The translations under genes were made by a program, and so were the position numbers. A stretch of DNA of 64,000 nucleotides, taken from contig NZ_JACJOG010000022.1 of the NCBI RefSeq assembly GCF_014695375.1, positions 1 through 64,000 of the forward strand, in the 5' to 3' direction. Positions 1-64,000 of the stretch are shown here, piece by piece. Positions within the stretch are counted from its first letter, which is position 1, and each line of letters begins with the position of its first letter. The notes beneath the pieces were generated by a model. The model saw only the letters and a program-made list of their open reading frames with translations, was not told the origin of the DNA and made no database searches. This DNA comes from Coleofasciculus sp. FACHB-T130 (lineage in GTDB: Bacteria > Cyanobacteriota > Cyanobacteriia > Cyanobacteriales > FACHB-T130).

Positions 1-70
1 CGCTTTTATAGGCTTTTCTAGTCATAGCCGCAGTTTTAGGCAACATCCACTTATGGTATTGGCGGCATTG

Positions 71-322
71 CTATCCACTCCCTGTCTTCAGATTTACTTT
101 ATAAATCAGCTCTAAGTCCAACTTCAGAGCGTTGCTAATCTTGTAGTTCAAGCCGACACCAGCACCCAAAGATCCAATCCGATAAATGGGGTTGCGTTCG
201 GCAAAGCGGGATAGGGCATTATTGCCACCGCCATTGCCTTCAAAATACGGGTTAACTGTGTCAGCGTAATAGTGATGCAGTCCATTAGCAGCAGTGAGGG
301 TAACAGTTATATCACTTCTCAA
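71..322 (-). pseudogene. remnant of a cyanobacterial iron-uptake-type porin
   Basis: An 83-codon open frame that opens with TTG, has no ATG and has no clear ribosome binding site. Its middle (TVNPYFEGNGGGNNALSRF, then RNPIYRIG and GVGLNYKISNALKLDLEL) resembles the beta-barrel part of the large cyanobacterial porins of the SomB/iron uptake porin family, which are normally about 500 residues or longer. The resemblance fades after LDLE, and nothing porin-like is seen upstream. I read it as a short surviving piece of a porin gene. The family assignment is from memory of the motif, so confidence is moderate. A separate short protein is possible but less likely. Confidence 0.45.
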
Positions 323-337
323 TGAGAGGGAAATACA

Positions 338-379
338 GCGATAGGGGTCTACAGGTAGCTAGCTGTAGACCCTTATCGC
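338..379. repeat. 17-bp inverted repeat, dispersed-hairpin type
   Basis: GCGATAGGGGTCTACAG at 338-354 faces CTGTAGACCCTTATCGC at 363-379 with one mismatch, around an 8-base loop that is itself palindromic. It lies downstream of phoU on the minus strand and could act as its terminator. There is no long T-run, so it may instead be a member of a dispersed palindromic repeat family. Confidence 0.6.
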
Positions 380-468
380 GAACTGTATAGAACGCAAGTA
401 AAAATGCTATATGAGTGCAAGCTTACTCTTAAATCAGTATGGGCACTGCCGTGCCGTGACTGTAGCCT

Positions 469-1134
469 TTAAGACCTGGTTCCCGTGACAATGTAGGCAA
501 CTCGTTGACCAATATTGGTGGCGTGGTCTGCCATTCGTTCCAAATGCCGAATGATCAACCCCATCAACAGAATCGGTTCAACCACCCCTTTGATATCCCG
601 CTGAAAGGCTAAGGTTTGATAAACCGTTTCGTAAGCGCTATCCACGGCATCGTCTTGCTGCTTGACAGCTTTCCCGGCGGCTGCGTCCAAATCTGCCAGC
701 GCGACTAAACTCGACGCCAGCATGGCTTGAGCATGATGGGACATTACCTCAATCTGCGGTAGGCAAGAATGAGGCGGGTAAGGAAAGAGTTTAATCGCAA
801 TTTCTGCTAGGTCTTTGGCGTAATCACCAATGCGTTCTAAGTCTCGCACCAGCTGCATACAAGCACTGAGTAAACGCAAATCCTGTGCAACCGGAGCTTC
901 CAGGGTCATTAAAGTTGCACAATCTAGCTCGATTTGGCGATAAAATCGGTCAATTTGTTTATCCAATAAGGGAATTTCCCTAGCGGCTGCCAGGTTACGG
1001 GAAAACAAGGCTTGATGCGAGAGGCGAAAGGAGTTTTCTACTAAGGCTCCCATTCGCAAAACATCCCTTAATAAGCCCCTAGTTCTGCGATCGAAGTGTA
1101 TCCGTTCCGTATGCACGTGTTTAGAGGAAAGCAT
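469..1134 (-). CDS. phoU: phosphate signalling protein PhoU (SphU type)
   Basis: 221 residues, the usual PhoU length. PhoU is a cytoplasmic all-helical protein made of two similar three-helix bundles. It restrains the phosphate sensor kinase and the Pst transporter when phosphate is plentiful. Both signature metal-binding ExxRxxD-type motifs are visible: DLERIGDYAKDLAE near residue 98 and HLERMADHATNIGQR near residue 197. It follows the response regulator and histidine kinase genes on the same strand, the same set of functions as SphR/SphS/SphU in Synechocystis, so I infer it damps that kinase. A 340-bp gap separates it from the kinase gene, so it may have its own promoter. Confidence 0.93.
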   Translation of the reverse strand: MLSSKHVHTERIHFDRRTRGLLRDVLRMGALVENSFRLSHQALFSRNLAAAREIPLLDKQIDRFYRQIELDCATLMTLEAPVAQDLRLLSACMQLVRDLERIGDYAKDLAEIAIKLFPYPPHSCLPQIEVMSHHAQAMLASSLVALADLDAAAGKAVKQQDDAVDSAYETVYQTLAFQRDIKGVVEPILLMGLIIRHLERMADHATNIGQRVAYIVTGTRS

Positions 1135-1474
1135 TCACCTCTGCTGGTAGAAAAACAAAACGACTGTACTCTCTAAGATGGCTTAAATTTGTTGATTTGG
1201 CTGTATGCATATAGACTAAATGAAAACCTATCGTAGGATAGATGTAATCTCTAGGGGCTGATTTTGGAAGGTACAGTTAATAACTTAACGATCCAAGTTC
1301 AGTCGCTGAAACCCTTGAAAAATCATTTAGTCGAATCATACTTTGGTCATCTTAGTGTTTCAGAACCCTTTTAAATTGTGGGTTCTGTCTGACTAGCATG
1401 ATTGGTTAATACTAATTTTCCTAAATGGTGCAAAAAACTCAAAGTGAATATCGAAACTGCAACGATGGCTAACC
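1135..1474. other. intergenic gap between sensor kinase and phoU
   Basis: 340 bp, AT-rich. I looked for tandem PyTTAAPyPy repeats of a cyanobacterial Pho box and saw only scattered TTAA words, not a convincing direct-repeat array. No small gene or hairpin stands out. Confidence 0.4.
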
Positions 1475-2791
1475 TTAAATTTCAAGCGGGGATTGAAAGG
1501 AAGGTAATTCAATTTGCAGCCATGCGCCGCCGGTTTCTGGATGATTCTTCGCTTTGACGGAGCCGCCATGAGCGATGACAATTTGCCGCACAATCGCTAA
1601 GCCTAAACCGCTGCCAGTCGTTACTACAACTGACAATTCTTCAGAAGTTCCAGAGGAGTTGTGCTGACGCCGCCTGGAGGGATCTCCTCGGTAGAGCCGC
1701 TCAAAAACATGGGGTAAATCGAACTCAGGGAACCCAATCCCTGAATCAATAATATTGATCTGAACCAAGTTAGGGATATCCTTATTCGGAATAAGATTTA
1801 CTTCAACACGGATAGCCCCTTCAAGGGGACTGTATTTAATGCTGTTGTCGAGTAAGTTGAGAAATACTTGGGTGAGACGAGATGCGTCGGCTTTGATGAG
1901 TAAGGTGTCGGAACCAGAATAGCTGAAGCTGAGTTGCTTTTGTCGTGCTAAAGGCTCTATTGTTTCCCAGGCAGAGTGAATTAAGCTTCGCAGTTCTACT
2001 AATTTTAGGGTGAGGTGTTTGCTGGGATCTTGCTCTAAGTGGCTTAGTTCTAGCCAGTCTTGAACTAGGTTCATTAGTCTGTTGACTTCTGGCAGGAGGC
2101 GGTCAATTAATGAGCGCTCTTTTGTAGACTGCAAGCGTTTTTGCAAGGTTTCCGTTACCAAACGGATGGAGGTGAGGGGGGTTCTGAGTTCGTGGGCTAA
2201 ATCAGAAACCCAGCGATCGCGCGATTGGGAAAGTTCGATTAAAGGTTGGCGATTTTCTAGAAATACACCCACTTGTCCGTAGGCTAAGGGCAAGCTAGAT
2301 GCGCGTAAAGTAAGCGATCGCATCTCCCCAATTACCGCTGCATCCGAACAATCTGGGTGAAATACCCACTCTTGTTCACAAGGCTTTTGCTGGTGTCGAG
2401 TTTGCTCAATTAGCTGATCGAGTTCATAGGATCGCACTAACTCCAGCAGCAAACGCACCTGTCCCGGTTCCCATCGATGAAGCTCTAATAAAATGCGGGC
2501 TTGCTCGTTGCACCAAATCAACTGGTTTTCTTCATCCACCTCTAGATAGCCGATGGGTGCCACTTGCAGAATCTCTTGATTCATTTGCAACTGCGTCTTT
2601 AGCTGAAGAGACTGCTGATTTGCCAAAGCAATTCCACTGCGTAGCTGCGAAACCAGCGGTAAAGATACCCCAATTACACTTGAAGGTAGCAACCCAAGAA
2701 TTTGCTCTAACTGGCGGTAAAGCTTGTTCCGCCGCCAGATCCAAAACCCAATTCCTAAAGTTAGCCCCACAAAAAATGCGATGAGGGTCAT
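1475..2791 (-). CDS. sphS: phosphate sensor histidine kinase (SphS/PhoR-like)
   Basis: 438 residues. The N-terminus has one hydrophobic segment (about residues 2-20, with FFVGLTLGIGFWIW) followed by basic residues, so it is membrane anchored. A PAS-like region covers about 70-190. The HisKA phosphoacceptor is His200 in SDLAHELRTPLTS. The ATP-binding domain shows the N box (QVFLNLLDNSIKYSP), G1 (DSGIGF) and G2 (GSGLGLAIV). It lies 198 bp downstream of a PhoB/SphR-type regulator and upstream of phoU, which is the basis for assigning it to phosphate sensing. Predicted role: autophosphorylates under phosphate starvation and passes phosphate to the neighbouring regulator. The family is certain; the ligand is inferred from context. 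Confidence 0.85.
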   Translation of the reverse strand: MTLIAFFVGLTLGIGFWIWRRNKLYRQLEQILGLLPSSVIGVSLPLVSQLRSGIALANQQSLQLKTQLQMNQEILQVAPIGYLEVDEENQLIWCNEQARILLELHRWEPGQVRLLLELVRSYELDQLIEQTRHQQKPCEQEWVFHPDCSDAAVIGEMRSLTLRASSLPLAYGQVGVFLENRQPLIELSQSRDRWVSDLAHELRTPLTSIRLVTETLQKRLQSTKERSLIDRLLPEVNRLMNLVQDWLELSHLEQDPSKHLTLKLVELRSLIHSAWETIEPLARQKQLSFSYSGSDTLLIKADASRLTQVFLNLLDNSIKYSPLEGAIRVEVNLIPNKDIPNLVQINIIDSGIGFPEFDLPHVFERLYRGDPSRRRQHNSSGTSEELSVVVTTGSGLGLAIVRQIVIAHGGSVKAKNHPETGGAWLQIELPSFQSPLEI

Positions 2792-2989
2792 TTAAGCTAT
2801 CAGTTGAAAATACAAAGTTAGTAGAGGTGGGTGTCAATAAACGTAAGGTGATGGGAATGGTTGGGGGGAGTGATTCATAAAAACAGCACCTCTCAACCAT
2901 CGACCGCTACCAGCCATGTTTAGTTGTGCCCCTCTACTGATGAAGAAGGAAGGTTGAAAATTCATACTTCCTTCTTCATATTGCATCTT

Positions 2990-3781
2990 TTAGCCGAACC
3001 GATAACCAAACCCACGTACCGTAATTACGTATTCTGGTTGGCTAGGGTCGCGTTCTAATTTTTCTCGCAACCAGCGAATGTGAACGTCTACTGTTTTACT
3101 GTCCCCCACAAAATCTGGACCCCACACCTGATCGATCAACTGCTCCCGCGACCAAACTCGACGCGGATAACTCATAAATAAGTCCAGCAAGCGGAATTCT
3201 TTGGGTGATAGGTTAACTTGCTCGCCCCGAACAATCACGCGACACTCTTGGGGATAAAGCGTCACATCCTTGAATTGCAGCACTGGCGCTTGGGGCAATC
3301 CGCCAAGTCGTTGGCGTCGCAATAAGGCACGACAACGGGCAATTAACTCCCGCATACTAAATGGCTTGGTTAAATAGTCATCCGCTCCCACTTCTAGACC
3401 TAAAACTCGGTCAGTTTCAGTTGCTTTAGCACTGAGAATCAAAATCGGGACTGGATTTCCTTGATACCGTAACAAGCGACAAAGATCCAAGCCATTGACC
3501 TGAGGAAGCATTAAATCGAGAATAATCAGGTCAAAGGGGAAATCTACCGTAGCAGGGGTCTCACCCTGAAGAAATGTCAAAGCGGTACGCCCATCGGCGG
3601 CTGTTACCACCTCGAAACCTTCCTCTTCTAGAGCCAAAACTATCATTTCCCGGATGAGATCCTCATCTTCAACAATTAAGATCTGGCTCGTTCGCCCTAA
3701 TTCTGGACTAGATGGGTTCTTCGGGAGGTCGAGGGAAAGCATAATTGGGGAACTTGAGAGTGTAATTCCATCCTCATTCAT
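2990..3781 (-). CDS. sphR: OmpR/PhoB-family response regulator (SphR-like)
   Basis: An N-terminal receiver domain (ILIVEDEDLIREMI with the acidic pocket, phosphoacceptor Asp in LIILDLMLPQVNG, conserved Lys in DDYLTKPFS) is followed by a winged-helix DNA-binding domain ending VDVHIRWLREKLERDP and VRGFGYRFG. The open frame extends to 3832, but that first codon is TTG and lacks a ribosome site. ATG at 3781 (MNEDG) or at 3742 (MLSLD) is more likely; I give the former. With the kinase and PhoU genes downstream, it is predicted to activate phosphate-starvation genes. It is divergent from the creatininase gene, with about 130 bp between the two starts. Confidence 0.87.
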   Translation of the reverse strand: MNEDGITLSSSPIMLSLDLPKNPSSPELGRTSQILIVEDEDLIREMIVLALEEEGFEVVTAADGRTALTFLQGETPATVDFPFDLIILDLMLPQVNGLDLCRLLRYQGNPVPILILSAKATETDRVLGLEVGADDYLTKPFSMRELIARCRALLRRQRLGGLPQAPVLQFKDVTLYPQECRVIVRGEQVNLSPKEFRLLDLFMSYPRRVWSREQLIDQVWGPDFVGDSKTVDVHIRWLREKLERDPSQPEYVITVRGFGYRFG

Positions 3782-3912
3782 ACAACAAAATTGCTGCCTC
3801 AGAGATTCCTTTTCGAGTACATGACCCCTCAACCCAGCTAGGATGGAGTCGGTGCGCTGTTTCGCCCAAATTTATCTTTAGCGATCGCCCAACATTTCTG
3901 ATTATTCTGATT

Positions 3913-4659
3913 ATGCTGCTGCACTTAAGTACCTGGCCTGAAGTAGAAGTCTATCTCAACCGTTCTCAGGGGATAATTTTCCCGATTGGTTCGACAGAGC
4001 AACACGGGCCAACTGGGTTGATTGGGACAGATGCAATTTGTGCAGAAGCGATCGCGCGCGGGGTCGGCGAAGCGATTGACGCAATGGTAGCCCCTACTAT
4101 CAATGTTGGCATGGCGCTGCACCATACGGCTTTTCCTGGCACAATTAGCCTGCGCCCCAGCACCATGATTCAGCTAATTCGAGACTATATCCTCTGTTTA
4201 GCTAAGGCTGGATTTACCAAATTTTTCTTTATTAATGGTCACGGCGGTAATATTGCGACGCTAAAGGCGGCTTTCTCGGAAACTTACGCTCATTTAGCTG
4301 ATTTAAATATTCCTAATGCCCAGTTAGTGCAGTGTCAAGTCGGCAACTGGTTCATGTGCAGTTCTGTCTACAAGCTGGCAAAAGAGCTATATAAAGACCA
4401 AGAAGGTTCTCATGCCACCCCTAGTGAAGTTGCCCTCACTCAGTACGTCTATCCAGAAGCCATTAAACAAGCGCCCCTCTCAGATCAAGTCGCTTCTGGA
4501 CACCCAATTTATGGTGCTACTGATTTCCGTAACCGTTATCCCGATGGGCGTATGGGTTCTAATCCCGCTTTGGCAACACCCGAACACGGCAAGCAATTTT
4601 ATGAATTAGCCGTAAAAGAACTCAGCAATGGATATCTGGAATTTTTGAATGCAAACTGA
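3913..4659 (+). CDS. creatininase-family amidohydrolase
   Basis: 248 residues, matching the creatinine amidohydrolase (creatininase) family of metal-dependent C-N hydrolases. Metal-binding motifs are visible: Glu and His in PIGSTEQHG near residue 28, Asp in GTDA near residue 38, His in INGHGGN near residue 109, and EGSHATPSEVALT near residue 163. Family members cleave creatinine or cyclic amides, and some act in flavin or mycofactocin pathways. The substrate cannot be told from sequence. The gene stands alone between the divergent regulator gene and a terminator-like hairpin. Cyanobacteria commonly carry one such protein of unknown role. Confidence 0.85.
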   Translation: MLLHLSTWPEVEVYLNRSQGIIFPIGSTEQHGPTGLIGTDAICAEAIARGVGEAIDAMVAPTINVGMALHHTAFPGTISLRPSTMIQLIRDYILCLAKAGFTKFFFINGHGGNIATLKAAFSETYAHLADLNIPNAQLVQCQVGNWFMCSSVYKLAKELYKDQEGSHATPSEVALTQYVYPEAIKQAPLSDQVASGHPIYGATDFRNRYPDGRMGSNPALATPEHGKQFYELAVKELSNGYLEFLNAN

Positions 4660-4677
4660 GCGCTTCTTTTCTTTATT

Positions 4678-4732
4678 TAGGTCTTTATTTAGGCAAATTG
4701 AGTAAAATCTGCTCAATTTCCTACTAGACCTA
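4678..4732. terminator. two-tier hairpin after the creatininase gene
   Basis: Outer arms TAGGTCT (4678-4684) and AGACCTA (4726-4732) enclose inner arms AAATTGAG (4695-4702) and CTCAATTT (4712-4719). It lies between convergent genes and could end transcription from both sides. Confidence 0.5.
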
Positions 4733-4754
4733 TAAAATCGTTCTCGTTTTACGC

Positions 4755-5003
4755 TTAGCGGGCACTAAGAGTACACAATCCTGCCCACAAGACGATAAAT
4801 GCCAGTATAGCTTTTCCAATATCCAGACCCGCTCCCAGCAATATTCCAAAAACACACCCTACAAACCCTAAAAGCAGGAACGCGCAAAAGAGCAAGCGGC
4901 GGTTGCGTCGGCTGATTTGCATGGGGTTTCCCAAAATCCATCCACTGTGCGTATCAAAATTTGTACGTGTGCTTAAAGGTGAGCTTTCGGAAGAGTTGTA
5001 CAT
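4755..5003 (-). CDS. small two-helix membrane protein, uncharacterised
   Basis: 82 residues. A polar N-terminus is followed by a basic stretch (RRNRRLL) and two hydrophobic segments, about residues 38-58 (FCAFLLLGFVGCVFGILLGAG) and 62-79. A second possible start is Met28. I do not recognise the family. The arrangement of basic residues before the first helix predicts a cytoplasmic N-terminus and a helical hairpin. It is isolated, with a hairpin on its downstream side and about 460 bp of apparently empty sequence upstream. Confidence 0.5.
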   Translation of the reverse strand: MYNSSESSPLSTRTNFDTHSGWILGNPMQISRRNRRLLFCAFLLLGFVGCVFGILLGAGLDIGKAILAFIVLWAGLCTLSAR

Positions 5004-5467
5004 AATATTTATAAAATACAGGCGTCTACTTAAAAATACTTACATAGCTTGCTATGAATTCCCAGTAGGTTCACGGAATCTTTATCAAAAAAATATCTTG
5101 ATTTACCTACAAATAGAGTAGGTAAAACTATAAAGCTGCTATTTCCTTGGCTTTAAGGAGTTTTACTGAATATTAATACTTAACTAAATTATGAAGATTA
5201 GATAAAGCTTCCGTATTCTTCGATTTGTTTTTGTGGTTAGCAGAATATCAAACTTGGGCAGGATGTAAATGAGGACAGGTGTTTATTTAGTTACAGTTGT
5301 ATAAAAATAGACAAGAAACAATTTGGGGCGATGCGATCGCATCCTCATCAGACAGAATCAGACAGAGTGCAAGCGATCGCGCTCAAGAATTTGTCTTTGT
5401 TTGCACTTGCCCGGTCATTTCAAAAATTGTTGCCTAGTATCTTCTATTTACAAAGCCCAAAAGCCAC
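5004..5467. other. intergenic gap
   Basis: 464 bp upstream of the small membrane protein gene and downstream of the MFS gene. It contains two HIP1 octamers (near 5335 and 5375) and otherwise AT-rich sequence. No credible gene or RNA is seen. Confidence 0.4.
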
Positions 5468-6805
5468 TCAGGACGTTTTGGCTAATACAACAGGCTGTAG
5501 TTGCCAAAGCAACCATGCAGTGAATGCTGTCAATAGTGCGCCTATCCCAAAACAAACGCTATACCCAAAGGTAGCAGCAAGGTATCCGCTTCCCAAGCTA
5601 CCCAGTGCGCCTGATGCCCCAATTATTGCGTTGTAAAACCCAATTGCCGAACCTTCCTTGTCTTTGCCAGCCAGTATACCCACTGCCGTGCTACTAGATA
5701 CAGCGATCGCTGCCCAAGTAATACCGCTTAATATCTGGGCTAATCCAACGAACGCCAGACTGCTCGGTTGAGGCGGAATTAAAGCCAACAAGACAAAAAT
5801 TCCAAAAACGCCACCCCTGAGAGCGGTAGCCTGCGCTTGGAGTTTGATACCAGGTCGCTGATGCACCCAATGACCGACAGGAACGTACAACCAAGACTCT
5901 ATTGTTGACTTAACTAAGGCAATTAAGAATACCTGAGTATTCGTAGCTTTTAATGTGTTGGTGAGAAAAACCGGGAAGGGCACAATAACCAGGTTGATGG
6001 CAACGAAAAATAGTAAAGAACATAGATAATAACGCCCTAAAGGGCTTCCTAGTGGCTGAACCGCTTGGCTCAGAGTGCTTGGGCGCAGTACAAAGTACAG
6101 GGCGCGAGATGGGTAAAAAACTGCTCGCCTTTCAATCACTCCTACAGTCAATTGTCCTAGCAGTTTCGGATTAAATTTTCGGCGTTTGCGAACAAATTTC
6201 GGTTCTTTTACCCAAAGAAAGCACAGAAGTAAACTCAGCGACGAAACAACACCTGCAAATAATAATAATCCGCGCATTGCTGCAACATTACTCACGAATT
6301 TGGAAGCAAAGTTGAGCCAGGTCATCCCGAATAGAACACTAGCGACAAAACTCCATCCTGTTACCTGATAAAATTTACCGAAAAACTTAGGCCACTCCTG
6401 TTCGGGAAAACTATCCAGTACCAATGCTGAACCTACTGGGGTAATCGTTGCCATGAAAAAGCCCCCCACACTGCCAAGAATTAATACTTGTGAGAGGTTA
6501 TCGCTAAAGCTGAGCATTGATGTGCAGAGAGTGAATCCCAGAAATCCCAATATCAAGAAGGGAGTACGATAGCCCATCTTATCTGATAGGTTGCCCCATA
6601 AAATGAAGGCAAACATACCTACTAGGGCGATCAGTGAGTTTACTTTAGCGACATCAGCGACGGTTCCCCCTACTACCTGAATGATAAATAGGGGCATTAG
6701 TATAATTAGTAGACCTTCGCCTATTTTATAAGGAACAAAAGCGAAAAACCATAATGGAACTGAGCTTTCAAGCTTCCACGCGTTTTTCTTGGTAGTAATA
6801 TTCAT
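5468..6805 (-). CDS. major facilitator superfamily transporter
   Basis: 445 residues with about twelve hydrophobic segments. The MFS signature between helices 2 and 3 is visible as GNLSDKMGYRTPFL, near residue 71. The central cytoplasmic loop is long and basic (VRKRRKFNPKLLGQ, then a segment with SRALYFVLRPS). The predicted role is secondary transport across the inner membrane. The substrate is unknown, and no neighbour gives a hint. It begins with ATG at 6805 and is monocistronic, with 560 bp of non-coding sequence upstream. Confidence 0.8.
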   Translation of the reverse strand: MNITTKKNAWKLESSVPLWFFAFVPYKIGEGLLIILMPLFIIQVVGGTVADVAKVNSLIALVGMFAFILWGNLSDKMGYRTPFLILGFLGFTLCTSMLSFSDNLSQVLILGSVGGFFMATITPVGSALVLDSFPEQEWPKFFGKFYQVTGWSFVASVLFGMTWLNFASKFVSNVAAMRGLLLFAGVVSSLSLLLCFLWVKEPKFVRKRRKFNPKLLGQLTVGVIERRAVFYPSRALYFVLRPSTLSQAVQPLGSPLGRYYLCSLLFFVAINLVIVPFPVFLTNTLKATNTQVFLIALVKSTIESWLYVPVGHWVHQRPGIKLQAQATALRGGVFGIFVLLALIPPQPSSLAFVGLAQILSGITWAAIAVSSSTAVGILAGKDKEGSAIGFYNAIIGASGALGSLGSGYLAATFGYSVCFGIGALLTAFTAWLLWQLQPVVLAKTS

Positions 6806-7365
6806 TGCTAAATTAAACTTAATCTGGGTGCTGGATTGGCTGTAACTCTCTGTTAAGGTTTACCAGAGTTCTTCATCAGTAACAGGATCGATTATCTGCA
6901 CCCAGACGGTTAATTATTATTAACCCTTTTCTCAATTCAGCCTATTTTTTTTTATTTGTGCATCAGTAATATTACGGATAAAATTGCGATGAATATTAAC
7001 AAATAAAACTATTTGGTTTTATAAAAAGTTTATTTTATTAAGGGATTGAAAGTTAAATTTCTATAATTTGGGATTTAAATAAATTCATTTTTTGAGGCAA
7101 TATACAGCAAGCCTAAATGATGCGGGAAAGCGAGATCCCTGACTTCCTAGAGAAGTCGGGGATCTGAAGAGCTGGCTCACAACTTAAATAGAATTGCTAT
7201 ATTCGCTTTCTCCTTGGTTCCGCTTAATAACGGTTTTTGAGAAAGCGTATATTACAAAAATTGGTGAAATGGATAGATTCCAAAATGATACAAGATGCCT
7301 AGAAAACGCAATAAAGGCGATCGCGCATCATTCCCCAAGCGCTACCACTTGCACCTTAATGCCGT
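6806..7365. other. intergenic gap upstream of MFS gene and downstream of radA
   Basis: 560 bp, very AT-rich in 6900-7090. It contains one dispersed-type hairpin (7133-7165, listed separately). The rest shows no open frame with protein-like composition. Confidence 0.4.
7133..7165. repeat. dispersed hairpin, AGATCCC...GGGATCT family
   Basis: Arms AGATCCCTGACTTC (7133-7146) and GAAGTCGGGGATCT (7152-7165) pair with one mismatch around a 5-base loop. Hairpins of this exact style are among the commonest intergenic palindromes in filamentous cyanobacteria (from general knowledge). It lies downstream of radA on the minus strand. Confidence 0.7.
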
Positions 7366-8913
7366 CTATTCATCATCATCATCTAGCATTTCTTCATCAT
7401 CATGATGATGAGAGGCTGGGATAGCAGCAATGATGGCATCGATAACTTTGGCGACGGGTACAATTTCTAATCCCAATTCTGGGAAAGTTTGCCCTTTGGG
7501 GACAATTGCTCGCTTAAAGCCTAGTTTGGCGGCTTCTTTCAGGCGCAGTTCCATTTGGGAGACAGCGCGGACTTGTCCGCCTAAGCCAACTTCGCCAATT
7601 AAGACAGTGCGGGGATCGACGACGCGATCGCGAAAAGAAGCCACAACTGCGATCGCCATTCCCAAATCAACAGCGGGTTCTTCTACACTCAAACCGCCCG
7701 CTGAAGCCACATAAGAATCTAATTTAGATAAAGGGATGCCGACTCGTTTTTCTAATACTGCCAAAATTTGTAGCAGTCGGTTGTAATCAACACCCGTCGT
7801 TGAGCGGCGGGGGGAACTATAACTGGTTGGACTCACTAAGGCTTGCAGTTCCACGACAATCGGGCGAGTGCCTTCGCAGGCGACGACAAGGGCGGTACCC
7901 GGAACCACTTCGTCCCGATTGCCCAAAAATAACTCCGAGGGATTAGAAACTTCTCGGAGTCCTCGATCTGCCATTTCAAAAACGCCAATTTCGTGAGTTG
8001 CGCCGAAGCGGTTTTTAACAGAACGCAGAAGCCGATGAGAAGCAAAGCGATCGCCTTCAAAATACAATACGGTATCTACTAGGTGTTCTAGGACTTTTGG
8101 CCCAGCGATCGCGCCCTCCTTAGTAACGTGTCCCACAATCAGCAGGGTGATACTCTCTCTTTTTGCCACCTTCATCAATGCAGCAGTACATTCCCGCACC
8201 TGCGCCACCGATCCCGCTGCCGACGTTAGAGACGGTAAGTAAATCGTCTGCACGCTATCAATTACTGCCACATTCGGTTTCAGAGATTCCAACTCCCTGA
8301 TAATCTCTTCTAAATCGGTTTCCGCCAGCACATACAGATCCGCACCCGCTGAGATAGATGTCACCGGAGTCTCTACAGATGTCTCTACAGATGCCTCTAT
8401 TTCTGGCTGGAGAGACACGCGATCGCCGTTTTTTTCCCGATCCGGATTCAGGTTGCTAACACCCAAACGCGAAGCTCGCAGTTTCACTTGTTGTCCCGAT
8501 TCTTCCCCACAGACATAGAGAATGCGATACATCTGCGACATCTGATTCGCCGTTTGCAGCAGCAGCGTTGACTTACCAATGCCCGGATCGCCACCAATTA
8601 ACACCAAAGAGCCAGGAACAACCCCCCCGCCCAGTACGCGATCAAATTCTCCATAACCAGAAGTCCAGCGCTCCTGATACTTGTCGGTAATTTGCGCGAA
8701 TGTCAGCGATGCTCTCGCCTGGGGCGCTTTGGCAGCTAATTTTCCATTGCGCTGTGAGCTTTGCAAACCCCGGCTGGGAAGGGAAGAATTAAGCTGGGAC
8801 ACAAACTGCTCTTCCAGGGAGTTGTAGGTGCCGCAGGTGGGACACTTGCCAAACCATTGTGAAGATTCTGACCCACATTCGTTACAAACATAGTTAGTTC
8901 GCGGCTTTGCCAT
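7366..8913 (-). CDS. radA: DNA repair protein RadA
   Basis: 515 residues, longer than the roughly 450 usual in other bacteria. In order: an N-terminal zinc finger (CNECGSESSQWFGKCPTCG, residues 10-28), a RecA-like ATPase with Walker A GGDPGIGKST, the RadA motif KNRFG, and a C-terminal Lon-protease-like domain (near residue 400 on, with SAGGLSVEEPAVDLG). RadA drives branch migration and processing of recombination intermediates. Two oddities: a low-complexity insertion near residues 170-190 (SVETSVETPV) encoded by 12-base repeats, and an acidic, histidine-rich tail (ASHHHDDEEMLDDDDE). Neither touches a catalytic motif. It is divergent from rpaB. Confidence 0.95.
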   Translation of the reverse strand: MAKPRTNYVCNECGSESSQWFGKCPTCGTYNSLEEQFVSQLNSSLPSRGLQSSQRNGKLAAKAPQARASLTFAQITDKYQERWTSGYGEFDRVLGGGVVPGSLVLIGGDPGIGKSTLLLQTANQMSQMYRILYVCGEESGQQVKLRASRLGVSNLNPDREKNGDRVSLQPEIEASVETSVETPVTSISAGADLYVLAETDLEEIIRELESLKPNVAVIDSVQTIYLPSLTSAAGSVAQVRECTAALMKVAKRESITLLIVGHVTKEGAIAGPKVLEHLVDTVLYFEGDRFASHRLLRSVKNRFGATHEIGVFEMADRGLREVSNPSELFLGNRDEVVPGTALVVACEGTRPIVVELQALVSPTSYSSPRRSTTGVDYNRLLQILAVLEKRVGIPLSKLDSYVASAGGLSVEEPAVDLGMAIAVVASFRDRVVDPRTVLIGEVGLGGQVRAVSQMELRLKEAAKLGFKRAIVPKGQTFPELGLEIVPVAKVIDAIIAAIPASHHHDDEEMLDDDDE

Positions 8914-9089
8914 GCACCATTCTCGATTTGTTAAAGAATCTTAATAAATCGCAAGGAATAAGAGAATATAAAAATCCAGCAACTGTGAGGATTTCAGGCT
9001 TTCCAAACCGACTAAACAGAATGATATCTTAATGTAATGGTATCTAAAATTAACGATTAGAAATCGGAACTTAAGGAGCGTTGACGAGC

Positions 9090-9818
9090 TTGGAAAGCCA
9101 TAAAGAAAAAATTCTGGTAGTTGACGATGAAGCTAGCATCCGTCGCATTCTGGAAACGCGCCTTTCCATGATTGGCTACGATGTCGTGACGGCTGCCGAT
9201 GGAGAAGAAGCGCTGGATACCTTTCGCAATGCCACTCCTGACTTAGTAGTTTTGGATGTGATGATGCCAAAGCTAGATGGCTACGGCGTCTGTCAGGAAT
9301 TGCGGAAGGAATCGGATGTGCCAATTATCATGCTAACGGCTTTAGGGGATGTCGCCGACCGCATCACTGGTTTAGAGCTGGGTGCAGATGATTACGTTGT
9401 CAAGCCTTTTTCCCCTAAGGAACTGGAAGCCCGCATCCGCTCTGTGTTGCGGCGGGTAGACAAAACGGGTGCCTCTGGGATTCCCAGTTCTGGGGTCATC
9501 CATGTCGGGAATATCAAGATTGACACCAATAAGCGGCAAGTCTATAAAGGCGATGAGCGGATTCGACTCACCGGAATGGAATTCAGCTTGCTGGAGTTGT
9601 TAGTCAGCCGTTCTGGAGAACCTTTTTCCCGTTCTGAGATTTTGCAAGAGGTTTGGGGATATACGCCAGAACGCCACGTAGACACTCGCGTGGTGGATGT
9701 GCATATCTCACGACTCCGGGCAAAGTTGGAAGACGATCCAAGCAATCCAGAGCTAATACTGACGGCGCGAGGCACTGGCTATCTGTTTCAACGGATCATT
9801 GAGCCGGATGAACTCTGA
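9090..9818 (+). CDS. rpaB: response regulator RpaB
   Basis: An OmpR-class regulator essential in many cyanobacteria. It binds HLR1 sites of photosystem and high-light genes and is partnered by the kinase NblS. Receiver domain: ILVVDDEASIRRIL, phosphoacceptor Asp in LVVLDVMMPKLDGYG, Lys in DDYVVKPFSPKE; then a winged helix ending RGTGYLFQ. The frame is open from TTG at 9081, but an AAGGAG site at 9073-9078 is only 2 bases from that codon. The TTG at 9090 has 11-base spacing and gives MESHKEKILVVDDEAS, which matches the N-terminus I know for RpaB. No ATG start exists. A CCB gene and a DUF456 gene follow. Confidence 0.93.
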   Translation: MESHKEKILVVDDEASIRRILETRLSMIGYDVVTAADGEEALDTFRNATPDLVVLDVMMPKLDGYGVCQELRKESDVPIIMLTALGDVADRITGLELGADDYVVKPFSPKELEARIRSVLRRVDKTGASGIPSSGVIHVGNIKIDTNKRQVYKGDERIRLTGMEFSLLELLVSRSGEPFSRSEILQEVWGYTPERHVDTRVVDVHISRLRAKLEDDPSNPELILTARGTGYLFQRIIEPDEL

Positions 9819-9915
9819 ACTGAAGGATGAAGAATGAATTACGTTAAAAGGTGAGAAAATTTCTACTCTTTTATTCCTACTCATTCCTCAGCCCTTAATC
9901 CTCAGCACTAAGAAA

Positions 9916-10584
9916 ATGGCTAAGCCAGATCAAAATCAGGTTCTACGACAACTCCCTCTTGTGGTTGGTGGGTTGGCAGGGGTGCTGCTGTTGATTAACC
10001 GTTTATTGACACCGCAGCTAGCGGATTCTCAAGCTCGTTCGGATGCGTTGGGCGTGATAATCAGTGCGGTGTTAATTTTAACGGGGTTGCTGTGGCAGCA
10101 AGTACAGCCGCGATCGCCTGAAGCTGTCGAATTGATCGGCGAGGAAGGGTTTGAACTAGCACCCGACTTACCGGAAGCCGTAAAGATAGAACTGGCTTGG
10201 GCATCGCATCTGTTGCTCGCGAACACTGGGACGCGATCGCTCGTCGTTTGGTACAAAGGACGAGTGTTGTTGCGGCGGGGTATCTTAGGCGTCAACCCAG
10301 AAGTAAAACCAGGGCCGATTCTACAGCGGGTGTTGGAAAAACAAAAACCCGTTTATCTAGTGGCTCTAAAAATATACCCAGGACGGATTGAATTTGACTA
10401 TCTACCAGAGAATACTCAAGGAGCGATCTGTCAGCCGATTGGCAATCAAGGCGTCTTGATTTTAGGTGCCAATGCTCCGCGCAGTTACACCAAGCAAGAT
10501 GAAAACTGGATAGCTGGGATTGCTGAAAAACTAGACGTTACTCTCAGCTACCACTTAGATGATGTTGCACCCGCTGGAATTTAA
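9916..10584 (+). CDS. cofactor assembly of complex C subunit B (CCB2/CCB4-like)
   Basis: 222 residues. Two N-terminal hydrophobic segments (about 12-30, LPLVVGGLAGVLLLINRLL, and 44-60) are followed by a soluble domain, the layout of the CCB2/CCB4 family. These proteins are needed in oxygenic phototrophs to attach heme ci covalently to cytochrome b6 of the b6f complex. The mature domain should lie in the thylakoid membrane. Placement directly after rpaB fits a photosynthesis role. It begins with ATG about 97 bp after rpaB and only 6 bp before the next gene, so it is probably cotranscribed with that one. Confidence 0.8.
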   Translation: MAKPDQNQVLRQLPLVVGGLAGVLLLINRLLTPQLADSQARSDALGVIISAVLILTGLLWQQVQPRSPEAVELIGEEGFELAPDLPEAVKIELAWASHLLLANTGTRSLVVWYKGRVLLRRGILGVNPEVKPGPILQRVLEKQKPVYLVALKIYPGRIEFDYLPENTQGAICQPIGNQGVLILGANAPRSYTKQDENWIAGIAEKLDVTLSYHLDDVAPAGI

Positions 10585-10590
10585 ATATCC

Positions 10591-11124
10591 ATGACGATTC
10601 TCTACTGGCTTCTCGTTGTCCTCATGCTCGTTGGCGTCGTGGGCGCAGTGGTTCCCGGCATTCCTGGAACTAGCTTGATTGTGATTGCTATTGTGGTTTG
10701 GGGAGCCGTTCACAGTTTTAGCAGCGTGTCTGTGGCGCTGGGCGTTGCTATCCTAGTGTTGCTACTTAGCGTTGGCGTCGATCTCTTAGCAACCTACTTG
10801 GGGGCGCAACAAGCAGGGGCTAGCAAGTGGGGGCAGATTGGAGCCATTGTTGGCTTGGTGTTGGGCTTTTTGGGATTGTTACCCGCTTTTCTAGTTGCGG
10901 GGCCACTAATCGGAATTTTGATTGGACCGCTACTGGGAGCGATTACTGGAGAGTTTCTCTACCGACGCGATTTAGAATTTGAGCCAAGAATCAAGCTAGC
11001 ACTGAAAGCCGGGATAGGCATTGTGGTGGGTTCGCTGATTGGGAATTTGATTCAGGGATTACTCGCGATCGCCGCCGTGAGCGTATTCTTATACACAACT
11101 TGGCCCTTTGGATCTGGGGCATAA
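10591..11124 (+). CDS. DUF456 family membrane protein
   Basis: 177 residues, almost wholly hydrophobic and glycine-rich, with about five transmembrane stretches. Repeated GxxxG-like motifs are visible (VGVVGAVVPGIPGTSLIV near residue 15; GLVLGFLGLLPAFLVAGPLIG near residue 89). This fits the DUF456 family, whose function is unknown. It starts 6 bp after the CCB gene stop and is very likely in the same transcript. Whether it helps b6f assembly is speculation from position only. Confidence 0.75.
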   Translation: MTILYWLLVVLMLVGVVGAVVPGIPGTSLIVIAIVVWGAVHSFSSVSVALGVAILVLLLSVGVDLLATYLGAQQAGASKWGQIGAIVGLVLGFLGLLPAFLVAGPLIGILIGPLLGAITGEFLYRRDLEFEPRIKLALKAGIGIVVGSLIGNLIQGLLAIAAVSVFLYTTWPFGSGA

Positions 11125-11329
11125 GAAATTTAAATCGAATTGCACTGGCTTAAGCTTAGCGTTACCCACAGCTCTGCCCTGAAACAAATTTCGGGCTAGC
11201 TAATCCCTAAAGTTAGCTAAAGCCAACTGGATAGCGATTTCAATTTGTTTCAATGGGTTTGCGTGGTGAAGCCGGAAATTTATTTTACGGCTCTTAAATC
11301 AGTGCCATTCGCGTTAAGGTAGGAAATTT

Positions 11330-12394
11330 TTAAGAAACATAAACCTGGCGATAATAAGCTTGGTACTCCTCAGACAGTAACGGTTCCCACCAATTGCGGT
11401 GAGTGAGATACCATTCAACAGTGCGTCGTAAACCTTCTTCAACCGTTACAGAAGGAGTCCACCCTAACTCAGTTTTTAATTTAGTGCTATCAATCGCATA
11501 GCGACGATCGTGCCCCGGTCGATCCTTCACAAATGCGATCAATTTTTTGCAAGGATGCACGGGTAAATTAGGGGCTAATTCATCCATTAGCTGGCACAAC
11601 ATATTCACTAAGTCAATATTTTTAACTTCATTATTGCCGCCAATATTGTAGGTTTCGCCCAGTTTGCCGCGATGAATCACTACATCCAAAGCGCTACAAT
11701 GATCGCCTACATACAGCCAATCCCGTATGTTCTGCCCATCTCCATAAACTGGCAGAGATTTGCCGATTAAAATATTGATGCACATCAAGGGAATTAGCTT
11801 TTCAGGAAACTGATAAGGGCCGTAATTGTTAGAGCAATTGGTGATAATGGTGGGGACGCCGTAGGTGTGGTGATAGGCGCGGACTAAGTGATCGCTACCC
11901 GCTTTTGAAGCAGAATAAGGACTATTCGGAGCATAGGGCGTTGTTTCTGTAAATGCGCGATCGCTGGGGTTTAGGCTACCGTAGACTTCATCAGTGGAAA
12001 CATGAAGAAATATCCCCTCTTGCCTTCCTTCCCAATGTTTCCGAAAAGCTTCTAGTAGGGTGAATGTGCCGACAATATTTGTTTGAATGAAGGCACCGGG
12101 ACCTAGAATTGAGCGGTCAACGTGGGATTCAGCAGCAAAGTGAGCCACTGTATCAATATTTTCTTCTTGTAAGAGTGAGTCTAATAAAGCGCGATCGCAA
12201 ATATCCCCCTTGACAAACCGAAAATTTTCTTGCCCCTCCAAGGACGCCAAATTATAGCGATTCCCTGCATAAGTGAGCGCATCTAGTACCACCACTCGAT
12301 CGTCAGGGTAAGCCTTACCCCAATAATGCACAAAATTGGAACCAATAAACCCAGCCCCACCTGTCACCAACAACCGACGGCTTCCTCTCATCAA
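11330..12394 (-). CDS. rfbB: dTDP-glucose 4,6-dehydratase
   Basis: 354 residues, the normal length. An extended SDR enzyme that converts dTDP-D-glucose to dTDP-4-keto-6-deoxyglucose on the way to rhamnose and other deoxysugars. NAD-binding motif [17 protein letters not shown] begins at residue 9. The TDE triad is in [10 protein letters not shown], and catalytic Tyr and Lys are in [11 protein letters not shown]. The next part, [19 protein letters not shown], is typical of RfbB rather than GalE. It lies 49 bp downstream of a PfkB-family sugar kinase gene on the same strand, so both probably serve surface polysaccharide precursor synthesis. Confidence 0.95.
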
Positions 12395-12399
12395 ACTCT

Positions 12400-12442
12400 C
12401 TCCTTTTCTTCCCTCTGCGGACTCTGCGTCTTGGCGGTTCGT
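12400..12442. repeat. CTCTGCGG..CTCTGCGTCTTGGCGG intergenic repeat
   Basis: A short T/C/G-biased stretch between the kinase and rfbB genes (ccctctgcggactctgcgtc). It shares wording with 41395-41455 and 56775-56810. This looks like a dispersed intergenic repeat family of the kind common in cyanobacteria. Confidence 0.4.
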
Positions 12443-13468
12443 TTATTCTTCTTCTAACAACGCCAGTAAAGCCGCCTTCATCTCTTCTGGACTGGTGGTT
12501 GCCGTTCCAAATTGGCGCACCACGATACTAGCCGCCAAATTTCCCAAAACCGCCGCTTCCCAGAATGACGCCCCAACAACTAAGCTTAGCGTCAGCGCCG
12601 CTACCACAGTATCTCCAGCGCCAGTCACATCAAACACATCGGTACGGTTGAACGCTGGGATATGCTGCTCCGTCCCGCCGCGGTCAAACAAACTCATCCC
12701 CTCTTCACCGCGAGTAATCAGCATTTGCTGAGCTTGAGTCAGTGCCAAGAGGTCGCGTCCAGCTTGGGTGATTTGCCCAGACGCGATCGCGTACCCTACC
12801 GCTTGCTCCGCCTCCGGCAAATTTGGCGTAAACAGCGTCGCCCCTTGGTATCTTTGGAGACCGACTTGAGCATCCACTATTGTCTTCTGGTGAGACAACG
12901 CCGCCTCAATTACAGGCTGAGTAAAAACGCCATCGCCATAATCTGAGCAAACTACTGCATCCACTGTATCTAGATGTTGCTGAATATACTCAGCAAGCTG
13001 TAGCTGCAAATCTTGATCTGGCAACTCATCCGATTTCCGGTCAACGCGCACAATCTGCTGAGTCACTGACTGCCGAGCATGACCAGAAATCCGGGTTTTC
13101 GTCACCGTCGGGCGGTCTGGATCGAGCAACATTCCACTGGTATCAATTCCAGCTGCCTCAAAGATATGGCGCAATGCTTGCCCCTGGTCATCCTTTCCGA
13201 CTAATCCAGCCACCTTCACCTGTGCCCCCAGCGTTGCCAGGTTATAAACGGCATTCGCTCCACCCCCAGGCACCTGCCGGGTATTTTCGTGGCGCAGAAT
13301 CAATACAGGTGCTTCACGAGAAATTCGTTCCACTTGACCCGTCAGAAACTCATCGAGGGTGAGATCCCCGACAACCAGCACCCGTGCTTGGGCAAAGTTA
13401 TCCAGTAGCTGAATTAATCGCTCAGATGAATTTTGCAGCTGAGCCAAGAAGGAAGCATCTAAAGCCAT
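12443..13468 (-). CDS. PfkB-family kinase, RfaE domain I-like (heptose-7-phosphate kinase)
   Basis: PfkB fold with the N-terminal GGGANAVYNLATLGAQV motif and the C-terminal catalytic motif DVTGAGDTVVAALTL. The opening VLVVGDLTLDEFLTGQVERIS and the PRPTVTKTR-like segment fit the kinase half of RfaE/HldE, which phosphorylates D-glycero-D-manno-heptose 7-phosphate. The nucleotidyltransferase half of bifunctional HldE is absent, as in split HldA forms. The frame is open from 13546, but ATG at 13468 (MALDASFL) fits the family start better. It is followed by rfbB. The exact sugar is not proven; an ADP-heptose or other surface-sugar role is inferred. Confidence 0.78.
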   Translation of the reverse strand: MALDASFLAQLQNSSERLIQLLDNFAQARVLVVGDLTLDEFLTGQVERISREAPVLILRHENTRQVPGGGANAVYNLATLGAQVKVAGLVGKDDQGQALRHIFEAAGIDTSGMLLDPDRPTVTKTRISGHARQSVTQQIVRVDRKSDELPDQDLQLQLAEYIQQHLDTVDAVVCSDYGDGVFTQPVIEAALSHQKTIVDAQVGLQRYQGATLFTPNLPEAEQAVGYAIASGQITQAGRDLLALTQAQQMLITRGEEGMSLFDRGGTEQHIPAFNRTDVFDVTGAGDTVVAALTLSLVVGASFWEAAVLGNLAASIVVRQFGTATTSPEEMKAALLALLEEE

Positions 13469-13604
13469 AGAGGAAGTCGCAAAAGTCCAAGGGTTTATTA
13501 TCCTGCAAGAGGGCGCTTTTAATGAATCCAGATGGATTCCAACCACTAGCCGCTTACTCCCACGTGAGTTTTGAGTTTATTGAGAGTTGTAGGCTAGCTT
13601 GAAG

Positions 13605-13644
13605 AACGAACCTCAACACGCATAAGTATTGGTTGGGGTTCGTT
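13605..13644. repeat. inverted repeat AACGAACCTCAAC / GTTGGGGTTCGTT
   Basis: 13-base arms at 13605-13617 and 13632-13644 with one mismatch, followed by CCTCAACCCAAC. This matches the GTTGGG-TTTCGTTCC style of intergenic repeat common in cyanobacteria. It may also terminate the TonB-like gene or separate the two operons. Confidence 0.55.
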
Positions 13645-13695
13645 CCTCAACCCAACTGACTGTCTAATACTGTCTTCGCTTCTTGTGAACTATGT

Positions 13696-15558
13696 TCAGG
13701 GTGTCTGTTGAGAATTTTGAGAATCCGGAGATTCTTGTGGTTTTCTCGGCTCAGGTGAGTTTTGAGAATTTTGAGAATCTTGCGGTTTTTTGGACTCCGA
13801 GGATTCTTGAGATTCCCGTGGTTTTTGAGACTCAGAGGATTCTTGAGAATCTCGTGGTTTTCTAGAATCTTGAGCTTCTTGAGAATCTCGTGGTTTTCTC
13901 GGCTCAGGGGAGTTTTGGGAATTTTGAGAATCTCGTGGTTTTTGAGACTCAGAGGATTCTTGAGAATCTCGTGGTTTTCTAGAATCTTGAGCTTCTTGAG
14001 AATCTCGTGGTTTTCTCGGCTCAGGGGAGTTTTGGGAATTTTGAGAATCTCGTGGTTTTCTCGGCTCAGGGGAGTTTTGGGAATTTTGAGAATCCCGCGG
14101 TTTTTGAGACTCAGAGGATTCTTGAGAATCTCGTGGTCTTCTAGAATCTTGAGCTTCTTGAGAATCTCGTAGTTTTCTCGGCGCAGGTGAGTTTTGGGAA
14201 TTTTGAGAATCCCGTGGTTTTTGAGACTCAGAGGATTCTTGAGAATCTCGTGGTTTTCTAGAATCTTGAGCTTCTTGAGAATTTCGAGCTTCTCGTGAAG
14301 CTGTCATCGGCGGACAATCTTTTTCGTTGTACGCAAACTTGACCTGAACAACATAAACTTGTTCCTTTGCACCAAAGGAATGAGCCTTAACGACTTCCTG
14401 CGCTTTCTCATTCAAAATGTTGTAACCAGAACTCCTAAGCAGTTCGGTCGTGACACTACCTTTAGCATCCACCTGCGCCCCAACTAAAGCAGTTGCTTCC
14501 GGCTTCTTAATAAAGCACGCACGAAATTGAGAAGTCAGCGTAATTTCTTGTTCTTTCGATGGGACTTTGTTGAGTCTAGAACCCCAACCCGCTAACTTTT
14601 GTCTGTAATCGTCATCACGAGTGCCATTTCCGTCATAGGCGTAGTTTCGACGTTGCTGCCGTATATCAGCAAGGACTTGCTGCCGTTGCAGTTCGCGCCG
14701 CGCCATTGCTATTTGTTGTGGAGAAAGAGGAGGCGTCTGTTGTCCGGAAGTCGCTGGAGGTTGTTGCTCAGAATTTTTAGACGTTTGTTGTTCGGAATTC
14801 GCTGCTATTTGTGATTCCGAATTCGGTGTCTGTTGTCCAAAATCAATTGACCTCTGTGGCTTGGGATTGCTAGGCGTCTGTTGTCCAAAATCGATAGGGG
14901 GCTGTTTTCCAGAAGATTCCTCAGAAGGGTTGAAAGGTGTCTGTTGATCGGAAGTGGGCGGTGGCGGCGGAAACAGACTGGAAATGTCGTCCTGCCCCGG
15001 CTGGACACCAGCGGGCAATCCCTGAAACAGGCGACGGCGAATCTCTTGCTGTGTCACCTTCCGAGAACCTGATTGGGGAACTTTGGGGGGATCGGGAAGC
15101 CGTCCTACGATAAAGTTTGGGTTGTTGGGATTGAAAGGATTTTGCCTAGCTCTTTGCTGACGGCGATCGCTCGATCTCTGAAAAATCTCCGGCAACCCAG
15201 CCCCAGTGTTAGGTTGCGGTGTGGAGTTCAGCGGAAATTTGTAGGGTGGGGAGCTAGGGATCGGCGGCAATACGGAAGACGGCGGCGGCAAAGGTGGCAA
15301 CAGCTGGGTTTGGTTGGGAATGGGTGGCAGCGACACGGGCGGCGGTGCAAGTTGCGGAATGCGGCTTTGCTCTGCCGGTGTTAACTCCACAACTTTGACA
15401 GTCCCTCGCGGCTTCTGCTCTTCCGGTTTGGAGGACGCGGATAAACTGGGAAGGGTCATCGCCAGCACTCCGTGGATGCCCACGGAAGCCAAAGCTGCAA
15501 TCAGAGGCGGCTGAGTTAACTTTTCAGGCAGGTTTCTAATGAATGAGAGATAGGACAT
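13696..15558 (-). CDS. TonB-like envelope protein with a long repeat tail
   Basis: 620 residues. The N-terminus has one hydrophobic segment (about 18-38, PPLIAALASVGIHGVLAMTL), then a proline-rich spacer (residues 48-110 with LAPPPVSLPPIPNQ), Gln/Ser/Pro-rich linkers to about 290, and a TonB C-terminal-like domain near 335-418 (GAQVDAKGSVTTELLRSSGYN). This is the layout of an inner-membrane-anchored energy transducer that spans the periplasm. After this domain, residues about 419-620 are tandem repeats of 12- and 15-residue units built on RDSQ (RDSQEAQDSRKP, RDSQESSESQKP, RDSQNSQNSPEPRKP). Typical TonB proteins end at the C-terminal domain, so the tail is unusual. It is highly charged and probably disordered. 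No exbB/exbD neighbours are present. Confidence 0.7.
   Translation of the reverse strand: MSYLSFIRNLPEKLTQPPLIAALASVGIHGVLAMTLPSLSASSKPEEQKPRGTVKVVELTPAEQSRIPQLAPPPVSLPPIPNQTQLLPPLPPPSSVLPPIPSSPPYKFPLNSTPQPNTGAGLPEIFQRSSDRRQQRARQNPFNPNNPNFIVGRLPDPPKVPQSGSRKVTQQEIRRRLFQGLPAGVQPGQDDISSLFPPPPPTSDQQTPFNPSEESSGKQPPIDFGQQTPSNPKPQRSIDFGQQTPNSESQIAANSEQQTSKNSEQQPPATSGQQTPPLSPQQIAMARRELQRQQVLADIRQQRRNYAYDGNGTRDDDYRQKLAGWGSRLNKVPSKEQEITLTSQFRACFIKKPEATALVGAQVDAKGSVTTELLRSSGYNILNEKAQEVVKAHSFGAKEQVYVVQVKFAYNEKDCPPMTASREARNSQEAQDSRKPRDSQESSESQKPRDSQNSQNSPAPRKLRDSQEAQDSRRPRDSQESSESQKPRDSQNSQNSPEPRKPRDSQNSQNSPEPRKPRDSQEAQDSRKPRDSQESSESQKPRDSQNSQNSPEPRKPRDSQEAQDSRKPRDSQESSESQKPRESQESSESKKPQDSQNSQNSPEPRKPQESPDSQNSQQTP
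13700..14290 (-). repeat. in-frame tandem repeat array in the TonB-like gene
   Basis: Three related units of 12, 12 and 15 codons, all starting with RDSQ or a close variant, are arranged as a 39-codon (117-bp) supra-repeat that occurs about four times. One extra 15-codon unit and one extra 12-codon unit interrupt the order. Base-level similarity between copies is high (for example gagaatctcgtggtttt recurs), which points to recent duplication by slippage or unequal exchange. Confidence 0.85.
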
Positions 15559-15804
15559 AGCAGGTAAGTTACACTCCTCAGCGACAGGACAGGCTGGGAA
15601 TCAGGTCAGGTGGGTACGTGCGGCAAGCACGCGATCGCGATCAAAACAAGCACTCCGCTTTTATATTAGTTTCAGATTCTGAATTTTAATCTCAATTATT
15701 TCAGTCTAAAATGCTTAAAAGTTAATTTTCAGGTTCTCTGACCCAATCGCCAAGACTGGAAAAAAAGCCCAAAAGTTGCCACTTTCCTCAAGTTCCTGAA
15801 GAAA

Positions 15805-16524
15805 TTAATCTACTGACTCGTTTACTTGCACAATTAATAAAGAAAAGTAAGGCAATTTCAGATTCGGGCGATCGCTTAACCCCGCATAAATTACCTGCTC
15901 TGGTAGCGTTGCCCGTTCCACTACCCAGCTACGTTCCAACAACCCGCGCTGCTGCAACACTTTCCAAACTTGCTCGTAAACTGAACTCACTTTCATCAGC
16001 ACCACCACATCTGCCCATTCTAAAACAGCTTCCAGCTCTCCTACCGTGTAGATCGCTGGTAACACAACAAGGCGCTGAGCGCGAATTGTCAGTGGAATTC
16101 CTAACACCGCTGCCGCCGCCAAAGGGGAACAGATTCCCGGCACTGTCTGCACTATTACTTCAGGATGCAGTTGTTGCAGTGTCTGCGCCAAATAGGTAAA
16201 CGTGCTATAGAAACTGACATCGCCTTCCGAGACAAAAGCAACATCTTGACCCAATTTTAGAGATTGCCAGACTTCTTGGGCTGCCACTTGCCACGCCTGA
16301 GTCAAAATCTCGCTTTCTTGTACGTAAGGAAAAGTTAACGCTAATTGCACTTGGCGGGGATTCAACCATTGAGCCACCATCTGCTGAGCGATTCCTGGCT
16401 TACCGTGTAACCCAGCGGGAAAAGCCACCACCGGCACCCGTTGCAAAATGCCGAGTCCCTTCACAGTAATCAGTTCTGGGTCGCCGGGACCCACGCCAAT
16501 GCCGTACAAGATACCTGATTGCAC
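15805..16524 (-). CDS. cobI: precorrin-2 C20-methyltransferase
   Basis: 239 residues. A SAM-dependent methyltransferase of the tetrapyrrole (corrin) family that adds the C20 methyl group to precorrin-2 in cobalamin synthesis. Visible family motifs: ILYGIGVGPGDPELITVKG at residue 5, the SEGDVSFYSTF segment near 98, and VPGICSPLAAAAVLGIPL near 128. It acts in the cytoplasm. It is divergent from the lipase-like gene, with 41 bp between starts, so regulatory space is small. No cobalamin riboswitch can be seen in that interval. Other corrin genes are not in the window. Confidence 0.9.
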   Translation of the reverse strand: MQSGILYGIGVGPGDPELITVKGLGILQRVPVVAFPAGLHGKPGIAQQMVAQWLNPRQVQLALTFPYVQESEILTQAWQVAAQEVWQSLKLGQDVAFVSEGDVSFYSTFTYLAQTLQQLHPEVIVQTVPGICSPLAAAAVLGIPLTIRAQRLVVLPAIYTVGELEAVLEWADVVVLMKVSSVYEQVWKVLQQRGLLERSWVVERATLPEQVIYAGLSDRPNLKLPYFSLLIVQVNESVD

Positions 16525-16565
16525 AATAAAATTTAAAATCTAAAAGCCAAAACCCAAAATCTCAA

Positions 16566-17267
16566 ATGCCTTTACCGACTGTCATTTTGCCCGGATATCT
16601 CGAAGGCGCGATCGCCTACCGTCCACTCGAACAATCTCTACAAGAATCGGGTTTCCCCACTGTAACCGTACCCTTGCGAAGTCGGGATTGGGTGCCCACT
16701 GTAGGAGGACGGTCGATGATTCCGATTTTGCGGCAACTCGACCGCACGGTAAAACAAATGTTGCAGCAATACAACGTTTCTCAGCTTAACCTGATTGGTC
16801 ACTCCGCTGGCGGCTGGATTTCCCGGATCTACCTGGGGGAAAAACCTTATTCTATTCACGGAGATGTCACAGAAGACGCTGGTTTGTGGCACGCTCACCC
16901 TTCTGTTGCCACGCTTGTCACCTTAGGAACGCCCCATATCAGCGGGGAACGCTGGACGCGGAAAAATCTAGATTTTGTCAAGATGAACTATCCAGGAGCC
17001 TTCTACTCAACGGTGCGTTACATCTGCGTTGCCGGTAAATCTATCTTCGGGGCGAGGCGTCCGGGGCAGTGGCTAGCCTACAGCAGTTACAAACTCACCT
17101 GTGGGATTGGTAACACTTGGGGAGATGGGATTACGCCGATTGAAGCCGCTCATCTGGAGGGAGCAACCAATCTGGTTATCGAAGGTGTCAAGCACTCACC
17201 CAGAACTCCTGGAATTTGGTACGGTTCGCCAGTCGCTTTACCGTCTTGGGTGGAGTATTTGGCATGA
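16566..17267 (+). CDS. alpha/beta hydrolase, lipase-like
   Basis: 233 residues. The serine nucleophile elbow GHSAGGW lies near residue 78, preceded by the LNLIGHS strand. The oxyanion strand PTVILPGYLEG is at the N-terminus. A likely catalytic His is in EGVKHSPRTPG near residue 216. This fits the small triacylglycerol lipase-like or GPI-inositol-deacylase-like hydrolases widespread in cyanobacteria and plant plastids. No signal peptide is visible, so it is probably cytoplasmic or membrane-associated. Substrate unknown. Confidence 0.8.
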   Translation: MPLPTVILPGYLEGAIAYRPLEQSLQESGFPTVTVPLRSRDWVPTVGGRSMIPILRQLDRTVKQMLQQYNVSQLNLIGHSAGGWISRIYLGEKPYSIHGDVTEDAGLWHAHPSVATLVTLGTPHISGERWTRKNLDFVKMNYPGAFYSTVRYICVAGKSIFGARRPGQWLAYSSYKLTCGIGNTWGDGITPIEAAHLEGATNLVIEGVKHSPRTPGIWYGSPVALPSWVEYLA

Positions 17268-17280
17268 CATGGGTAATGCT

Positions 17281-17320
17281 GATGAGTCATTGGCGGTTGG
17301 CGAATCACTCATGACTCATC
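17281..17320. repeat. inverted repeat GATGAGTCAT / ATGACTCATC
   Basis: 10-base perfect arms at 17281-17290 and 17311-17320. It shares the ATGAGTCAT word with hairpins at 46488 and 55149, so it probably belongs to the same repeat family. It may end transcription of the lipase-like gene. Confidence 0.45.
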
Positions 17321-17418
17321 ACAACGATTCAGCCTTTAGGCATACGCTGTTAGGACAACGAAATTCCTTCTGTAACTGGCTAGCATTTGACTAATGTTAA
17401 GAAAAGTAAAGTTTAGCC

Positions 17419-18114
17419 ATGAAAACCGAGCAGTATGAATTTGTCCTTCGGCGTCTGGCTACGATCCTGGCTGTTGGGATTCTAACCTTGAGCCTAATCG
17501 CTGCTGTGACTGGAATTCTGTTAGCTTTCTACTACGAACCGGCGGCGGGTGGTGCTTATGATTCCCTGCAAGCGATCGCAAATGAAGTTTCCAATGGCTG
17601 GGTGATTCTCCGCGTTCACGATCTCGCGGGAAATGGGTTAATTGCAGTGTCTTTAATCGAAATTGTCGTGATGTTTCTGGGGCGACAATTTACGAATAGT
17701 TGGTTAACTGCGTGGATTAGTGGCATTCTATTGACATTAACCGCGATCGCGCTCGGTTGGACGGCGATGATTCTCGATTGGACTCAACTCGGCTACTGGC
17801 GTCTGAGCATCGAACTGGGAACTATCGAAGCCATTCCTTTTATTGGCTCCCAGCTGCGAGACATCGTTACAGGTGGTGGAGCCATTACTACAGCTACTGT
17901 CGAACACCTCTACACCCTACACAGCTACATTTTATCCGTGGGAGCGATCGCGATCGCACTGATTCATCTAGGCGGGTTATTAGTCCAGGAAAGACAGCAA
18001 AAGCAGCTTCAGATAAAATTAGCTGCCACTAACTTAGCTGCCGAGTCAGAATCCGCGCAAGCACAGAACGATCCCAAATCTCTCAGCCTTAGCAGTGCTG
18101 AGTCACAGAAATAG
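17419..18114 (+). CDS. cytochrome b/b6 N-terminal-domain-like membrane protein
   Basis: 231 residues with four hydrophobic helices, collinear with cytochrome b6. Matching segments are TGILLAFYYEPAAGGAYDS, GWVILRVHDLAGNG, DWTQLGYWRLSIELGTIEA, IPFIGSQL and LYTLHSYILSVGAIAIALIH. In cytochrome b6 the hemes are held by His pairs spaced 14 and 15 residues apart. Here the second pair (TLH and LIH, 15 apart) is present, but in the first helix the His of RVH is followed by Glu, not His, 14 residues later (SLIEIVV). The Cys that binds heme ci in b6 is also absent. It may therefore hold one b heme. The C-terminal tail after residue 200 is soluble and polar. Confidence 0.75.
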   Translation: MKTEQYEFVLRRLATILAVGILTLSLIAAVTGILLAFYYEPAAGGAYDSLQAIANEVSNGWVILRVHDLAGNGLIAVSLIEIVVMFLGRQFTNSWLTAWISGILLTLTAIALGWTAMILDWTQLGYWRLSIELGTIEAIPFIGSQLRDIVTGGGAITTATVEHLYTLHSYILSVGAIAIALIHLGGLLVQERQQKQLQIKLAATNLAAESESAQAQNDPKSLSLSSAESQK

Positions 18115-18275
18115 CAAATTTATAGTCTCAAATCTAGTTCCACTTAGTAGCCTGCTCCTGGAAGGTTTCGGTTGTGTGCTTGCTGTCGCTGTGCGGTTTC
18201 AACCGCCAAGTGCAAGAATATGCGATCGCTTTTCTTGCTTTCCAGGCAGATTGGCATAGTCGCGACTGTCTTGTG

Positions 18276-20216
18276 TCAAGCTTCTGTAGGTTCTGTTTGA
18301 GGTTCTGGTTTGAGTTCTCCCAAAAGGACACCTACACTTGCAGATGAGATGGGTACCTCTTCAACTTCCGGCAGTTTCTCTAGCGCCAAACGAGAAGATG
18401 GACTCGCACCCGATAAACGCTTCAAGAGTTTTGGTCGAGGGTCATGCAGCACATAAATAATCTGATCTCCCGCTTCCCAATCCTCTGTCGCAGGTACCAC
18501 TTGGAAACGCCCCTCCCGTAAAAATAGTAAGGGTACTAGCTCCCCGGAACGAATTAAGGCTTGTAGATGAGCTTGTTGAAACGAAAAACCAGGCTCTTTG
18601 AGTGACGTTTTGCCTAACTTCACCTGTCCATCGTTCAGGTATTGATTCCAATTCTTAATTGATAAATTAGGAATGAAAGCTTGGTGAACCTTACTATTAT
18701 TAGTCGGTGTATTCGCTTGGGGAAATACTGCCAACACACGAGGAGGACGAAACTCCTCAGAAGCACGCTGCGCCAACACTAAATTCACCTCCCCATTATT
18801 CGTCATTGCCAGAAAGGTTCCCATTGAGTCGAGTCCCGCCTCTTCCAGAACTTCCGTATCCAAACCACTGCTTAAAAATACCCGCAGATTTTCCTGCTCT
18901 GCTTTTTGGCACGCTTCGGGGTCTGTGTCAATCAGCACTACAGACTCTCCTTGTTCCTGAAACAAACGGGCAATCAGGCGGCTTAAGGGATTACAACCAA
19001 TAATCACAGCGCCCGTTGCTTCCTGGAGGTTGATTTGCAGCCAACGAGCAACCCAACGTGCTGTCAGTCCTTGCAAAAATACGGTCAGGATAATCGTGAG
19101 GAAGACCAACGCTTTGATAGAATCGCCGCCGTTGATGCCCCGCTGGGTCAGAAAAATGGCAAATAGAGAAGCAACCGACGCCGAAACAATTCCTCTAGGA
19201 GCAATCCAGCACAAAAACAGCTTCTGCCGCCAGTTCAGGTCGCTATTGAAGGTACATAAGCCGATGTTTATCGGTCGCACGATAAACATCAGTGCCAGAA
19301 CTGTAAACAAACTTCCCCACCCCAGCGCAAATACACTTGCGATGGACAAGTCAGCTGCCAGCAGGATGAACAAAACCGAAACGCCAAGAATCGTTAATTG
19401 TCCTTTAAATCGCCGCAACATCCGTTCTTCTGGGATTGAGGAGGCACCCAGAACAATTCCCGCCATCACGGTTGCCATTAACCCCGACTCACTGCGGATT
19501 GTTTGCGCCAAACCAAATAAGCCCCACAACCCAGCCAGAACGACCAGGTTATTTAAGTCTTCTGAAAGAAACTTGGCGCGTTTGATAATCCAACCCATCA
19601 ACCAGCCACCGACAACGCCAATGCCGCCGCCGATGCCTAAGCGTAAGACGAGACCGATGAAAGCTTCGATGGGGTCGGTATCGGCGTTCAAAATGGTGTC
19701 CAGCACGACGACAGCCAAAATAGCCCCTACTGGGTCAATTAAGACGCCTTCTCCTTCCAGAAGTGCTGCCACTTGCCGATCTACTTGCACCTGTTTCAGC
19801 AGAGGACTGATCACGGTTGGTCCCGTTACGACCACTAAGGAAGCGTAGAGAAAAGCGATAGGCCAGGGAAATTCACCCAGCCAGTGAGCTGCCATACCGC
19901 CGCCCAGAAGCGTGATCAGCGTTCCCAGCGTCACTAAGTTTCGCAGGCTGCCGGAAACCTTGCCCAACTCTCTCAGCTCTAGGTTCAGCCCCCCCTCAAA
20001 CAGAATCACTGCCACTGCCAGAGCAGTAATGACCTCTAAGCCCGTACCTAGAGAATGCGGGTGTAGCAGGCGCAAGCCATCAGGTCCCAGGAGAATGCCA
20101 AACAGCAGCAAAAAGACGATGCTAGGAACCTGAAGATATTGGGCTAAAACCTGGGCGCTGATACCTGCAACAACCGTGATAACGATTTGCAGGGTTAGTT
20201 CAAAGGATGTTTCCAT
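18276..20216 (-). CDS. cation:proton antiporter with TrkA-N regulatory domain
   Basis: 646 residues. About twelve hydrophobic helices over residues 1-395 form a CPA-type Na+/H+ exchanger domain (VILFEGGLNL near residue 72; LEGEGVLIDPVGAILAVVV near residue 152). A Rossmann-type TrkA-N domain follows at about 405-520 (AVIIGCNPLSRLIARLF, then VVLIDTDPEA), with a TrkA-C-like segment to about 610 and a variable tail. Predicted role: sodium or potassium for proton exchange at the plasma or thylakoid membrane, gated by nucleotides. Cyanobacteria have several such genes (Nha/Nhs series) and I cannot tell which one this is. The ATG at 20216 has no clear ribosome site. Confidence 0.85.
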   Translation of the reverse strand: METSFELTLQIVITVVAGISAQVLAQYLQVPSIVFLLLFGILLGPDGLRLLHPHSLGTGLEVITALAVAVILFEGGLNLELRELGKVSGSLRNLVTLGTLITLLGGGMAAHWLGEFPWPIAFLYASLVVVTGPTVISPLLKQVQVDRQVAALLEGEGVLIDPVGAILAVVVLDTILNADTDPIEAFIGLVLRLGIGGGIGVVGGWLMGWIIKRAKFLSEDLNNLVVLAGLWGLFGLAQTIRSESGLMATVMAGIVLGASSIPEERMLRRFKGQLTILGVSVLFILLAADLSIASVFALGWGSLFTVLALMFIVRPINIGLCTFNSDLNWRQKLFLCWIAPRGIVSASVASLFAIFLTQRGINGGDSIKALVFLTIILTVFLQGLTARWVARWLQINLQEATGAVIIGCNPLSRLIARLFQEQGESVVLIDTDPEACQKAEQENLRVFLSSGLDTEVLEEAGLDSMGTFLAMTNNGEVNLVLAQRASEEFRPPRVLAVFPQANTPTNNSKVHQAFIPNLSIKNWNQYLNDGQVKLGKTSLKEPGFSFQQAHLQALIRSGELVPLLFLREGRFQVVPATEDWEAGDQIIYVLHDPRPKLLKRLSGASPSSRLALEKLPEVEEVPISSASVGVLLGELKPEPQTEPTEA

Positions 20217-20226
20217 GTTGTAGATT

Positions 20227-20253
20227 TTGATAAAACCAACGAAGTTTTATCAA
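20227..20253. promoter_or_regulatory. hairpin just upstream of the antiporter start
   Basis: Perfect 10-base arms TTGATAAAAC (20227-20236) and GTTTTATCAA (20244-20253) sit 11 bases upstream of the antiporter ATG on the minus strand. The position is right for an operator or a 5' leader hairpin limiting translation. This is inferred from position only. Confidence 0.35.
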
Positions 20254-20786
20254 TATCAATATCTTTGGTAAAGGATAGTAAATATTAACCCTTCCTGGCT
20301 GCTATGCAATAGTCAACCTGTCTTTGCATCGGATATTTTGAGACAAGTATCTGTAGTCTATGATACACGTTTGGGCTAAAAATCTACTGAAAAAGCAAAA
20401 ATTTGTCTGTGATGCAAACAGGGTATATAGAGTAGATGCGAAAAGGGCACAGAAGAAAAGTGCGATCGCTCCTTTTCTGAATTGCCTGCCCTTTCAACCA
20501 CGCTTTTCAATCCGTTTGTTGAGGGATAATCCAGCAGCACCTCCCCCAAATCTTCTGACTGGACAACCGTTCCTGCACTCAGAACGCAAAGAACCTCTTC
20601 CTACTGTGCTGGTTCGATCCTAGCAAGCTGTTCTAAGAAACACTGCTTCTTGCTGGCATTCAACTGGAGTAAGGGTGTCAGTAAACCCGGTTAGCTGCAC
20701 TTGTGTTACTTTTATCATTTCTACGGTATCTTTTCGGATATCACCACTTGCTCCAGACTTGTAAACTTGATCAGCACACGACTTGG
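20254..20786. other. intergenic gap between divergent genes
   Basis: About 530 bp between the antiporter and DUF5895 genes. An 87-codon frame at 20360-20623 has no family resemblance and is not called. No RNA gene was recognised. Confidence 0.35.
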
Positions 20787-20798
20787 ATGCCTAAGACC

Positions 20799-21770
20799 AT
20801 GAACGCATCTGCGAATTTTGACTTCGACGACGACAAGTTCAACGCACCACCTTCTCAAGTGATCCCTTGGTGCCAGATGATCAATCCTCGATATGGGAAA
20901 ACTGGCATCCAGCCGCACGGATTGGCAATTAAGCTAGATAACGCTAATGCGGTTGGCTTTAAACCGGATGCCACTTGGGACCAGGTGCAGCATGAGTTTA
21001 GCACCGGAGTCGAAACGCTGTTTATCACTACTACCCCCCGCTTAGTCATCGTGCGGCGGGGGCCATTGTCTGTGAAAGACCGTGAAACTGGGATGAAATT
21101 GGGTACGTTTAAAGATAACTACGATGCTTTCTTGGCAGACAAGCTCAAGTTTAAGACGTTCACTCGCCACTTGATTTTTTTAGTCGGGGAGAAACAAAAG
21201 CTTTTGCATTACTTGCCACTGCAATTGACGGTGAATGGTGCAGCAGGTGCTAGTTTTGGAAAATCCTACTGCGAGATGAAACAAGGTCAAGTCGTCGGTG
21301 GATTTATTGCTGAATTGGAAAAGGCTTATGCTCAGTATCGCAAGCAGCCTTTAACACCAAAAGGACCGTTGTTTCACGCTCATGGAATTTTTTGTCCGTT
21401 AATTGAAATGGAGGAAAGGGGCAGTGGCACAAATACGGCTCTGGTGGCTAGTACAGTAGATTACGAGCATCCTACTGCTAAGAATTTAACAGAATATCTA
21501 ATTTCTTCCAGTTCTGAGGAGTCTGTGCTTATCTGCAAAACTTTTGAGGAGTACCAAGACTTCGGAAAAGAAAAACCGAAAGAGGAAACCCTCGCGCCCA
21601 AAATGGAGATGGCAGGGGTGTCTAGTTCATACGATTATCACGATGAATTTGAGTACGGCGAACCTCCTTATGTGCGAAACGTTTGGTCAGAAATTGATGG
21701 TATTTATGAACCTCTAACCGAGGAATGGAATCATCAAAGGATTGACCACCGGATGAAATTTCTCGGTTAG
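20799..21770 (+). CDS. DUF5895 domain protein, cyanobacterial
   Basis: About 323 residues from ATG 20799 (MNASANFDFDDDKFN). The frame is open further up to 20703, and ATG 20787 (MPKTMNAS) is another choice. The sequence with SQVIPWCQMINPRYGK, then ETLFITTTPRLVIVRRGPL and a long KTFTRHLIFLVGEKQK section, is the type called DUF5895, found mainly in cyanobacteria. Its function is unknown, and such proteins are often linked to phage- or plasmid-like single-strand handling only by guesswork. There is no signal peptide and no membrane segment; the C-terminus is acidic. A group II intron starts 34 bp after its stop. Confidence 0.65.
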   Translation: MNASANFDFDDDKFNAPPSQVIPWCQMINPRYGKTGIQPHGLAIKLDNANAVGFKPDATWDQVQHEFSTGVETLFITTTPRLVIVRRGPLSVKDRETGMKLGTFKDNYDAFLADKLKFKTFTRHLIFLVGEKQKLLHYLPLQLTVNGAAGASFGKSYCEMKQGQVVGGFIAELEKAYAQYRKQPLTPKGPLFHAHGIFCPLIEMEERGSGTNTALVASTVDYEHPTAKNLTEYLISSSSEESVLICKTFEEYQDFGKEKPKEETLAPKMEMAGVSSSYDYHDEFEYGEPPYVRNVWSEIDGIYEPLTEEWNHQRIDHRMKFLG

Positions 21771-22321
21771 AGAAATGCTCTGGATAACTTAACAATCATA
21801 TGGGTGAGAATGAGTAACCTAGAAAGTTCAAGTCCCATCCTCTAAGTGCTAAGAGTGACTGCATTCCCTGCTGCTATATGACTGGTAATCATACGGTGGT
21901 GAGCAAGGGAAAAAGGCAAGAACCTAGAAACCTAATCTGGAACACTGTCAAGCGAGAACTCATGGATAGCGAAAGCAAAGATACACTTTAACCACCATCA
22001 GCTCGACGTTGCGAAAATAGGTTGACACGCAACAGACAAAATGTCACAGGATATCGGGGCTGGCAAATGTACGGTTGACCAGTATGCACTCCCATTAAAC
22101 CTGGTGGAAAGTATCATCCTAAAAGTTCAATCAAATGATTGTTAGGAACGTTTTAACCCTTGCTTCACTCTCAGAAAAGGTAGATATCTGAGAAGTAACC
22201 AGCGCAAGTGATGCAAGGGCAGGATTGTCTCAAAAGCTAATGCCTCATTGTAATGACGAGGATATGCAGACAGAGACACGATGATTTGAAAGATAGAGGT
22301 ACTAAGTAGAGTACAAAAGAC

Positions 22322-24061
22322 ATGAACACGGCTGACAAGTCGATGTATGTATGGGAAACAATTCCTTGGCGTAAGCTTGAGCGAAGTGTTTTTAAGCTCC
22401 AAAAGCGCATCTATCAAGCTTCTCAACGTGGTGATGTCAAAACAGTCCACAAACTCCAGAGACTACTGATAAAATCCTGGTCGGCAAAATGTTTAGCTGT
22501 ACGTCGAGTAACGCAGGAAAACAGGGGCAAAAAGACAGCCGGAGTAGATGGAATAAAATCACTTACGCCCATCCAAAGGCTAGCCCTAGTTAAAAACCTG
22601 AAACTATCCCAAAAATCAAGACCAACGAGAAGGGTATGGATTCCCAAACCCGGAACAAAAGAGGAGCGACCATTAGGGATTCCAACGATGGCAGACCGTG
22701 CGTTGCAGGCATTGGTAAAACTAGCATTAGAGCCAGAATGGGAGGCAAAATTCGAGCCTAACTCATACGGTTTCCGACCGGGGCGCTCATGTCATGACGC
22801 AATAGAAGCAATATTTAATACAATCAGGTACAAAGCCAAATTTGTATTAGACGCTGATATTGCTAAGTGCTTCGACAGCATTAATCATGAAGCTCTGCTT
22901 AGAAAATTAAATACATCCCCCACCATTCGCCATCAAATAAAGGCTTGGTTAAAAGCAGGGGTAATAGACTGGAAAGCCTACTCCGAAAGGAAAGAAGCAT
23001 ATAGTCATACATCTAAGAGCACACCACCGGGAGGCGTAATATCACCTCTCCTAGCAAACATTGCCCTTCACGGATTGGAAAATCGAATTACTCAGGCGTT
23101 TCCCAAAAGAAATCTCTTGGTAAATGGTAAAACGGTAACGATTCCAAGCCCTGCCGTTATTCGATATGCCGACGACTTCGTAATATTACACGAAGATTTA
23201 TCCGTTGTCCAAAGATGTCAGCAGATAGCATCAGACTGGTTAAAAGACATGGGCTTGGAACTAAAACCAAGTAAAACCCGAACTTCTCATACCCTCCAAA
23301 AGTATGAAGAAAATAGAGGCTTCAATTTCCTAGGTTTTAATGTCAGACAATATCCACAAGGAAAAAATCACTCTGGCAAAAACACCAATGGACAATTGCT
23401 TGGATTTAAGACCCTCATCAAACCCAACAATGAAGCAATAAAGAGGTTGTTGAGTAAAACTGCCGAAATAATTGGTTCCATGAAAGCTGCTCCCCAGCCT
23501 GAGGTAATCAAAAGACTGAATCTCATACTGCGTGGATGGGCAAATTATTACTCAACAGTAGTAAGCAAAGATGCTTTTGCAAAAGCAGATCACTTACTAT
23601 TCTCACAGCTTAAAAGTTGGGCGGAATTTAGGCACCATAACAAAGGAACATCTTGGGTAAAAGCAAAATACTGGAAGACTATAGGTACTGAGAAGTGGGT
23701 GTTTACGAACTCCACGAAGGAGGCAAGACTGCTCGAAATAGCGGATACACCCATACTCAGATATACAAAAGTCAAAGGTAATAGCAGCCCCTTCGATGGA
23801 AACTGGGTGTACTGGAGTAGCAGGTTAGCAAAATATCCCGGTATTTCAAAAGATGCCGCCTTCCTACTAAGAAGGCAAAAGGGTAAATGCAGCCGTTGTG
23901 GGCTTAATTTTAACATGGGAGATGTCATGGAAATACATCACATTGACGAAAACCATAACAACAACAAAAACAGCAACCTATCAATGCTACACGGGCATTG
24001 CCACGACCATACACACTCTATATGGTTAGAGAACGAATTTAAGGCACTAGAGGAATGGTAA
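22322..24061 (+). CDS. ltrA: group II intron reverse transcriptase/maturase with HNH endonuclease
   Basis: 579 residues. RT domains run from about residue 60: PLGIPTMADRALQALVKLAL, YGFRPGRSCHDA, the Asp in VLDADIAKCFD, GGVISPLLANIALHGLE, and the catalytic YADD in IRYADDFVILH near residue 283. The maturase (X) domain covers about 370-460 (LILRGWANYYSTVV). A C-terminal HNH domain carries CSRCGLNF, EIHHIDENH and GHCHDHTH. The protein folds the intron RNA for splicing, nicks the target DNA and copies the intron. All key residues are present and the frame is intact, so it may be active. The ATG at 22322 is the first in frame after the intron 5' structure. Confidence 0.95.
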   Translation: MNTADKSMYVWETIPWRKLERSVFKLQKRIYQASQRGDVKTVHKLQRLLIKSWSAKCLAVRRVTQENRGKKTAGVDGIKSLTPIQRLALVKNLKLSQKSRPTRRVWIPKPGTKEERPLGIPTMADRALQALVKLALEPEWEAKFEPNSYGFRPGRSCHDAIEAIFNTIRYKAKFVLDADIAKCFDSINHEALLRKLNTSPTIRHQIKAWLKAGVIDWKAYSERKEAYSHTSKSTPPGGVISPLLANIALHGLENRITQAFPKRNLLVNGKTVTIPSPAVIRYADDFVILHEDLSVVQRCQQIASDWLKDMGLELKPSKTRTSHTLQKYEENRGFNFLGFNVRQYPQGKNHSGKNTNGQLLGFKTLIKPNNEAIKRLLSKTAEIIGSMKAAPQPEVIKRLNLILRGWANYYSTVVSKDAFAKADHLLFSQLKSWAEFRHHNKGTSWVKAKYWKTIGTEKWVFTNSTKEARLLEIADTPILRYTKVKGNSSPFDGNWVYWSSRLAKYPGISKDAAFLLRRQKGKCSRCGLNFNMGDVMEIHHIDENHNNNKNSNLSMLHGHCHDHTHSIWLENEFKALEEW

Positions 24062-24097
24062 ATGAGAAGTGCTAATGACAAAGTTCAAATCATTGAG

Positions 24098-24131
24098 GAG
24101 CCGTGTGAGGTGAAAGTCTCACGCACGGTTC
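24098..24131 (+). ncRNA. group II intron domain V
   Basis: 34-nt hairpin beginning GAGCCGTGTGAGG, with a GAAA-type tetraloop (gtGAAAgt) and closing CACGGTTC. This is the catalytic core helix with its AGC/CGT-type triad region. It defines the strand and the near-3' end of the intron. Confidence 0.92.
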
Positions 24132-24203
24132 TGAAGACCAATTCAAGAAGTGATTTTTGGATTGAGTTCAACTAAATAGGACACAAGGAAAGAGTAAAAA
24201 CTT

Positions 24204-24242
24204 AAAAAGGCAAAAGTAAAAACTTGTTACTTTTGCCTTTTT
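24204..24242. terminator. strong bidirectional terminator
   Basis: Perfect 16-base arms: AAAAAGGCAAAAGTAA at 24204-24219 and TTACTTTTGCCTTTTT at 24227-24242, with a 7-base loop and a T-rich or A-rich flank on both sides. It lies between the convergent DUF5895/intron unit and mltA. Confidence 0.8.
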
Positions 24243-24311
24243 ACTTTTAATTTCTAGGTAGGATTAGGACGCGATCGCCTCAATTTCTTAGGTTGGGGGA
24301 CGCTAAAAAAT

Positions 24312-25508
24312 TTACTGTTTTAGCAGCAGGTAATACAGTTGCCCGTTGCCGCCGGTGACACCCGCGCGATCACCCGCCCGTTTACCCGTTCCGATAAAAT
24401 AATCTACGCGACCGGGACCCAGAATTGCACTTCCTTTATCCTGGTCGAGTACGTAGCGACTCACCAGACGCTGTTCGATCTTACCGGCACGATTAAAGTA
24501 GGGAACTCTTGTATGAATTAAAGCTAAAGCACCCGGAGGCATCAAAGATTTATCCGTCGCAATCGAACGCTCAGGTGTCACCGGCACCCCAACGCTTCCC
24601 ATCGCTGGGGCACCATTAGTTTCGTTGAAGAAAACAAAGCGCTGATTGCGCGGGATATAGTTACTCAGCTCCAAAGGATTTTGCTGGAAGTATTTGATCA
24701 GCACAGGTAACGTCAGACCGGATAGGGGCAGTTTGCCATCTTTAGCGAGTTCTTTCCCAACACTGGTGTAGGGGTAATCGGTTCCACCTGCATAACCGAC
24801 CGTCATCACGCTTCCATCAGTCATCTGGAGCTGAGCAGAGCCTTGGATTTGCACCAAGAAGGCTTCCAGGCGATCGCTCATCCAAGCGATTTCTAGCCCT
24901 TTTAGCGGACTGTTCGCTCCCAGCAAGCCATCCTCCCCTTCTAGCTGAACCCGTGTGGGGTGGGGTTTGGGCCAAGAGTTGAAGTTTGACGGCATCCCAT
25001 AGAGAGGATAACGATGCTCTGCCGTCTGCTTGCGGCTGGCTGTATAGGTTGGTTCGTAGTAGGCGGTGTACTGAACGTTCCCCTTATTGTCCTTGCCTAC
25101 AGACTGGTACAAGACAAACTCACGCTTGATTGCGGCTTGCAGTTCGGCAGCCGAACCAGAGTTGAGAACTAGCTGCCGAAAGCGAACCAAAGATCGGCGG
25201 ACGCGATCGCGGGTAATTCCCGGCACCGGATACTGCTGGTAGGCTTGAGCGGCACTGTTTGTCTGTAAATATCGCAGACTGTTATCAATCGAGGCGATTA
25301 AAGCTTTTCGGTCTCCGGCTTGACCGTTTTGCCCCCAGATTTGCTCATCAAGTCCCAGTGCATCTGACCGGCAACAGACGAGATTTAAAAGGTTTGAGTT
25401 GACTGGTATCAGCGGAACGGACAGGGGATCTTTAGCGAGGGCAGGCAAAGTGACATTTCCCAGAGTTACACCAAAACTCAGGGACAGTAAAGCCAATGTC
25501 TTTCTCAT
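24312..25508 (-). CDS. mltA: membrane-bound lytic murein transglycosylase A
   Basis: 398 residues. A signal peptide is visible (residues 1-25, LALLSLSFGVTLGNVTLPALA). MltA barrel domain: YYEPTYTASRKQ near 160, then LEIAWMSDRLEAFLVQIQGSAQL near 205. The C-terminal 3D domain has the catalytic Asp region (DKGSAILGPGRVDYFIGTG near 360). The enzyme cleaves peptidoglycan to 1,6-anhydromuropeptides during cell wall turnover. No lipobox Cys follows the signal sequence, so it may be soluble in the periplasm or only loosely attached, unlike the E. coli lipoprotein. A small unknown gene lies 27 bp upstream on the same strand and is probably cotranscribed. Confidence 0.92.
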   Translation of the reverse strand: MRKTLALLSLSFGVTLGNVTLPALAKDPLSVPLIPVNSNLLNLVCCRSDALGLDEQIWGQNGQAGDRKALIASIDNSLRYLQTNSAAQAYQQYPVPGITRDRVRRSLVRFRQLVLNSGSAAELQAAIKREFVLYQSVGKDNKGNVQYTAYYEPTYTASRKQTAEHRYPLYGMPSNFNSWPKPHPTRVQLEGEDGLLGANSPLKGLEIAWMSDRLEAFLVQIQGSAQLQMTDGSVMTVGYAGGTDYPYTSVGKELAKDGKLPLSGLTLPVLIKYFQQNPLELSNYIPRNQRFVFFNETNGAPAMGSVGVPVTPERSIATDKSLMPPGALALIHTRVPYFNRAGKIEQRLVSRYVLDQDKGSAILGPGRVDYFIGTGKRAGDRAGVTGGNGQLYYLLLKQ

Positions 25509-25535
25509 TACTTACACCAAAAGGGAAAGTGATAG

Positions 25536-25796
25536 CTATTCGTAGTCACTTCTATCGACACTTCCGGCGAAGACAGGTTCCACTCGGATTGCCCTAATGC
25601 TGACGGGACGTATAACCATGTACTCGCCCTGGATATTTTTGATCGGCACACTGATAAAGTCCGTGGAGGCGGCTTTGGGCATCAGCTCGCCGCTGTACCA
25701 CTTCTGAAACTCTTGAATGGTTGCAAAACGCACTTCTGCTTTGTGACCACCTTCTATCATCAGGTGTACAGCGTATTCGGTGGGAGTTCTCGGCAT
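25536..25796 (-). CDS. small conserved protein of unknown function
   Basis: 86 residues, soluble and without a signal peptide. Predicted alternating strand/helix: EYAVHLMIEGGHKAEVRFATIQEFQKWYSG and later DFISVPIKNIQGEYMVIRPVSI. I do not recognise a named family. It begins with ATG at 25796 and lies 27 bp upstream of mltA on the same strand. The regular composition and the close spacing support a real gene. Confidence 0.65.
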   Translation of the reverse strand: MPRTPTEYAVHLMIEGGHKAEVRFATIQEFQKWYSGELMPKAASTDFISVPIKNIQGEYMVIRPVSIRAIRVEPVFAGSVDRSDYE

Positions 25797-26026
25797 ACAG
25801 TCGATTGATTTTCAATCCGTCCTGATTATTATGAGCTGAGAATGGTCGAAAATAACAGGCTATTTCTACAGAATTTTCTCAAAAGGTCATTCGTTATTAG
25901 TCTGTAGCGACCAACGAATGACGAATAGCACTGGCTTCAGAGCCTTGAATTAAAATTCAGGCTTCACGGCTAGAACCTGTTTTCACAGGTTGAAATTTAT
26001 ATACTGTAATGACCAGTGACGAATGA

Positions 26027-26797
26027 CTAGGAAAATAGATTAAACCGATGCAGCAGGGTTTCTAGCAGGGGCGGTAAAGTTTGATGCAGTTCCGACGCAC
26101 TGTTAAACAACAGTTGTTGATGGTTGGGAAGGTCAAAGGGAAACTGTCCCGACATCTCCGAACGCTCCATTTGAGCTAGCAGAATTTGTTCAGAACGCTT
26201 ACTTTGAAAGGCGTAGCCAATTTCTACACAAACATTCGGACTGGGAATGAGTAGGGGCGTTTCTTCCCTGGAAATGCTAGTGATAGGTGTCCCATCAGCA
26301 ACAAATAGCAGACTCTTCCGAATTTTTCGCATCTGCGTGGTGTTGAGGCGATTTGAGGCACCTGTGGGGCGGTTGGATACTTCTAGCGTCAAAGGAAGAC
26401 GCGATCGCGTGTTTAATGCTTCTAGGGCGTTAGCCAGTCCCTCTCGCAGGGCTTCACTCGACGCCGCATATTCAGTCTGATGGCAGAGGAAGATAATCGG
26501 TTCCAGATTCGCCATCACCGTCTGTTTAGTGAAATAAATCTCGTGGCTTGTCAGGTCAATGTTGGAGATTATGTAGCCACCGCTGCCTTCGATGTAAAAC
26601 TCTACCGATTCCCCTTCTAGATAACGACCAAACCAAGCTGAGCGCTTAACATCCTGGCTGTCTTCTAAAAAATCTGCCCGTAATCCAGACTTCAGCAAGC
26701 TATTTTTGCTCAATCGCAGATCGTGGGGACGTTTCTCTAATTCTTTAATCGGCTCATACTCTTGGAGATACCAGCCTCTCAGGGCAATGATAGCCAT
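26027..26797 (-). CDS. possible TIR-like nucleotide-binding-fold protein
   Basis: 256 residues. The N-terminal 95 residues are not recognised. The C-terminal part reads like TIR or TIR-like folds: PIIFLCHQTEYAASSEALREGL near 100, RKIRKSLLFVADGTPI near 158, and SPNVCVEIGYAFQSKRSEQILL near 186, where Glu192 is in the position of the family's conserved acidic residue (compare the PNVxxELGYA pattern). QFPFDLPNHQQLLF at 218 also fits this pattern. TIR domains in bacteria can cleave NAD or signal in defence. There is no partner gene nearby and no signal peptide. The fold is inferred from short motifs only. Confidence 0.45.
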   Translation of the reverse strand: MAIIALRGWYLQEYEPIKELEKRPHDLRLSKNSLLKSGLRADFLEDSQDVKRSAWFGRYLEGESVEFYIEGSGGYIISNIDLTSHEIYFTKQTVMANLEPIIFLCHQTEYAASSEALREGLANALEALNTRSRLPLTLEVSNRPTGASNRLNTTQMRKIRKSLLFVADGTPITSISREETPLLIPSPNVCVEIGYAFQSKRSEQILLAQMERSEMSGQFPFDLPNHQQLLFNSASELHQTLPPLLETLLHRFNLFS

Positions 26798-26860
26798 GAT
26801 GTCTTATCAATAATGCACAGAATCTTCACGTCTTTAATTTAAGACGCCTGAGAAGGAATC

Positions 26861-27238
26861 TTAGCAGTATGCGGTGACATCTTCTCCACATTCATCTGCT
26901 AGATAGCATAGTGCCCGGAAACGCAGGCTTACGACTTCTTCGTAAAGCGGATTCAGCTTGCACATTGGAGGAATGTGAAACAGGGTGCGACCAAATACTT
27001 TGATATCGCGCTCAAAGGGGCACTGGGAGGGGATTGACTTGCACAGGCGATGAGCGAGTTCGCGATCGCGCACTTGTATGTTGTCAATCCACTCGCGCAG
27101 AGGTTGCAGGAAGTTCAACCGCGTCCGTGCTTTTGTGGGTTGTTGAATCGGGGCTACCTTTTGGGAAACCTCTTCTTGAGGCATCCAGAACCAGCTTGTC
27201 AGGGAAATATTTTTTACTGTATACTGGGATACATTCAT
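26861..27238 (-). CDS. Mo-dependent nitrogenase C-terminal-domain protein
   Basis: 125 residues. The C-terminal 80 residues (LREWIDNIQVRDRELAHRLC, then CPFERDIKVFGRTLFHIPPM) match the small cyanobacterial family named Mo-dependent nitrogenase C-terminal domain. The name is historical: the domain occurs as stand-alone proteins in cyanobacteria, and its function is not established. No nif genes occur in this window, so it says nothing firm about nitrogen fixation. Four cysteines in the second half might bind a metal. Begins with ATG at 27238. Confidence 0.75.
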   Translation of the reverse strand: MNVSQYTVKNISLTSWFWMPQEEVSQKVAPIQQPTKARTRLNFLQPLREWIDNIQVRDRELAHRLCKSIPSQCPFERDIKVFGRTLFHIPPMCKLNPLYEEVVSLRFRALCYLADECGEDVTAYC

Positions 27239-28062
27239 GATGCTTCTCCTGTGTTACGTTTTCAAGTCTTCAAAAAGCTAAATTTAACTGTCTGTCCTTT
27301 ATCTACAACTGCGACTCTGCTTTTACCGGATGCTGGCTGTGAGATTTGAGCGTTTCTAGAAACTTTGACCGTTAGACTTACTTAATCATTGACGCGCGAT
27401 CGCTATTTTTTGTTCTTTGCTCGGTTAATCTCGGATGCCGACTTGACAGACAAAAGGCTTGTGAGAACTCTTCTGTTATCATCCTCCCTAATTTCCTGTC
27501 TATATTGCGTGAGGAACATCACTGAATATTTGTGAGTGTCCCTTCCAGGTTTCAGTGATTACACGCATATATTGCCACTGCACTCTCGCATAAACTTGTC
27601 TGCATGAAGGCTGTAAGGTCTGTGGTTGCTTTGCTTTCGGCAAAAATGCCCCTAGACGCTTCGCGGCTCGCTCGCTTCCTAACTTTTCTTAGAATCAGAG
27701 CCATTTATTTTCCTTTAACGACGAGAAAATAATCACTCCTTGAAAACTCTAAGGAGAAGTGAAAGACAGTGAAAGAACCTAGCCAAGTTGATAAAATCAT
27801 TTCCCGTCTACCAATTTGAATTCAGCAATTTTGCTGATGAAATAAAAAATAAAAGTTGGTAATAAATTACCTATTTCACTGAGGAATAAAAAAATAGAGA
27901 TAGAAATCTTAAGCTACAGCTAGCTGATTCAGTTTTTGCCCTATTTTCAAAGAGCAATACTTAAAAATCATTAAAAATAAATTTCGTAAAAGTACTTGCA
28001 AAGTTATACTGCAAAGGTAAATTATGATCGCTCTACAAAATATATGTGAGTTCAAGGTCAAG
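27239..28062. other. long intergenic gap
   Basis: About 820 bp. It contains one HIP1-like GCGATCGC near 27397 and a short G/C-rich patch (gacgcttcgcggctcgctcg at 27655) of the type found in cyanobacterial dispersed repeats, then AT-rich sequence that should hold the wecG promoter. No credible gene was found. Confidence 0.4.
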
Positions 28063-28917
28063 ATGAACACCCGAACTTTAAAAACAACTCCAATTAAGAC
28101 AAATATATTGGGAATTGGAGTCAGTCGTACTAAATATAAAGACTGCACGGATTTGATTATTCAAAGTGCCCAATTACGCCAATCTTGTACCGTTGCAGCA
28201 GTGAATGTCCATAGCATTACCTCCGGTTATCTTGACCCAGACGGTCATGGCTATCAACTCAATCAGTTTACTCTGGTTGCCCCTGATGGTCAGCCGGTGC
28301 GTTGGGCGCTCAATCTTCTTCGTAATCGTGATGAAGAGATACTCCCGGAGCGGGTGCGGGGTCCAGAGCTAATGTTAAATATTTGCGAACAAGCTGCTGC
28401 TAAAGAAATAAGTATTTTTCTATATGGCTCTACGGAAGCAGTTCTAGAAACTTTACAGAAGAATCTACAAGAAAAATTTCCCAGCTTGATAATTGCCGGA
28501 GCAGTTTCTCCTCCGTTTCGCCCTTTAACGCCGCAAGAAGATGCGGCATACACTAAACAAATTCGGGAATCTGGCGCGGGAATTGTCTTTGTTTCTTTGG
28601 GTTGTCCGCGCCAAGAAGCATGGGCTTTTAATCATCGCCATCAGCTAGATTGTCCGATCGTTGCGGTGGGTGCTGCTTTTGATTTTCATTCTGGCAACAT
28701 TCCTGAAGCTCCGTTTTGGATGCAAAGCTTGGGTTTAGAATGGCTTTTCCGCTTTTTACAGGAACCCAAACGCTTGTGGAAGCGCTATTGGTTACTTAAT
28801 CCTCTTTATTTGATTCTTTTGGGTTTACAGCTGCTCAAATTACTTCCTGTCGAGCAAGACCCAATAGAAGTAGAAACCAGCAGTGCCGAGCGCCACCCAG
28901 AAGCAATCAATCGCTAG
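28063..28917 (+). CDS. WecG/TagA/CpsF-family glycosyltransferase
   Basis: About 284 residues from ATG 28063 (AAGG at 28054 as ribosome site); an earlier in-frame ATG is at 28024. GT26 family: NILGIGVSRTKYKDC, VAAVNVHSITSGYLDPDG, the catalytic-region LVAPDGQPVRWAL, GSTEAVLETLQKNLQ and VSLGCPRQEAW with VGAAFDFHSG. These enzymes add a ManNAc(A)-type sugar to a lipid-linked acceptor in exopolysaccharide or cell-wall glycan synthesis. The C-terminal hydrophobic patch (YLILLGLQLLKLL) may hold it to the membrane. The neighbouring MurG-like gene is on the other strand. Confidence 0.88.
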   Translation: MNTRTLKTTPIKTNILGIGVSRTKYKDCTDLIIQSAQLRQSCTVAAVNVHSITSGYLDPDGHGYQLNQFTLVAPDGQPVRWALNLLRNRDEEILPERVRGPELMLNICEQAAAKEISIFLYGSTEAVLETLQKNLQEKFPSLIIAGAVSPPFRPLTPQEDAAYTKQIRESGAGIVFVSLGCPRQEAWAFNHRHQLDCPIVAVGAAFDFHSGNIPEAPFWMQSLGLEWLFRFLQEPKRLWKRYWLLNPLYLILLGLQLLKLLPVEQDPIEVETSSAERHPEAINR

Positions 28918-28978
28918 TTACAAAGTTGTGTCGCTGTTACGGATTGAAGTCACTAGCGTTTTGGAACGCTCATCTAGC

Positions 28979-29395
28979 TTAGTCACCCGCGATGTGAACA
29001 ACAATTTCTCGATAATGACCGCGCTGCCGATGTTCCCAAATATAGATTCCCTGCCAGGTTCCCAATAGCAATTTACCGCCAGCGATGGGGATTTGTTCAG
29101 AAGTATGAGTCACAGCAGTGCGAATGTGAGCTGGCATATCATCAGGGCCTTCCGCATTGTGGAAGTAGCGATCGCTTTCCGGCACGAGTTTTGTTAAAAA
29201 GTTCTCTAAATCTTTGAGAACATCTGGATCGGCATTTTCTTGAATCAGCAGACTGGCTGAGGTATGACGCAAAAACAGGGTGCAAAGTCCAGTCTGTATA
29301 CGCGAATCTGCAACGATCGCTTGAACTTTGGGCGTGATTTTGTATAAAGATTTGCCAGGAGTTTGAACGGTCAGGATCTGTTGGTAATGAGTCAT
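28979..29395 (-). CDS. yjbQ: YjbQ family protein (UPF0047)
   Basis: 138 residues, the family's standard length. Motifs visible: GLCTLFLRHTSASLLIQENADPDV near residue 36, then AEGPDDMPAHIRTAVTHTSEQIP near 82, and LGTWQGIYIWEHR. Members are small trimeric proteins; some have weak thiamine-phosphate synthase activity, but the physiological role is uncertain. The gene lies 15 bp after the MurG-like gene on the same strand, so the two are probably one transcript. Confidence 0.9.
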   Translation of the reverse strand: MTHYQQILTVQTPGKSLYKITPKVQAIVADSRIQTGLCTLFLRHTSASLLIQENADPDVLKDLENFLTKLVPESDRYFHNAEGPDDMPAHIRTAVTHTSEQIPIAGGKLLLGTWQGIYIWEHRQRGHYREIVVHIAGD

Positions 29396-29410
29396 GGCGG
29401 CTCGAAAAAA

Positions 29411-30499
29411 TTAACGGTTTTGGAAATAGCTGACGACAGCACGGGCGATCGCTTCGGTTCCATCTGTCGCCACCATCTGAGATTGATGGGGTGGAAGCAT
29501 TGGTTGATGGAGAAACTCCCAGTTGCTTTGGAAGAACTCAGCAGGTTGTAGAATTTGATGATAGGTATAATTTTGGATGCCTTCAAGTAGCAGAGGCGCT
29601 TCGGCAAAGTCTTCTCGTGTTAGCGTCACAATGGGTACTCCCAATCGCAAAGCTTCGGCAAAAGTGCTGTATCCAGGTTTGGAAACGACGCGCCCGCATA
29701 TTGGCATAAAATCGACTGGGCGGTAAGATTGGTCTGTAATTTTTATAAGATTTGGTAAATTGGGTGCATTCCGGTCAAAGGTGATAAATTGCCAATCGGA
29801 AAACTTCAGCAAATTGTCGTAGGGAATTTCTTGTAACCCTAAACCGCCGAAGGTGAGCAAGATGGTTTGCTCGGTTGGTGTGGTAATTCCCCATTTAGAT
29901 CGTAGTGTGTCTGCGCTGTGGCGAGGAGTGCCGCCGGTTAAACCGACATCGACGAGCTGTGGGAAAACGCTCATCGATTCGTGGAAGGGCAAGCGAAACA
30001 AGCGATCGCACTTTGCATAACATTCGCTTATCCAATCCGCAATTGCAATAAACTCTCCTCCCCACGCCCGATAGATAAAGTCCCAGCCAAAATTACTCAG
30101 CATCCAGCAAGGAATCCCAGCCGCTTTGCCAATTGGCGCTGCCAGCGGTGGAATATCTGCCAAAATCAAACCTACTCGGTTTTGACGGATAAAGTTTACT
30201 TCACTGGCAATTATCGATTTCTCTTGGGCGCGAATTTGTTGCACTTTTTCCAAAGTGGCAGCTTTATCCATTGCGAAACTATCAGCTTGCACAACGCCGA
30301 TATCAAAACCGCGAGGGCGATGAATAAAATCCCCTGGAATATAAGATTCTAGTAACCAGCGGGGTGCTGTTGTTACCAGAATCAGCAAAATTTCCGGATA
30401 CATTTGCTGAACTGCCGCCGCGACGGATGCCGCCCGGACTGCATGACCAAAGCCATGATTGGTGATAGCGATGTATAAAATTGGATGTTTAGCAGTCAT
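29411..30499 (-). CDS. MurG-like (GT-B) glycosyltransferase
   Basis: 362 residues. The N-terminal LYIAITNHGFGHAVRAASVA is a GT-B acceptor-side motif like that of MurG and UDP-glycosyltransferases. The C-terminal donor-binding part has ILLTFGGLGLQEIPYDN near 218 and VVSKPGYSTFAEALRLGVPIV near 270, the E-containing UDP-sugar motif. Sugar and acceptor are not known. No signal peptide; probably peripheral to the membrane. It is cotranscribed with yjbQ and follows the cysteine lyase gene by 67 bp. Confidence 0.78.
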   Translation of the reverse strand: MTAKHPILYIAITNHGFGHAVRAASVAAAVQQMYPEILLILVTTAPRWLLESYIPGDFIHRPRGFDIGVVQADSFAMDKAATLEKVQQIRAQEKSIIASEVNFIRQNRVGLILADIPPLAAPIGKAAGIPCWMLSNFGWDFIYRAWGGEFIAIADWISECYAKCDRLFRLPFHESMSVFPQLVDVGLTGGTPRHSADTLRSKWGITTPTEQTILLTFGGLGLQEIPYDNLLKFSDWQFITFDRNAPNLPNLIKITDQSYRPVDFMPICGRVVSKPGYSTFAEALRLGVPIVTLTREDFAEAPLLLEGIQNYTYHQILQPAEFFQSNWEFLHQPMLPPHQSQMVATDGTEAIARAVVSYFQNR

Positions 30500-30566
30500 T
30501 CGTTCGTAATCAGTAGTTATTAGTCATGAGTCTAGTTGCTAATTCCTAAGGTCTAACGATCGATAA

Positions 30567-31763
30567 CTACTGACTCAATTGTTGAATGGCTTCAACAAGT
30601 TGGTCAATGTCAGATGGCAGGGTGAAATAGTGAACGCAGGCGCGTACACAGTCGGGATTGCGGATTGTCCGAACCAGCAAGTTTTGATTTTCTAAAGATT
30701 GTACTAATTGCTGGTGATTGCCCTCTCCTGAAAGCTGGAAGGAGACAAGACCGGATTCCGGCGGTGCATTTCGCAGACATTTGATGTGAGGAAGTTCGGC
30801 TAAACGTTGCCAGAGGTATTGGCTCAACTCCAGGATTTTTTGGAAGCGAGATTCTGGGGTTCCCCATTGTTGATGAAGAGCGATCGCTGCCCTAAGCCCA
30901 GCATAGAGGGGATAGGCAGAAGTCGCGACTTCATATCTTCGCCCATCCGGTTGCCAGCCAATCGGTTGACCGGATGAATTGTAAAGAATGCTGCGCCAGC
31001 CGATAAACGTGGGATTCAGGCTTTCTAAAGCTTCCGGTCGCACGTACAGACCACCGACGCCTTCTGGCCCGCACCACCACTTGTGACCCGTGAAAGCATA
31101 AAAATCAATCCCCAATTCTGTCAAATTTAGCGGCATTGACCCCACGGATTGAGCTGCATCCACCAAAATTCTGATGGGATGATTTTCGGTGGAATGGTTG
31201 CGGCAGGCGGCAGCAATTTCAGCCAGCGGCAAGACTTGACCCGTGTTCCAGAGGATATGACTCAGCACGACCATTCTGGTCTTGGGGCGCAGATATTCTG
31301 CGATCGCTGCTACGGGATCGCCTTCATTCAAAGTTCTCATGAGCGGACAGCAGGATACTTCAATGCTAAAGCGCCGTTGGAGTTCCTGAACGGTTGCCAC
31401 AATGCCTGGATGTTCGCAGTCAGAAATTAGCAGATGGTCTCCGGCTTGCCAGTCCATGCCCCAGAGGGCGATATTGCAGCCGACGGTGACATCTTCAGTC
31501 AGGGTAATGGTCTGGGGAGAGACACCCAGAGAAGACGCGATCGCAACTCTCGTTTCCGTTGCCTCCCGTACCACCCAACTCCCTACCTCATTGGAAAACG
31601 GCCCCACACGCTGCACGTATTCATAGGATTGGAAAATAGCATCCAATGCTGCTTGGGGCATCGGGCCTTGACCGCCATAGTTGAAATAGGCTTTATTCGC
31701 GAGAGCTGGAAATTGCTGCCGATGCTGTTCTAGCAGCGTTTGTCCTGGAGAAATGCTCGTCAT
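30567..31763 (-). CDS. L-cysteine/cystine C-S lyase (C-DES type), class V PLP enzyme
   Basis: About 398 residues from ATG 31763 (MTSISPG); a GTG at 31784 is also in frame. PLP lysine in YAFTGHKWWCGPEG near residue 230. The overall sequence (FPALANKAYFNYGGQGPMP, SDCEHPGIVATVQEL, LSHILWNTGQVLPLAEI, EVATSAYPLYAG) follows the Synechocystis C-DES enzyme that breaks cystine to pyruvate, ammonia and a persulfide able to donate sulfur for Fe-S clusters. I recognise it from that sequence; the general family is aminotransferase class V. No isc or suf neighbours are in the window. Confidence 0.85.
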   Translation of the reverse strand: MTSISPGQTLLEQHRQQFPALANKAYFNYGGQGPMPQAALDAIFQSYEYVQRVGPFSNEVGSWVVREATETRVAIASSLGVSPQTITLTEDVTVGCNIALWGMDWQAGDHLLISDCEHPGIVATVQELQRRFSIEVSCCPLMRTLNEGDPVAAIAEYLRPKTRMVVLSHILWNTGQVLPLAEIAAACRNHSTENHPIRILVDAAQSVGSMPLNLTELGIDFYAFTGHKWWCGPEGVGGLYVRPEALESLNPTFIGWRSILYNSSGQPIGWQPDGRRYEVATSAYPLYAGLRAAIALHQQWGTPESRFQKILELSQYLWQRLAELPHIKCLRNAPPESGLVSFQLSGEGNHQQLVQSLENQNLLVRTIRNPDCVRACVHYFTLPSDIDQLVEAIQQLSQ

Positions 31764-32154
31764 AGTATCAATATTAGACTTCACTGGAACAAGGAATTGT
31801 CACTTCGTAGCTTTGCTGGATACGGCAGCAGAGGCGTTGCAATTGGTTATCGCTGTAACGGTTGCTAGATAATGTTAACTTATTTAAAATTTTGCATAAA
31901 TCCGGTGCGTTGACTTGACAAGTTTACAAGAACGTGAATCAAATTTCACAAAATCTCTTTCTCAGATTTCCCTTGTATGCAGGCTACAAAATGGCGTTGA
32001 GTGTCGGTTAAGTTGCTATGCATCTAATACCAAGTTTTCTTTTTGATGCTACACAACATTTAGAACCCAGTTATTTCCCTAGCAAATAACAAACAACAAG
32101 GGAGAATCAAAAATCGGTTCAAAGTTCATCTTATAACGAGTAAAGGAACTCGCT
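31764..32154. other. intergenic gap upstream of nblA
   Basis: About 390 bp between divergent genes. It should hold the nblA promoter. A GTTTACAAG word at 31920 resembles half of an HLR1 (RpaB) site, but no second half at the right spacing is seen, and no NtcA GTA-N8-TAC site was found. AAAGGAA at 32141 serves as ribosome site for nblA. Confidence 0.35.
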
Positions 32155-32352
32155 ATGAATCAGCCAATTGAATTATCTTTAGAGCAAAAATTCAGTATTA
32201 GAAGCTTCTCAGACCAAGTGCAAAATATGTCCCGCGAACAAGCACAGGAATTTTTGATTATGCTGTACGAGCAAATGATCGTCAAAGAAAATATGTACAA
32301 GTCCTTTCTGAAGCACGAGTGGGGACTTGATTCAGGCAAAATGTCTGCATGA
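32155..32352 (+). CDS. nblA: phycobilisome degradation protein NblA
   Basis: 65 residues, the standard NblA size. Sequence features of the family: LSLEQKFSIRSFSDQVQNM, then SREQAQEFLIMLYEQMIVKENMYK. NblA forms helical dimers that bind phycobilisomes and bring the Clp protease to them during nitrogen or sulfur starvation. It is preceded by AAAGGAA with good spacing. Together with rpaB, it shows that this is a phycobilisome-containing cyanobacterium. Confidence 0.96.
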   Translation: MNQPIELSLEQKFSIRSFSDQVQNMSREQAQEFLIMLYEQMIVKENMYKSFLKHEWGLDSGKMSA

Positions 32353-32503
32353 ATCTTATCCGTAGTGCCACATTCGGGATGAGAAGTTAATGCTGGGCGA
32401 TCGCACTCTCTTCAGCGAGGGGGCAATGGTGGTCAACCAGGTTAGGTAGTATGGGATAGCCTTGCTAAAATACGCTCTTGCGTCGCATCCCTCCAGTTGA
32501 ACC

Positions 32504-34849
32504 ATGACCACCACTACTGACTTCCTTAGCCACCTCAACCCCTCCCAGCGCCGTGCTGTTGAGCATTTCTGCGGGCCTTTGCTGGTTGTTGCCGGTGCTG
32601 GTTCCGGCAAAACGAGGGCGCTGACTTATCGGATTGCCAATCTCATTTTGAAGCACCGGGTCGATCCGGAAAATATCCTGGCGGTGACTTTTACCAACAA
32701 AGCCGCACGGGAGATGAAGCAGCGGATGGAAAAGCTGTTTGCCGAACAGCTTGCTGAAAAAGAATATGGGAAGCCGCTGACAGCGTTACCAGCGGATGAA
32801 CAGACGAGATTGCGATCGCGCGTTTACAAAATTTACATCAAAGACTTGTGGATTGGGACTTTCCACAGTCTCTTCTCTCGTATTCTTAGATACGATATCG
32901 AGAAATATCAAGACGAAAGAGGACGCAAGTGGAGCCGCAATTTTTCAATATTTGATGAATCCGACGCTCAAAGTTTGGTGAAAGAGATTGTCACCAAACA
33001 AATGAACCTGGATGAGAAAAAGTTTGAGCCGCGTTCGGTTCGTTATGCCATCAGCAACGCCAAGAATCAGGGATTTTCCCCCAAAGAATTTGAGGCGGAA
33101 CAGGCGAACTATCGCGGACGGGTAATCTCGGAAGTTTACAGCAAATACCAAGATAGACTGGCAGAAAATAACGCGCTTGACTTCGATGATCTAATTGCGA
33201 TTCCGGTAAAGCTATTTCAACAAAACGAGCAAGTCTTGGGTTACTGGCATCGAAAATTTGGTCACATTTTGGTAGATGAATATCAAGATACAAACCGGAT
33301 TCAGTACGATTTGATTCGCCTGCTGACGACGAATGGAGAAACTAGAAAGAATGAGTGGGATTGGAAAAATCGCTCGGTTTTTGTCGTCGGTGATGCGGAT
33401 CAATCTATTTACTCTTTCCGCATGGCAGATTTCACCATCTTGCTGGAATTTCAAGAAAACTTTGGGGATGGTTTGCCGGATGACGATACGCGGACGATGG
33501 TAAAGCTGGAGGAAAATTATCGCTCTAGGGAAAATATTCTCCAAGCGGCAAATAAACTCATTGAAAATAACACTCAGCGGATTGATAAAATTCTCAAAGC
33601 GACACGCGGGGCAGGCGAACAAATTTTTTGTCACAAAGCCGACAACGAGATTACAGAAGCTGAGTTCGTCGTGCATCAAATTCGCAACCTGAAACATAAA
33701 GATCCAGAGTTAGACTGGGGGAGTTTTGCGATTCTCTACCGCACGAATGCTCAATCTCGTGCTTTTGAAGAGTGCTTGGTGCGTGCGGGTGTTCCCTACA
33801 ACATTGTTGGGGGTTTAAAATTTTACGACCGCAAAGAAATTAAAGATGCGATCGCGTATCTGCGGCTCATTGTGAATCCAGCGGATGCGCTGAGTTTGTC
33901 GCGAATCATTAATACTCCACGGCGCGGTATTGGCAAAGCGACCTTGGATGCGATCTCGGATGTCGCCCAAGAATTAGGCGTATCGATGTGGGAAATCCTC
34001 AAAGACGAAACCTCTGTGAAGACTTTAGCTGGACGGGCGGCGAAGTCTATTAACAGTTTTGTGCAGATGATTTGCCACTGGCAGCTACAATTGGACACTC
34101 TGCCAGCTTCGGAAATCGTGCAGGGAGTGATGCAAGATTCTGGTTATATTCAGGATTTGAAAAGTCAAGGCACCGACGAATCGCAAAACCGATTGGAAAA
34201 CGTCCTCGAACTCAAAAACGCTGTTCTGCAATTTGAGGAAGAAAACGAAGATTCAAGCTTAGAGGGTTTTCTCGCAAGTGCTTCCCTATCTTCTGATTTG
34301 GATGATGTGAAAGAAGAGCGATCGCGCTTGTCGCTGATGACGTTGCACTCTGCCAAAGGACTAGAATTTCCAGTCGTCTTTTTAGTAGGAATGGAGCAAG
34401 GATTGCTTCCTCATACTCGGACTCTCAACGATCCGGCGCAGCTGGAAGAAGAACGCCGCCTCTGTTATGTGGGCATCACCCGCGCTCAAGAACGACTCTA
34501 TCTCACCCATGCCCGCGAACGTCGCCTCTGGGGTTCCCGCGAACCAGCCATTCATTCTCAGTTTCTCAAGGAGTTACCCGCAGATTTGCTGAGTAGTAAT
34601 TTACCCAAGGCAACTGCTAATAGTCGCGCTGGTATGGCGTCAACATCTCCGAGACAAACATCCAATGGTGCCAGCAGTCTAGGGCAGAATTGGAGCGTGA
34701 GCGATCGCGTCCTCCACAAAGCCTTTGGTGTCGGTCAAATTACTAACATTTTCGGGCAAGGAAACAAAATAACTCTCGCCGTGAGATTTCCTGGCATCGG
34801 TATAAAAATCATCGATCCTAAGATTGCTCAACTGCAACGAGCGGAATAA
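32504..34849 (+). CDS. pcrA: UvrD/PcrA-type DNA helicase
   Basis: 781 residues, SF1A. Motif Q/I: LNPSQRRAVEHF and VVAGAGSGKTRALTYRI; Ia VTFTNKAAREMK; II LVDEYQDTN; III GDADQSIYSFRMA; IV NYRS; V/VI LMTLHSAKGLEFPVVFLVG and RRLCYVGITRAQERLYLTHA. A C-terminal Tudor-like module (VSDRVLHKAFGVGQITNIFGQ near 727) is typical of PcrA and binds RNA polymerase. The enzyme unwinds DNA 3'-5' in repair and in clearing replication blocks. The start is ATG at 32504. Confidence 0.93.
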   Translation: MTTTTDFLSHLNPSQRRAVEHFCGPLLVVAGAGSGKTRALTYRIANLILKHRVDPENILAVTFTNKAAREMKQRMEKLFAEQLAEKEYGKPLTALPADEQTRLRSRVYKIYIKDLWIGTFHSLFSRILRYDIEKYQDERGRKWSRNFSIFDESDAQSLVKEIVTKQMNLDEKKFEPRSVRYAISNAKNQGFSPKEFEAEQANYRGRVISEVYSKYQDRLAENNALDFDDLIAIPVKLFQQNEQVLGYWHRKFGHILVDEYQDTNRIQYDLIRLLTTNGETRKNEWDWKNRSVFVVGDADQSIYSFRMADFTILLEFQENFGDGLPDDDTRTMVKLEENYRSRENILQAANKLIENNTQRIDKILKATRGAGEQIFCHKADNEITEAEFVVHQIRNLKHKDPELDWGSFAILYRTNAQSRAFEECLVRAGVPYNIVGGLKFYDRKEIKDAIAYLRLIVNPADALSLSRIINTPRRGIGKATLDAISDVAQELGVSMWEILKDETSVKTLAGRAAKSINSFVQMICHWQLQLDTLPASEIVQGVMQDSGYIQDLKSQGTDESQNRLENVLELKNAVLQFEEENEDSSLEGFLASASLSSDLDDVKEERSRLSLMTLHSAKGLEFPVVFLVGMEQGLLPHTRTLNDPAQLEEERRLCYVGITRAQERLYLTHARERRLWGSREPAIHSQFLKELPADLLSSNLPKATANSRAGMASTSPRQTSNGASSLGQNWSVSDRVLHKAFGVGQITNIFGQGNKITLAVRFPGIGIKIIDPKIAQLQRAE

Positions 34850-34901
34850 ACAGTCAGGAGAGCTGATTCATTCAAAACTCAAAACGATTGAGATTTGAGC
34901 C

Positions 34902-35462
34902 GTGAGTAAAATCACCCCAAAAGAATACCACTCGAAAACTGGAGATGTTCTTACAGTCCGGAGTGCCTTGATTGAGGATGCAAAAGCTCTCGTCGATCTT
35001 CAATTTTCAGTCGCTCAAGAAGGCAAGTATATGGTGACTGAGGCTGAGGAATTTAACTTAACCAAATCGGAGGAAAAAGAAACAATTGAACAGCATTCTC
35101 AGCAACCAGGACAGCTTTATTTGGTCGCTGAGATTGGCAACACAGTTGTAGGATTCATTGAATTTGAGAACGGAAACCGAAGACGCACCTCTCATAGCGG
35201 GATACTCTCCATTTTTGTTGACAGAGAATGGAGAGGAAAAGGCATCGGATCGTTTTTGCTGCAAGAACTGCTTGATTGGGCAGCGAATGAGCCGCTGATA
35301 GAAAAGGTGACTCTAGCAGTGTTCTCTACAAATCGCAGTGCGATCGCTCTTTACAAAAAATTTGGCTTTGAAGAAGAAGGAAGATGTCCTAAAGATATGA
35401 AATTAGCAATAGGTAAGTATATCGATAGTGTATTGATGTACAAATTTGTAAAAAAAATGTAG
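34902..35462 (+). CDS. GNAT-family N-acetyltransferase
   Basis: 186 residues starting with GTG at 34902. The GNAT core is seen in VVGFIEFENGNRRRTSHSG, the acetyl-CoA pyrophosphate loop EWRGKGIGSFLLQELLDWA near 110, and the C-terminal SAIALYKKFGFEEEGR near 150. It resembles L-amino acid or phosphinothricin-type acetyltransferases, but the substrate is not known. Its stop codon lies in the left arm of a dispersed hairpin (35458-35487). Confidence 0.82.
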   Translation: MSKITPKEYHSKTGDVLTVRSALIEDAKALVDLQFSVAQEGKYMVTEAEEFNLTKSEEKETIEQHSQQPGQLYLVAEIGNTVVGFIEFENGNRRRTSHSGILSIFVDREWRGKGIGSFLLQELLDWAANEPLIEKVTLAVFSTNRSAIALYKKFGFEEEGRCPKDMKLAIGKYIDSVLMYKFVKKM

Positions 35463-35487
35463 AGACGCAATATATCACGTCTCTACA
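35458..35487. repeat. TGTAGAGACG hairpin, dispersed family
   Basis: Perfect 10-base arms TGTAGAGACG (35458-35467) and CGTCTCTACA (35478-35487). The same family occurs at 44550-44575. The arms overlap the GNAT stop codon, so this copy may also serve as terminator. Confidence 0.75.
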
Positions 35488-35504
35488 TAATAAAGGAAAC
35501 ATTC

Positions 35505-36776
35505 TCACTTGATATCGAGTCCGCGCATAGCCAATAACGCCGAACCATATGCAGCGGCTGTGTGCATTGGCGGAACAATTGGCACTTGTAGATAACGACC
35601 ACGAATTTTTGTCCAAGCGGGATTTTTCGCACCACCTCCAGCCGTATAAATGCGAGTTAGAGGAGTGCTACCGAGTTGTTGTAAAAGTTGATACCCTCGT
35701 ACTTCTATTCTGGCAATACTTTCGAGCAAACCGTGTAAAAAGTCTACTGGGTTATCGGGACGGGGTTCCAGTCGTGGCGGTAGATGGGGGTCGTTAATCG
35801 GGAAGCGATCGCCTTCTTTTAACAACGGATAATAATCCAGCAAACTTTCTTTTTCTGCATCAATCTGACTGCTGAGGCTTTCTAATTCAGCATCGGTGAA
35901 GAATTTTCGCAGCACAGCACCGCCAGTATTAGAAGCACCGCCGACTAACCACAAATCGCCCAAACGATGGCTGTAAATTCCGTATTTTGCATCATCTACG
36001 CGAGTGCGACTTAACAGCTTCAGCACCAGCGTTGAACCGAGGGAGGTACTCGCTTCACCGGGAGACTTTGCACCGCTAGCGAGAAAAGCCGCAATACTAT
36101 CAGTGGTTCCAGCACACACTACGCAATCTTTGGGGAATCCCAAGTTAGTAGAAATTTCAGGTTTTAATTCAGCAACAGGTGTCCCTGGGGCAATAACTTC
36201 AGGAAGATGAACGGGTAACTTGAGATTTACTAACCATTCTGGATAACATAAATTTTCGACATCGTAGCCTAATTTTAAACAATTTTGATAGTCACTTATG
36301 CCCAGTTTTCCATGTAATAAAAATGCCAGCCAATCTGCCTGATGAAGGAAGTAATAATTTTGAATTATAGGAGTAGACCCTTGTACCTGCTCTGAATTTT
36401 GAAGCAACCATAAAAGTTTGGCGAGGCTGGAGGTAGCGCTTAATACCGTGTGGTTTGGGGGCGCAATTTCCTGCAACTGCGCCATGACTTCCACCCCTCG
36501 CGCATCGTTATAGAGGATAGGTTCAGTAACAGGTTTACCGGCGTCATCGCATAGCAGCACTGTGGAAGAAGTTCCATCGATAGCGATCGCGGTAATTTCC
36601 CGACGTACTTGCAAAGGGATTTGCTCAATTAAGGAAAACAAAGCTTTCTCCCAGCTTGCAGCCAATGCCGCTCCCTCAAAGGGATATTCCGCCTCAGCTT
36701 GAATAGTCCCATCCGCGTGAATTGCGACGGCTCGTGCGCCAGAGGTGCCAAAATCAATGCCGAGGTAGAGGTTCAT
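35505..36776 (-). CDS. FGGY-family pentulose kinase (D-ribulose/xylulose kinase-like)
   Basis: 423 residues. N-terminal phosphate motif LGIDFGTSGARAVAI, then AIAIDGTSSTVLLCD, CAGTTDSIAAFLASGA, and GASNTGGAVLRKF with AGGGAKNPAW, all FGGY signatures. The whole sequence follows the Synechococcus elongatus sugar kinase SePSK and its plant plastid homologue, which phosphorylate D-ribulose. It is shorter than classic xylulokinases (about 480-500). The role may be salvage of free pentuloses. The start is ATG at 36776. Confidence 0.87.
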   Translation of the reverse strand: MNLYLGIDFGTSGARAVAIHADGTIQAEAEYPFEGAALAASWEKALFSLIEQIPLQVRREITAIAIDGTSSTVLLCDDAGKPVTEPILYNDARGVEVMAQLQEIAPPNHTVLSATSSLAKLLWLLQNSEQVQGSTPIIQNYYFLHQADWLAFLLHGKLGISDYQNCLKLGYDVENLCYPEWLVNLKLPVHLPEVIAPGTPVAELKPEISTNLGFPKDCVVCAGTTDSIAAFLASGAKSPGEASTSLGSTLVLKLLSRTRVDDAKYGIYSHRLGDLWLVGGASNTGGAVLRKFFTDAELESLSSQIDAEKESLLDYYPLLKEGDRFPINDPHLPPRLEPRPDNPVDFLHGLLESIARIEVRGYQLLQQLGSTPLTRIYTAGGGAKNPAWTKIRGRYLQVPIVPPMHTAAAYGSALLAMRGLDIK

Positions 36777-36926
36777 GATGAGATTATTGACTTATGTTCT
36801 AGAGAGACGTAAGTTATTTTATTTGCTGTCTCTAGTTAATTAAAGTATGAAAATAAGTCTTTAGAGATAGGAATTTTAATTAGGAAGATTGCAATTTAGT
36901 ATTACATGAATTAGGTGAGTAAATTT

Positions 36927-37130
36927 ATGCCTTATAAACAAACTGACGAATTACCAGATTCGGTAAAAAATCACCTACCTAAGCACGCCCAAGAAATTTT
37001 TCTCGCTGCCTTTAACAAGGCTAACGAAGAGTACAAAGAGGAAGAAACTGCCTTTAAAGTTGCTTGGAGTGCGGTAAAGCGCGACTACGAAAAGGGAGAA
37101 GATGGGAACTGGCATAAAAAGCCGGAATAG
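36927..37130 (+). CDS. chaB: ChaB family protein
   Basis: 67 residues from ATG 36927 (MPYKQTDELPDSVKNHLPKH), which fits the ChaB start; a GTG at 36915 is in frame 12 bases upstream. The conserved HAQEIFLAAFNKANEEY and AFKVAWSAVKRDYEKG parts follow. ChaB was named as a putative cation transport regulator in E. coli, but that role is weakly supported. Small, soluble and highly charged. Confidence 0.88.
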   Translation: MPYKQTDELPDSVKNHLPKHAQEIFLAAFNKANEEYKEEETAFKVAWSAVKRDYEKGEDGNWHKKPE

Positions 37131-37486
37131 ATATGACAACAATAGAATCAGGTTTGCCTGGGTGGAGCGTATAGGAAGCTTTTTCCAGGTCAATTGGCGC
37201 AATGCGCGATCGCTCTCTCATGTTTGCGCTCGCTGTGTAGAAAATAACATTAACTGGTTTATCGATGCGATCGCCTCCTGAAGAGCCAGCTGAAGCCGCT
37301 CAAGCGGAAGTGACAACCGCTCAAGCCGAAGCTGCTGCTCAAGAAGCAACGAACAGCACTTCATGCAAACGCGATCGCAGTGGAAAGAGATGCGATCGCG
37401 CTTATTAACATCTGCAAACAACTCTGGAGTCTGGTTCCTCCAATAGGTAGACAATAGTGCTTCATACCCAAAGTACAGAGGTCATA
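37131..37486. other. gap with Ala/Glu-rich open-frame remnant
   Basis: 355 bp. On the plus strand, a 47-codon frame from ATG 37265 to a stop at 37408 begins MRSPPEEPAEAAQAEVTT and continues Ala/Gln/Glu-rich. It might be the tail of a coiled-coil gene, or a chance frame. HIP1 words occur in it several times. I do not call it a gene. Confidence 0.3.
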
Positions 37487-39136
37487 ATGTCTGAACCCAC
37501 AAGAAGTCCCCAACCAATCATTTTGATTCGTGGTTTTGGCGGACTCGACGTTTCCGACGAGAAAAAAGATACCTACCAGAGATTTAATGTTGGTACTGTT
37601 TACCCTCAAAAACAAGGTGAAAACTACATCTACGAGGGGCTAATTCTGCGGTTTATGAAGTCGAACTGGAAGTACCAAGACACCACTAACGTCGTCGGGT
37701 ACTACGGTAAAACTTATGCCTACGAACCGCTGCTACCGGAGAAACTGAAGCGCTCCACAGATAAGGATATCGTGGAAAAATTTATGCGCTTAAAGGAGTT
37801 GGGCTATTTTTCTGGCAATAAGATCATTATCGACCCCGGCATGGCGCTACATCTGCTGGAAACGGTGGAGCAACCCTGGCAAACTCTCTGGGTATTTCGT
37901 TACTACGACTTGGACGAGCGAAAATTCAACGTGTATGGTGAAGCTCTCGTTCGCTTGATCGACTTTATTCGGGAACTCACAGTCCAAAAGGAAGGCTTTA
38001 AGCCCAAGGTGAATATCATTGCCCATTCAATGGGTGGTCTCATTGCACGCGAGGCAGTTCAACGCACTTATCCAACCTTGAAGAAACAGAAGGCAGAGGA
38101 TTACATTAACAAAATTGTCACCCTCGGTACACCGCACCAAGGCATCAGTTTCCAAATTCTCAAAAATTGGATCAATATTAGTGCGGAAGATGAGTTAAAG
38201 CATTTTAATCCTGATTTTCAAAAAGACCCTAGAAATGATGCGGCTTTCGTTAATTTTCACAACTATTTTCCCGCAGAACGACTGCTGACAGTGGTTGGAA
38301 CGAACTACCGTAGCTACGACACCGCGATCGCATCCCGGTTAAATCGCGCTTTCTCTCTAGAGGGCGAGTATGGGGCAAACTACAATCGCAGCGATGGTTT
38401 AGTCAAACAAACTTCGGCGCAAATCCCCGGCACACCGCGCACTTTCGTCCACAAGTGCCACGGGGGTGACGACTCGCTGATTACTTCACGAGAAGCGTTT
38501 GAAGTGGCAACCCGCTTCTTTTTTGGGAACGTGCGATCGCGTCTGCGCTTGGTGAAGGGAAAAGTTACTCGTGGTAAGGATTTCTTCGGCAAGAGCGAAT
38601 TTTTTCTGGGCGTTTCTATCAAGCCGCGGGGTGTAGATTTCGAGCTTTTCCATCAAAGTAAAGATGCCGAAAATTGCTATGGCCCCTTTAGTCAAGTTGA
38701 TCCGCTTGACAAAAATGTTAACTTTTCGGAAGCCAATCAGAGTCTCGGCTTTCCTTGGGCAGATACTAACAAACTCATCTGGCAAGGATACCTCGACACG
38801 AAAAAGAGCCTCAGTGCCAAAGATATGGTGTTGCGCGTAGAATTTTATATTGGCGAACGCGATCTTTATGGCTTTGGTTTCTCGGACAACAAGATTTTCA
38901 ACAAGCAGTACTACGTCCGTGCCTTGCTACCAACCAATCTACAGCCCAACCTGAAACTCTACCTCCATGCCGATGAGCAGTTTATGCGGGAAGGCTTCCA
39001 GCCTTCGCCGCAGGAGGAGATGCAGAAGGTGAACGGCGGCTGGCAGTTTGATGTCAGAGAAACCGGGTTTGAGGGGACTTTCCGGATCGAACTGGATAGA
39101 ATTCCCGAAAATGGGCTGCCAATCCCGTTTGTATAG
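37487..39136 (+). CDS. large alpha/beta hydrolase, lipase/esterase-like
   Basis: 549 residues from ATG 37487, with GAGG at 37478 as ribosome site; a GTG 30 bases upstream is in frame. The catalytic domain has PIILIRGFGGLD at the oxyanion strand and the nucleophile elbow NIIAHSMGGLIAREAV near residue 180, then KIVTLGTPHQGIS. A possible His is in HKCHGGDDSLI near 328. The C-terminal 200 residues (from KGKVTRGKDFFG) form an unrecognised, probably beta-rich domain. No signal peptide is seen. This fits PGAP1/triacylglycerol-lipase-like hydrolases; the substrate is unknown. Confidence 0.77.
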   Translation: MSEPTRSPQPIILIRGFGGLDVSDEKKDTYQRFNVGTVYPQKQGENYIYEGLILRFMKSNWKYQDTTNVVGYYGKTYAYEPLLPEKLKRSTDKDIVEKFMRLKELGYFSGNKIIIDPGMALHLLETVEQPWQTLWVFRYYDLDERKFNVYGEALVRLIDFIRELTVQKEGFKPKVNIIAHSMGGLIAREAVQRTYPTLKKQKAEDYINKIVTLGTPHQGISFQILKNWINISAEDELKHFNPDFQKDPRNDAAFVNFHNYFPAERLLTVVGTNYRSYDTAIASRLNRAFSLEGEYGANYNRSDGLVKQTSAQIPGTPRTFVHKCHGGDDSLITSREAFEVATRFFFGNVRSRLRLVKGKVTRGKDFFGKSEFFLGVSIKPRGVDFELFHQSKDAENCYGPFSQVDPLDKNVNFSEANQSLGFPWADTNKLIWQGYLDTKKSLSAKDMVLRVEFYIGERDLYGFGFSDNKIFNKQYYVRALLPTNLQPNLKLYLHADEQFMREGFQPSPQEEMQKVNGGWQFDVRETGFEGTFRIELDRIPENGLPIPFV

Positions 39137-39195
39137 GTAATTCTTGTCACCTCTCCCCAACCTCTCTCCAGAATGGGAGAGCTTTCAATTGTCCT

Positions 39196-39214
39196 CCTTC
39201 CCTTGTAAGGAAGG
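39196..39214. terminator. CCTTCCC..GGAAGG hairpin
   Basis: The palindrome CCTTCCCTTGTAAGGAAGG lies in a stretch (39150-39235) whose wording, with CTCTCC/GGGAGAG pairs, is that of common cyanobacterial intergenic repeats. It lies 60 bp after the hydrolase stop and may end its transcript. Confidence 0.5.
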
Positions 39215-39360
39215 GGATTAGGGGGTTAGATGTATCTTAAGTAGCGATCGCAGAGTGGGGGCTGAGGACAGTTTGCTTTTCTTTACGAAACTCACAACAC
39301 TTTTGGTCGGATCTACCTCCAGAATGGTTTTGAGTAACAACGCCGATTACAGCAATCATC

Positions 39361-41334
39361 ATGTCTCAGCCCACAATAGAATCCATCCTTCAAGAAAAAC
39401 GCTTATTCCAGCCACCGGCTGAATTTTCACAAAAGGCACATATTAAAAGCCTGGAGGAATACCAGCAACTTTATGACCGCGCCAAAGCCGATCCGCAGAA
39501 GTTTTGGGCAGAACTTGCAGAACAAGAGTTGCACTGGTTCCAGAAGTGGGATACGGTGCTGGATTGGCAACCGCCTTTTGCCAAGTGGTTTGTCGGTGGT
39601 AAAACAAATATTTCCTACAATTGCCTGGATAGACACTTAACTACCTGGCGCAAGAACAAAGCCGCTTTGATTTGGGAAGGGGAACCGGGCGACTCGCGCA
39701 CCCTGACTTATGCCCAGTTGCATCGGGAAGTTTGCCAATTTGCCAATGTCCTGAAGCAGCTGGGTGTGGAAAAAGGCGATCGCGTCGGGATTTATATGCC
39801 GATGATTCCGGAAGCCGCGATCGCGATGTTAGCTTGTGCCAGAATTGGCGCAGCCCACAGCGTCGTTTTTGGCGGTTTCAGTGCCGAAGCTTTGCGCGAT
39901 CGCTTAATCGATGGACAAGCCAAAGTAGTTGTCACGGCTGATGGCGGTTGGCGCAAAGATGCGATCGTTCCCCTCAAAGATCAAGTTGATAAAGCTTTAG
40001 CTGATGGCGCTGTTCCCAGCGTGCAAAACGTCCTAGTTGTCAAACGCACTGGACAAGAAATTTATATGCAGACAGGCGGACGCGACCATTGGTGGCATGA
40101 GATGCAAAAGACTATCTCCGCCGATTGTCCCGCCGAACCGATGGATAGCGAAGATTTGCTGTTCATCCTCTATACCAGCGGCAGTACCGGCAAACCGAAA
40201 GGCGTTGTGCATACCACTGCTGGTTACAACCTCTACACCCACATGACCACCAAGTGGATTTTTGACCTTCAGGATACGGATGTCTACTGGTGTACTGCTG
40301 ATGTGGGCTGGATTACCGGACACAGCTACATTGTCTATGGTCCCCTATCCAACGGTGCCACCACCGTGATGTACGAAGGTGCGCCTCGTGCCTCGAATCC
40401 CGGCTGTTTTTGGGATGTGATTGAAAAACACGGTGTCAACGTTTTTTATACCGCACCGACGGCAATTCGCGCTTTCATCAAGATGGGCGAAGACTTACCC
40501 AACGCCAGAAATCTCTCTTCCCTACGATTGCTGGGAACCGTAGGCGAACCAATTAACCCGGAGGCGTGGATGTGGTATCACCGCGTGATTGGTGGCGAAA
40601 AGTGTCCGATTGTCGATACCTGGTGGCAAACTGAGACGGCTGGCATTATGATTACGCCGCTACCTGGGGCAATTCCCACTAAACCCGGTTCTGCTACCCT
40701 TCCTTTTCCTGGAATCCTCGCTGATATTGTTGATTTGGAAGGCAACCCAGTCCCCGCCAGCGAAGGCGGCTATCTAGTAATTAAGCATCCTTGGCCTGGG
40801 ATGATGCGAACCGTCTACGGCGACCCCGATCGCTTCCGCCGCACCTACTGGGAACACATCCCCCCCAAAGATGGGCAGTATGTCTACTTTGCCGGAGATG
40901 GTGCCAGACGCGATGAGGATGGTTACTTCTGGGTGATGGGGCGTGTGGACGATGTGCTGAATGTGTCAGGACACCGCTTAGGTACGATGGAAGTGGAATC
41001 CGCTTTAGTTTCTCATCCTGCGGTCGCTGAAGCTGCGGTTGTGGGGAAACCGGATGAACTCAAAGGGGAAGAAGTAGTCGCCTTTGTTACTTTAGAAGGT
41101 ACGCATAGTCCCAGTGAAGAACTGAGCAAAGAACTCAAAAAGCACGTTGTCGCGGAGATAGGCGCGATCGCGCGTCCCGGTGAAATTCGCTTCACCGACT
41201 CCTTACCCAAAACTCGCTCCGGTAAGATTATGCGGCGACTGTTGCGAAATCTCGCTTCCGGTCAAGAAGTCTCCGGTGACACCTCTACGCTAGAGGATCG
41301 GGGCGTGTTGGATAAACTCCGAGAAGAAGCGTAA
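39361..41334 (+). CDS. acs: acetate--CoA ligase
   Basis: 657 residues, the usual length for acetyl-CoA synthetase. It makes acetyl-CoA from acetate, ATP and CoA through acetyl-AMP. Adenylate-forming motifs: [20 protein letters not shown] near 275, [17 protein letters not shown] near 420, and the C-terminal lysine motif [20 protein letters not shown] near 615, where Lys can be acetylated for regulation. N-terminal [17 protein letters not shown] is also typical. Monocistronic. Confidence 0.96.
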
Positions 41335-41394
41335 TTTTTTTAACGTAAAGGTACGCAGTAGGGCAGGTTTTAAACCCGCCCCTACCCCAAACGT

Positions 41395-41455
41395 TCGCCA
41401 AGGAAATTCTCTGCGAACCTCTGCGATTTCCTTAGCGTACCTTTGCGTTTAAAAA
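41395..41455. repeat. CTCTGCGAACCTCTGCG..TTTGCGTTT intergenic repeat
   Basis: Stretch with repeated TCTGCGA, TAGCGTACCTTTGCG words after acs. It shares wording with 12400-12442 and 56775-56810 and looks like a dispersed intergenic repeat. Confidence 0.4.
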
Positions 41456-41524
41456 AGTGTTGGCAGACATTGCCCACTCTACAATTCAACTATTTGAAAG
41501 TGGGCTATTTTGACATAGCTTCTT

Positions 41525-41761
41525 ATGAAGCTAAAAAGCCACTAGAAGTCAGCATTTATTCAACCCCTTATCTGCATCAGTATCGGCATCCTTGCGGGAA
41601 TCAGCATATCCCCTGTAGTGCTGGCTCAAACAAGTGTTATCTCTGAGAATGGGGATAGATATTTGTTGTCCTACCCATGTGCAACAGAAGATGCGATCGC
41701 TATCTTTAACTCCACTTCAGAGGGGAGAATTAGCGAAGTTAGCACAATGCGTTGTATCTGA
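41525..41761 (+). pseudogene. small exported-protein gene interrupted by an in-frame stop
   Basis: A frame from ATG 41525 to TGA 41759-41761 has a TAG at codon 7 (41543-41545). Read through, the protein would have 77 residues: MKLKSH, stop, KSAFIQPLICISIGILAG, then ISISPVVLAQT. This is a good signal peptide with an Ala-Gln-type cleavage site, then a short mature part with two cysteines. The frame and the signal peptide agree exactly across the stop, so it looks like a genuine small periplasmic protein gene disabled by one mutation. There is no alternative ATG, GTG or TTG start after the stop and before the signal core. Confidence 0.5.
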
Positions 41762-41788
41762 TTCTGACTCTAATTCAGGCAGAGATTT

Positions 41789-42712
41789 ATGTCCAAAAAA
41801 CTGGTACTCATGGATCACGATGGCGGCGTTGATGATTATCTCGCCACGATGCTGCTGATGACAATGGATGACGTTCAGCCACTTGGCATCGTTGTGACGC
41901 CAGCAGATTGCTATGTTCAGCCAGGGGTGAGTGCTACGCGCAAGATTCTAGATTTGATGGGACGTTCAGAAGTGCCAGTGGCAGAAAGTACGGTGCGCGG
42001 GATTAATCCATTTCCACGCCTATTTCGCCGCGATTCGTTTGTTGTCGATCATCTTCCAATTCTTAACGAACGAGAAACAATTCAGACACCGCTAGTGCCA
42101 GAATCGGGTCAGAAATTTATGGTGCGATCGCTCCAAGCTGCACCCGCACCCGTCACACTGATGGTAACTGGCCCTTTGACAACAGTAGCCACTGCACTGG
42201 ATATGGCACCGGAGATTGAAGGGAAAATCGAGAAAATTGTTTGGATGGGAGGTGCGTTGAATGTTCCGGGTAACGTTAGCCGCGATATCGAACCAGGACA
42301 AGATGGTTCGGCTGAATGGAATGTCTACTGGGACCCCATCTCAGCAAATCGAGTTTGGCAAACATCAATCCCCATCGTACTTTGCCCATTAGACCTGACT
42401 AACAATGTGCCGGTGACTTCAGAAGTAGTGCGCCAATTAGGTAAACAGCGGCGTTATCCTATTTCCGATTTAGCAGGGCAATGTTATGCGCTGGTGATTC
42501 CTCAAGATTATTATTTTTGGGATATTTTAGCGACGGCTTACCTTGCTCATCCGGAGTTTTATGAAGTGCGAGAAGAGGAGACAATAATTGTGGCTACTGG
42601 CATCAGTCAAGGACGAACCAAAGTGGAACCAGGTGCGAGGAAAATTCGGGTGATGCAAAAGGTAGATAAGGAGCGATTCTACGATTACATTTTGCAGCAA
42701 TGGGCGCGTTAA
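41789..42712 (+). CDS. inosine/uridine-preferring nucleoside hydrolase
   Basis: 307 residues, standard for the family. N-terminal calcium-binding Asp cluster in LMDHDGGVDDYLA (family pattern DxDxxxDD). Further motifs: VTGPLTTVATALDMAPEI near 130, IVWMGGALNVPGNV near 150, and AEWNVYWDPISANRVW near 177; Asp of PLDLTN near 205. The enzyme splits nucleosides to base and ribose. The specificity is not determined. The gene stands alone. Confidence 0.9.
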   Translation: MSKKLVLMDHDGGVDDYLATMLLMTMDDVQPLGIVVTPADCYVQPGVSATRKILDLMGRSEVPVAESTVRGINPFPRLFRRDSFVVDHLPILNERETIQTPLVPESGQKFMVRSLQAAPAPVTLMVTGPLTTVATALDMAPEIEGKIEKIVWMGGALNVPGNVSRDIEPGQDGSAEWNVYWDPISANRVWQTSIPIVLCPLDLTNNVPVTSEVVRQLGKQRRYPISDLAGQCYALVIPQDYYFWDILATAYLAHPEFYEVREEETIIVATGISQGRTKVEPGARKIRVMQKVDKERFYDYILQQWAR

Positions 42713-42821
42713 GGAAAATCATTCCAAGTTTCTGAAAGTAAATAAAAATAGAGGGTTTCCGGAACGGGGCTTTCCTAAAGAGAAGAAAAAATATATATCA
42801 GATTCTCGTTCGGAAACATCT

Positions 42822-44450
42822 ATGTTTACCTCTATTGATTTGAGTCTATCTACCTTACCTAATGGCGTTGCTTCTGGGGATACAACACAAACCTCAACCG
42901 TTTTGTGGACACGCAGCACCGCCAAAGGGACAGTTTTCTTTGAATACTCAATTCACCCGAACTTCTGCACCATTCTTGGCACTGCCAGCGGCTTAGTTAC
43001 CGATTCCAACCAACCTGTAAAGGTAGAGTTAACTAACTTAAAGCCTAGGACAACTTATTATTATCGAGTCACCGACGCTGCTGGAACGTGTGCTGGTGGT
43101 CAGTTCCGTACCGCCGCTGAGTTGGGGACTCCTGCTGGTTTGCGGTTCGGGGTGGCGGGGGACTGGCACGGCGATTTAGCACCCTACCCAGCGATCGCTA
43201 ATGTACCAGAACGTCAACTAGAGTTCTTTGTTGCACATGGTGATACTGCTTACGCTGACCTGAAGACGCCGGATTTAGACAGACCCGCTTCTACCCTTGA
43301 CGAGTTTCGCATCAAGTTCAACGAAGTTTATTCCGCCCGTTTGGGGTTAAATACATGGGCGGATCTTCGCGCCTCTACTTCCATCCTCGCTACAATTGAT
43401 GACCACGAAGTTGATGATAATTTTGCAGGGGGCGCACCAGCATCCTCTCATCGGAATGTGCGCTTCGGCACAGGTGGCGAGTTAATTAACAATACCGAAC
43501 TGTTTAAAAATGCTCTACAAGCATTTCAGGAATACCATCCTCTACGCGATGAATTTTATGGGGAAACGGGCGAAGAACGCACGACAAATAAGCGCAAGCT
43601 TTATCGCTACAACACCTATGGCAGCGACGCGGCTGTTTTCATCCTAGATACCCGCTCTTTCCGCGATGCTAATTTGCCGCTTTCTTTTAACCCTACTAAA
43701 GAACAAGAAAAAGAGTTTTTAACTCGTTCTTTTGAGCCAAATCGCACGTTCTTAGGTCAACAACAACTTACGGACTTACAACGGGATTTGCTAGATGCCC
43801 AAAATAACTGCATTACCTGGAAGTTTATTTTGATTCCCGAACCCATCCAAAATTTGGGCATCCCCGTTGCCAACGACCGCTATGAAGGTTTTGCAGCAGA
43901 ACGCACCCAACTGCTGCGTTTTATTAAAGAAAATTGCATCAAAAATGTTGTGTTTATCTCTGCTGATTTTCATGGCACAGCGGTGAACAATCTCACCTAT
44001 CAAGAGTCTCCCGATGGGGTTCAGATCCCGGTTGATGCCTTTGACATTATGACGAGTCCGGTGGCATTCTATGAGCCGTTTGGGCCTACTAGCGTAAGAT
44101 TTTCCAGCCTCACGTCAGAGGAAAAAGCTGCTTATGAGGCTCTGCCAACTATCCACGAGAAGGATGAATTTGTCAAAAATTTAGTGGATGCCCGTCTTAT
44201 CCCCTTCGGCTACAATCCTCTAGGGCTGGAAGGTTCGGGAATTGATGCTACCCTGCTTAAAGGTAGCTATGTGGCGGCTCATGTCTATGGCTGGACTGAG
44301 TTTGAAGTAGATGCCTCCACGCAACAATTGCGCGTAATAACCTATGGAATTGAACCCTATTCCTTAGAGCAACTAACAGCAAATCCCAGCACTATTATCA
44401 GCCGGACGCCCATTATTATTAGTGAGTTTATCGTTAATTCTAAGAATTAG
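42822..44450 (+). CDS. phoD: PhoD-like alkaline phosphatase/phosphodiesterase
   Basis: 542 residues. An N-terminal fibronectin-like domain (LPNGVASGDTTQTSTVLWTR, then RTTYYYRV) precedes a metallophosphoesterase domain with GVAGDWHGDL near 108, FVAHGDTAYADL near 133, ATIDDHEVDDNFAGG near 190 and VFISADFHGTAVNN near 380. This is the PhoD order, with Fe/Ca metal sites. PhoD is normally exported by Tat, but here no RR signal peptide precedes the domain, so it may be cytoplasmic, exported by another route, or have a wrongly chosen start; no upstream in-frame extension is visible. It might belong to the Pho regulon, but no clear Pho box was seen. Confidence 0.85.
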   Translation: MFTSIDLSLSTLPNGVASGDTTQTSTVLWTRSTAKGTVFFEYSIHPNFCTILGTASGLVTDSNQPVKVELTNLKPRTTYYYRVTDAAGTCAGGQFRTAAELGTPAGLRFGVAGDWHGDLAPYPAIANVPERQLEFFVAHGDTAYADLKTPDLDRPASTLDEFRIKFNEVYSARLGLNTWADLRASTSILATIDDHEVDDNFAGGAPASSHRNVRFGTGGELINNTELFKNALQAFQEYHPLRDEFYGETGEERTTNKRKLYRYNTYGSDAAVFILDTRSFRDANLPLSFNPTKEQEKEFLTRSFEPNRTFLGQQQLTDLQRDLLDAQNNCITWKFILIPEPIQNLGIPVANDRYEGFAAERTQLLRFIKENCIKNVVFISADFHGTAVNNLTYQESPDGVQIPVDAFDIMTSPVAFYEPFGPTSVRFSSLTSEEKAAYEALPTIHEKDEFVKNLVDARLIPFGYNPLGLEGSGIDATLLKGSYVAAHVYGWTEFEVDASTQQLRVITYGIEPYSLEQLTANPSTIISRTPIIISEFIVNSKN

Positions 44451-44549
44451 AAAATAAGCGCGATCGCTTTCAGCATCTTTTTTTTGGGACTCACTCACTA
44501 GCTAAACTCAAATCTTCTCAAAACGAATCATTACAGCAATATAAAACAC

Positions 44550-44575
44550 TAGAGACGCGATTAATTGCGTCTCTA
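44550..44575. repeat. TAGAGACGC hairpin, dispersed family
   Basis: Perfect 9-base arms TAGAGACGC (44550-44558) and GCGTCTCTA (44567-44575) around GATTAATT. Second copy of the family seen at 35458-35487, and of a very common Nostoc-type intergenic palindrome. Confidence 0.75.
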
Positions 44576-44611
44576 CTCATAAATAGACGATTCGGTAACA
44601 AGCGGCTTAAC

Positions 44612-44956
44612 TTAAAAAGTAATTCTTCCCTCATTGAGCAATTTGTAGCCGCCAGCCAAAGCAGCAAATCCGACAAAGAAGTTCCAGAGGCTAGTTTGTC
44701 TTAAAATAACGCCACCGCTCATAAAAACTAGCACAATTCCTAAACCCAACAAAAATGCCCCAAAGGTGCCCGTTTCTCTTCTAAAAAACATCAGACAAAT
44801 CACACCGCCCATAATGGCTAAAACGGAACCCATTGCTGGTAAGTTCCGCCAATAGTAAGGGAAGTAGTGACTAGCAAAAATAATATTTTTACCTAAAAAG
44901 TAAACTCCAGCCAGAAGCAGGATGAATCCTATTAATTTGATGAAGAGTCTAGTCAT
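44612..44956 (-). CDS. small membrane protein, four helices, uncharacterised
   Basis: 114 residues with four hydrophobic stretches: FIKLIGFILLLAGVYFLG at the N-terminus, AMGSVLAIMGGVICLMFF, FGAFLLGLGIVLVFMSGGVIL and FFVGFAALAGGYKLL. No signature is recognised. Similar short integral membrane proteins are common in cyanobacteria. It is isolated and on the opposite strand to its neighbours. Confidence 0.6.
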   Translation of the reverse strand: MTRLFIKLIGFILLLAGVYFLGKNIIFASHYFPYYWRNLPAMGSVLAIMGGVICLMFFRRETGTFGAFLLGLGIVLVFMSGGVILRQTSLWNFFVGFAALAGGYKLLNEGRITF

Positions 44957-45426
44957 AATTTTGGCTATGGTTTCTAACTAAAGTTATTGTATGCAGCCGA
45001 GTCAGTACCGCAACCCTTAGTTTTACCGAACTCTTATCTCAGGTTGTAACTTCCGGTAGAGGAAATTACTTAAATGTAACACTACATAATAGCTAGCCAG
45101 AGTGAAGAAAGCGTGTAGAACCCTCCGCTGGACAAATAAATCAGCAAATTTATGAGAATCGTTGATTTAAGTTAACATTCGTAAATATTTGTTCTCCGAT
45201 TGTCAGAAATCAGTAAAAATACTGAATACTCAATCTTAATTAAAGAATTTGTATAACTTTTGTAAAAAGTTGGTAAAATACAAAACCATTTTCAAGTTTT
45301 GTATTTTTGGCAACAGACCCGGATAACCCTACTATGTGTTAGCTTGATTTTTCCAGATTGAGAAACCTTGGCTGAATTGCCTTGGATGGCTAAATTTCCC
45401 TTTTTTTAACAATTTTGGATTTTGTG
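44957..45426. other. long leader/intergenic gap
   Basis: 470 bp, AT-rich, ahead of an uncharacterised gene. Near the gene lies a perfect hairpin (45275-45307, listed separately). The upstream part has no open frame of interest. Confidence 0.4.
45275..45307. terminator. perfect 12-bp hairpin upstream of uncharacterised gene
   Basis: AAAATACAAAAC (45275-45286) and GTTTTGTATTTT (45296-45307) around a 9-base loop. It lies about 120 bp before the ATG at 45427. It may be an intrinsic terminator or leader hairpin on either strand. Confidence 0.45.
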
Positions 45427-46470
45427 ATGACTCCCTCATTAGCATCTGCTCCGGCTAAAGTTCAGTCTCCTCACGTTGCAATCCGCAACTCATCAAAATC
45501 GAATGTTCATTCTCTGGCAGCACTGTGGGCACGAAAATACTATCGTGCAGTTACAGTGGACTATGATACCGAGCATCTAAGACAAAATGAATTTTTAAAA
45601 GAAGTAACGTCCAAGGAAGGTCGAGCTTGCACAGCGAACAAGCTAATGCAAAACCTGACTTTGGCGAGTGCTAGAGCCTGGACTAAGACAGAAACGCTGT
45701 TATCGGAAGAGATTCGGCGTCATGGCATCAACCCAGACTTAATCAATCCATTAGAAATTGCTGCCGATACTCGCTACTTATTTCAAAAAGTTTTGAATGG
45801 TTATGCTGAGCGAGCTACAGCACAACGGGTGTCAGTGATTGCAGGTAGTGACTTTGGGCAGGTACGCGACAAATACACTAACGTCGATCCCCGTGCCATC
45901 GGCTTTGTAAGTATGCAGTTTCATTACACAGGTCAGATGTTACTGGAGTGGCTTTCGCCGCCAGAGAAAGCGCTGTGGATGCCGTACTTAAAAATGATGG
46001 ACGATCATATGTATATGCCGCTACGAGCTGCCTACTCAGCAGCGGCTAACTATAATTATGATTCTCCAGTTTTAGCCGCAGTTCAGCATCTTCTACCGAT
46101 TAGTAGCAAAATTGCCGAAACGGTTTGTAATCAGGTTTGCCGCTTACATTCCAACCATCGCACTTACAGCGGATCTCTGAGCGAAGCAGTCGTCAGAACC
46201 GCTAGCATTCGCGATGCTGAGATGTTTCAGGTTTATCTGTGTTTATGCGTTTTGGAACATGATATCTGCTCCGTACAGCGAGAACTGTTTCCTTTATGCG
46301 TGATGTTATATCCTCGCTTAAATGTGAGCTGGAGATTGGTGCAAGATATGCTTCAGGCAATGGGTTGGGCAATGCACTCCCATCTGAGCGCTGATGATAT
46401 GGCAATCTTGTTACCTTATTTACGGACGATGACGGAAATGTTTTCTTTGGAAGTGTTTCAGGGCGGCTGA
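45427..46470 (+). CDS. uncharacterised cyanobacterial protein
   Basis: About 347 residues from ATG 45427 (MTPSLASAP); a non-ATG start 12 bases upstream is also in frame. Soluble, mainly helical, no signal peptide and no membrane segment. Notable parts: LAALWARKYYRAVTVDYDTE near 35, DPRAIGFVSMQFHYTGQML near 165 and HMYMPLRAAYSAAANYNYD near 200. Six cysteines lie in the second half (VCNQVCRLH, LCLCVLEHDIC). I do not recognise a named family. The composition and the length, plus the well-placed terminator hairpin after it, support a real gene. Confidence 0.7.
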   Translation: MTPSLASAPAKVQSPHVAIRNSSKSNVHSLAALWARKYYRAVTVDYDTEHLRQNEFLKEVTSKEGRACTANKLMQNLTLASARAWTKTETLLSEEIRRHGINPDLINPLEIAADTRYLFQKVLNGYAERATAQRVSVIAGSDFGQVRDKYTNVDPRAIGFVSMQFHYTGQMLLEWLSPPEKALWMPYLKMMDDHMYMPLRAAYSAAANYNYDSPVLAAVQHLLPISSKIAETVCNQVCRLHSNHRTYSGSLSEAVVRTASIRDAEMFQVYLCLCVLEHDICSVQRELFPLCVMLYPRLNVSWRLVQDMLQAMGWAMHSHLSADDMAILLPYLRTMTEMFSLEVFQGG

Positions 46471-46487
46471 GGTGATGAGTAATTAGT

Positions 46488-46516
46488 GAGTAGTCATTCT
46501 TAACGAATGACTACTC
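46488..46516. terminator. perfect 12-bp hairpin
   Basis: GAGTAGTCATTC (46488-46499) and GAATGACTACTC (46505-46516), 5-base loop, 18 bp after the stop of the preceding gene. It shares its AGTCATTC word with other intergenic hairpins here, so it may be both a repeat and a terminator. Confidence 0.6.
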
Positions 46517-46770
46517 ATAACCTTCTAAGCTTTCCGAAAAGCTTATGTATTACCGATAAGTTTCACAATCCTTTAGCTGCAACCCTACCAGATTTCAAGA
46601 GATGTGGGTCTTGCATAGATTGAAAAGCGATGAGGGAGAATATCGATACCCTTTCGCCTAAAGGTCGCCACAAATAAATTTTTGGAAGTGCCTACTGGCA
46701 GAGATGGAATAACCCTAAGGAGTTCACAATTTGGATTGCGAACTCGAAAATCTAAAACGCAGTTCCTTTA

Positions 46771-47481
46771 TCAATTCACTTCAACTGAGCGAATAGAGGC
46801 AGCGTCTTTAAATTGCTTTGTCTCAGACAATCCGCCCGATCCTGATTTTGAAGAATAAACTCCTATCAAGCTTGCATCATTAGCATTTCCAAGACGGAAG
46901 GAGATACTCTTAGCTGGTTGATTAGCAAACCGGACGTATTCTCTGCCTTCATTGTCAAGGTTGTAAGACAAGGTGGCGTCTCCGTAGGCTGCCTCTGCTT
47001 GTTTGAGAGAGGTTCCGGGACCGACTCCTTTTTCAGTTTTATAGTCGGAATTTTCGGTTACTAAAGCATCGATTTTGCCCGAATCAGCTAAGGGGTTCCC
47101 GGCTGGGTAGAGGATGTAATATTGCACCTTTCCATTTTGGCTGACAGCGATCGCATCAAAATCCACGATGTAAGGCGACTGCACCTTAAATTCAGCTTTT
47201 GAACCCAGCTCTTTTTTGAGTTCGCCTAAAGTCATTCCCAGCTTAGCCGGGCCAATCCCTGTGGCTGAAATTTTTTGGCTTTCAGAAATTGTTTCCGAAA
47301 CTGGGCTAGGGCTTGGAGATTCTGTAGCCGGGGTGGGACTAGGCGACCCTTGTACTGTCTGGGGTGTCGCTGTGCTGGTAGGTGAAACGGATGCTTGTGG
47401 AGTTGGCGGCGTCGCCGTGCTACAACCCACGAGTGTCATGAGCAAAAGCAAGGAACTAGAGAGAAAAAATCGAGCTTTCAC
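46771..47481 (-). CDS. lipoprotein with Ser/Thr/Pro linker, uncharacterised
   Basis: 236 residues. Signal peptide with lipobox LVGC (Cys20), then a Pro/Ser/Thr linker (residues 24-65, TPPTPQASVSPTSTATPQT) and a compact C-terminal domain from about 70 (IGPAKLGMTLGELKKELG). The motif KLGMTLGELKKELG followed by FDAIAV and a second GVGPGTSLKQAEAAYGDATL looks like two copies of a beta-alpha repeat of the sort seen in short periplasmic proteins that sense or hold small ligands. Function unknown; expected on the periplasmic side of a membrane. Confidence 0.75.
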   Translation of the reverse strand: MKARFFLSSSLLLLMTLVGCSTATPPTPQASVSPTSTATPQTVQGSPSPTPATESPSPSPVSETISESQKISATGIGPAKLGMTLGELKKELGSKAEFKVQSPYIVDFDAIAVSQNGKVQYYILYPAGNPLADSGKIDALVTENSDYKTEKGVGPGTSLKQAEAAYGDATLSYNLDNEGREYVRFANQPAKSISFRLGNANDASLIGVYSSKSGSGGLSETKQFKDAASIRSVEVN

Positions 47482-47608
47482 GGGCTAAACCTAACGCAAT
47501 TATGTATCGAGTCTGTTATTGAGATGAGGTAATGAGTAATTGTCATTTTTCCTTAGCCCTTGGTGCTTATGTTGCTACTAACTAAGAACTAAAGGCTAAT
47601 AACTAATT

Positions 47609-48493
47609 TTAGGGTTCATCTACTTCTTTCTCCTCAGTTAGAGCTTCAGCCGGAATTTCTAGCGCTAACTGATAGAGGTGGCGGCGGGAAAAAGAGGTGG
47701 CTTTTGCTAACTGGCGACTGGCTTGCGATCGCGAGATTCCTGCTTGCAGGAGATGTTGTAACTCGGCTTTTAGCGCCTCTTCCGACAGCATTGGCATCGT
47801 TAACTCGGCACCGGCAACGACGAGGGTAAATTCTCCTTGGGGTTCGCGGGTGGCATAGCGATCGCTTGCTTCCTGAATGCTTCCCCGCCAAAATTCCTCG
47901 TGCATCTTGGTTAACTCCCGCGCCAGTACAATTTGACGGGTGAGTCCCAATACAGCCCCTAAGTCTTGCAGCGTTTGTCGCAACCGATGAGGAGCTTCGT
48001 AAAATACAATCGTACGGCTTTCGCTTTGTAAAGCTTCCAAACGTTCTTGCCGTTCTTGACCTTTTGCGGGTAAAAAGCCTTCAAACACAAATTTGTCTGG
48101 GGGAAGTCCGGCGGCGCTTAAGGCAGTCGTGACGGCAGTACAACCGGGGATAGGAACGACGGAAATGGCTGCTTCGATACAAGCTTTCACCAGTTCGTAG
48201 CCCGGATCGGAGATTCCCGGCATTCCGGCATCGGTGACAAGCGCGATCGCTTTCCCGATTTTGAGTTGTTCCAACAACTCTGGAATCCGCTGCTGCTGGT
48301 TGTGTTCGTGGTAACTCCACTGGGGCGTTTTAATTTGAAAGTGCTGCAACAGCTTCCCCGTGTGGCGCGTATCCTCGGCTGCGATCGCGTCCACCGTTTG
48401 TAAAATTCGCACCGCCCGAAAGGTCATATCTTCCAGGTTGCCTATCGGTGTCCCGACGATGTAAAGTGTCCCCAATTTTGGCTCAGTTTGCAT
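47609..48493 (-). CDS. rsmI: 16S rRNA (cytidine1402-2'-O)-methyltransferase
   Basis: About 294 residues from ATG 48493; a TTG one codon upstream at 48496 is also possible. SAM-dependent tetrapyrrole-methylase fold that 2'-O-methylates C1402 in the ribosome decoding centre. Motifs: LYIVGTPIGNLEDMTFRAV, AIAAEDTRHTGKLLQHF near 35, LVTDAGMPGISDPGYELV near 86, and VFYEAPHRLRQTLQDLGAVL near 160. The C-terminal helical part (SQASRQLAKATSFSRRHLY) is typical. Located between a lipoprotein gene and a diguanylate-cyclase-type gene on the same strand. Confidence 0.94.
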   Translation of the reverse strand: MQTEPKLGTLYIVGTPIGNLEDMTFRAVRILQTVDAIAAEDTRHTGKLLQHFQIKTPQWSYHEHNQQQRIPELLEQLKIGKAIALVTDAGMPGISDPGYELVKACIEAAISVVPIPGCTAVTTALSAAGLPPDKFVFEGFLPAKGQERQERLEALQSESRTIVFYEAPHRLRQTLQDLGAVLGLTRQIVLARELTKMHEEFWRGSIQEASDRYATREPQGEFTLVVAGAELTMPMLSEEALKAELQHLLQAGISRSQASRQLAKATSFSRRHLYQLALEIPAEALTEEKEVDEP

Positions 48494-48497
48494 CAAA

Positions 48498-48565
48498 TCA
48501 ATTAAAAATTAACAAGTAAAATTTAAAAAGAACAATTTCCTTTTTAATTTTACATTTTTAATTGA
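48498..48565. repeat. AT-rich nested hairpin, copy A
   Basis: Outer arms TCAATTAAAAAT (48498-48509) and ATTTTTAATTGA (48554-48565); inner arms GTAAAATTTAAAAAG and CTTTTTAATTTTAC with one base difference. It shares the layout and the words of the element at 53603-53667. The stop codon of the GGDEF/EAL gene lies in its right arm, so it also acts as a candidate terminator. Confidence 0.6.
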
Positions 48566-50966
48566 ATTCTAGTGGCTGGGGTTTGGCAATGACATAACCT
48601 TGTGCATAATCTATTCCTAAAAATTTTACCTTCTCTAAAATCGAGTCATTCGTGACAAACTCAGCAATTGTTTTCAGACCCATGACGTGCCCAACCCGGT
48701 TAATCGCTTCCACCAGTGCAAAATGAATTGGGTCATCGGCAATATCTTTGACAAAACTTCCATCAATTTTTAAGTAATCTAGCGGCAGATATTTGAGATA
48801 AGCAAACGAGGACATCCCGCTGCCAAAATCATCTAAAGCAAAACGACAACCTAAAGCTTTAACTTCCTTAATTAACCCTGATGCTTTACTCAAATTTGCA
48901 ATTGCAACACTTTCAGTAATCTCAAAGCAGATCATCTGTGGGGGGATTTTATAGACGAAAAACTGCTCTTTAAGGAATTCTATAAACTGGTCGTCGTTAA
49001 CGGTAGCACCAGAGAGATTGATAGTATACAGGGGAAAAGATGAAGGAGGAAGGATGTAGGGTGTTAGTGGAGGCGAAGTGGCAACATTGCTAGCACCAGC
49101 AGCGAAGGAGTTACGAATCCTTCCTGTAGGGTAAGATGCAAAATTCTGAAATTGAGGTTCTAAATTCTGAATTTCTGATTGGTGAAGCATCGCCAAGAAG
49201 GTACGGATCACCCAGCGGTCTATTGCAGGCATTAGGTTGTATCGCTCGGCGGCGGGGAGAAACGCCATCGGCGGGATCAACTCGCCTTTGTCATCCACGA
49301 AACGCAGCAGAACTTCGTAATGTTCGCCAGTGGTTAGTTCGGCATTCAAAGGCGCAATCGGTTGGTAGTACAAGCAGAATTGATTCTTGGCTGGTAATGT
49401 ATTTTCAGGAGTAGCCAAAAGCTGCACAGACCCGCTTTGCGCGATCGCTTGATTCAATCGGTTCAACCATTGCACTTCATTGTGCTGCTGCGCCAGTTTT
49501 TGAGCGTCAGCTTGGTAAACATACACGCGATTTCGTCCCCGATTTTTAGCTTCATAGCAAGCTGCATCAGCAGCACTAACAACGCCTGACAAAGTGGAAC
49601 AATTGGCGTCAAATGTCACGACACCAATACTGACACCGACTGTAAAAGTTTTATCCTGCCACGCAAATCGAAACTCCTGAATGGTTTCTAGGAGCGAATG
49701 AGCAACTCGCAGTGCTTCATCTGTGGGACATTGGTACAGCAACACAGCGAATTCATCACCGCCTAATCGTGCCAGAACATCAGTTCTACGCACTCTGCTT
49801 TGTAACAAACTACTGATTTGACGCAATAATTCATCGCCAGCAACATGACCGCAAGTATCGTTAACAATCTTGAACCGATCGAGATCCAGATAGCAAAGCG
49901 TGTGTTCTTGGTTTTGCATTCTGGTATTTGACACCGCTTCCTGCAAACGTTGCTCAAATTCGTAACGGTTGGAGATTCCCGTCAGTGGATCGTGGTTTGC
50001 TTGCCAGGAAAGCTTTTCGTTAACTTTGGTGAGTTCGGCAGTTCGTTCTCCCACCACTTTTTCTAGATGTTCTTGGTACTGTTTGAGTGCTGCCTCTGCT
50101 TTCTTGCGGGCAGTGATATCTTCCACCAGGCGAATGCCAAATTGCGGTTTGCCCTCAGCGTCACGTACCTGGGAAACAGTGATGTTGCACCACAACATCT
50201 GCCCATTTTTTCCCAGGTAACGCTGCTCCATTTGATAGCAATCGCGACCCCAAATCAGATGTCCATCCTTTCCCAGATAACGCTTCGCCATCTGAGAATA
50301 GTCATATTTTCCGGCGAGTAAGTTAATGTAACGATCCCAACCCACTTCGTTCGGAGTGGTATCTTCTTGAATATATCCTGCTGGCAAATTATCCTCTTTG
50401 CAACCCAGCATCCGTTGGAGTGCCGGATTCGTTGTCACGACATGACCTTCCATGTCTACGATCGCGATTCCCATGCCTGCTCCCTCAAAAATTGAGCGAA
50501 AGCGAGCTTCGCTATGCCGCAATGCTGCTTCTGCTTGCTGGCGTTCGATGACTTCCTGACTGAGTTTTTGGTTCGTTGCTTCTAGTTGTGCCTGACTGGG
50601 AATTGCCAGTGCTTTGGGAATCAAACGAATCAGTTCGACAGCTGTGTAACCGGAAATGATAGCGGTAATCACTTTGACGGCACCCGAAAGCCAATAAGCT
50701 GGATGCCAGAGCGTCCAGATTTCCATCAGGTGGGTCGTGCCACAGGAAACAATGAAAGCTCCAAACAGGAAAAATATCCTTCGGAAGGGCAAATCCTGTC
50801 GTTGGTGGATGAAATAGAGCAAGGCGAGGGAAATCGAGTAATAGGCGATCGCAATCAACGCATCTGCCACGATATGCAGCGAGACTAACCCTGGTTGCCA
50901 GAGATAGCCGCGCCCGTGGGGAATAAACCAATTTGGAGAGATTAAATTTTTTAAAAATTGCAGCAT
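48558..50966 (-). CDS. ethylene-binding-domain PAS-GGDEF-EAL protein
   Basis: 802 residues. The N-terminus (about 28-120) is the three-helix copper-binding domain of ethylene receptors: VADALIAIAYYSISLALLYF aligns with the ETR1 helix 1, and FGAFIVSCGTTHLMEIW with helix 2. The ligands Cys75 and His79 are kept, as are Asp35 and Tyr42; the Pro after Ile45 is Ser46. A PAS domain follows (about 150-286). The GGDEF domain (about 320-485) has intact LGGDEF at 401-406 and the EAL domain (about 545-795) has EVLLR, FEITES, DDFGSG and YLKIDG. Both cyclase and phosphodiesterase sites look intact. Predicted role: senses ethylene or a related signal through copper and sets c-di-GMP. Oddities are reported under findings. 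Confidence 0.88.
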   Translation of the reverse strand: MLQFLKNLISPNWFIPHGRGYLWQPGLVSLHIVADALIAIAYYSISLALLYFIHQRQDLPFRRIFFLFGAFIVSCGTTHLMEIWTLWHPAYWLSGAVKVITAIISGYTAVELIRLIPKALAIPSQAQLEATNQKLSQEVIERQQAEAALRHSEARFRSIFEGAGMGIAIVDMEGHVVTTNPALQRMLGCKEDNLPAGYIQEDTTPNEVGWDRYINLLAGKYDYSQMAKRYLGKDGHLIWGRDCYQMEQRYLGKNGQMLWCNITVSQVRDAEGKPQFGIRLVEDITARKKAEAALKQYQEHLEKVVGERTAELTKVNEKLSWQANHDPLTGISNRYEFEQRLQEAVSNTRMQNQEHTLCYLDLDRFKIVNDTCGHVAGDELLRQISSLLQSRVRRTDVLARLGGDEFAVLLYQCPTDEALRVAHSLLETIQEFRFAWQDKTFTVGVSIGVVTFDANCSTLSGVVSAADAACYEAKNRGRNRVYVYQADAQKLAQQHNEVQWLNRLNQAIAQSGSVQLLATPENTLPAKNQFCLYYQPIAPLNAELTTGEHYEVLLRFVDDKGELIPPMAFLPAAERYNLMPAIDRWVIRTFLAMLHQSEIQNLEPQFQNFASYPTGRIRNSFAAGASNVATSPPLTPYILPPSSFPLYTINLSGATVNDDQFIEFLKEQFFVYKIPPQMICFEITESVAIANLSKASGLIKEVKALGCRFALDDFGSGMSSFAYLKYLPLDYLKIDGSFVKDIADDPIHFALVEAINRVGHVMGLKTIAEFVTNDSILEKVKFLGIDYAQGYVIAKPQPLEFN

Positions 50967-51207
50967 TAGTCGTGAATCCTTAAGGATTAGCGGTAGGTTT
51001 GATTAATCTGCAAGGATGTTCAACAAAGGTTCCCGCTACTTTTAGGATGCCCAAAAAATTTGCTGCATTTCACAATTAATTGGCTTTCTAGATAAACTTT
51101 TGAGTTAATTTTTATGTGTTAATCGTTGTCGGTAATAATTTTAGCAACTAGCATTTAACCCACTTGTCCGTAGAGAATTGGGTCAGTCGGAACAGGAAAA
51201 ATAATCA

Positions 51208-52080
51208 ATGGCTTTTCAGGGGCTTTTTGTAGGATTAGTTACCTTAGACCTGGTGTATTTAACGACGGGTCTACCCGAACAAAATCAGAAAATTGTTGCA
51301 TCTGACTATACGGTAGCGGCAGGAGGCCCTGCGACCAATGCAGCCGTGACTTTTAGTTATTTGGGCAATCGAGCAAGCCTTTTGGGTATAGTTGGTATTC
51401 ATCCAATTAATTGCCTGATCCGGACTGATTTGGACAGTCACTCAGTGACGCTGATAGACCTGTCACCTAGCCAATCTGAACCTCCGCCGATTTCTTCTAT
51501 TATCACGACTCAGGCAACAGGCGATCGCGCGGCGATCTCGATCAATGCGACGAAAACACAAGTTAGCGGTGAATGTCTGCCCCTCAATATTTTACAGGAA
51601 ATTGATATTGTACTCATTGATGGGCACCAAATGGCAGTTGGGGAGAAAATTGCCCGATTAGCTAAAGAAAATCAGATCCCTGTTGTCATAGATGGCGGCA
51701 GTTGGAAGCCTGGATTTGAAAGAATATTGCCCTTTGTAGATTACGCCATTTGTTCGGAAAATTTTCATCCCCCAAGTTGCGATCGCGCACAGCAGGAAGT
51801 TCTTTCTTATCTATCCGCACTAGGGATTCCTCACATCGCTATCACTGGCGGAGAGAAACCTATCCAATATCTTTCGCAGGGTACAAGCGGATCGATAGAA
51901 GTTCCCCAAATAAATCCCGTTGATACGATGGGTGCTGGGGACATTTTTCACGGTGCCTTTTGTAACTATATCCTACGGAAAAGTTTTGCCGATGCGATCG
52001 CATCGGCGGCGAAAATTGCCTCTCATTCCTGTCAATTTTTTGGCACTCGTCGATGGATGCAGAAAACAGCACCAAAGTAA
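51208..52080 (+). CDS. PfkB-family sugar kinase
   Basis: 290 residues. PfkB fold: FVGLVTLDLVYLTTGLPEQN at the N-terminus, VAAGGPATNAAVTFSYLGNR near 42 and the catalytic TMGAGDIFHGAFCNYI near 247. It resembles ribokinase-like and sulfofructose-kinase-like members, but the sugar is not identifiable. It begins with ATG at 51208, with an AGGAAA site at 51193. A small membrane gene and cysQ follow on the same strand with gaps of 84 and 1 bp, but the first gap may be large enough for a separate promoter. Confidence 0.83.
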   Translation: MAFQGLFVGLVTLDLVYLTTGLPEQNQKIVASDYTVAAGGPATNAAVTFSYLGNRASLLGIVGIHPINCLIRTDLDSHSVTLIDLSPSQSEPPPISSIITTQATGDRAAISINATKTQVSGECLPLNILQEIDIVLIDGHQMAVGEKIARLAKENQIPVVIDGGSWKPGFERILPFVDYAICSENFHPPSCDRAQQEVLSYLSALGIPHIAITGGEKPIQYLSQGTSGSIEVPQINPVDTMGAGDIFHGAFCNYILRKSFADAIASAAKIASHSCQFFGTRRWMQKTAPK

Positions 52081-52163
52081 TCAGAATTAACCAATCTTAA
52101 ACTTGGGAGAGGGAACCGGCAGCATATAATAAATCAACTGGCTTAAGACAGAAATTCTCAGAA

Positions 52164-52634
52164 ATGGAAAGCACTTATCAAAAAAGCGGTTTGACCCGCA
52201 GACAACATCTTTGGATTGCTGGTAGCCTTTGGACGCTAGTCGGATTAGGGCTTTTTAGCATGGGGTTGGTATTCTGGTTTAAATTCCCTTATTTGGGATT
52301 GTTAGACGGACAACATTTGGGGTGGGGTGCAGCAGCTTTTAGTCTTGGTCTAATTAAAGGGAAACTGATTCTCGATCGCACTGCAAATCGCGTAATTAAT
52401 AGGGTAGAAACACTACAGGAACCAAACCCGTTCAAGAGCATTTTCCAAATGTTTGGAGTCAAAACCATTGCTTTAATTGTGGCAATGATGAGCATTGGTA
52501 TCGGATTGCGACGTGCGGGTGTTAGCTTTGAAGTGAGGGGTTTAATTTACATAGCGGTTGGCGCTGCCCTGCTGTGGAGTTGTCGCCGCTACTGGATAGC
52601 CTCCACCCAAGTGCCGACAGCCGAGGAAGCTTAA
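52164..52634 (+). CDS. membrane protein with four helices, uncharacterised
   Basis: 156 residues with hydrophobic segments at about 15-37 (LWIAGSLWTLVGLGLFSMGL), 48-66 (LGWGAAAFSLGLIKGKL), 98-114 (IALIVAMMSIGIGLRRAG) and 125-142. A QEPNPFKS segment lies between. No known family is recognised. Its stop is 1 bp before the cysQ start, so both are translated from one transcript. Confidence 0.68.
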   Translation: MESTYQKSGLTRRQHLWIAGSLWTLVGLGLFSMGLVFWFKFPYLGLLDGQHLGWGAAAFSLGLIKGKLILDRTANRVINRVETLQEPNPFKSIFQMFGVKTIALIVAMMSIGIGLRRAGVSFEVRGLIYIAVGAALLWSCRRYWIASTQVPTAEEA

Positions 52635-52635
52635 A

Positions 52636-53529
52636 GTGACAGTATTAAAATCGTTGGGCGAAAACCGATATGAGGGGCTAGAAGAAATTGTCGCGATCGC
52701 TCGAAGTGTAGGTTGGGGTGCCGCCGATATCCTCCAGTCTTACTATCGCGGCGATCGTAGCACCGATGATTTGGAAGTTGAAAACAAAAAAGATGGCCCA
52801 GTCACGGCAGCAGATGTCGCCGTCAACGAATACATCCTCTATAACTTGCAGGCGTCTCTCAACAACCCAGATTTCGGATATTTAAGCGAAGAAACTTATA
52901 AATCTCAGACACCAGCAGTAGAGCAACCTTGGGTTTGGATCGTTGACCCCCTCGATGGAACGCGAGACTTTATCGATCGGACGGGTGAATTTGCAATTCA
53001 TATTGCCTTAACGCACCAAGGGCGTCCCATTCTGGCAGTGGTCGCGTTGCCAGAGGCAGGAAAATTGTATTACGCAACCAAAGGCGGCGGCACCTATATG
53101 GAAACTCGTGAAGGTCAACCCAAGCCAGTTCGCGTATCGGAACGCAACGCCCTTGAGGAACTCACCTTAGTCGTTAGCCGCACCCATCGAGATGAGCGCT
53201 TCAATCAGCTAGTGCAACACCTGCCGTTTAAAAATAAACACTATGTCGGCAGTGTCGGCTGCAAAATTGCCACCATCATCGACCACCAAGCAGACGTTTA
53301 TATCTCTCTGTCTGGTAAATCTGCTCCCAAAGATTGGGATATGGCGGCTCCAGAGCTGATTTTGACGGAAGCAGGCGGACAATTCACCCACGCTGATGGC
53401 ACTCCCCCCAAGTACAACCAGGGGGATGTGAATCAATGGGGTTGTCTGATTGGGAGTAATGGTCACTGTCACGACACGCTTTGCGCCCAAGCCTCAGAAA
53501 TTCTGGCTCAATTGGACGCGCCCGCTTAG
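52636..53529 (+). CDS. cysQ: 3'(2'),5'-bisphosphate nucleotidase, CysQ-like
   Basis: 297 residues starting with GTG at 52636. Inositol monophosphatase superfamily: the metal-binding LSEETYK loop near 90, VDPLDGTRDFIDRTGEFAI near 108 (DPxDGT motif), and DWDMAAPELILTEAGGQFT near 235 (WDxAA motif). CysQ removes the 3'-phosphate from PAP made in sulfate assimilation. It acts in the cytoplasm with magnesium. IMPase-type activity is a less likely alternative. Cotranscribed with the small membrane gene before it. Confidence 0.9.
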   Translation: MTVLKSLGENRYEGLEEIVAIARSVGWGAADILQSYYRGDRSTDDLEVENKKDGPVTAADVAVNEYILYNLQASLNNPDFGYLSEETYKSQTPAVEQPWVWIVDPLDGTRDFIDRTGEFAIHIALTHQGRPILAVVALPEAGKLYYATKGGGTYMETREGQPKPVRVSERNALEELTLVVSRTHRDERFNQLVQHLPFKNKHYVGSVGCKIATIIDHQADVYISLSGKSAPKDWDMAAPELILTEAGGQFTHADGTPPKYNQGDVNQWGCLIGSNGHCHDTLCAQASEILAQLDAPA

Positions 53530-53602
53530 GTTGCACCGTGCGATCGCGCGTAAAACACGATCGCGTTTCCCACCAGTAAAACCATGAATATTTCTTAGCA
53601 CC

Positions 53603-53667
53603 ATCATCAATTAAAAATTAGAAATTAAAAATGCCAAGTTTTTAATTTTGCATTTTTAATTGATGAT
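53603..53667. repeat. AT-rich nested hairpin, copy B
   Basis: Perfect 16-base outer arms (ATCATCAATTAAAAAT at 53603-53618; reverse complement at 53652-53667) and perfect 10-base inner arms (AAATTAAAAA at 53622-53631; TTTTTAATTT at 53639-53648). It lies between convergent cysQ and the Nif11 gene. It is the same family as 48498-48565. Confidence 0.7.
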
Positions 53668-53695
53668 TGAGTAGTTTTACTAAGAATCAATCAGA

Positions 53696-53929
53696 TTACC
53701 TAGGAGTTAGGTGTCTCCGGGGACCAATACCTGGATTGATAACGGCTGCCAACTCCTCCTCAGATAAATTCTCGATTTCATTATTCAGTTCTTGAACCGT
53801 GAAGTCATAGCCACGTTCACGGGCAATCTGGATGAAGGTTTCTGGGTTAGTGGTTGCTTTGAGTCTTGCTTGTAATGCTTGATCTTCTTTAACTGCTTTG
53901 AACAAACTGGCAGCGCTTTCCTGTGCCAT
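53696..53929 (-). CDS. Nif11-family peptide natural-product precursor
   Basis: 77 residues. The leader (ESAASLFKAVKEDQALQARL, then FIQIARERGYDFTVQELNNE) is the Nif11 nitrogen-fixation-11-type leader used by RiPP precursors. The normal GG cleavage site after the EELAAV region is replaced by INPGIG, and only 11-12 residues follow (PRRHLTPR), with no Cys, Ser-rich or lanthionine-forming core. No modifying enzyme or exporter is present nearby. It may be an orphan precursor processed by enzymes elsewhere, or a Nif11 protein with another job. Confidence 0.75.
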   Translation of the reverse strand: MAQESAASLFKAVKEDQALQARLKATTNPETFIQIARERGYDFTVQELNNEIENLSEEELAAVINPGIGPRRHLTPR

Positions 53930-54127
53930 GACAATACATCTCCATTAAATATGTGTGATTTAAATGCGTGATTCCGATGCACTAAAGATATTAAGATAGT
54001 GCATCGAGTCGGCATCACAGCTGAGGTGAAACAAGTCTCTACCCCACATGTCATGTCGGCTGAACCTAGTTACCTTTTAGGATAAAGATTTCTGTGATAC
54101 AAGTCACAAAATATTGACAAAAATTAA

Positions 54128-54157
54128 AGCTGCCGGTATCTGCAAATACCGGCAGCT
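54128..54157 (-). terminator. perfect 12-bp terminator hairpin
   Basis: AGCTGCCGGTAT (54128-54139) and ATACCGGCAGCT (54146-54157) with a 6-base loop. On the minus strand it is followed by TTTAATTTTTG, downstream of the gene ending at 54211. Clear intrinsic terminator. Confidence 0.75.
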
Positions 54158-54167
54158 AAATACACTT

Positions 54168-54199
54168 GTGCTAATACATACCAGTGCTAATACATACCA
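54168..54199. repeat. two tandem copies of GTGCTAATACATACCA
   Basis: 16-base units at 54168-54183 and 54184-54199, identical, between the terminator and the stop of the next gene. Too short to assign a role. Confidence 0.7.
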
Positions 54200-54210
54200 G
54201 CACGAAGATT

Positions 54211-55098
54211 TTAAATTTCGGCGGAGGCGCGTTCAATCAAGCGACGAGCCAAGGTTTGAGTGCCTGTGTGTTCGTAATAGTTTGTTGTCACATCTAGAAA
54301 GGCACCCAGATAGTCCAACTTGTCACCGGAAACTTCCACAAAATTTTGCAGGTTACTGACAACTTTTTGTGGGGTTAAATTGTGAGAGGTGACAAAACCA
54401 CTCATCCAGCCTTTAACTGAATCAAAGCTTTGACCGATAAAGTTGAGCTTACCTTCCGGACTGCCGCCAGGAATCAAATCGTTGACACGCTGGTATGTCT
54501 GATTTCCTTCTAACTCTGCGGGACTCGCTTGATTCAATCCGGAGGTAGCTTTGAGGAGGAAGTCAGAGCCAAGGGGAACTAAACCATCAAAGCTAATTAA
54601 AGCCACCATCCGCATCAAAGATTCGCCACTATAATCAGCTAAAGAGGCGACAAAATCTCCAATGCTGTCTCCTGGGATGCCGTTGATTTGGCAAAAGGCA
54701 ACCAACTCAACCACCAATTTTATACACAAATCAATCGTTTGAGCTTTGTCCGCTTTAGGAGTGATGTTGTTTAAAAAACCGAAAAGCGGAATTTTTTCGC
54801 CTACTTTGTTCGCCAAGGCGGCTGTACCGAGTGCTTTATCTGCACTATCAACAGTTTGATAGAGCCACATGGCTCGCTGATATCCCTGCGATTTGTCGTT
54901 GTACAGATAGACGGCGCGTTCGCCAATTTGCTGAATTAACGCTTCATCAGTTTCGCCAGTGACAGCACGAATTGTGTTGTCAAAGCCAACAATATTTTGC
55001 CATTGCCCCGGAACGACAAAATCAAGCGATCGCAAAGCCATCGTGGTGATGTTATTGGTTGGTAGCTCATCAACCAGTTCAAAAATCGATTTGCTCAC
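54211..55098 (-). CDS. uncharacterised helical protein
   Basis: 295 residues, soluble, apparently all helical, no signal peptide. N-terminal MSKSIFELVDELPTNNITTM, then TGETDEALIQQIGERAVYLYN near 48 and the conserved-looking SADYSGESLMRMVALISFDG-type segment near 150. Three apparent helical repeats suggest an armadillo- or four-helix-like fold. I do not recognise a family. The gene ends at a strong terminator and begins with ATG at 55098, about 110 bp after the upstream lipoprotein gene. Confidence 0.6.
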   Translation of the reverse strand: MSKSIFELVDELPTNNITTMALRSLDFVVPGQWQNIVGFDNTIRAVTGETDEALIQQIGERAVYLYNDKSQGYQRAMWLYQTVDSADKALGTAALANKVGEKIPLFGFLNNITPKADKAQTIDLCIKLVVELVAFCQINGIPGDSIGDFVASLADYSGESLMRMVALISFDGLVPLGSDFLLKATSGLNQASPAELEGNQTYQRVNDLIPGGSPEGKLNFIGQSFDSVKGWMSGFVTSHNLTPQKVVSNLQNFVEVSGDKLDYLGAFLDVTTNYYEHTGTQTLARRLIERASAEI

Positions 55099-55148
55099 AG
55101 TCGTAGTCTCCTTGTTTTTTCAGTTGTCATTCATCAGTAGTCAGCAGT

Positions 55149-55195
55149 AATCAGTCATGAGTCATTAATTGCAAACGAATGACTCATGACTGATT
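55149..55195 (-). terminator. perfect 18-bp hairpin
   Basis: AATCAGTCATGAGTCATT (55149-55166) and its exact reverse complement (55178-55195) with an 11-base loop. It lies 13 bp beyond the lipoprotein stop, on the minus strand. It shares ATGAGTCATT with other hairpins in the window. Confidence 0.65.
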
Positions 55196-55207
55196 CCTCA
55201 GGACTAC

Positions 55208-55720
55208 TTACTTTAGTCGAGACAGACCATTGAGATTGAATTTTTGCAGCCAAGCTTCGCGATCGCTCTGAGTAAAGGAAGCATCGCGGGATTGAATTTT
55301 GACTTGGTAGCGATCGCCTACTAAAACAGCAGTGCCATTATTCCCCTGATTCACCGCTGGATAGCCAGCGATTGTTTTACTGCTGCTCTTAAATTTTGCT
55401 GCGGCTGTGGGGGTGCTAGTGGTATCAGAAATAGACAGTACGGCAACATCCTTGCCGTCTTTTTTCAACTTATACTCAGCAAAGCCTTTTTTCTCTTGAG
55501 CTGGTACAGTTTGGAAGCCACTGCTACTTTTTGGAAAGAATTTATTAAAGCTGCTTCCCTGTTCAGCCTGTTTAGCAACTGCTGGAGGAGCATTCCTCTG
55601 AGTGCTTTCCTTTTGCGCTTGGTCATAACGAGAGGGAGTTTGGGTTGCACAAGAAGTTACTAGCAGCAACATCGAGAGCAACATCGCTGCGAAAATTCTC
55701 CGCCCATTTTGAAAAATCAT
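55208..55720 (-). CDS. small lipoprotein, uncharacterised
   Basis: 170 residues from ATG 55720, which has a perfect AGGAGG site; the frame extends upstream to 55822 but that part has no signal peptide and poor composition. Signal peptide MIFQNGRRIFAAMLLSMLLL with lipobox VTSC (Cys24), a polar linker (QKESTQRNAPP) and a compact C-terminal domain with KKDGKDVAVLSISDTTSTP and KTIAGYPAVNQGNNGTAVLV. Probably attached to a membrane facing the periplasm. The function is not known. A terminator-like hairpin follows. Confidence 0.8.
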   Translation of the reverse strand: MIFQNGRRIFAAMLLSMLLLVTSCATQTPSRYDQAQKESTQRNAPPAVAKQAEQGSSFNKFFPKSSSGFQTVPAQEKKGFAEYKLKKDGKDVAVLSISDTTSTPTAAAKFKSSSKTIAGYPAVNQGNNGTAVLVGDRYQVKIQSRDASFTQSDREAWLQKFNLNGLSRLK

Positions 55721-56007
55721 TACCGCCTCCTGATAGCTTGAGGTTTCATTTTTATCACCATCTTCACATTTTTGGCATCTAGCTATGGAGAAACTTAAGC
55801 GATTCTCAAGCGGTTCACTCACTTAAGCTGTGACAAGTCTCAACCCCAATTCTTCTTCTCCCTACATTCTACTTGCGCGAGATTTTACATCAGAATTCCC
55901 CAAACCCCTTTTTCAGGGGGACAGAGAAGTGAAGTGTAGCGCCAATCAAGCGGAGGGATTGGGTGCCTCGGAATCCCTGTGGAGAAAGGGGGAGGAGATT
56001 CTGCCGC

Positions 56008-56655
56008 TTAAGAGCGGTGAGCAATGACAGCGTAGAAAGGATCTCCCCCACTGGCACCCATCCACTGTAGGAACTTCGGGGCGGAGGATTGGTGAGTAAT
56101 GACTTCTGGGGAGCTAAATCCGGGGATTGAGGTGAAGTAGCTTTTCACTAGCTCAACCCGGCTAGCTTCGGAACTATCCCGCCACGCAGCGATCGCTTTT
56201 TGATAGAACATCCGGTTGGAAAAGCTGATAATTGCGATTCCACCCGGCTTGAGGATGCGGTAAATTTCCGCAAATACAGCATCCGGATATTGCAGATACT
56301 GCACCGAGACGCAGTTGAGAACGGCGTCGAAATCTTCATTCGGTAGGGGTAGCTTCGGATTTTTGTTGATATCTTGAACAAAATAACGATCGAAGCGGGG
56401 ATTTTTCGCCAGTTCCTCTTCGTTCAGTCCGTGTCCTTCGATGTGAGCAAATTTCATCTCCTCTGGTAGATGGGAAACCCAGCTACTCATCATGTCCAAG
56501 ATGCGGGTATTCGGCTTCAAGCGATCGCGGTAGAGATCCGTCAGTTGTTGAATAAACCCTTCGTCTACGTGGGTCACAAAGCGCGGATAGGAGTAAAACT
56601 CCTTATCATCGGTATCATCTAACTTAGTGCGTTGATTCGGTCGCAGCATCATCAC
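56008..56655 (-). CDS. class I SAM-dependent methyltransferase
   Basis: 215 residues. Rossmann methyltransferase of the UbiE/Methyltransf_11 type. Glycine-rich motif I (usually VLDxGxG) is weak here: RILDMMSSWVSHLP. Later motifs are good: FDRYFVQDINKNPKLPLP, then DFDAVLNCVSVQYLQYPD near 108, and EIYRILKPGGIAIISFSNR near 130. The MMSSWVSHLPE sequence in place of the glycine loop is a known variant in some cyanobacterial proteins but may mean weaker cofactor binding. Substrate unknown. Confidence 0.78.
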   Translation of the reverse strand: MMMLRPNQRTKLDDTDDKEFYSYPRFVTHVDEGFIQQLTDLYRDRLKPNTRILDMMSSWVSHLPEEMKFAHIEGHGLNEEELAKNPRFDRYFVQDINKNPKLPLPNEDFDAVLNCVSVQYLQYPDAVFAEIYRILKPGGIAIISFSNRMFYQKAIAAWRDSSEASRVELVKSYFTSIPGFSSPEVITHQSSAPKFLQWMGASGGDPFYAVIAHRS

Positions 56656-56774
56656 CTAAAATTGAAGCTATCTTTACATCACCAGTTTAGAAAAATTACG
56701 AACTGTAAAGATATGCCCGTAGGCTAAAGCCACACTCTTGAGCGTGACGGCTGTTCACTTTAACTTGGCATCCC

Positions 56775-56810
56775 TCTGCGCCCCCTTGGCGTTCTTTGCG
56801 TTAAAAAACC
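56775..56810. repeat. CTCTGCGCCC..TTGGCGTTCTTTGCG repeat
   Basis: Third member of the TCTGCG/TTTGCG-worded intergenic repeats (compare 12400 and 41395). Confidence 0.4.
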
Positions 56811-56895
56811 CTCTTTCAAATCCTGGCGGGGTTTCCCTTGCCAGCAACCGAGAAACAAAGCTAAATTAATATTACGCACGCTAAATAATTAACCA

Positions 56896-57363
56896 ATGTC
56901 TTCTACATCTGCTGAGAGCAAGCCTTTTGAGCAATGGCACGAAGTAATGGCACCCTATAGTTTGGGCTACCGGATCAAACTGCTCTCCCAGGTGTTTAGC
57001 CGCAAGTTTCAGGAACGGCTGGAGCCTTTGGGACTGACTCCCTTTCACTGGGTTGTATTGTGCTGTTTGTGGGAAGAAGACGGCTTAGCCACTTGCAGTA
57101 TTGGGGAAAAACTACAGCAAGTCGGAGGCACGATCACCGGGGTGCTAGATCGGATGGAAGAACGGGGGCTGATTCGTCGGGAACGTGACCTTCGCGATCG
57201 CCGGATTTGGCGCATTTGGTTGACGGAAGCAGGCAAGCAACTACAAGAAGTCCTACCGCCAATCGCGCTAGAAATTCGGGAACAGGCGATGAAAGGGATT
57301 CCGATGGCTGAACGCGAACATTTTTCTCAATTGGTAGATCAAGCGATCGCGAATCTCTCTTAA
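56896..57363 (+). CDS. MarR-family transcriptional regulator
   Basis: 155 residues, normal length. Winged helix: GLATCSIGEKLQQVGGTITG is the recognition region near 58, and GVLDRMEERGLIRRERDLRDRRIWRIWLTEAG near 77 is the wing with the DxRxxR-like signature. MarR proteins repress exporters or stress genes and are released by small aromatic ligands. A MFS exporter gene lies 300 bp downstream on the same strand, and the gap holds candidate operator repeats, so it probably controls that exporter. Confidence 0.9.
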   Translation: MSSTSAESKPFEQWHEVMAPYSLGYRIKLLSQVFSRKFQERLEPLGLTPFHWVVLCCLWEEDGLATCSIGEKLQQVGGTITGVLDRMEERGLIRRERDLRDRRIWRIWLTEAGKQLQEVLPPIALEIREQAMKGIPMAEREHFSQLVDQAIANLS

Positions 57364-57430
57364 GGCTTGTAGAAGATAGGGGCAATCTTCATCCGACTGG
57401 GTGAAGCACGGCATTAGGGATTCATCTAAA

Positions 57431-57492
57431 AATATTACGTATACGAAGTAAATGCTGTTTACCAAAAATTTCACAAATATTACATATACGGA
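57431..57492 (+). promoter_or_regulatory. two direct repeats, candidate operators of the MFS gene
   Basis: AATATTACGTATACGA (57431-57446) and AATATTACATATACGG (57476-57491) differ at two of 16 positions and are 45 bp apart, about four helix turns. The first is part of an imperfect palindrome (TTACGTATACGAAGTAA). This fits binding by a dimeric regulator such as the MarR protein encoded just upstream. The inference rests on position and symmetry. Confidence 0.45.
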
Positions 57493-57660
57493 ATGACCGC
57501 TTATTAAATACTTTGCCGAGCAGGTAAAAAGTGATAACAACAAACTGAACCAAGGACAGATGCCTCTCTTGAGGAGCGTGTTGGTCTAGTAGCAACAGCT
57601 CAACAGACAGTAGATAGGCAATCAGAACTACCTACAAGCAACCCCTGAATCCCAAGATTT

Positions 57661-58935
57661 ATGAAAAAAAACGCCATCAAGTTCATGCCAGTTTTACCGG
57701 CATTGAGATCGAGAAATTATCAGTTATTTTTTGCCGGTCAGGGGCTTTCACTCGTTGGAACTTGGATGACGCAAATCGCCACGATTTGGCTAGTTTATAG
57801 TCTCACGAATTCAGCCTTGTTACTGGGTGTAGTTGGGTTTGCAGGGCAATTTCCCAGTTTTATACTGACTCCATTTGGTGGGGTTGTAGTCGATCGAGTC
57901 TCTCGTCATCGGCTCTTAGTCATTACTCAAAGCCTCGCCATGCTCCAGTCCTTAGCGCTAGCTTTTGTAGCGCTAACCGGAATCGCCCAAGTCTGGCATC
58001 TAATTGTTTTGAGTATATTTCAAGGAATCATTAACGCCTTTGATGCCCCCGCTCGTCAAGCTTTCGTACCAGAAATTATCGAACAAAAAGATGATTTAGC
58101 GAATGCGATCGCGCTGAATTCTTCCATGTTTAATGGGGCGCGATTGATTGGCCCTGCCATTGGAGGATTGCTTGTTGCCTCAGTTGGAGCGGGTTACTGT
58201 TTTTTAATTGATGGTCTCAGCTATATTGCCGTCATTACTGCTTTATTAGCAATGAAGGTAAAGCCCAGTAAAATAGCAGTCTCTCACGCTCATCCTTGGC
58301 AAAGATTGAAAGAAGGATTTGTGTATACCTTTGGCTTTCCACCAATTCGTTCTATCATCTTGCTGCTAGCGTTAGTTAGTTTTATGGGAATGCAATATAC
58401 CGTTCTCACACCAATATTTGCCACGCAAATTCTTCATGGCAACGCTGAAACCCTGGGCTTTCTGATGGCGGCGGCGGGAGTAGGAGCGTTAATTGGTGCA
58501 GTTCATTTAAGTACGCGGAAAAATGTTTTAGGCTTAGGCAGATTGATTGCTTATTCTCCGGCTTTCATGGGGATGGGATTGATTGGTTTTTCTTTGTCTC
58601 GCGTGCTGGGACTTTCTTTACTAATGATGTTACTAGTTGGCTTGAGTTTTACTTTGCAATTTACATCTAGTAATACAGTTCTCCAAACGATTGTTGAGGA
58701 TGATAAGCGTGGCAGGGTAATGAGCATCTACACGATGGCTTTTTTTGGCGTCGTTCCCTTAGGAAATTTATTTGCGGGTTCTTTAGCAAGTCAAATCGGT
58801 GCGCCCAATACGTTAATGATGGGGGGAATCTTTTGTATTCTCGGTTCTTTCCTATTTACAAAACAGCTTCCTGGCATAAGACGCTTGGTTCGCCCTATTT
58901 ATACGAAAATTGGCATTCTTCCCCAGCGTTCTTAA
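57661..58935 (+). CDS. MFS exporter, EntS-type
   Basis: 424 residues with about twelve hydrophobic helices. The MFS_3/enterobactin-exporter branch is recognisable: SRNYQLFFAGQGLSLVGTWM at residue 17, GGVVVDRVSRHRLLV near 74 (loop 2-3 signature) and DAPARQAFVPEIIEQKDDLANA near 122. Expected to export small molecules or siderophores across the inner membrane. Its position after a MarR gene suggests inducible drug efflux. Begins with ATG at 57661. There are no siderophore genes in the window. Confidence 0.85.
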   Translation: MKKNAIKFMPVLPALRSRNYQLFFAGQGLSLVGTWMTQIATIWLVYSLTNSALLLGVVGFAGQFPSFILTPFGGVVVDRVSRHRLLVITQSLAMLQSLALAFVALTGIAQVWHLIVLSIFQGIINAFDAPARQAFVPEIIEQKDDLANAIALNSSMFNGARLIGPAIGGLLVASVGAGYCFLIDGLSYIAVITALLAMKVKPSKIAVSHAHPWQRLKEGFVYTFGFPPIRSIILLLALVSFMGMQYTVLTPIFATQILHGNAETLGFLMAAAGVGALIGAVHLSTRKNVLGLGRLIAYSPAFMGMGLIGFSLSRVLGLSLLMMLLVGLSFTLQFTSSNTVLQTIVEDDKRGRVMSIYTMAFFGVVPLGNLFAGSLASQIGAPNTLMMGGIFCILGSFLFTKQLPGIRRLVRPIYTKIGILPQRS

Positions 58936-58954
58936 AAAGAGTGTTATTGAACTG

Positions 58955-58988
58955 CAAAGGCGCGTTGGCGTAGCCTGCGCGTTAGCAC
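58955..58988. repeat. GCGCGTTGGCGTAGCCTGCGCG repeat
   Basis: Imperfect palindrome, ggcgcgttggcgtagcctgc, just after the MFS gene. The core GCGTAGCCTGCGCG is a frequent cyanobacterial intergenic repeat word. Confidence 0.5.
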
Positions 58989-59149
58989 TTAGTACACGAA
59001 AGAAAGAAAGAAAACTGGAGGAAACCAGTGGCTGAACCTGATGCAGTTCGTTGGAACAACGTCATGCACCTCTCGCCCGATCTGCCTTGTCGAGTCTTCA
59101 ATCCAATCAAGTATCCCTAAAAAACTGGATTGGCGTTTTTGGAACCATC

Positions 59150-59407
59150 TTGTGCAAGGTGCGAAATCTCGGCGGTTCGATTGGGATTGCCGCGATCGCT
59201 ACCTTAGTCACCCAGCGAGAACAATTTCACTCAAATCGTTTAGGGGAGGCGTTTTCGCTCTATAACCCGGCAACGCAGCAGCGACTGGAACAGCGGACTC
59301 AATTTTTTGTCAGTCGGGGTGCGGATCTGAGTACCGCTCAAAATCAAGCGCTCGCTACGATTACGAATACCGTCCGCCGAGAAGCTTATGTGATGGCTTT
59401 CAATTAG
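59150..59407 (+). pseudogene. remnant of a DHA2-family (EmrB/QacA) MFS exporter
   Basis: The last about 85 codons read VRNLGGSIGIAAIATLVTQ, then NPATQQRLEQRTQFFVSRG and ALATITNTVRREAYVMAFN, which match the part of DHA2 exporters before the final two transmembrane helices. Everything upstream is missing, no start codon with ribosome site is close, and the frame stops at 59407, before the last helices. The stop overlaps the stop of the histidine kinase gene on the other strand. A dead end-fragment left by a deletion is the likely reading. Confidence 0.65.
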
Positions 59408-61848
59408 CTCCAAGTGAATCGGAACGTTGCTCCAGCGCCTGCTGCGGACTCCACCCACACCCGTCCACCGCGACTTTCGACGATTTTCTTAACCACCGAT
59501 AGACCGATGCCAGTGCCTTCAACTTTGTCCCTCGCTTCCAGTCTTTGGAAGATGCCCCAAATCTTCTGATGGTATTTGGGTTCGATTCCTTGCCCGTTAT
59601 CAGCGACTGAGAACTCGTAGTATGTTCCCAGTTCCCGAACACTAACCTGAATACACACATCCGAGCGATTTGCGTACTTGATGGCGTTGCCGATCAAGTT
59701 CATAAACACCTGCTGTAGTGGCACCCGTTCGGTTTGCAACGTTGGCATAGACTCTACAAGAATCGCCACTTCCGGCGGTGGATCGAGCAGTTCGATGACT
59801 TCCGATAGCAAGGAGGACACATTCACCGCCTCTATCTGTTGTTGTACCCTACCCGCCCGCGAATATTGCAGAATGCCGTTAATTAAAGCTTCCATACGGT
59901 GAACTCGTCCCCGCAATAAATTCAGATGTTCGCGGGAGTCTTCAGTCAGTTTATCTGCGAGGTCTTCTTCAATCCATTCTGAAAGCGTAGCGATCGCTCT
60001 TAGGGGTGCTTTTAAGTCATGGGATGCAATGTAAGCAAACTGGTCTAAATCCCGGTTACTGCGTTCTAGCGCCTGGGTCATTTGAACCAGTTCTTCCGCC
60101 TTTTTCTCAATTTCCTGACGCGATCGCACTTGTTCTGTCACTTCCACGGCGTGGGTCATAATGCCGTTGACTTTACCATTAGCATCTACTAAGGGTTGGT
60201 AGACGAAATTCCAAAAACTCTCCTCCAGAATGCCATCGCTGTTGCGGTCGAACATCGCCCGCATCTCATTGCCGACAAAAGGTTCGCCACTGGTATAAAC
60301 CTGGTCTAACAACTCGAAAAAGCCTTGCCCTTGCAAGTCCCAGAACGCCTCGCGCACGGGTTTACCGACGATATCCCGCTTTTCCACAATCTGCATATAC
60401 AGTGGGTTCACCGTTTCCGTGACATGGTTCGAGCCACGGGTGATGGCAATTGCCGCCGGTGCTTGCATGAAGACTCGCTGTAGTTCAGCACGCGCTGCTT
60501 GGGCTTCGGCTAAAGCGCGATCGCGAATCTCCCGCTCTTGCTTGCGTTCGCTGATGTCGCGAGAAACCCCTACAATCTCCACAACGTTGCCGTTGGTATC
60601 GAAAATTGGGGATTTAATCGTGTGGAAGAAGCGAGTTTCACCGTCAGCGCGGACATTCGGCTCTTCCAGAACTTCGATTGGCTGACCTGTTGTGAAGACT
60701 TGCAGATCGTCTTGCAGGTACTGCTGAGTGTAATCGAGTTGATTGTAGGGGACATCCGTGATGCCGTGCAGCTGCTCAAGGGTCATTCCATAATATTCGC
60801 AGGCAGCTTTGTTGGCATACACCACAACTGAGCCGGGAGCCTTGCAGAACACCATATCCTGCACGGAATCGAGAATCTGGGCATAGCGGTGTTCGCTCTG
60901 TTTAAGCGCTTCCTCGGCACTTTTGCGATCGCTAATATCGGTGTGAACGCCAATCCATTCCCGAATGCTGCCGTCCGCTTCAAATACGGGGACGGCGCGC
61001 ACGCTCATATATTTATAAATACCGTCGGAACGCCGCAGACGATGCTCGATTTGGTAAAGGGTGCCATTGGCAACCGCATTCGACCACTCTTGCACGGTAT
61101 GCGCTTGGTCATCTGGGTGAACGGCATTGAGCCACCCCCAGCCTTTTAGCTGTTCGTAGGATTGCCCGGTAAACGCACTCCAACCCGGCTGTGGAGTGAC
61201 AAATTCTCCCTCAGCTTTGGTGTCCCAGATAATTTGAGCTGTGGCTTCTACAAGCGAACGGTAGCGTTCTTCACTCTTGCGGAGTGCTTCTTGCACCGTT
61301 TCCACCTCGATTCGTGCTGCCTGTTCGCGCAATAAAAGCTGAGTTTTTTCCTCAGCTTCCTTCTCCTTGGTGATATCGACCATTACGCCGCGCAGCAACT
61401 TGGGGCAACCTTGTTCATCGCACACTACACGCACCACATCTTTGAGCCAGACAAGGCGACCATCCGATGCGATCGCGCGATACTGGAATTCGTGGTCTTT
61501 TGCTTGATTGGTTGCACTCACGCAAAAATTAACGCACCAGTCGCGGTCTTCCGGATGCAGCAAGTAATCCTGCCAAAACGTCGGCTCATCTAACCACTGA
61601 CCGATCGGATAGCCGAGAATATCTTGAGCGCGATCGCTAACAAACGTGAATTTCCACGTCACAGCGTCCATTTCCCAGACAATCGCATCCAGTCCTTGCA
61701 CTAGCTCGACAAAGCGTCGATGTGCCTCTGCTGCACTTCGTGCCGCTACTTCCTGCTCAGCTGCTTCGCTAATGCTAACAGCCAGCGCTGTTGCTGATGC
61801 CTCAGCCTCTCGGTGTGCCGCTTCTAACTCCGTCTCACTCATCCTCAA
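59404..61848 (-). CDS. multi-PAS sensor histidine kinase
   Basis: 814 residues. A coiled-coil N-terminus (about 1-45, Ala/Glu-rich) is followed by four PAS domains at about 45-165, 190-308, 318-432 and 450-575, three with PAC-type ends (VMVDITKEK, GVHTDISDRK, VGVSRDISERK). HisKA with His610 in YIASHDLKAPLRAI, the motif typical of phytochrome-like and KaiA-type cyanobacterial kinases, then HATPase_c with N box (MNLIGNAIKYAN), G1 (DNGQGIEP) and G2 (GTGIGLSVV). No transmembrane segment, so it senses internal signals (redox, light or ligand through PAS). No response regulator gene is next to it, so it is an orphan kinase. Confidence 0.9.
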   Translation of the reverse strand: MRMSETELEAAHREAEASATALAVSISEAAEQEVAARSAAEAHRRFVELVQGLDAIVWEMDAVTWKFTFVSDRAQDILGYPIGQWLDEPTFWQDYLLHPEDRDWCVNFCVSATNQAKDHEFQYRAIASDGRLVWLKDVVRVVCDEQGCPKLLRGVMVDITKEKEAEEKTQLLLREQAARIEVETVQEALRKSEERYRSLVEATAQIIWDTKAEGEFVTPQPGWSAFTGQSYEQLKGWGWLNAVHPDDQAHTVQEWSNAVANGTLYQIEHRLRRSDGIYKYMSVRAVPVFEADGSIREWIGVHTDISDRKSAEEALKQSEHRYAQILDSVQDMVFCKAPGSVVVYANKAACEYYGMTLEQLHGITDVPYNQLDYTQQYLQDDLQVFTTGQPIEVLEEPNVRADGETRFFHTIKSPIFDTNGNVVEIVGVSRDISERKQEREIRDRALAEAQAARAELQRVFMQAPAAIAITRGSNHVTETVNPLYMQIVEKRDIVGKPVREAFWDLQGQGFFELLDQVYTSGEPFVGNEMRAMFDRNSDGILEESFWNFVYQPLVDANGKVNGIMTHAVEVTEQVRSRQEIEKKAEELVQMTQALERSNRDLDQFAYIASHDLKAPLRAIATLSEWIEEDLADKLTEDSREHLNLLRGRVHRMEALINGILQYSRAGRVQQQIEAVNVSSLLSEVIELLDPPPEVAILVESMPTLQTERVPLQQVFMNLIGNAIKYANRSDVCIQVSVRELGTYYEFSVADNGQGIEPKYHQKIWGIFQRLEARDKVEGTGIGLSVVKKIVESRGGRVWVESAAGAGATFRFTWS

Positions 61849-61916
61849 GTCTTCTTTTCAGTACGACCAGCTCAAGATGCCCGACTGTTTGCCCAGGCTC
61901 CAAACGTTCCAGCAGC

Positions 61917-62270
61917 TTACTTTTGAGTAAATTCCGGGGCAATCCGATCTGTCTTTGCCGCCATTATAAAATCGTTCCGGTGCAAACCAGAAATCGCGTG
62001 AGTCCACCAGCTCACCGTCACCTTCCCCCACTCCGTCAGCAACGCCGGGTGATGCCCTTCCGCTTCCGCCGCTTCGCCCACTTTATTGGTGAACGCTAGC
62101 GCCGTCTGAAAATCTGCAAACTTGTAGGTGCGCTTGAGCCGCGATTCTCCCTCCTCTTCCACAATGTTCCAATCTGGAATCTCTGGTTTGAGTTCTGCGA
62201 TATCCGCCTCAGTAACGCGCGGCGCATCTTTATGACAGGCAATACACTTTTCTTGTGTCAGATTTGCCAT
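61917..62270 (-). CDS. phhB: 4a-hydroxytetrahydrobiopterin dehydratase (PCD/DCoH)
   Basis: 117 residues. Catalytic region [23 protein letters not shown] near 69 with the conserved His pair and the later [17 protein letters not shown]. The enzyme recycles carbinolamine pterin formed by aromatic amino acid hydroxylases; in cyanobacteria, some members are also proposed to act in molybdopterin or pterin metabolism. The N-terminus has CIACH, which resembles a c-type heme motif but is a usual feature of this family. The gene is 130 bp before the helicase-methyltransferase gene in genome order and on the same strand, downstream of it in transcription. Confidence 0.9.
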
Positions 62271-62398
62271 ATTTCCCTATTTTCGGCACTTAAGTTGTCC
62301 GATTTTACCCAAGTGTCTGTTTTTGCACGTCTGCCGTAATGCGGATTTTGAAGGGAAGGATAGGTGGGTGCGATCGCGCTAAGCCGTCTTTAACCACT

Positions 62399-64000
62399 TC
62401 AGCAAGGCGCTTTAATAGCATTGATGTAAAAAAACTGGTTGGATTCTTCAATGTTGCCAATCACCAGAAAGCCAGCGTTCATAATCTGAGCAAGCAAATC
62501 CGACTGTTTCTCTAGCCAGCGGTTTATAGGTTCAGAAATTTTCAATAAACCACCGAACTTAAGCACGCGATAGGCTTCCTTAAGATAATCTGGATAGTTG
62601 ATGCCCATTAGAGAAAGAGAAAAGACAGCAACATCAAGTTTTTCGTCTTCTAAGGGAGTGTGAGCAATATCGCAGGCGATCACGGTTTCATTGATGGCAA
62701 TGTGATCGAACGAGTAAACCTTGTTCGGCACAGATTCAGCAAGTTTGGCTTCACCGCAACCAAAGTCACCTACAACCCAGTCAGGACGTTTTTCAAGGGA
62801 CTTAGCGATCTTTTCGTAGGGGATTTCAGACCAAGTTTTTCGCGCCTCACGGTAGAGTGTGTGATACAAGTACCATTCCTCTGGATTCTGATTTAGTCGT
62901 TCATGGGTAGTTTGGCTGTAGGCGCTGTTGAAGCGACTGTTCATCATAGAGAAATCGCCAAACCGACGCAGAGCAATTTGTGTCTCGAATTCTGGCAAGG
63001 GGACTTTTAACTGGGTACGCTCGAAGACGAAAACCCCATCTTTTTCCACCCGCGAAATCCACGCTTGTAGAGCCTCATTTGCCTTCTTTTGCATGGTTTC
63101 GGGTGATGCCAGTTCCCCTCCAGGAATAACCCCATCTATAGCAGCATCAGCGAGAGTTTTTTTCCACTGAATTCGATGCCACCGCATTTTATCCCAAGAC
63201 CAGATATCATCTTTGTACGAGAGAACAACCTGCGGGATGATTACCTCAACTTTCTCGAAGGCTGAGCCTTGTCGGTAGAGTCGTCCAATGAGTTGTTCGT
63301 ACTCGGCGCTAGTCCAAGGCAAACTGACAACAATTAAGCGGTTACAAACATATTGCAGTCCATCAACGCCAGTGCCAACAGGCGCGGTTCCAATTAAGAC
63401 ATCAACATTCTTTTTGATGAACTGCTCTAATTGAAATTGACGTTGTTCGTTATTCTCATTGCCTGTGAATAAGCCAACAGTAAAGCCAGCATTTTGAATG
63501 GCTTGACGCAGAGGTTCAACCAGTTCAGTTACGTAATGGGTGTAAACGAGGGTTCCTTTTCGCAATGCGCCAATAATTGTGTCGATTTTGGCATTGAGTA
63601 AAACCCGTTCTTTATCGAGTAGGCTACCTTGAAATGCTTTTACCAATTGGGGAAGACATGACTCGCCAGGGATTTCAGGACGAGTTGTTTCAATATCCTG
63701 TTTATAGTTCGGTTTGTAGCGAATGCCATAAAGAATTAGCTTTTCGTGCATGGTGATCGCATTCGCAATACTACTAAATGTCTTGAGTTCGCTAAACTCC
63801 ACACCCTTAATCATCTCTAGCAGTGCTTTGGCTTCGTAGAGGTTGTTAATTACAGGTGTGGCACTCATGCCAAGAACACACAAATCGGGGTTTTTCTGGC
63901 TTGCCTCACACAGTAGACCATTGACTACTTGCCGCCGTTTGCTTTCTTCTTTGGGAATGCGCTGTTTAACGTTCTGGATTTCGTCCAAAACGATGAAGTC
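62399..64000 (-). CDS. SNF2-like helicase fused to an Rrp8-type methyltransferase (N-terminus beyond window)
   Basis: At least 533 residues; the frame is open to the window edge, so the start and Walker A lie outside. The first residues include DEIQNVK (motif II, DExQ), then GMSATPVINN (motif III, 40-49). SF2 C-terminal helicase: GTLVYTHYV (145-153), VLIGTAPVGTGVDGLQ (197-212) and EQLIGRLYRQGSAFE (231-245). From about residue 350 the chain becomes an Rrp8-family methyltransferase: RFNSAYSQTTHERLNQNPEE, then DFGCGEAKLAESV (SAM motif I, 408-420), CDIAHTPLEDEKLDVAVFSL and SLMGINYPDYLKEAYRVLK, GLLKISEP. Eukaryotic Rrp8 makes m1A in 25S/28S rRNA. A fusion to a helicase is unusual and its substrate is not known. 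Numbers count from the first Met in the visible part. Confidence 0.88.
   Translation of the reverse strand, partial: DFIVLDEIQNVKQRIPKEESKRRQVVNGLLCEASQKNPDLCVLGMSATPVINNLYEAKALLEMIKGVEFSELKTFSSIANAITMHEKLILYGIRYKPNYKQDIETTRPEIPGESCLPQLVKAFQGSLLDKERVLLNAKIDTIIGALRKGTLVYTHYVTELVEPLRQAIQNAGFTVGLFTGNENNEQRQFQLEQFIKKNVDVLIGTAPVGTGVDGLQYVCNRLIVVSLPWTSAEYEQLIGRLYRQGSAFEKVEVIIPQVVLSYKDDIWSWDKMRWHRIQWKKTLADAAIDGVIPGGELASPETMQKKANEALQAWISRVEKDGVFVFERTQLKVPLPEFETQIALRRFGDFSMMNSRFNSAYSQTTHERLNQNPEEWYLYHTLYREARKTWSEIPYEKIAKSLEKRPDWVVGDFGCGEAKLAESVPNKVYSFDHIAINETVIACDIAHTPLEDEKLDVAVFSLSLMGINYPDYLKEAYRVLKFGGLLKISEPINRWLEKQSDLLAQIMNAGFLVIGNIEESNQFFYINAIKAPC

Follow-up and report, generated by a model that had tools for sequence, protein, structure and literature searches.

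A gene in the analyzed window (the whole stretch of DNA, 64,000 nt) encodes a relative of cytochrome b6 in which the n-side heme-ligand histidine of helix B is replaced by glutamate, and the replacement of this histidine is a feature of an entire protein family, not of one odd glutamate-bearing gene. The family is found in many cyanobacteria (62 of 290 sampled Cyanobacteriia genomes), and the histidine is absent from each of the 77 distinct homologues compared. The initial annotation had described a protein collinear with b6, having Glu in place of His 14 residues past the first ligand, no Cys for heme ci, a retained TLH/LIH pair and a short gene of its own. All these observations stood up to alignment, and the ligand pattern is robust; what has changed is its reading, which now extends to a b6 relative with a family-wide histidine replacement.

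The protein and its heme-ligand positions

The gene and the residues considered below are as follows; counts refer to the 77 distinct homologues.

17419..18114, + strand: free-standing gene for a 231-aa cytochrome b6-like protein with a Cytochrome_B domain (open reading frame with ATG start)
17464..17466, + strand: Ile16, where b6 has Cys35 to attach heme ci; residues found are Ile 44, Leu 19, Val 12, Thr 1, gap 1
17617..17619, + strand: His67 (in RVHDLAG), b6 His86, p-side heme ligand; 77/77
17659..17661, + strand: Glu81 (GAA, in SLIEIVV), position of the n-side heme ligand b6 His100; Gln 63, Glu 11, Asp 2, Ala 1, His 0
17701..17703, + strand: Trp95, position of b6 Arg114; Trp in 77/77
17800..17814, + strand: Arg128 through Glu132; the two end residues never vary (77/77) and are Ala and Val in 28/28 petB
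17920..17922, + strand: His168 (in TLH), b6 His187, p-side heme ligand; 76/77, Asn in L052
17965..17967, + strand: His183 (in LIH), b6 His202, n-side heme ligand; 76/77, Asn in L021

In a profile search, the window protein was assigned to the Cytochrome_B superfamily (Pfam PF00033, 95.2 bits, 6e-27, against a curated cut-off of 27.2). Its top sequence match in PDB is cytochrome b6 (7e-29), with residues 21–184 aligned without gaps. With the NCBIfam profile of cytochrome b6 (PRK03735) it scores 98.9 bits against a cut-off of 325. The top NCBIfam match is the ExtP b-type cytochrome (NF040969, profile length 205), yet the score of 103.4 bits is well under the cut-off of 290. The AF2 model, built from the window protein and 21 relatives (mean pLDDT 83.6; AF2 places no heme), is closest to Synechocystis b6 (Z 18.9, 2.9 Å over 189 residues; Foldseek E 1.7e-9). 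Among the matches listed, the N-terminal part of bc1 cytochrome b has the fold in common at Z 14.1–16.8, with two designed helical bundles at Z 15.4 and 14.7; the C-terminal half of the bc1 protein has no counterpart in the window protein. Since designed bundles reach such scores, the fold match alone is modest evidence, and the sequence match is decisive for the tie to b6.

According to PMC5730185, the two hemes that b6 binds non-covalently are ligated by His 86, 100, 187, and 202, and b6 made in the E. coli membrane is reported to contain both; a C35A variant of b6 is also used in that work, assembly without heme cn being possible. Aligned with the product of petB from the same genome and with 27 other distinct petB sequences, residues 67, 81, 168, and 183 of the window protein fall on these four positions, and Ile16 falls on Cys35, the attachment point of heme ci. 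Residue 81 lies 14 positions after H67, and H183 lies 15 positions after H168. Where PetB has four His for two b hemes, the window protein thus has three and Glu at the fourth. The 28 distinct petB sequences come from the 30 best-scoring loci, and ten basal cytochromes b (from non-Cyanobacteriia lineages of the phylum) were taken from 12 places among the matches listed; in both of these non-random sets, the equivalent of site 81 is always His (28/28 and 10/10). Its absence from the window protein is no sequencing slip, since none of the 77 homologues has it and the copy from a genome of the same genus (L131) also carries Glu. The first family alignment has a large gap relative to petB at the start of helix A, with columns 13–15 unreliable, and a later alignment was used for residues other than the ligands and Cys35.

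The window protein is 29% identical to the PetB of its own genome. The two have in common the fold, the equivalents of H86, H187, and H202, the W140/Q142/W146 set, and G51, whereas His100, Cys35, Arg103, and Arg114 are missing from the window protein, Gly37 is replaced, and Arg128 and Glu132 are specific to the family.

Both heme sites differ from those of b6 beyond the ligands. In b6, R103 and R114 meet the propionates of heme bn, and G37, G51, G121, and G135 make space for the hemes. On the n side of the 77 homologues, R103 is replaced by Val (72), Ile (3), or Leu (2), R114 by Trp throughout, and G37 by Ala (54) or Ser (22), while G121 is retained in 72. On the p side, G51 is kept in 76 (one gap), G135 is replaced by Ala (72) or Ser (5), Arg is found at the R83 position in only 24, and the commonest states at R87 are Asp (31), Asn (27), and Glu (6). 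The invariant R128 and E132 adjoin the conserved W121, Q123, and W127.

These replacements bear on the view that the protein resembles b6 in structure but carries little or no heme, acting as a scaffold or helping b6f as an accessory or assembly factor, with its His serving for packing or quinone binding. At each site arginines and one glycine that serve the hemes in b6 have been lost, and Asn is found once at H168 and once at H183. We nonetheless consider this view improbable: a histidine conserved in all 77 homologues (H67) and two others conserved in 76 (H168 and H183) are hard to explain without a cofactor, and the presence of the family in only 62 of 290 Cyanobacteriia genomes argues against a general assembly factor.

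Distribution of the family and variation at site 81

In the sample of 290 genomes, matches were counted at E 1e-45 or better; the weakest match has 3.8e-64, and the petB of the same genome reaches 1.3e-25 with the same query. Among 40 genomes near that of the window (its own included), 11 carry a family gene. A pattern-based scan of contigs, which detects close relatives only, yielded 22 relatives, 21 of them in records with cyanobacterial titles; the remaining one (L022, 5980–6590) is a frame-shifted copy in a MAG labelled Chloroflexaceae and reflects transfer, a binning error, or a sequencing error. A tblastn search of plasmids returned 21 records, every one below 60% identity. Literature searches limited to open PMC papers listed no description of the family.

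The 77 distinct proteins were obtained after removal of nine identical duplicates. The set leaves out L022 (two pieces), L024 and L027 (the window gene itself), L025 (the same gene as L026), and L023 (petB), and it includes L082 with a truncated N-terminus. Loci L131–L141, collected later, are not part of it. In these, site 81 is Glu in L131, L133, L134, L135, L139, and L140, Gln in L132 and L141 (the latter already counted as L058), and Ala in L137 and L138 (the latter being again the second copy of the window's genome); L136 is outside this comparison, and L133 and L141 are outside its helix-D part. The same-genus genome also has a second copy, with Ala at site 81 and H183 kept.

At the DNA level, Gln at site 81 is encoded by CAA (42) or CAG (21) and Glu by GAA (8) or GAG (3). 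Both Gln codons are one base away from His codons, so mutation to His would be easy, yet none is seen. The dN/dS values are 0.04–0.13 in 13 chosen pairs (NG86), several of which have dS near or above 1. That 76 of the 77 homologues carry Gln, Glu, or Asp here indicates selection on the site itself, which may not be simply a lost ligand. Comparison of acid-bearing with Gln-bearing members, made without a significance test, revealed no clear covariation of site 81 with other columns.

A quick tree was built with the site-81 column omitted and with 12 outgroup rows chosen from the 28 petB and 10 basal rows. The 77 members form one clade (SH-aLRT 100) on a stem of 4.7 changes per column. The basal rows do not form one group, and the join to the outgroup is unsure, the program warning of long branches that meet there. 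Counted as the fewest possible on this tree, which has many weak forks, site 81 changed state at least 10 times; Gln is its commonest state, and the ancestral state is not shown by the tree. The two proteins with Asn at a ligand position, L021 (H183) and L052 (H168), belong to the same tree group and have Glu or Asp at site 81. L081, L083, and L085, from the tree group of the members with an upstream PadR-type gene (below), share an N-terminal extension that may contain an extra membrane helix.

The states at site 81 also bear on the heme proposal in the initial annotation, which had stressed Glu itself and foreseen either a lost pocket or a Glu/His heme. A special role of Glu is not supported by the count, as Gln is mostly found in its place and Ala recurs in the second copy of the same-genus genome. 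Loss of the pocket fits better, since the positions of b6 R103, R114, and G37 are replaced too, while a specific Glu/His heme is unlikely as a conserved function given Gln, Asp, and Ala at the same position. A true natural n-side heme with His-Glu (or His-Gln) ligation and a differently tuned potential is consistent with the alignment of Glu81 to H100, opposite H183, and with the prevalence of Gln, Glu, and Asp; Ala in the second copies of both genomes and the 10 state changes on the quick tree make it very improbable.

Genomic context

The genome has a normal petB on another contig, with all four His and Cys35, adjoining a gene that was recognized by eye as subunit-IV-like. The window gene is therefore not the b6 gene of this genome. 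A petD gene does not adjoin it; at the window locus the neighbors are a hydrolase and an antiporter:

16566..17267, + strand: gene for an alpha/beta hydrolase, immediately upstream; adjacent to the family gene in at least 19 of 77 loci
18276..20216, - strand: Na+/H+ exchanger carrying a TrkA_N domain, downstream and convergent; adjacent to the family gene in at least 18 of 77 loci

Both counts are lower bounds, because at some loci the flanking sequence is no longer than about 1.5 kb. The hydrolase gene ends approximately 150 bases 5' of the window gene on the same strand; under a stricter rule (a minimum of 900 bp of sequence upstream, with a distance below 400 bp) it was found in 16 of 75 loci. 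We do not claim a functional operon of the hydrolase with the family gene, as other loci have different neighbors. The exchanger is probably an old chromosomal neighbor and not a functional partner. No gene for a redox partner was recognized among the recurrent neighbors, most clusters of which were judged by eye or left without identification.

A second family copy in the same genome (G000 C31:14618-15235, L026, - strand) has Ala at site 81 and keeps H183; it is followed by an FAD-dependent oxidoreductase-like gene. A PadR-type regulator gene lies just upstream of five members (L079, L081, L083, L086, and L090; the assignment was confirmed by Pfam on one of them, that of L081). Other genes of the window include one at 13696-15558 (- strand) whose product matches TonB_C weakly (18.1 bits; cut-off 24.6) and has PRKPRDSQNSQNSPE-like repeats in a long C-terminal tail, a DUF5895 protein at 20703-21770 (+ strand), and a group II intron reverse transcriptase/maturase at 22322-24061 (+ strand) that matches HNH weakly (19.0 bits; cut-off 21.4).

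Proposed heme content and significance

We favor, with a probability of about 55%, a stand-alone four-helix b-type cytochrome that would hold one bis-His heme on the p side, its n-side site being empty or occupied by a five-coordinate heme on H183. What is shown is the predicted and aligned fold, the conserved ligand pattern, a low dN/dS, a gene that stands by itself, and a normal petB at another place in the genome; heme occupancy of the two sites, redox partners, and function are inferred. The window protein would be placed in a cyanobacterial side branch of cytochrome b6. H67 and H168 would ligate a heme near the p side (lumen or periplasm), and the n-side site would be without bis-His ligation, the heme-ci Cys, and the b6 arginines of that face, most likely remaining empty or else carrying the five-coordinate heme with a Gln or Glu side chain nearby. 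With no low-spin heme on the n side, no heme ci, and no subunit IV gene next to its own, such a protein would not be expected to perform b6-type transmembrane electron transfer or a Q cycle, and judging from its residues it is unlikely to work as a normal b6. Its role may be that of a one-heme redox protein of the p side, with electrons possibly passing to or from plastoquinol or a lumenal partner near Arg128/Glu132, or that of a redox sensor.

The closest experimental parallels are the Rhodobacter capsulatus bc1 mutants H198N and H212N, altered at residues that we take to be the equivalents of b6 H187 and H202. In each, one His ligand of a b heme is replaced, as in the family (PMC8138165 and PMC4807273); they are laboratory mutants, whereas the family change is natural, family-wide, and located at the equivalent of b6 H100. 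In H198N, where a ligand of heme bL is changed, the heme becomes high-spin with a high potential and turnover is abolished (PMC8138165), and H212N (a heme bH ligand) is termed a heme bH knock-out (PMC4807273). Binding of heme bH in b6 is ascribed mainly to the C-D half (PMC5730185). The changed helix-B ligand, these mutants, and the main role in bH binding of the C-D half, which keeps H183, together lead us to favor one p-side heme and an empty or five-coordinate n side.

Several observations count against this reading. An empty n-side pocket by itself leaves the conservation of H183 (76/77) unexplained; the p-side heme site is altered as well (at b6 Arg87, Arg83, and Gly135); and H168 is lost in L052 and H183 in L021, to Asn in both cases. 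The apparent selection on site 81, the lack of a recognized redox partner gene among the recurrent neighbors, and the modest weight of the fold match alone also count against it.

The near-invariance of H183 leaves room for a five-coordinate heme, and a possible, if less favored, reading takes this further: two hemes would be bound, the n-side one being high-spin on H183, five-coordinate or weakly bound by Gln/Glu or water, with an open site for O2, NO, another small ligand, or quinone, as in a sensor or a small enzyme. Retention of H183 even opposite Ala speaks for such a site, as do the polar residue (Gln, Glu, or Asp) that 76 of 77 homologues have within a long predicted helix, the high-spin heme that His replacement can leave in bc1 (PMC8138165), and the main hold of the C-D half on heme bH in b6 (PMC5730185). 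The replacement of R103, R114, and G37 on the same face and the description of bc1 H212N as a heme bH knock-out (PMC4807273) speak against it, and no sensor or output domain was detected by Pfam in the window protein. That the n-side bis-His heme evolved into an open five-coordinate His-heme with a distal Gln or Glu, forming a ligand-binding or redox-sensing site in the membrane, seems doubtful.

The four-helix bundle of b6 and bc1 is usually viewed as carrying two bis-His hemes. For bc1, bis-His ligation of both b hemes is stated in PMC4807273, whose authors knew of no natural Met or Lys axial heme ligands in integral membrane proteins and expected such finds. The family described here keeps three of the four His in almost all members and the fourth in none, with a normal petB alongside in the one genome examined closely. 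It would offer a chance to see in nature what one half of the bundle achieves by itself and whether heme bH persists once its helix-B ligand is gone, and it would represent a natural ligand change, of a type other than Met or Lys.
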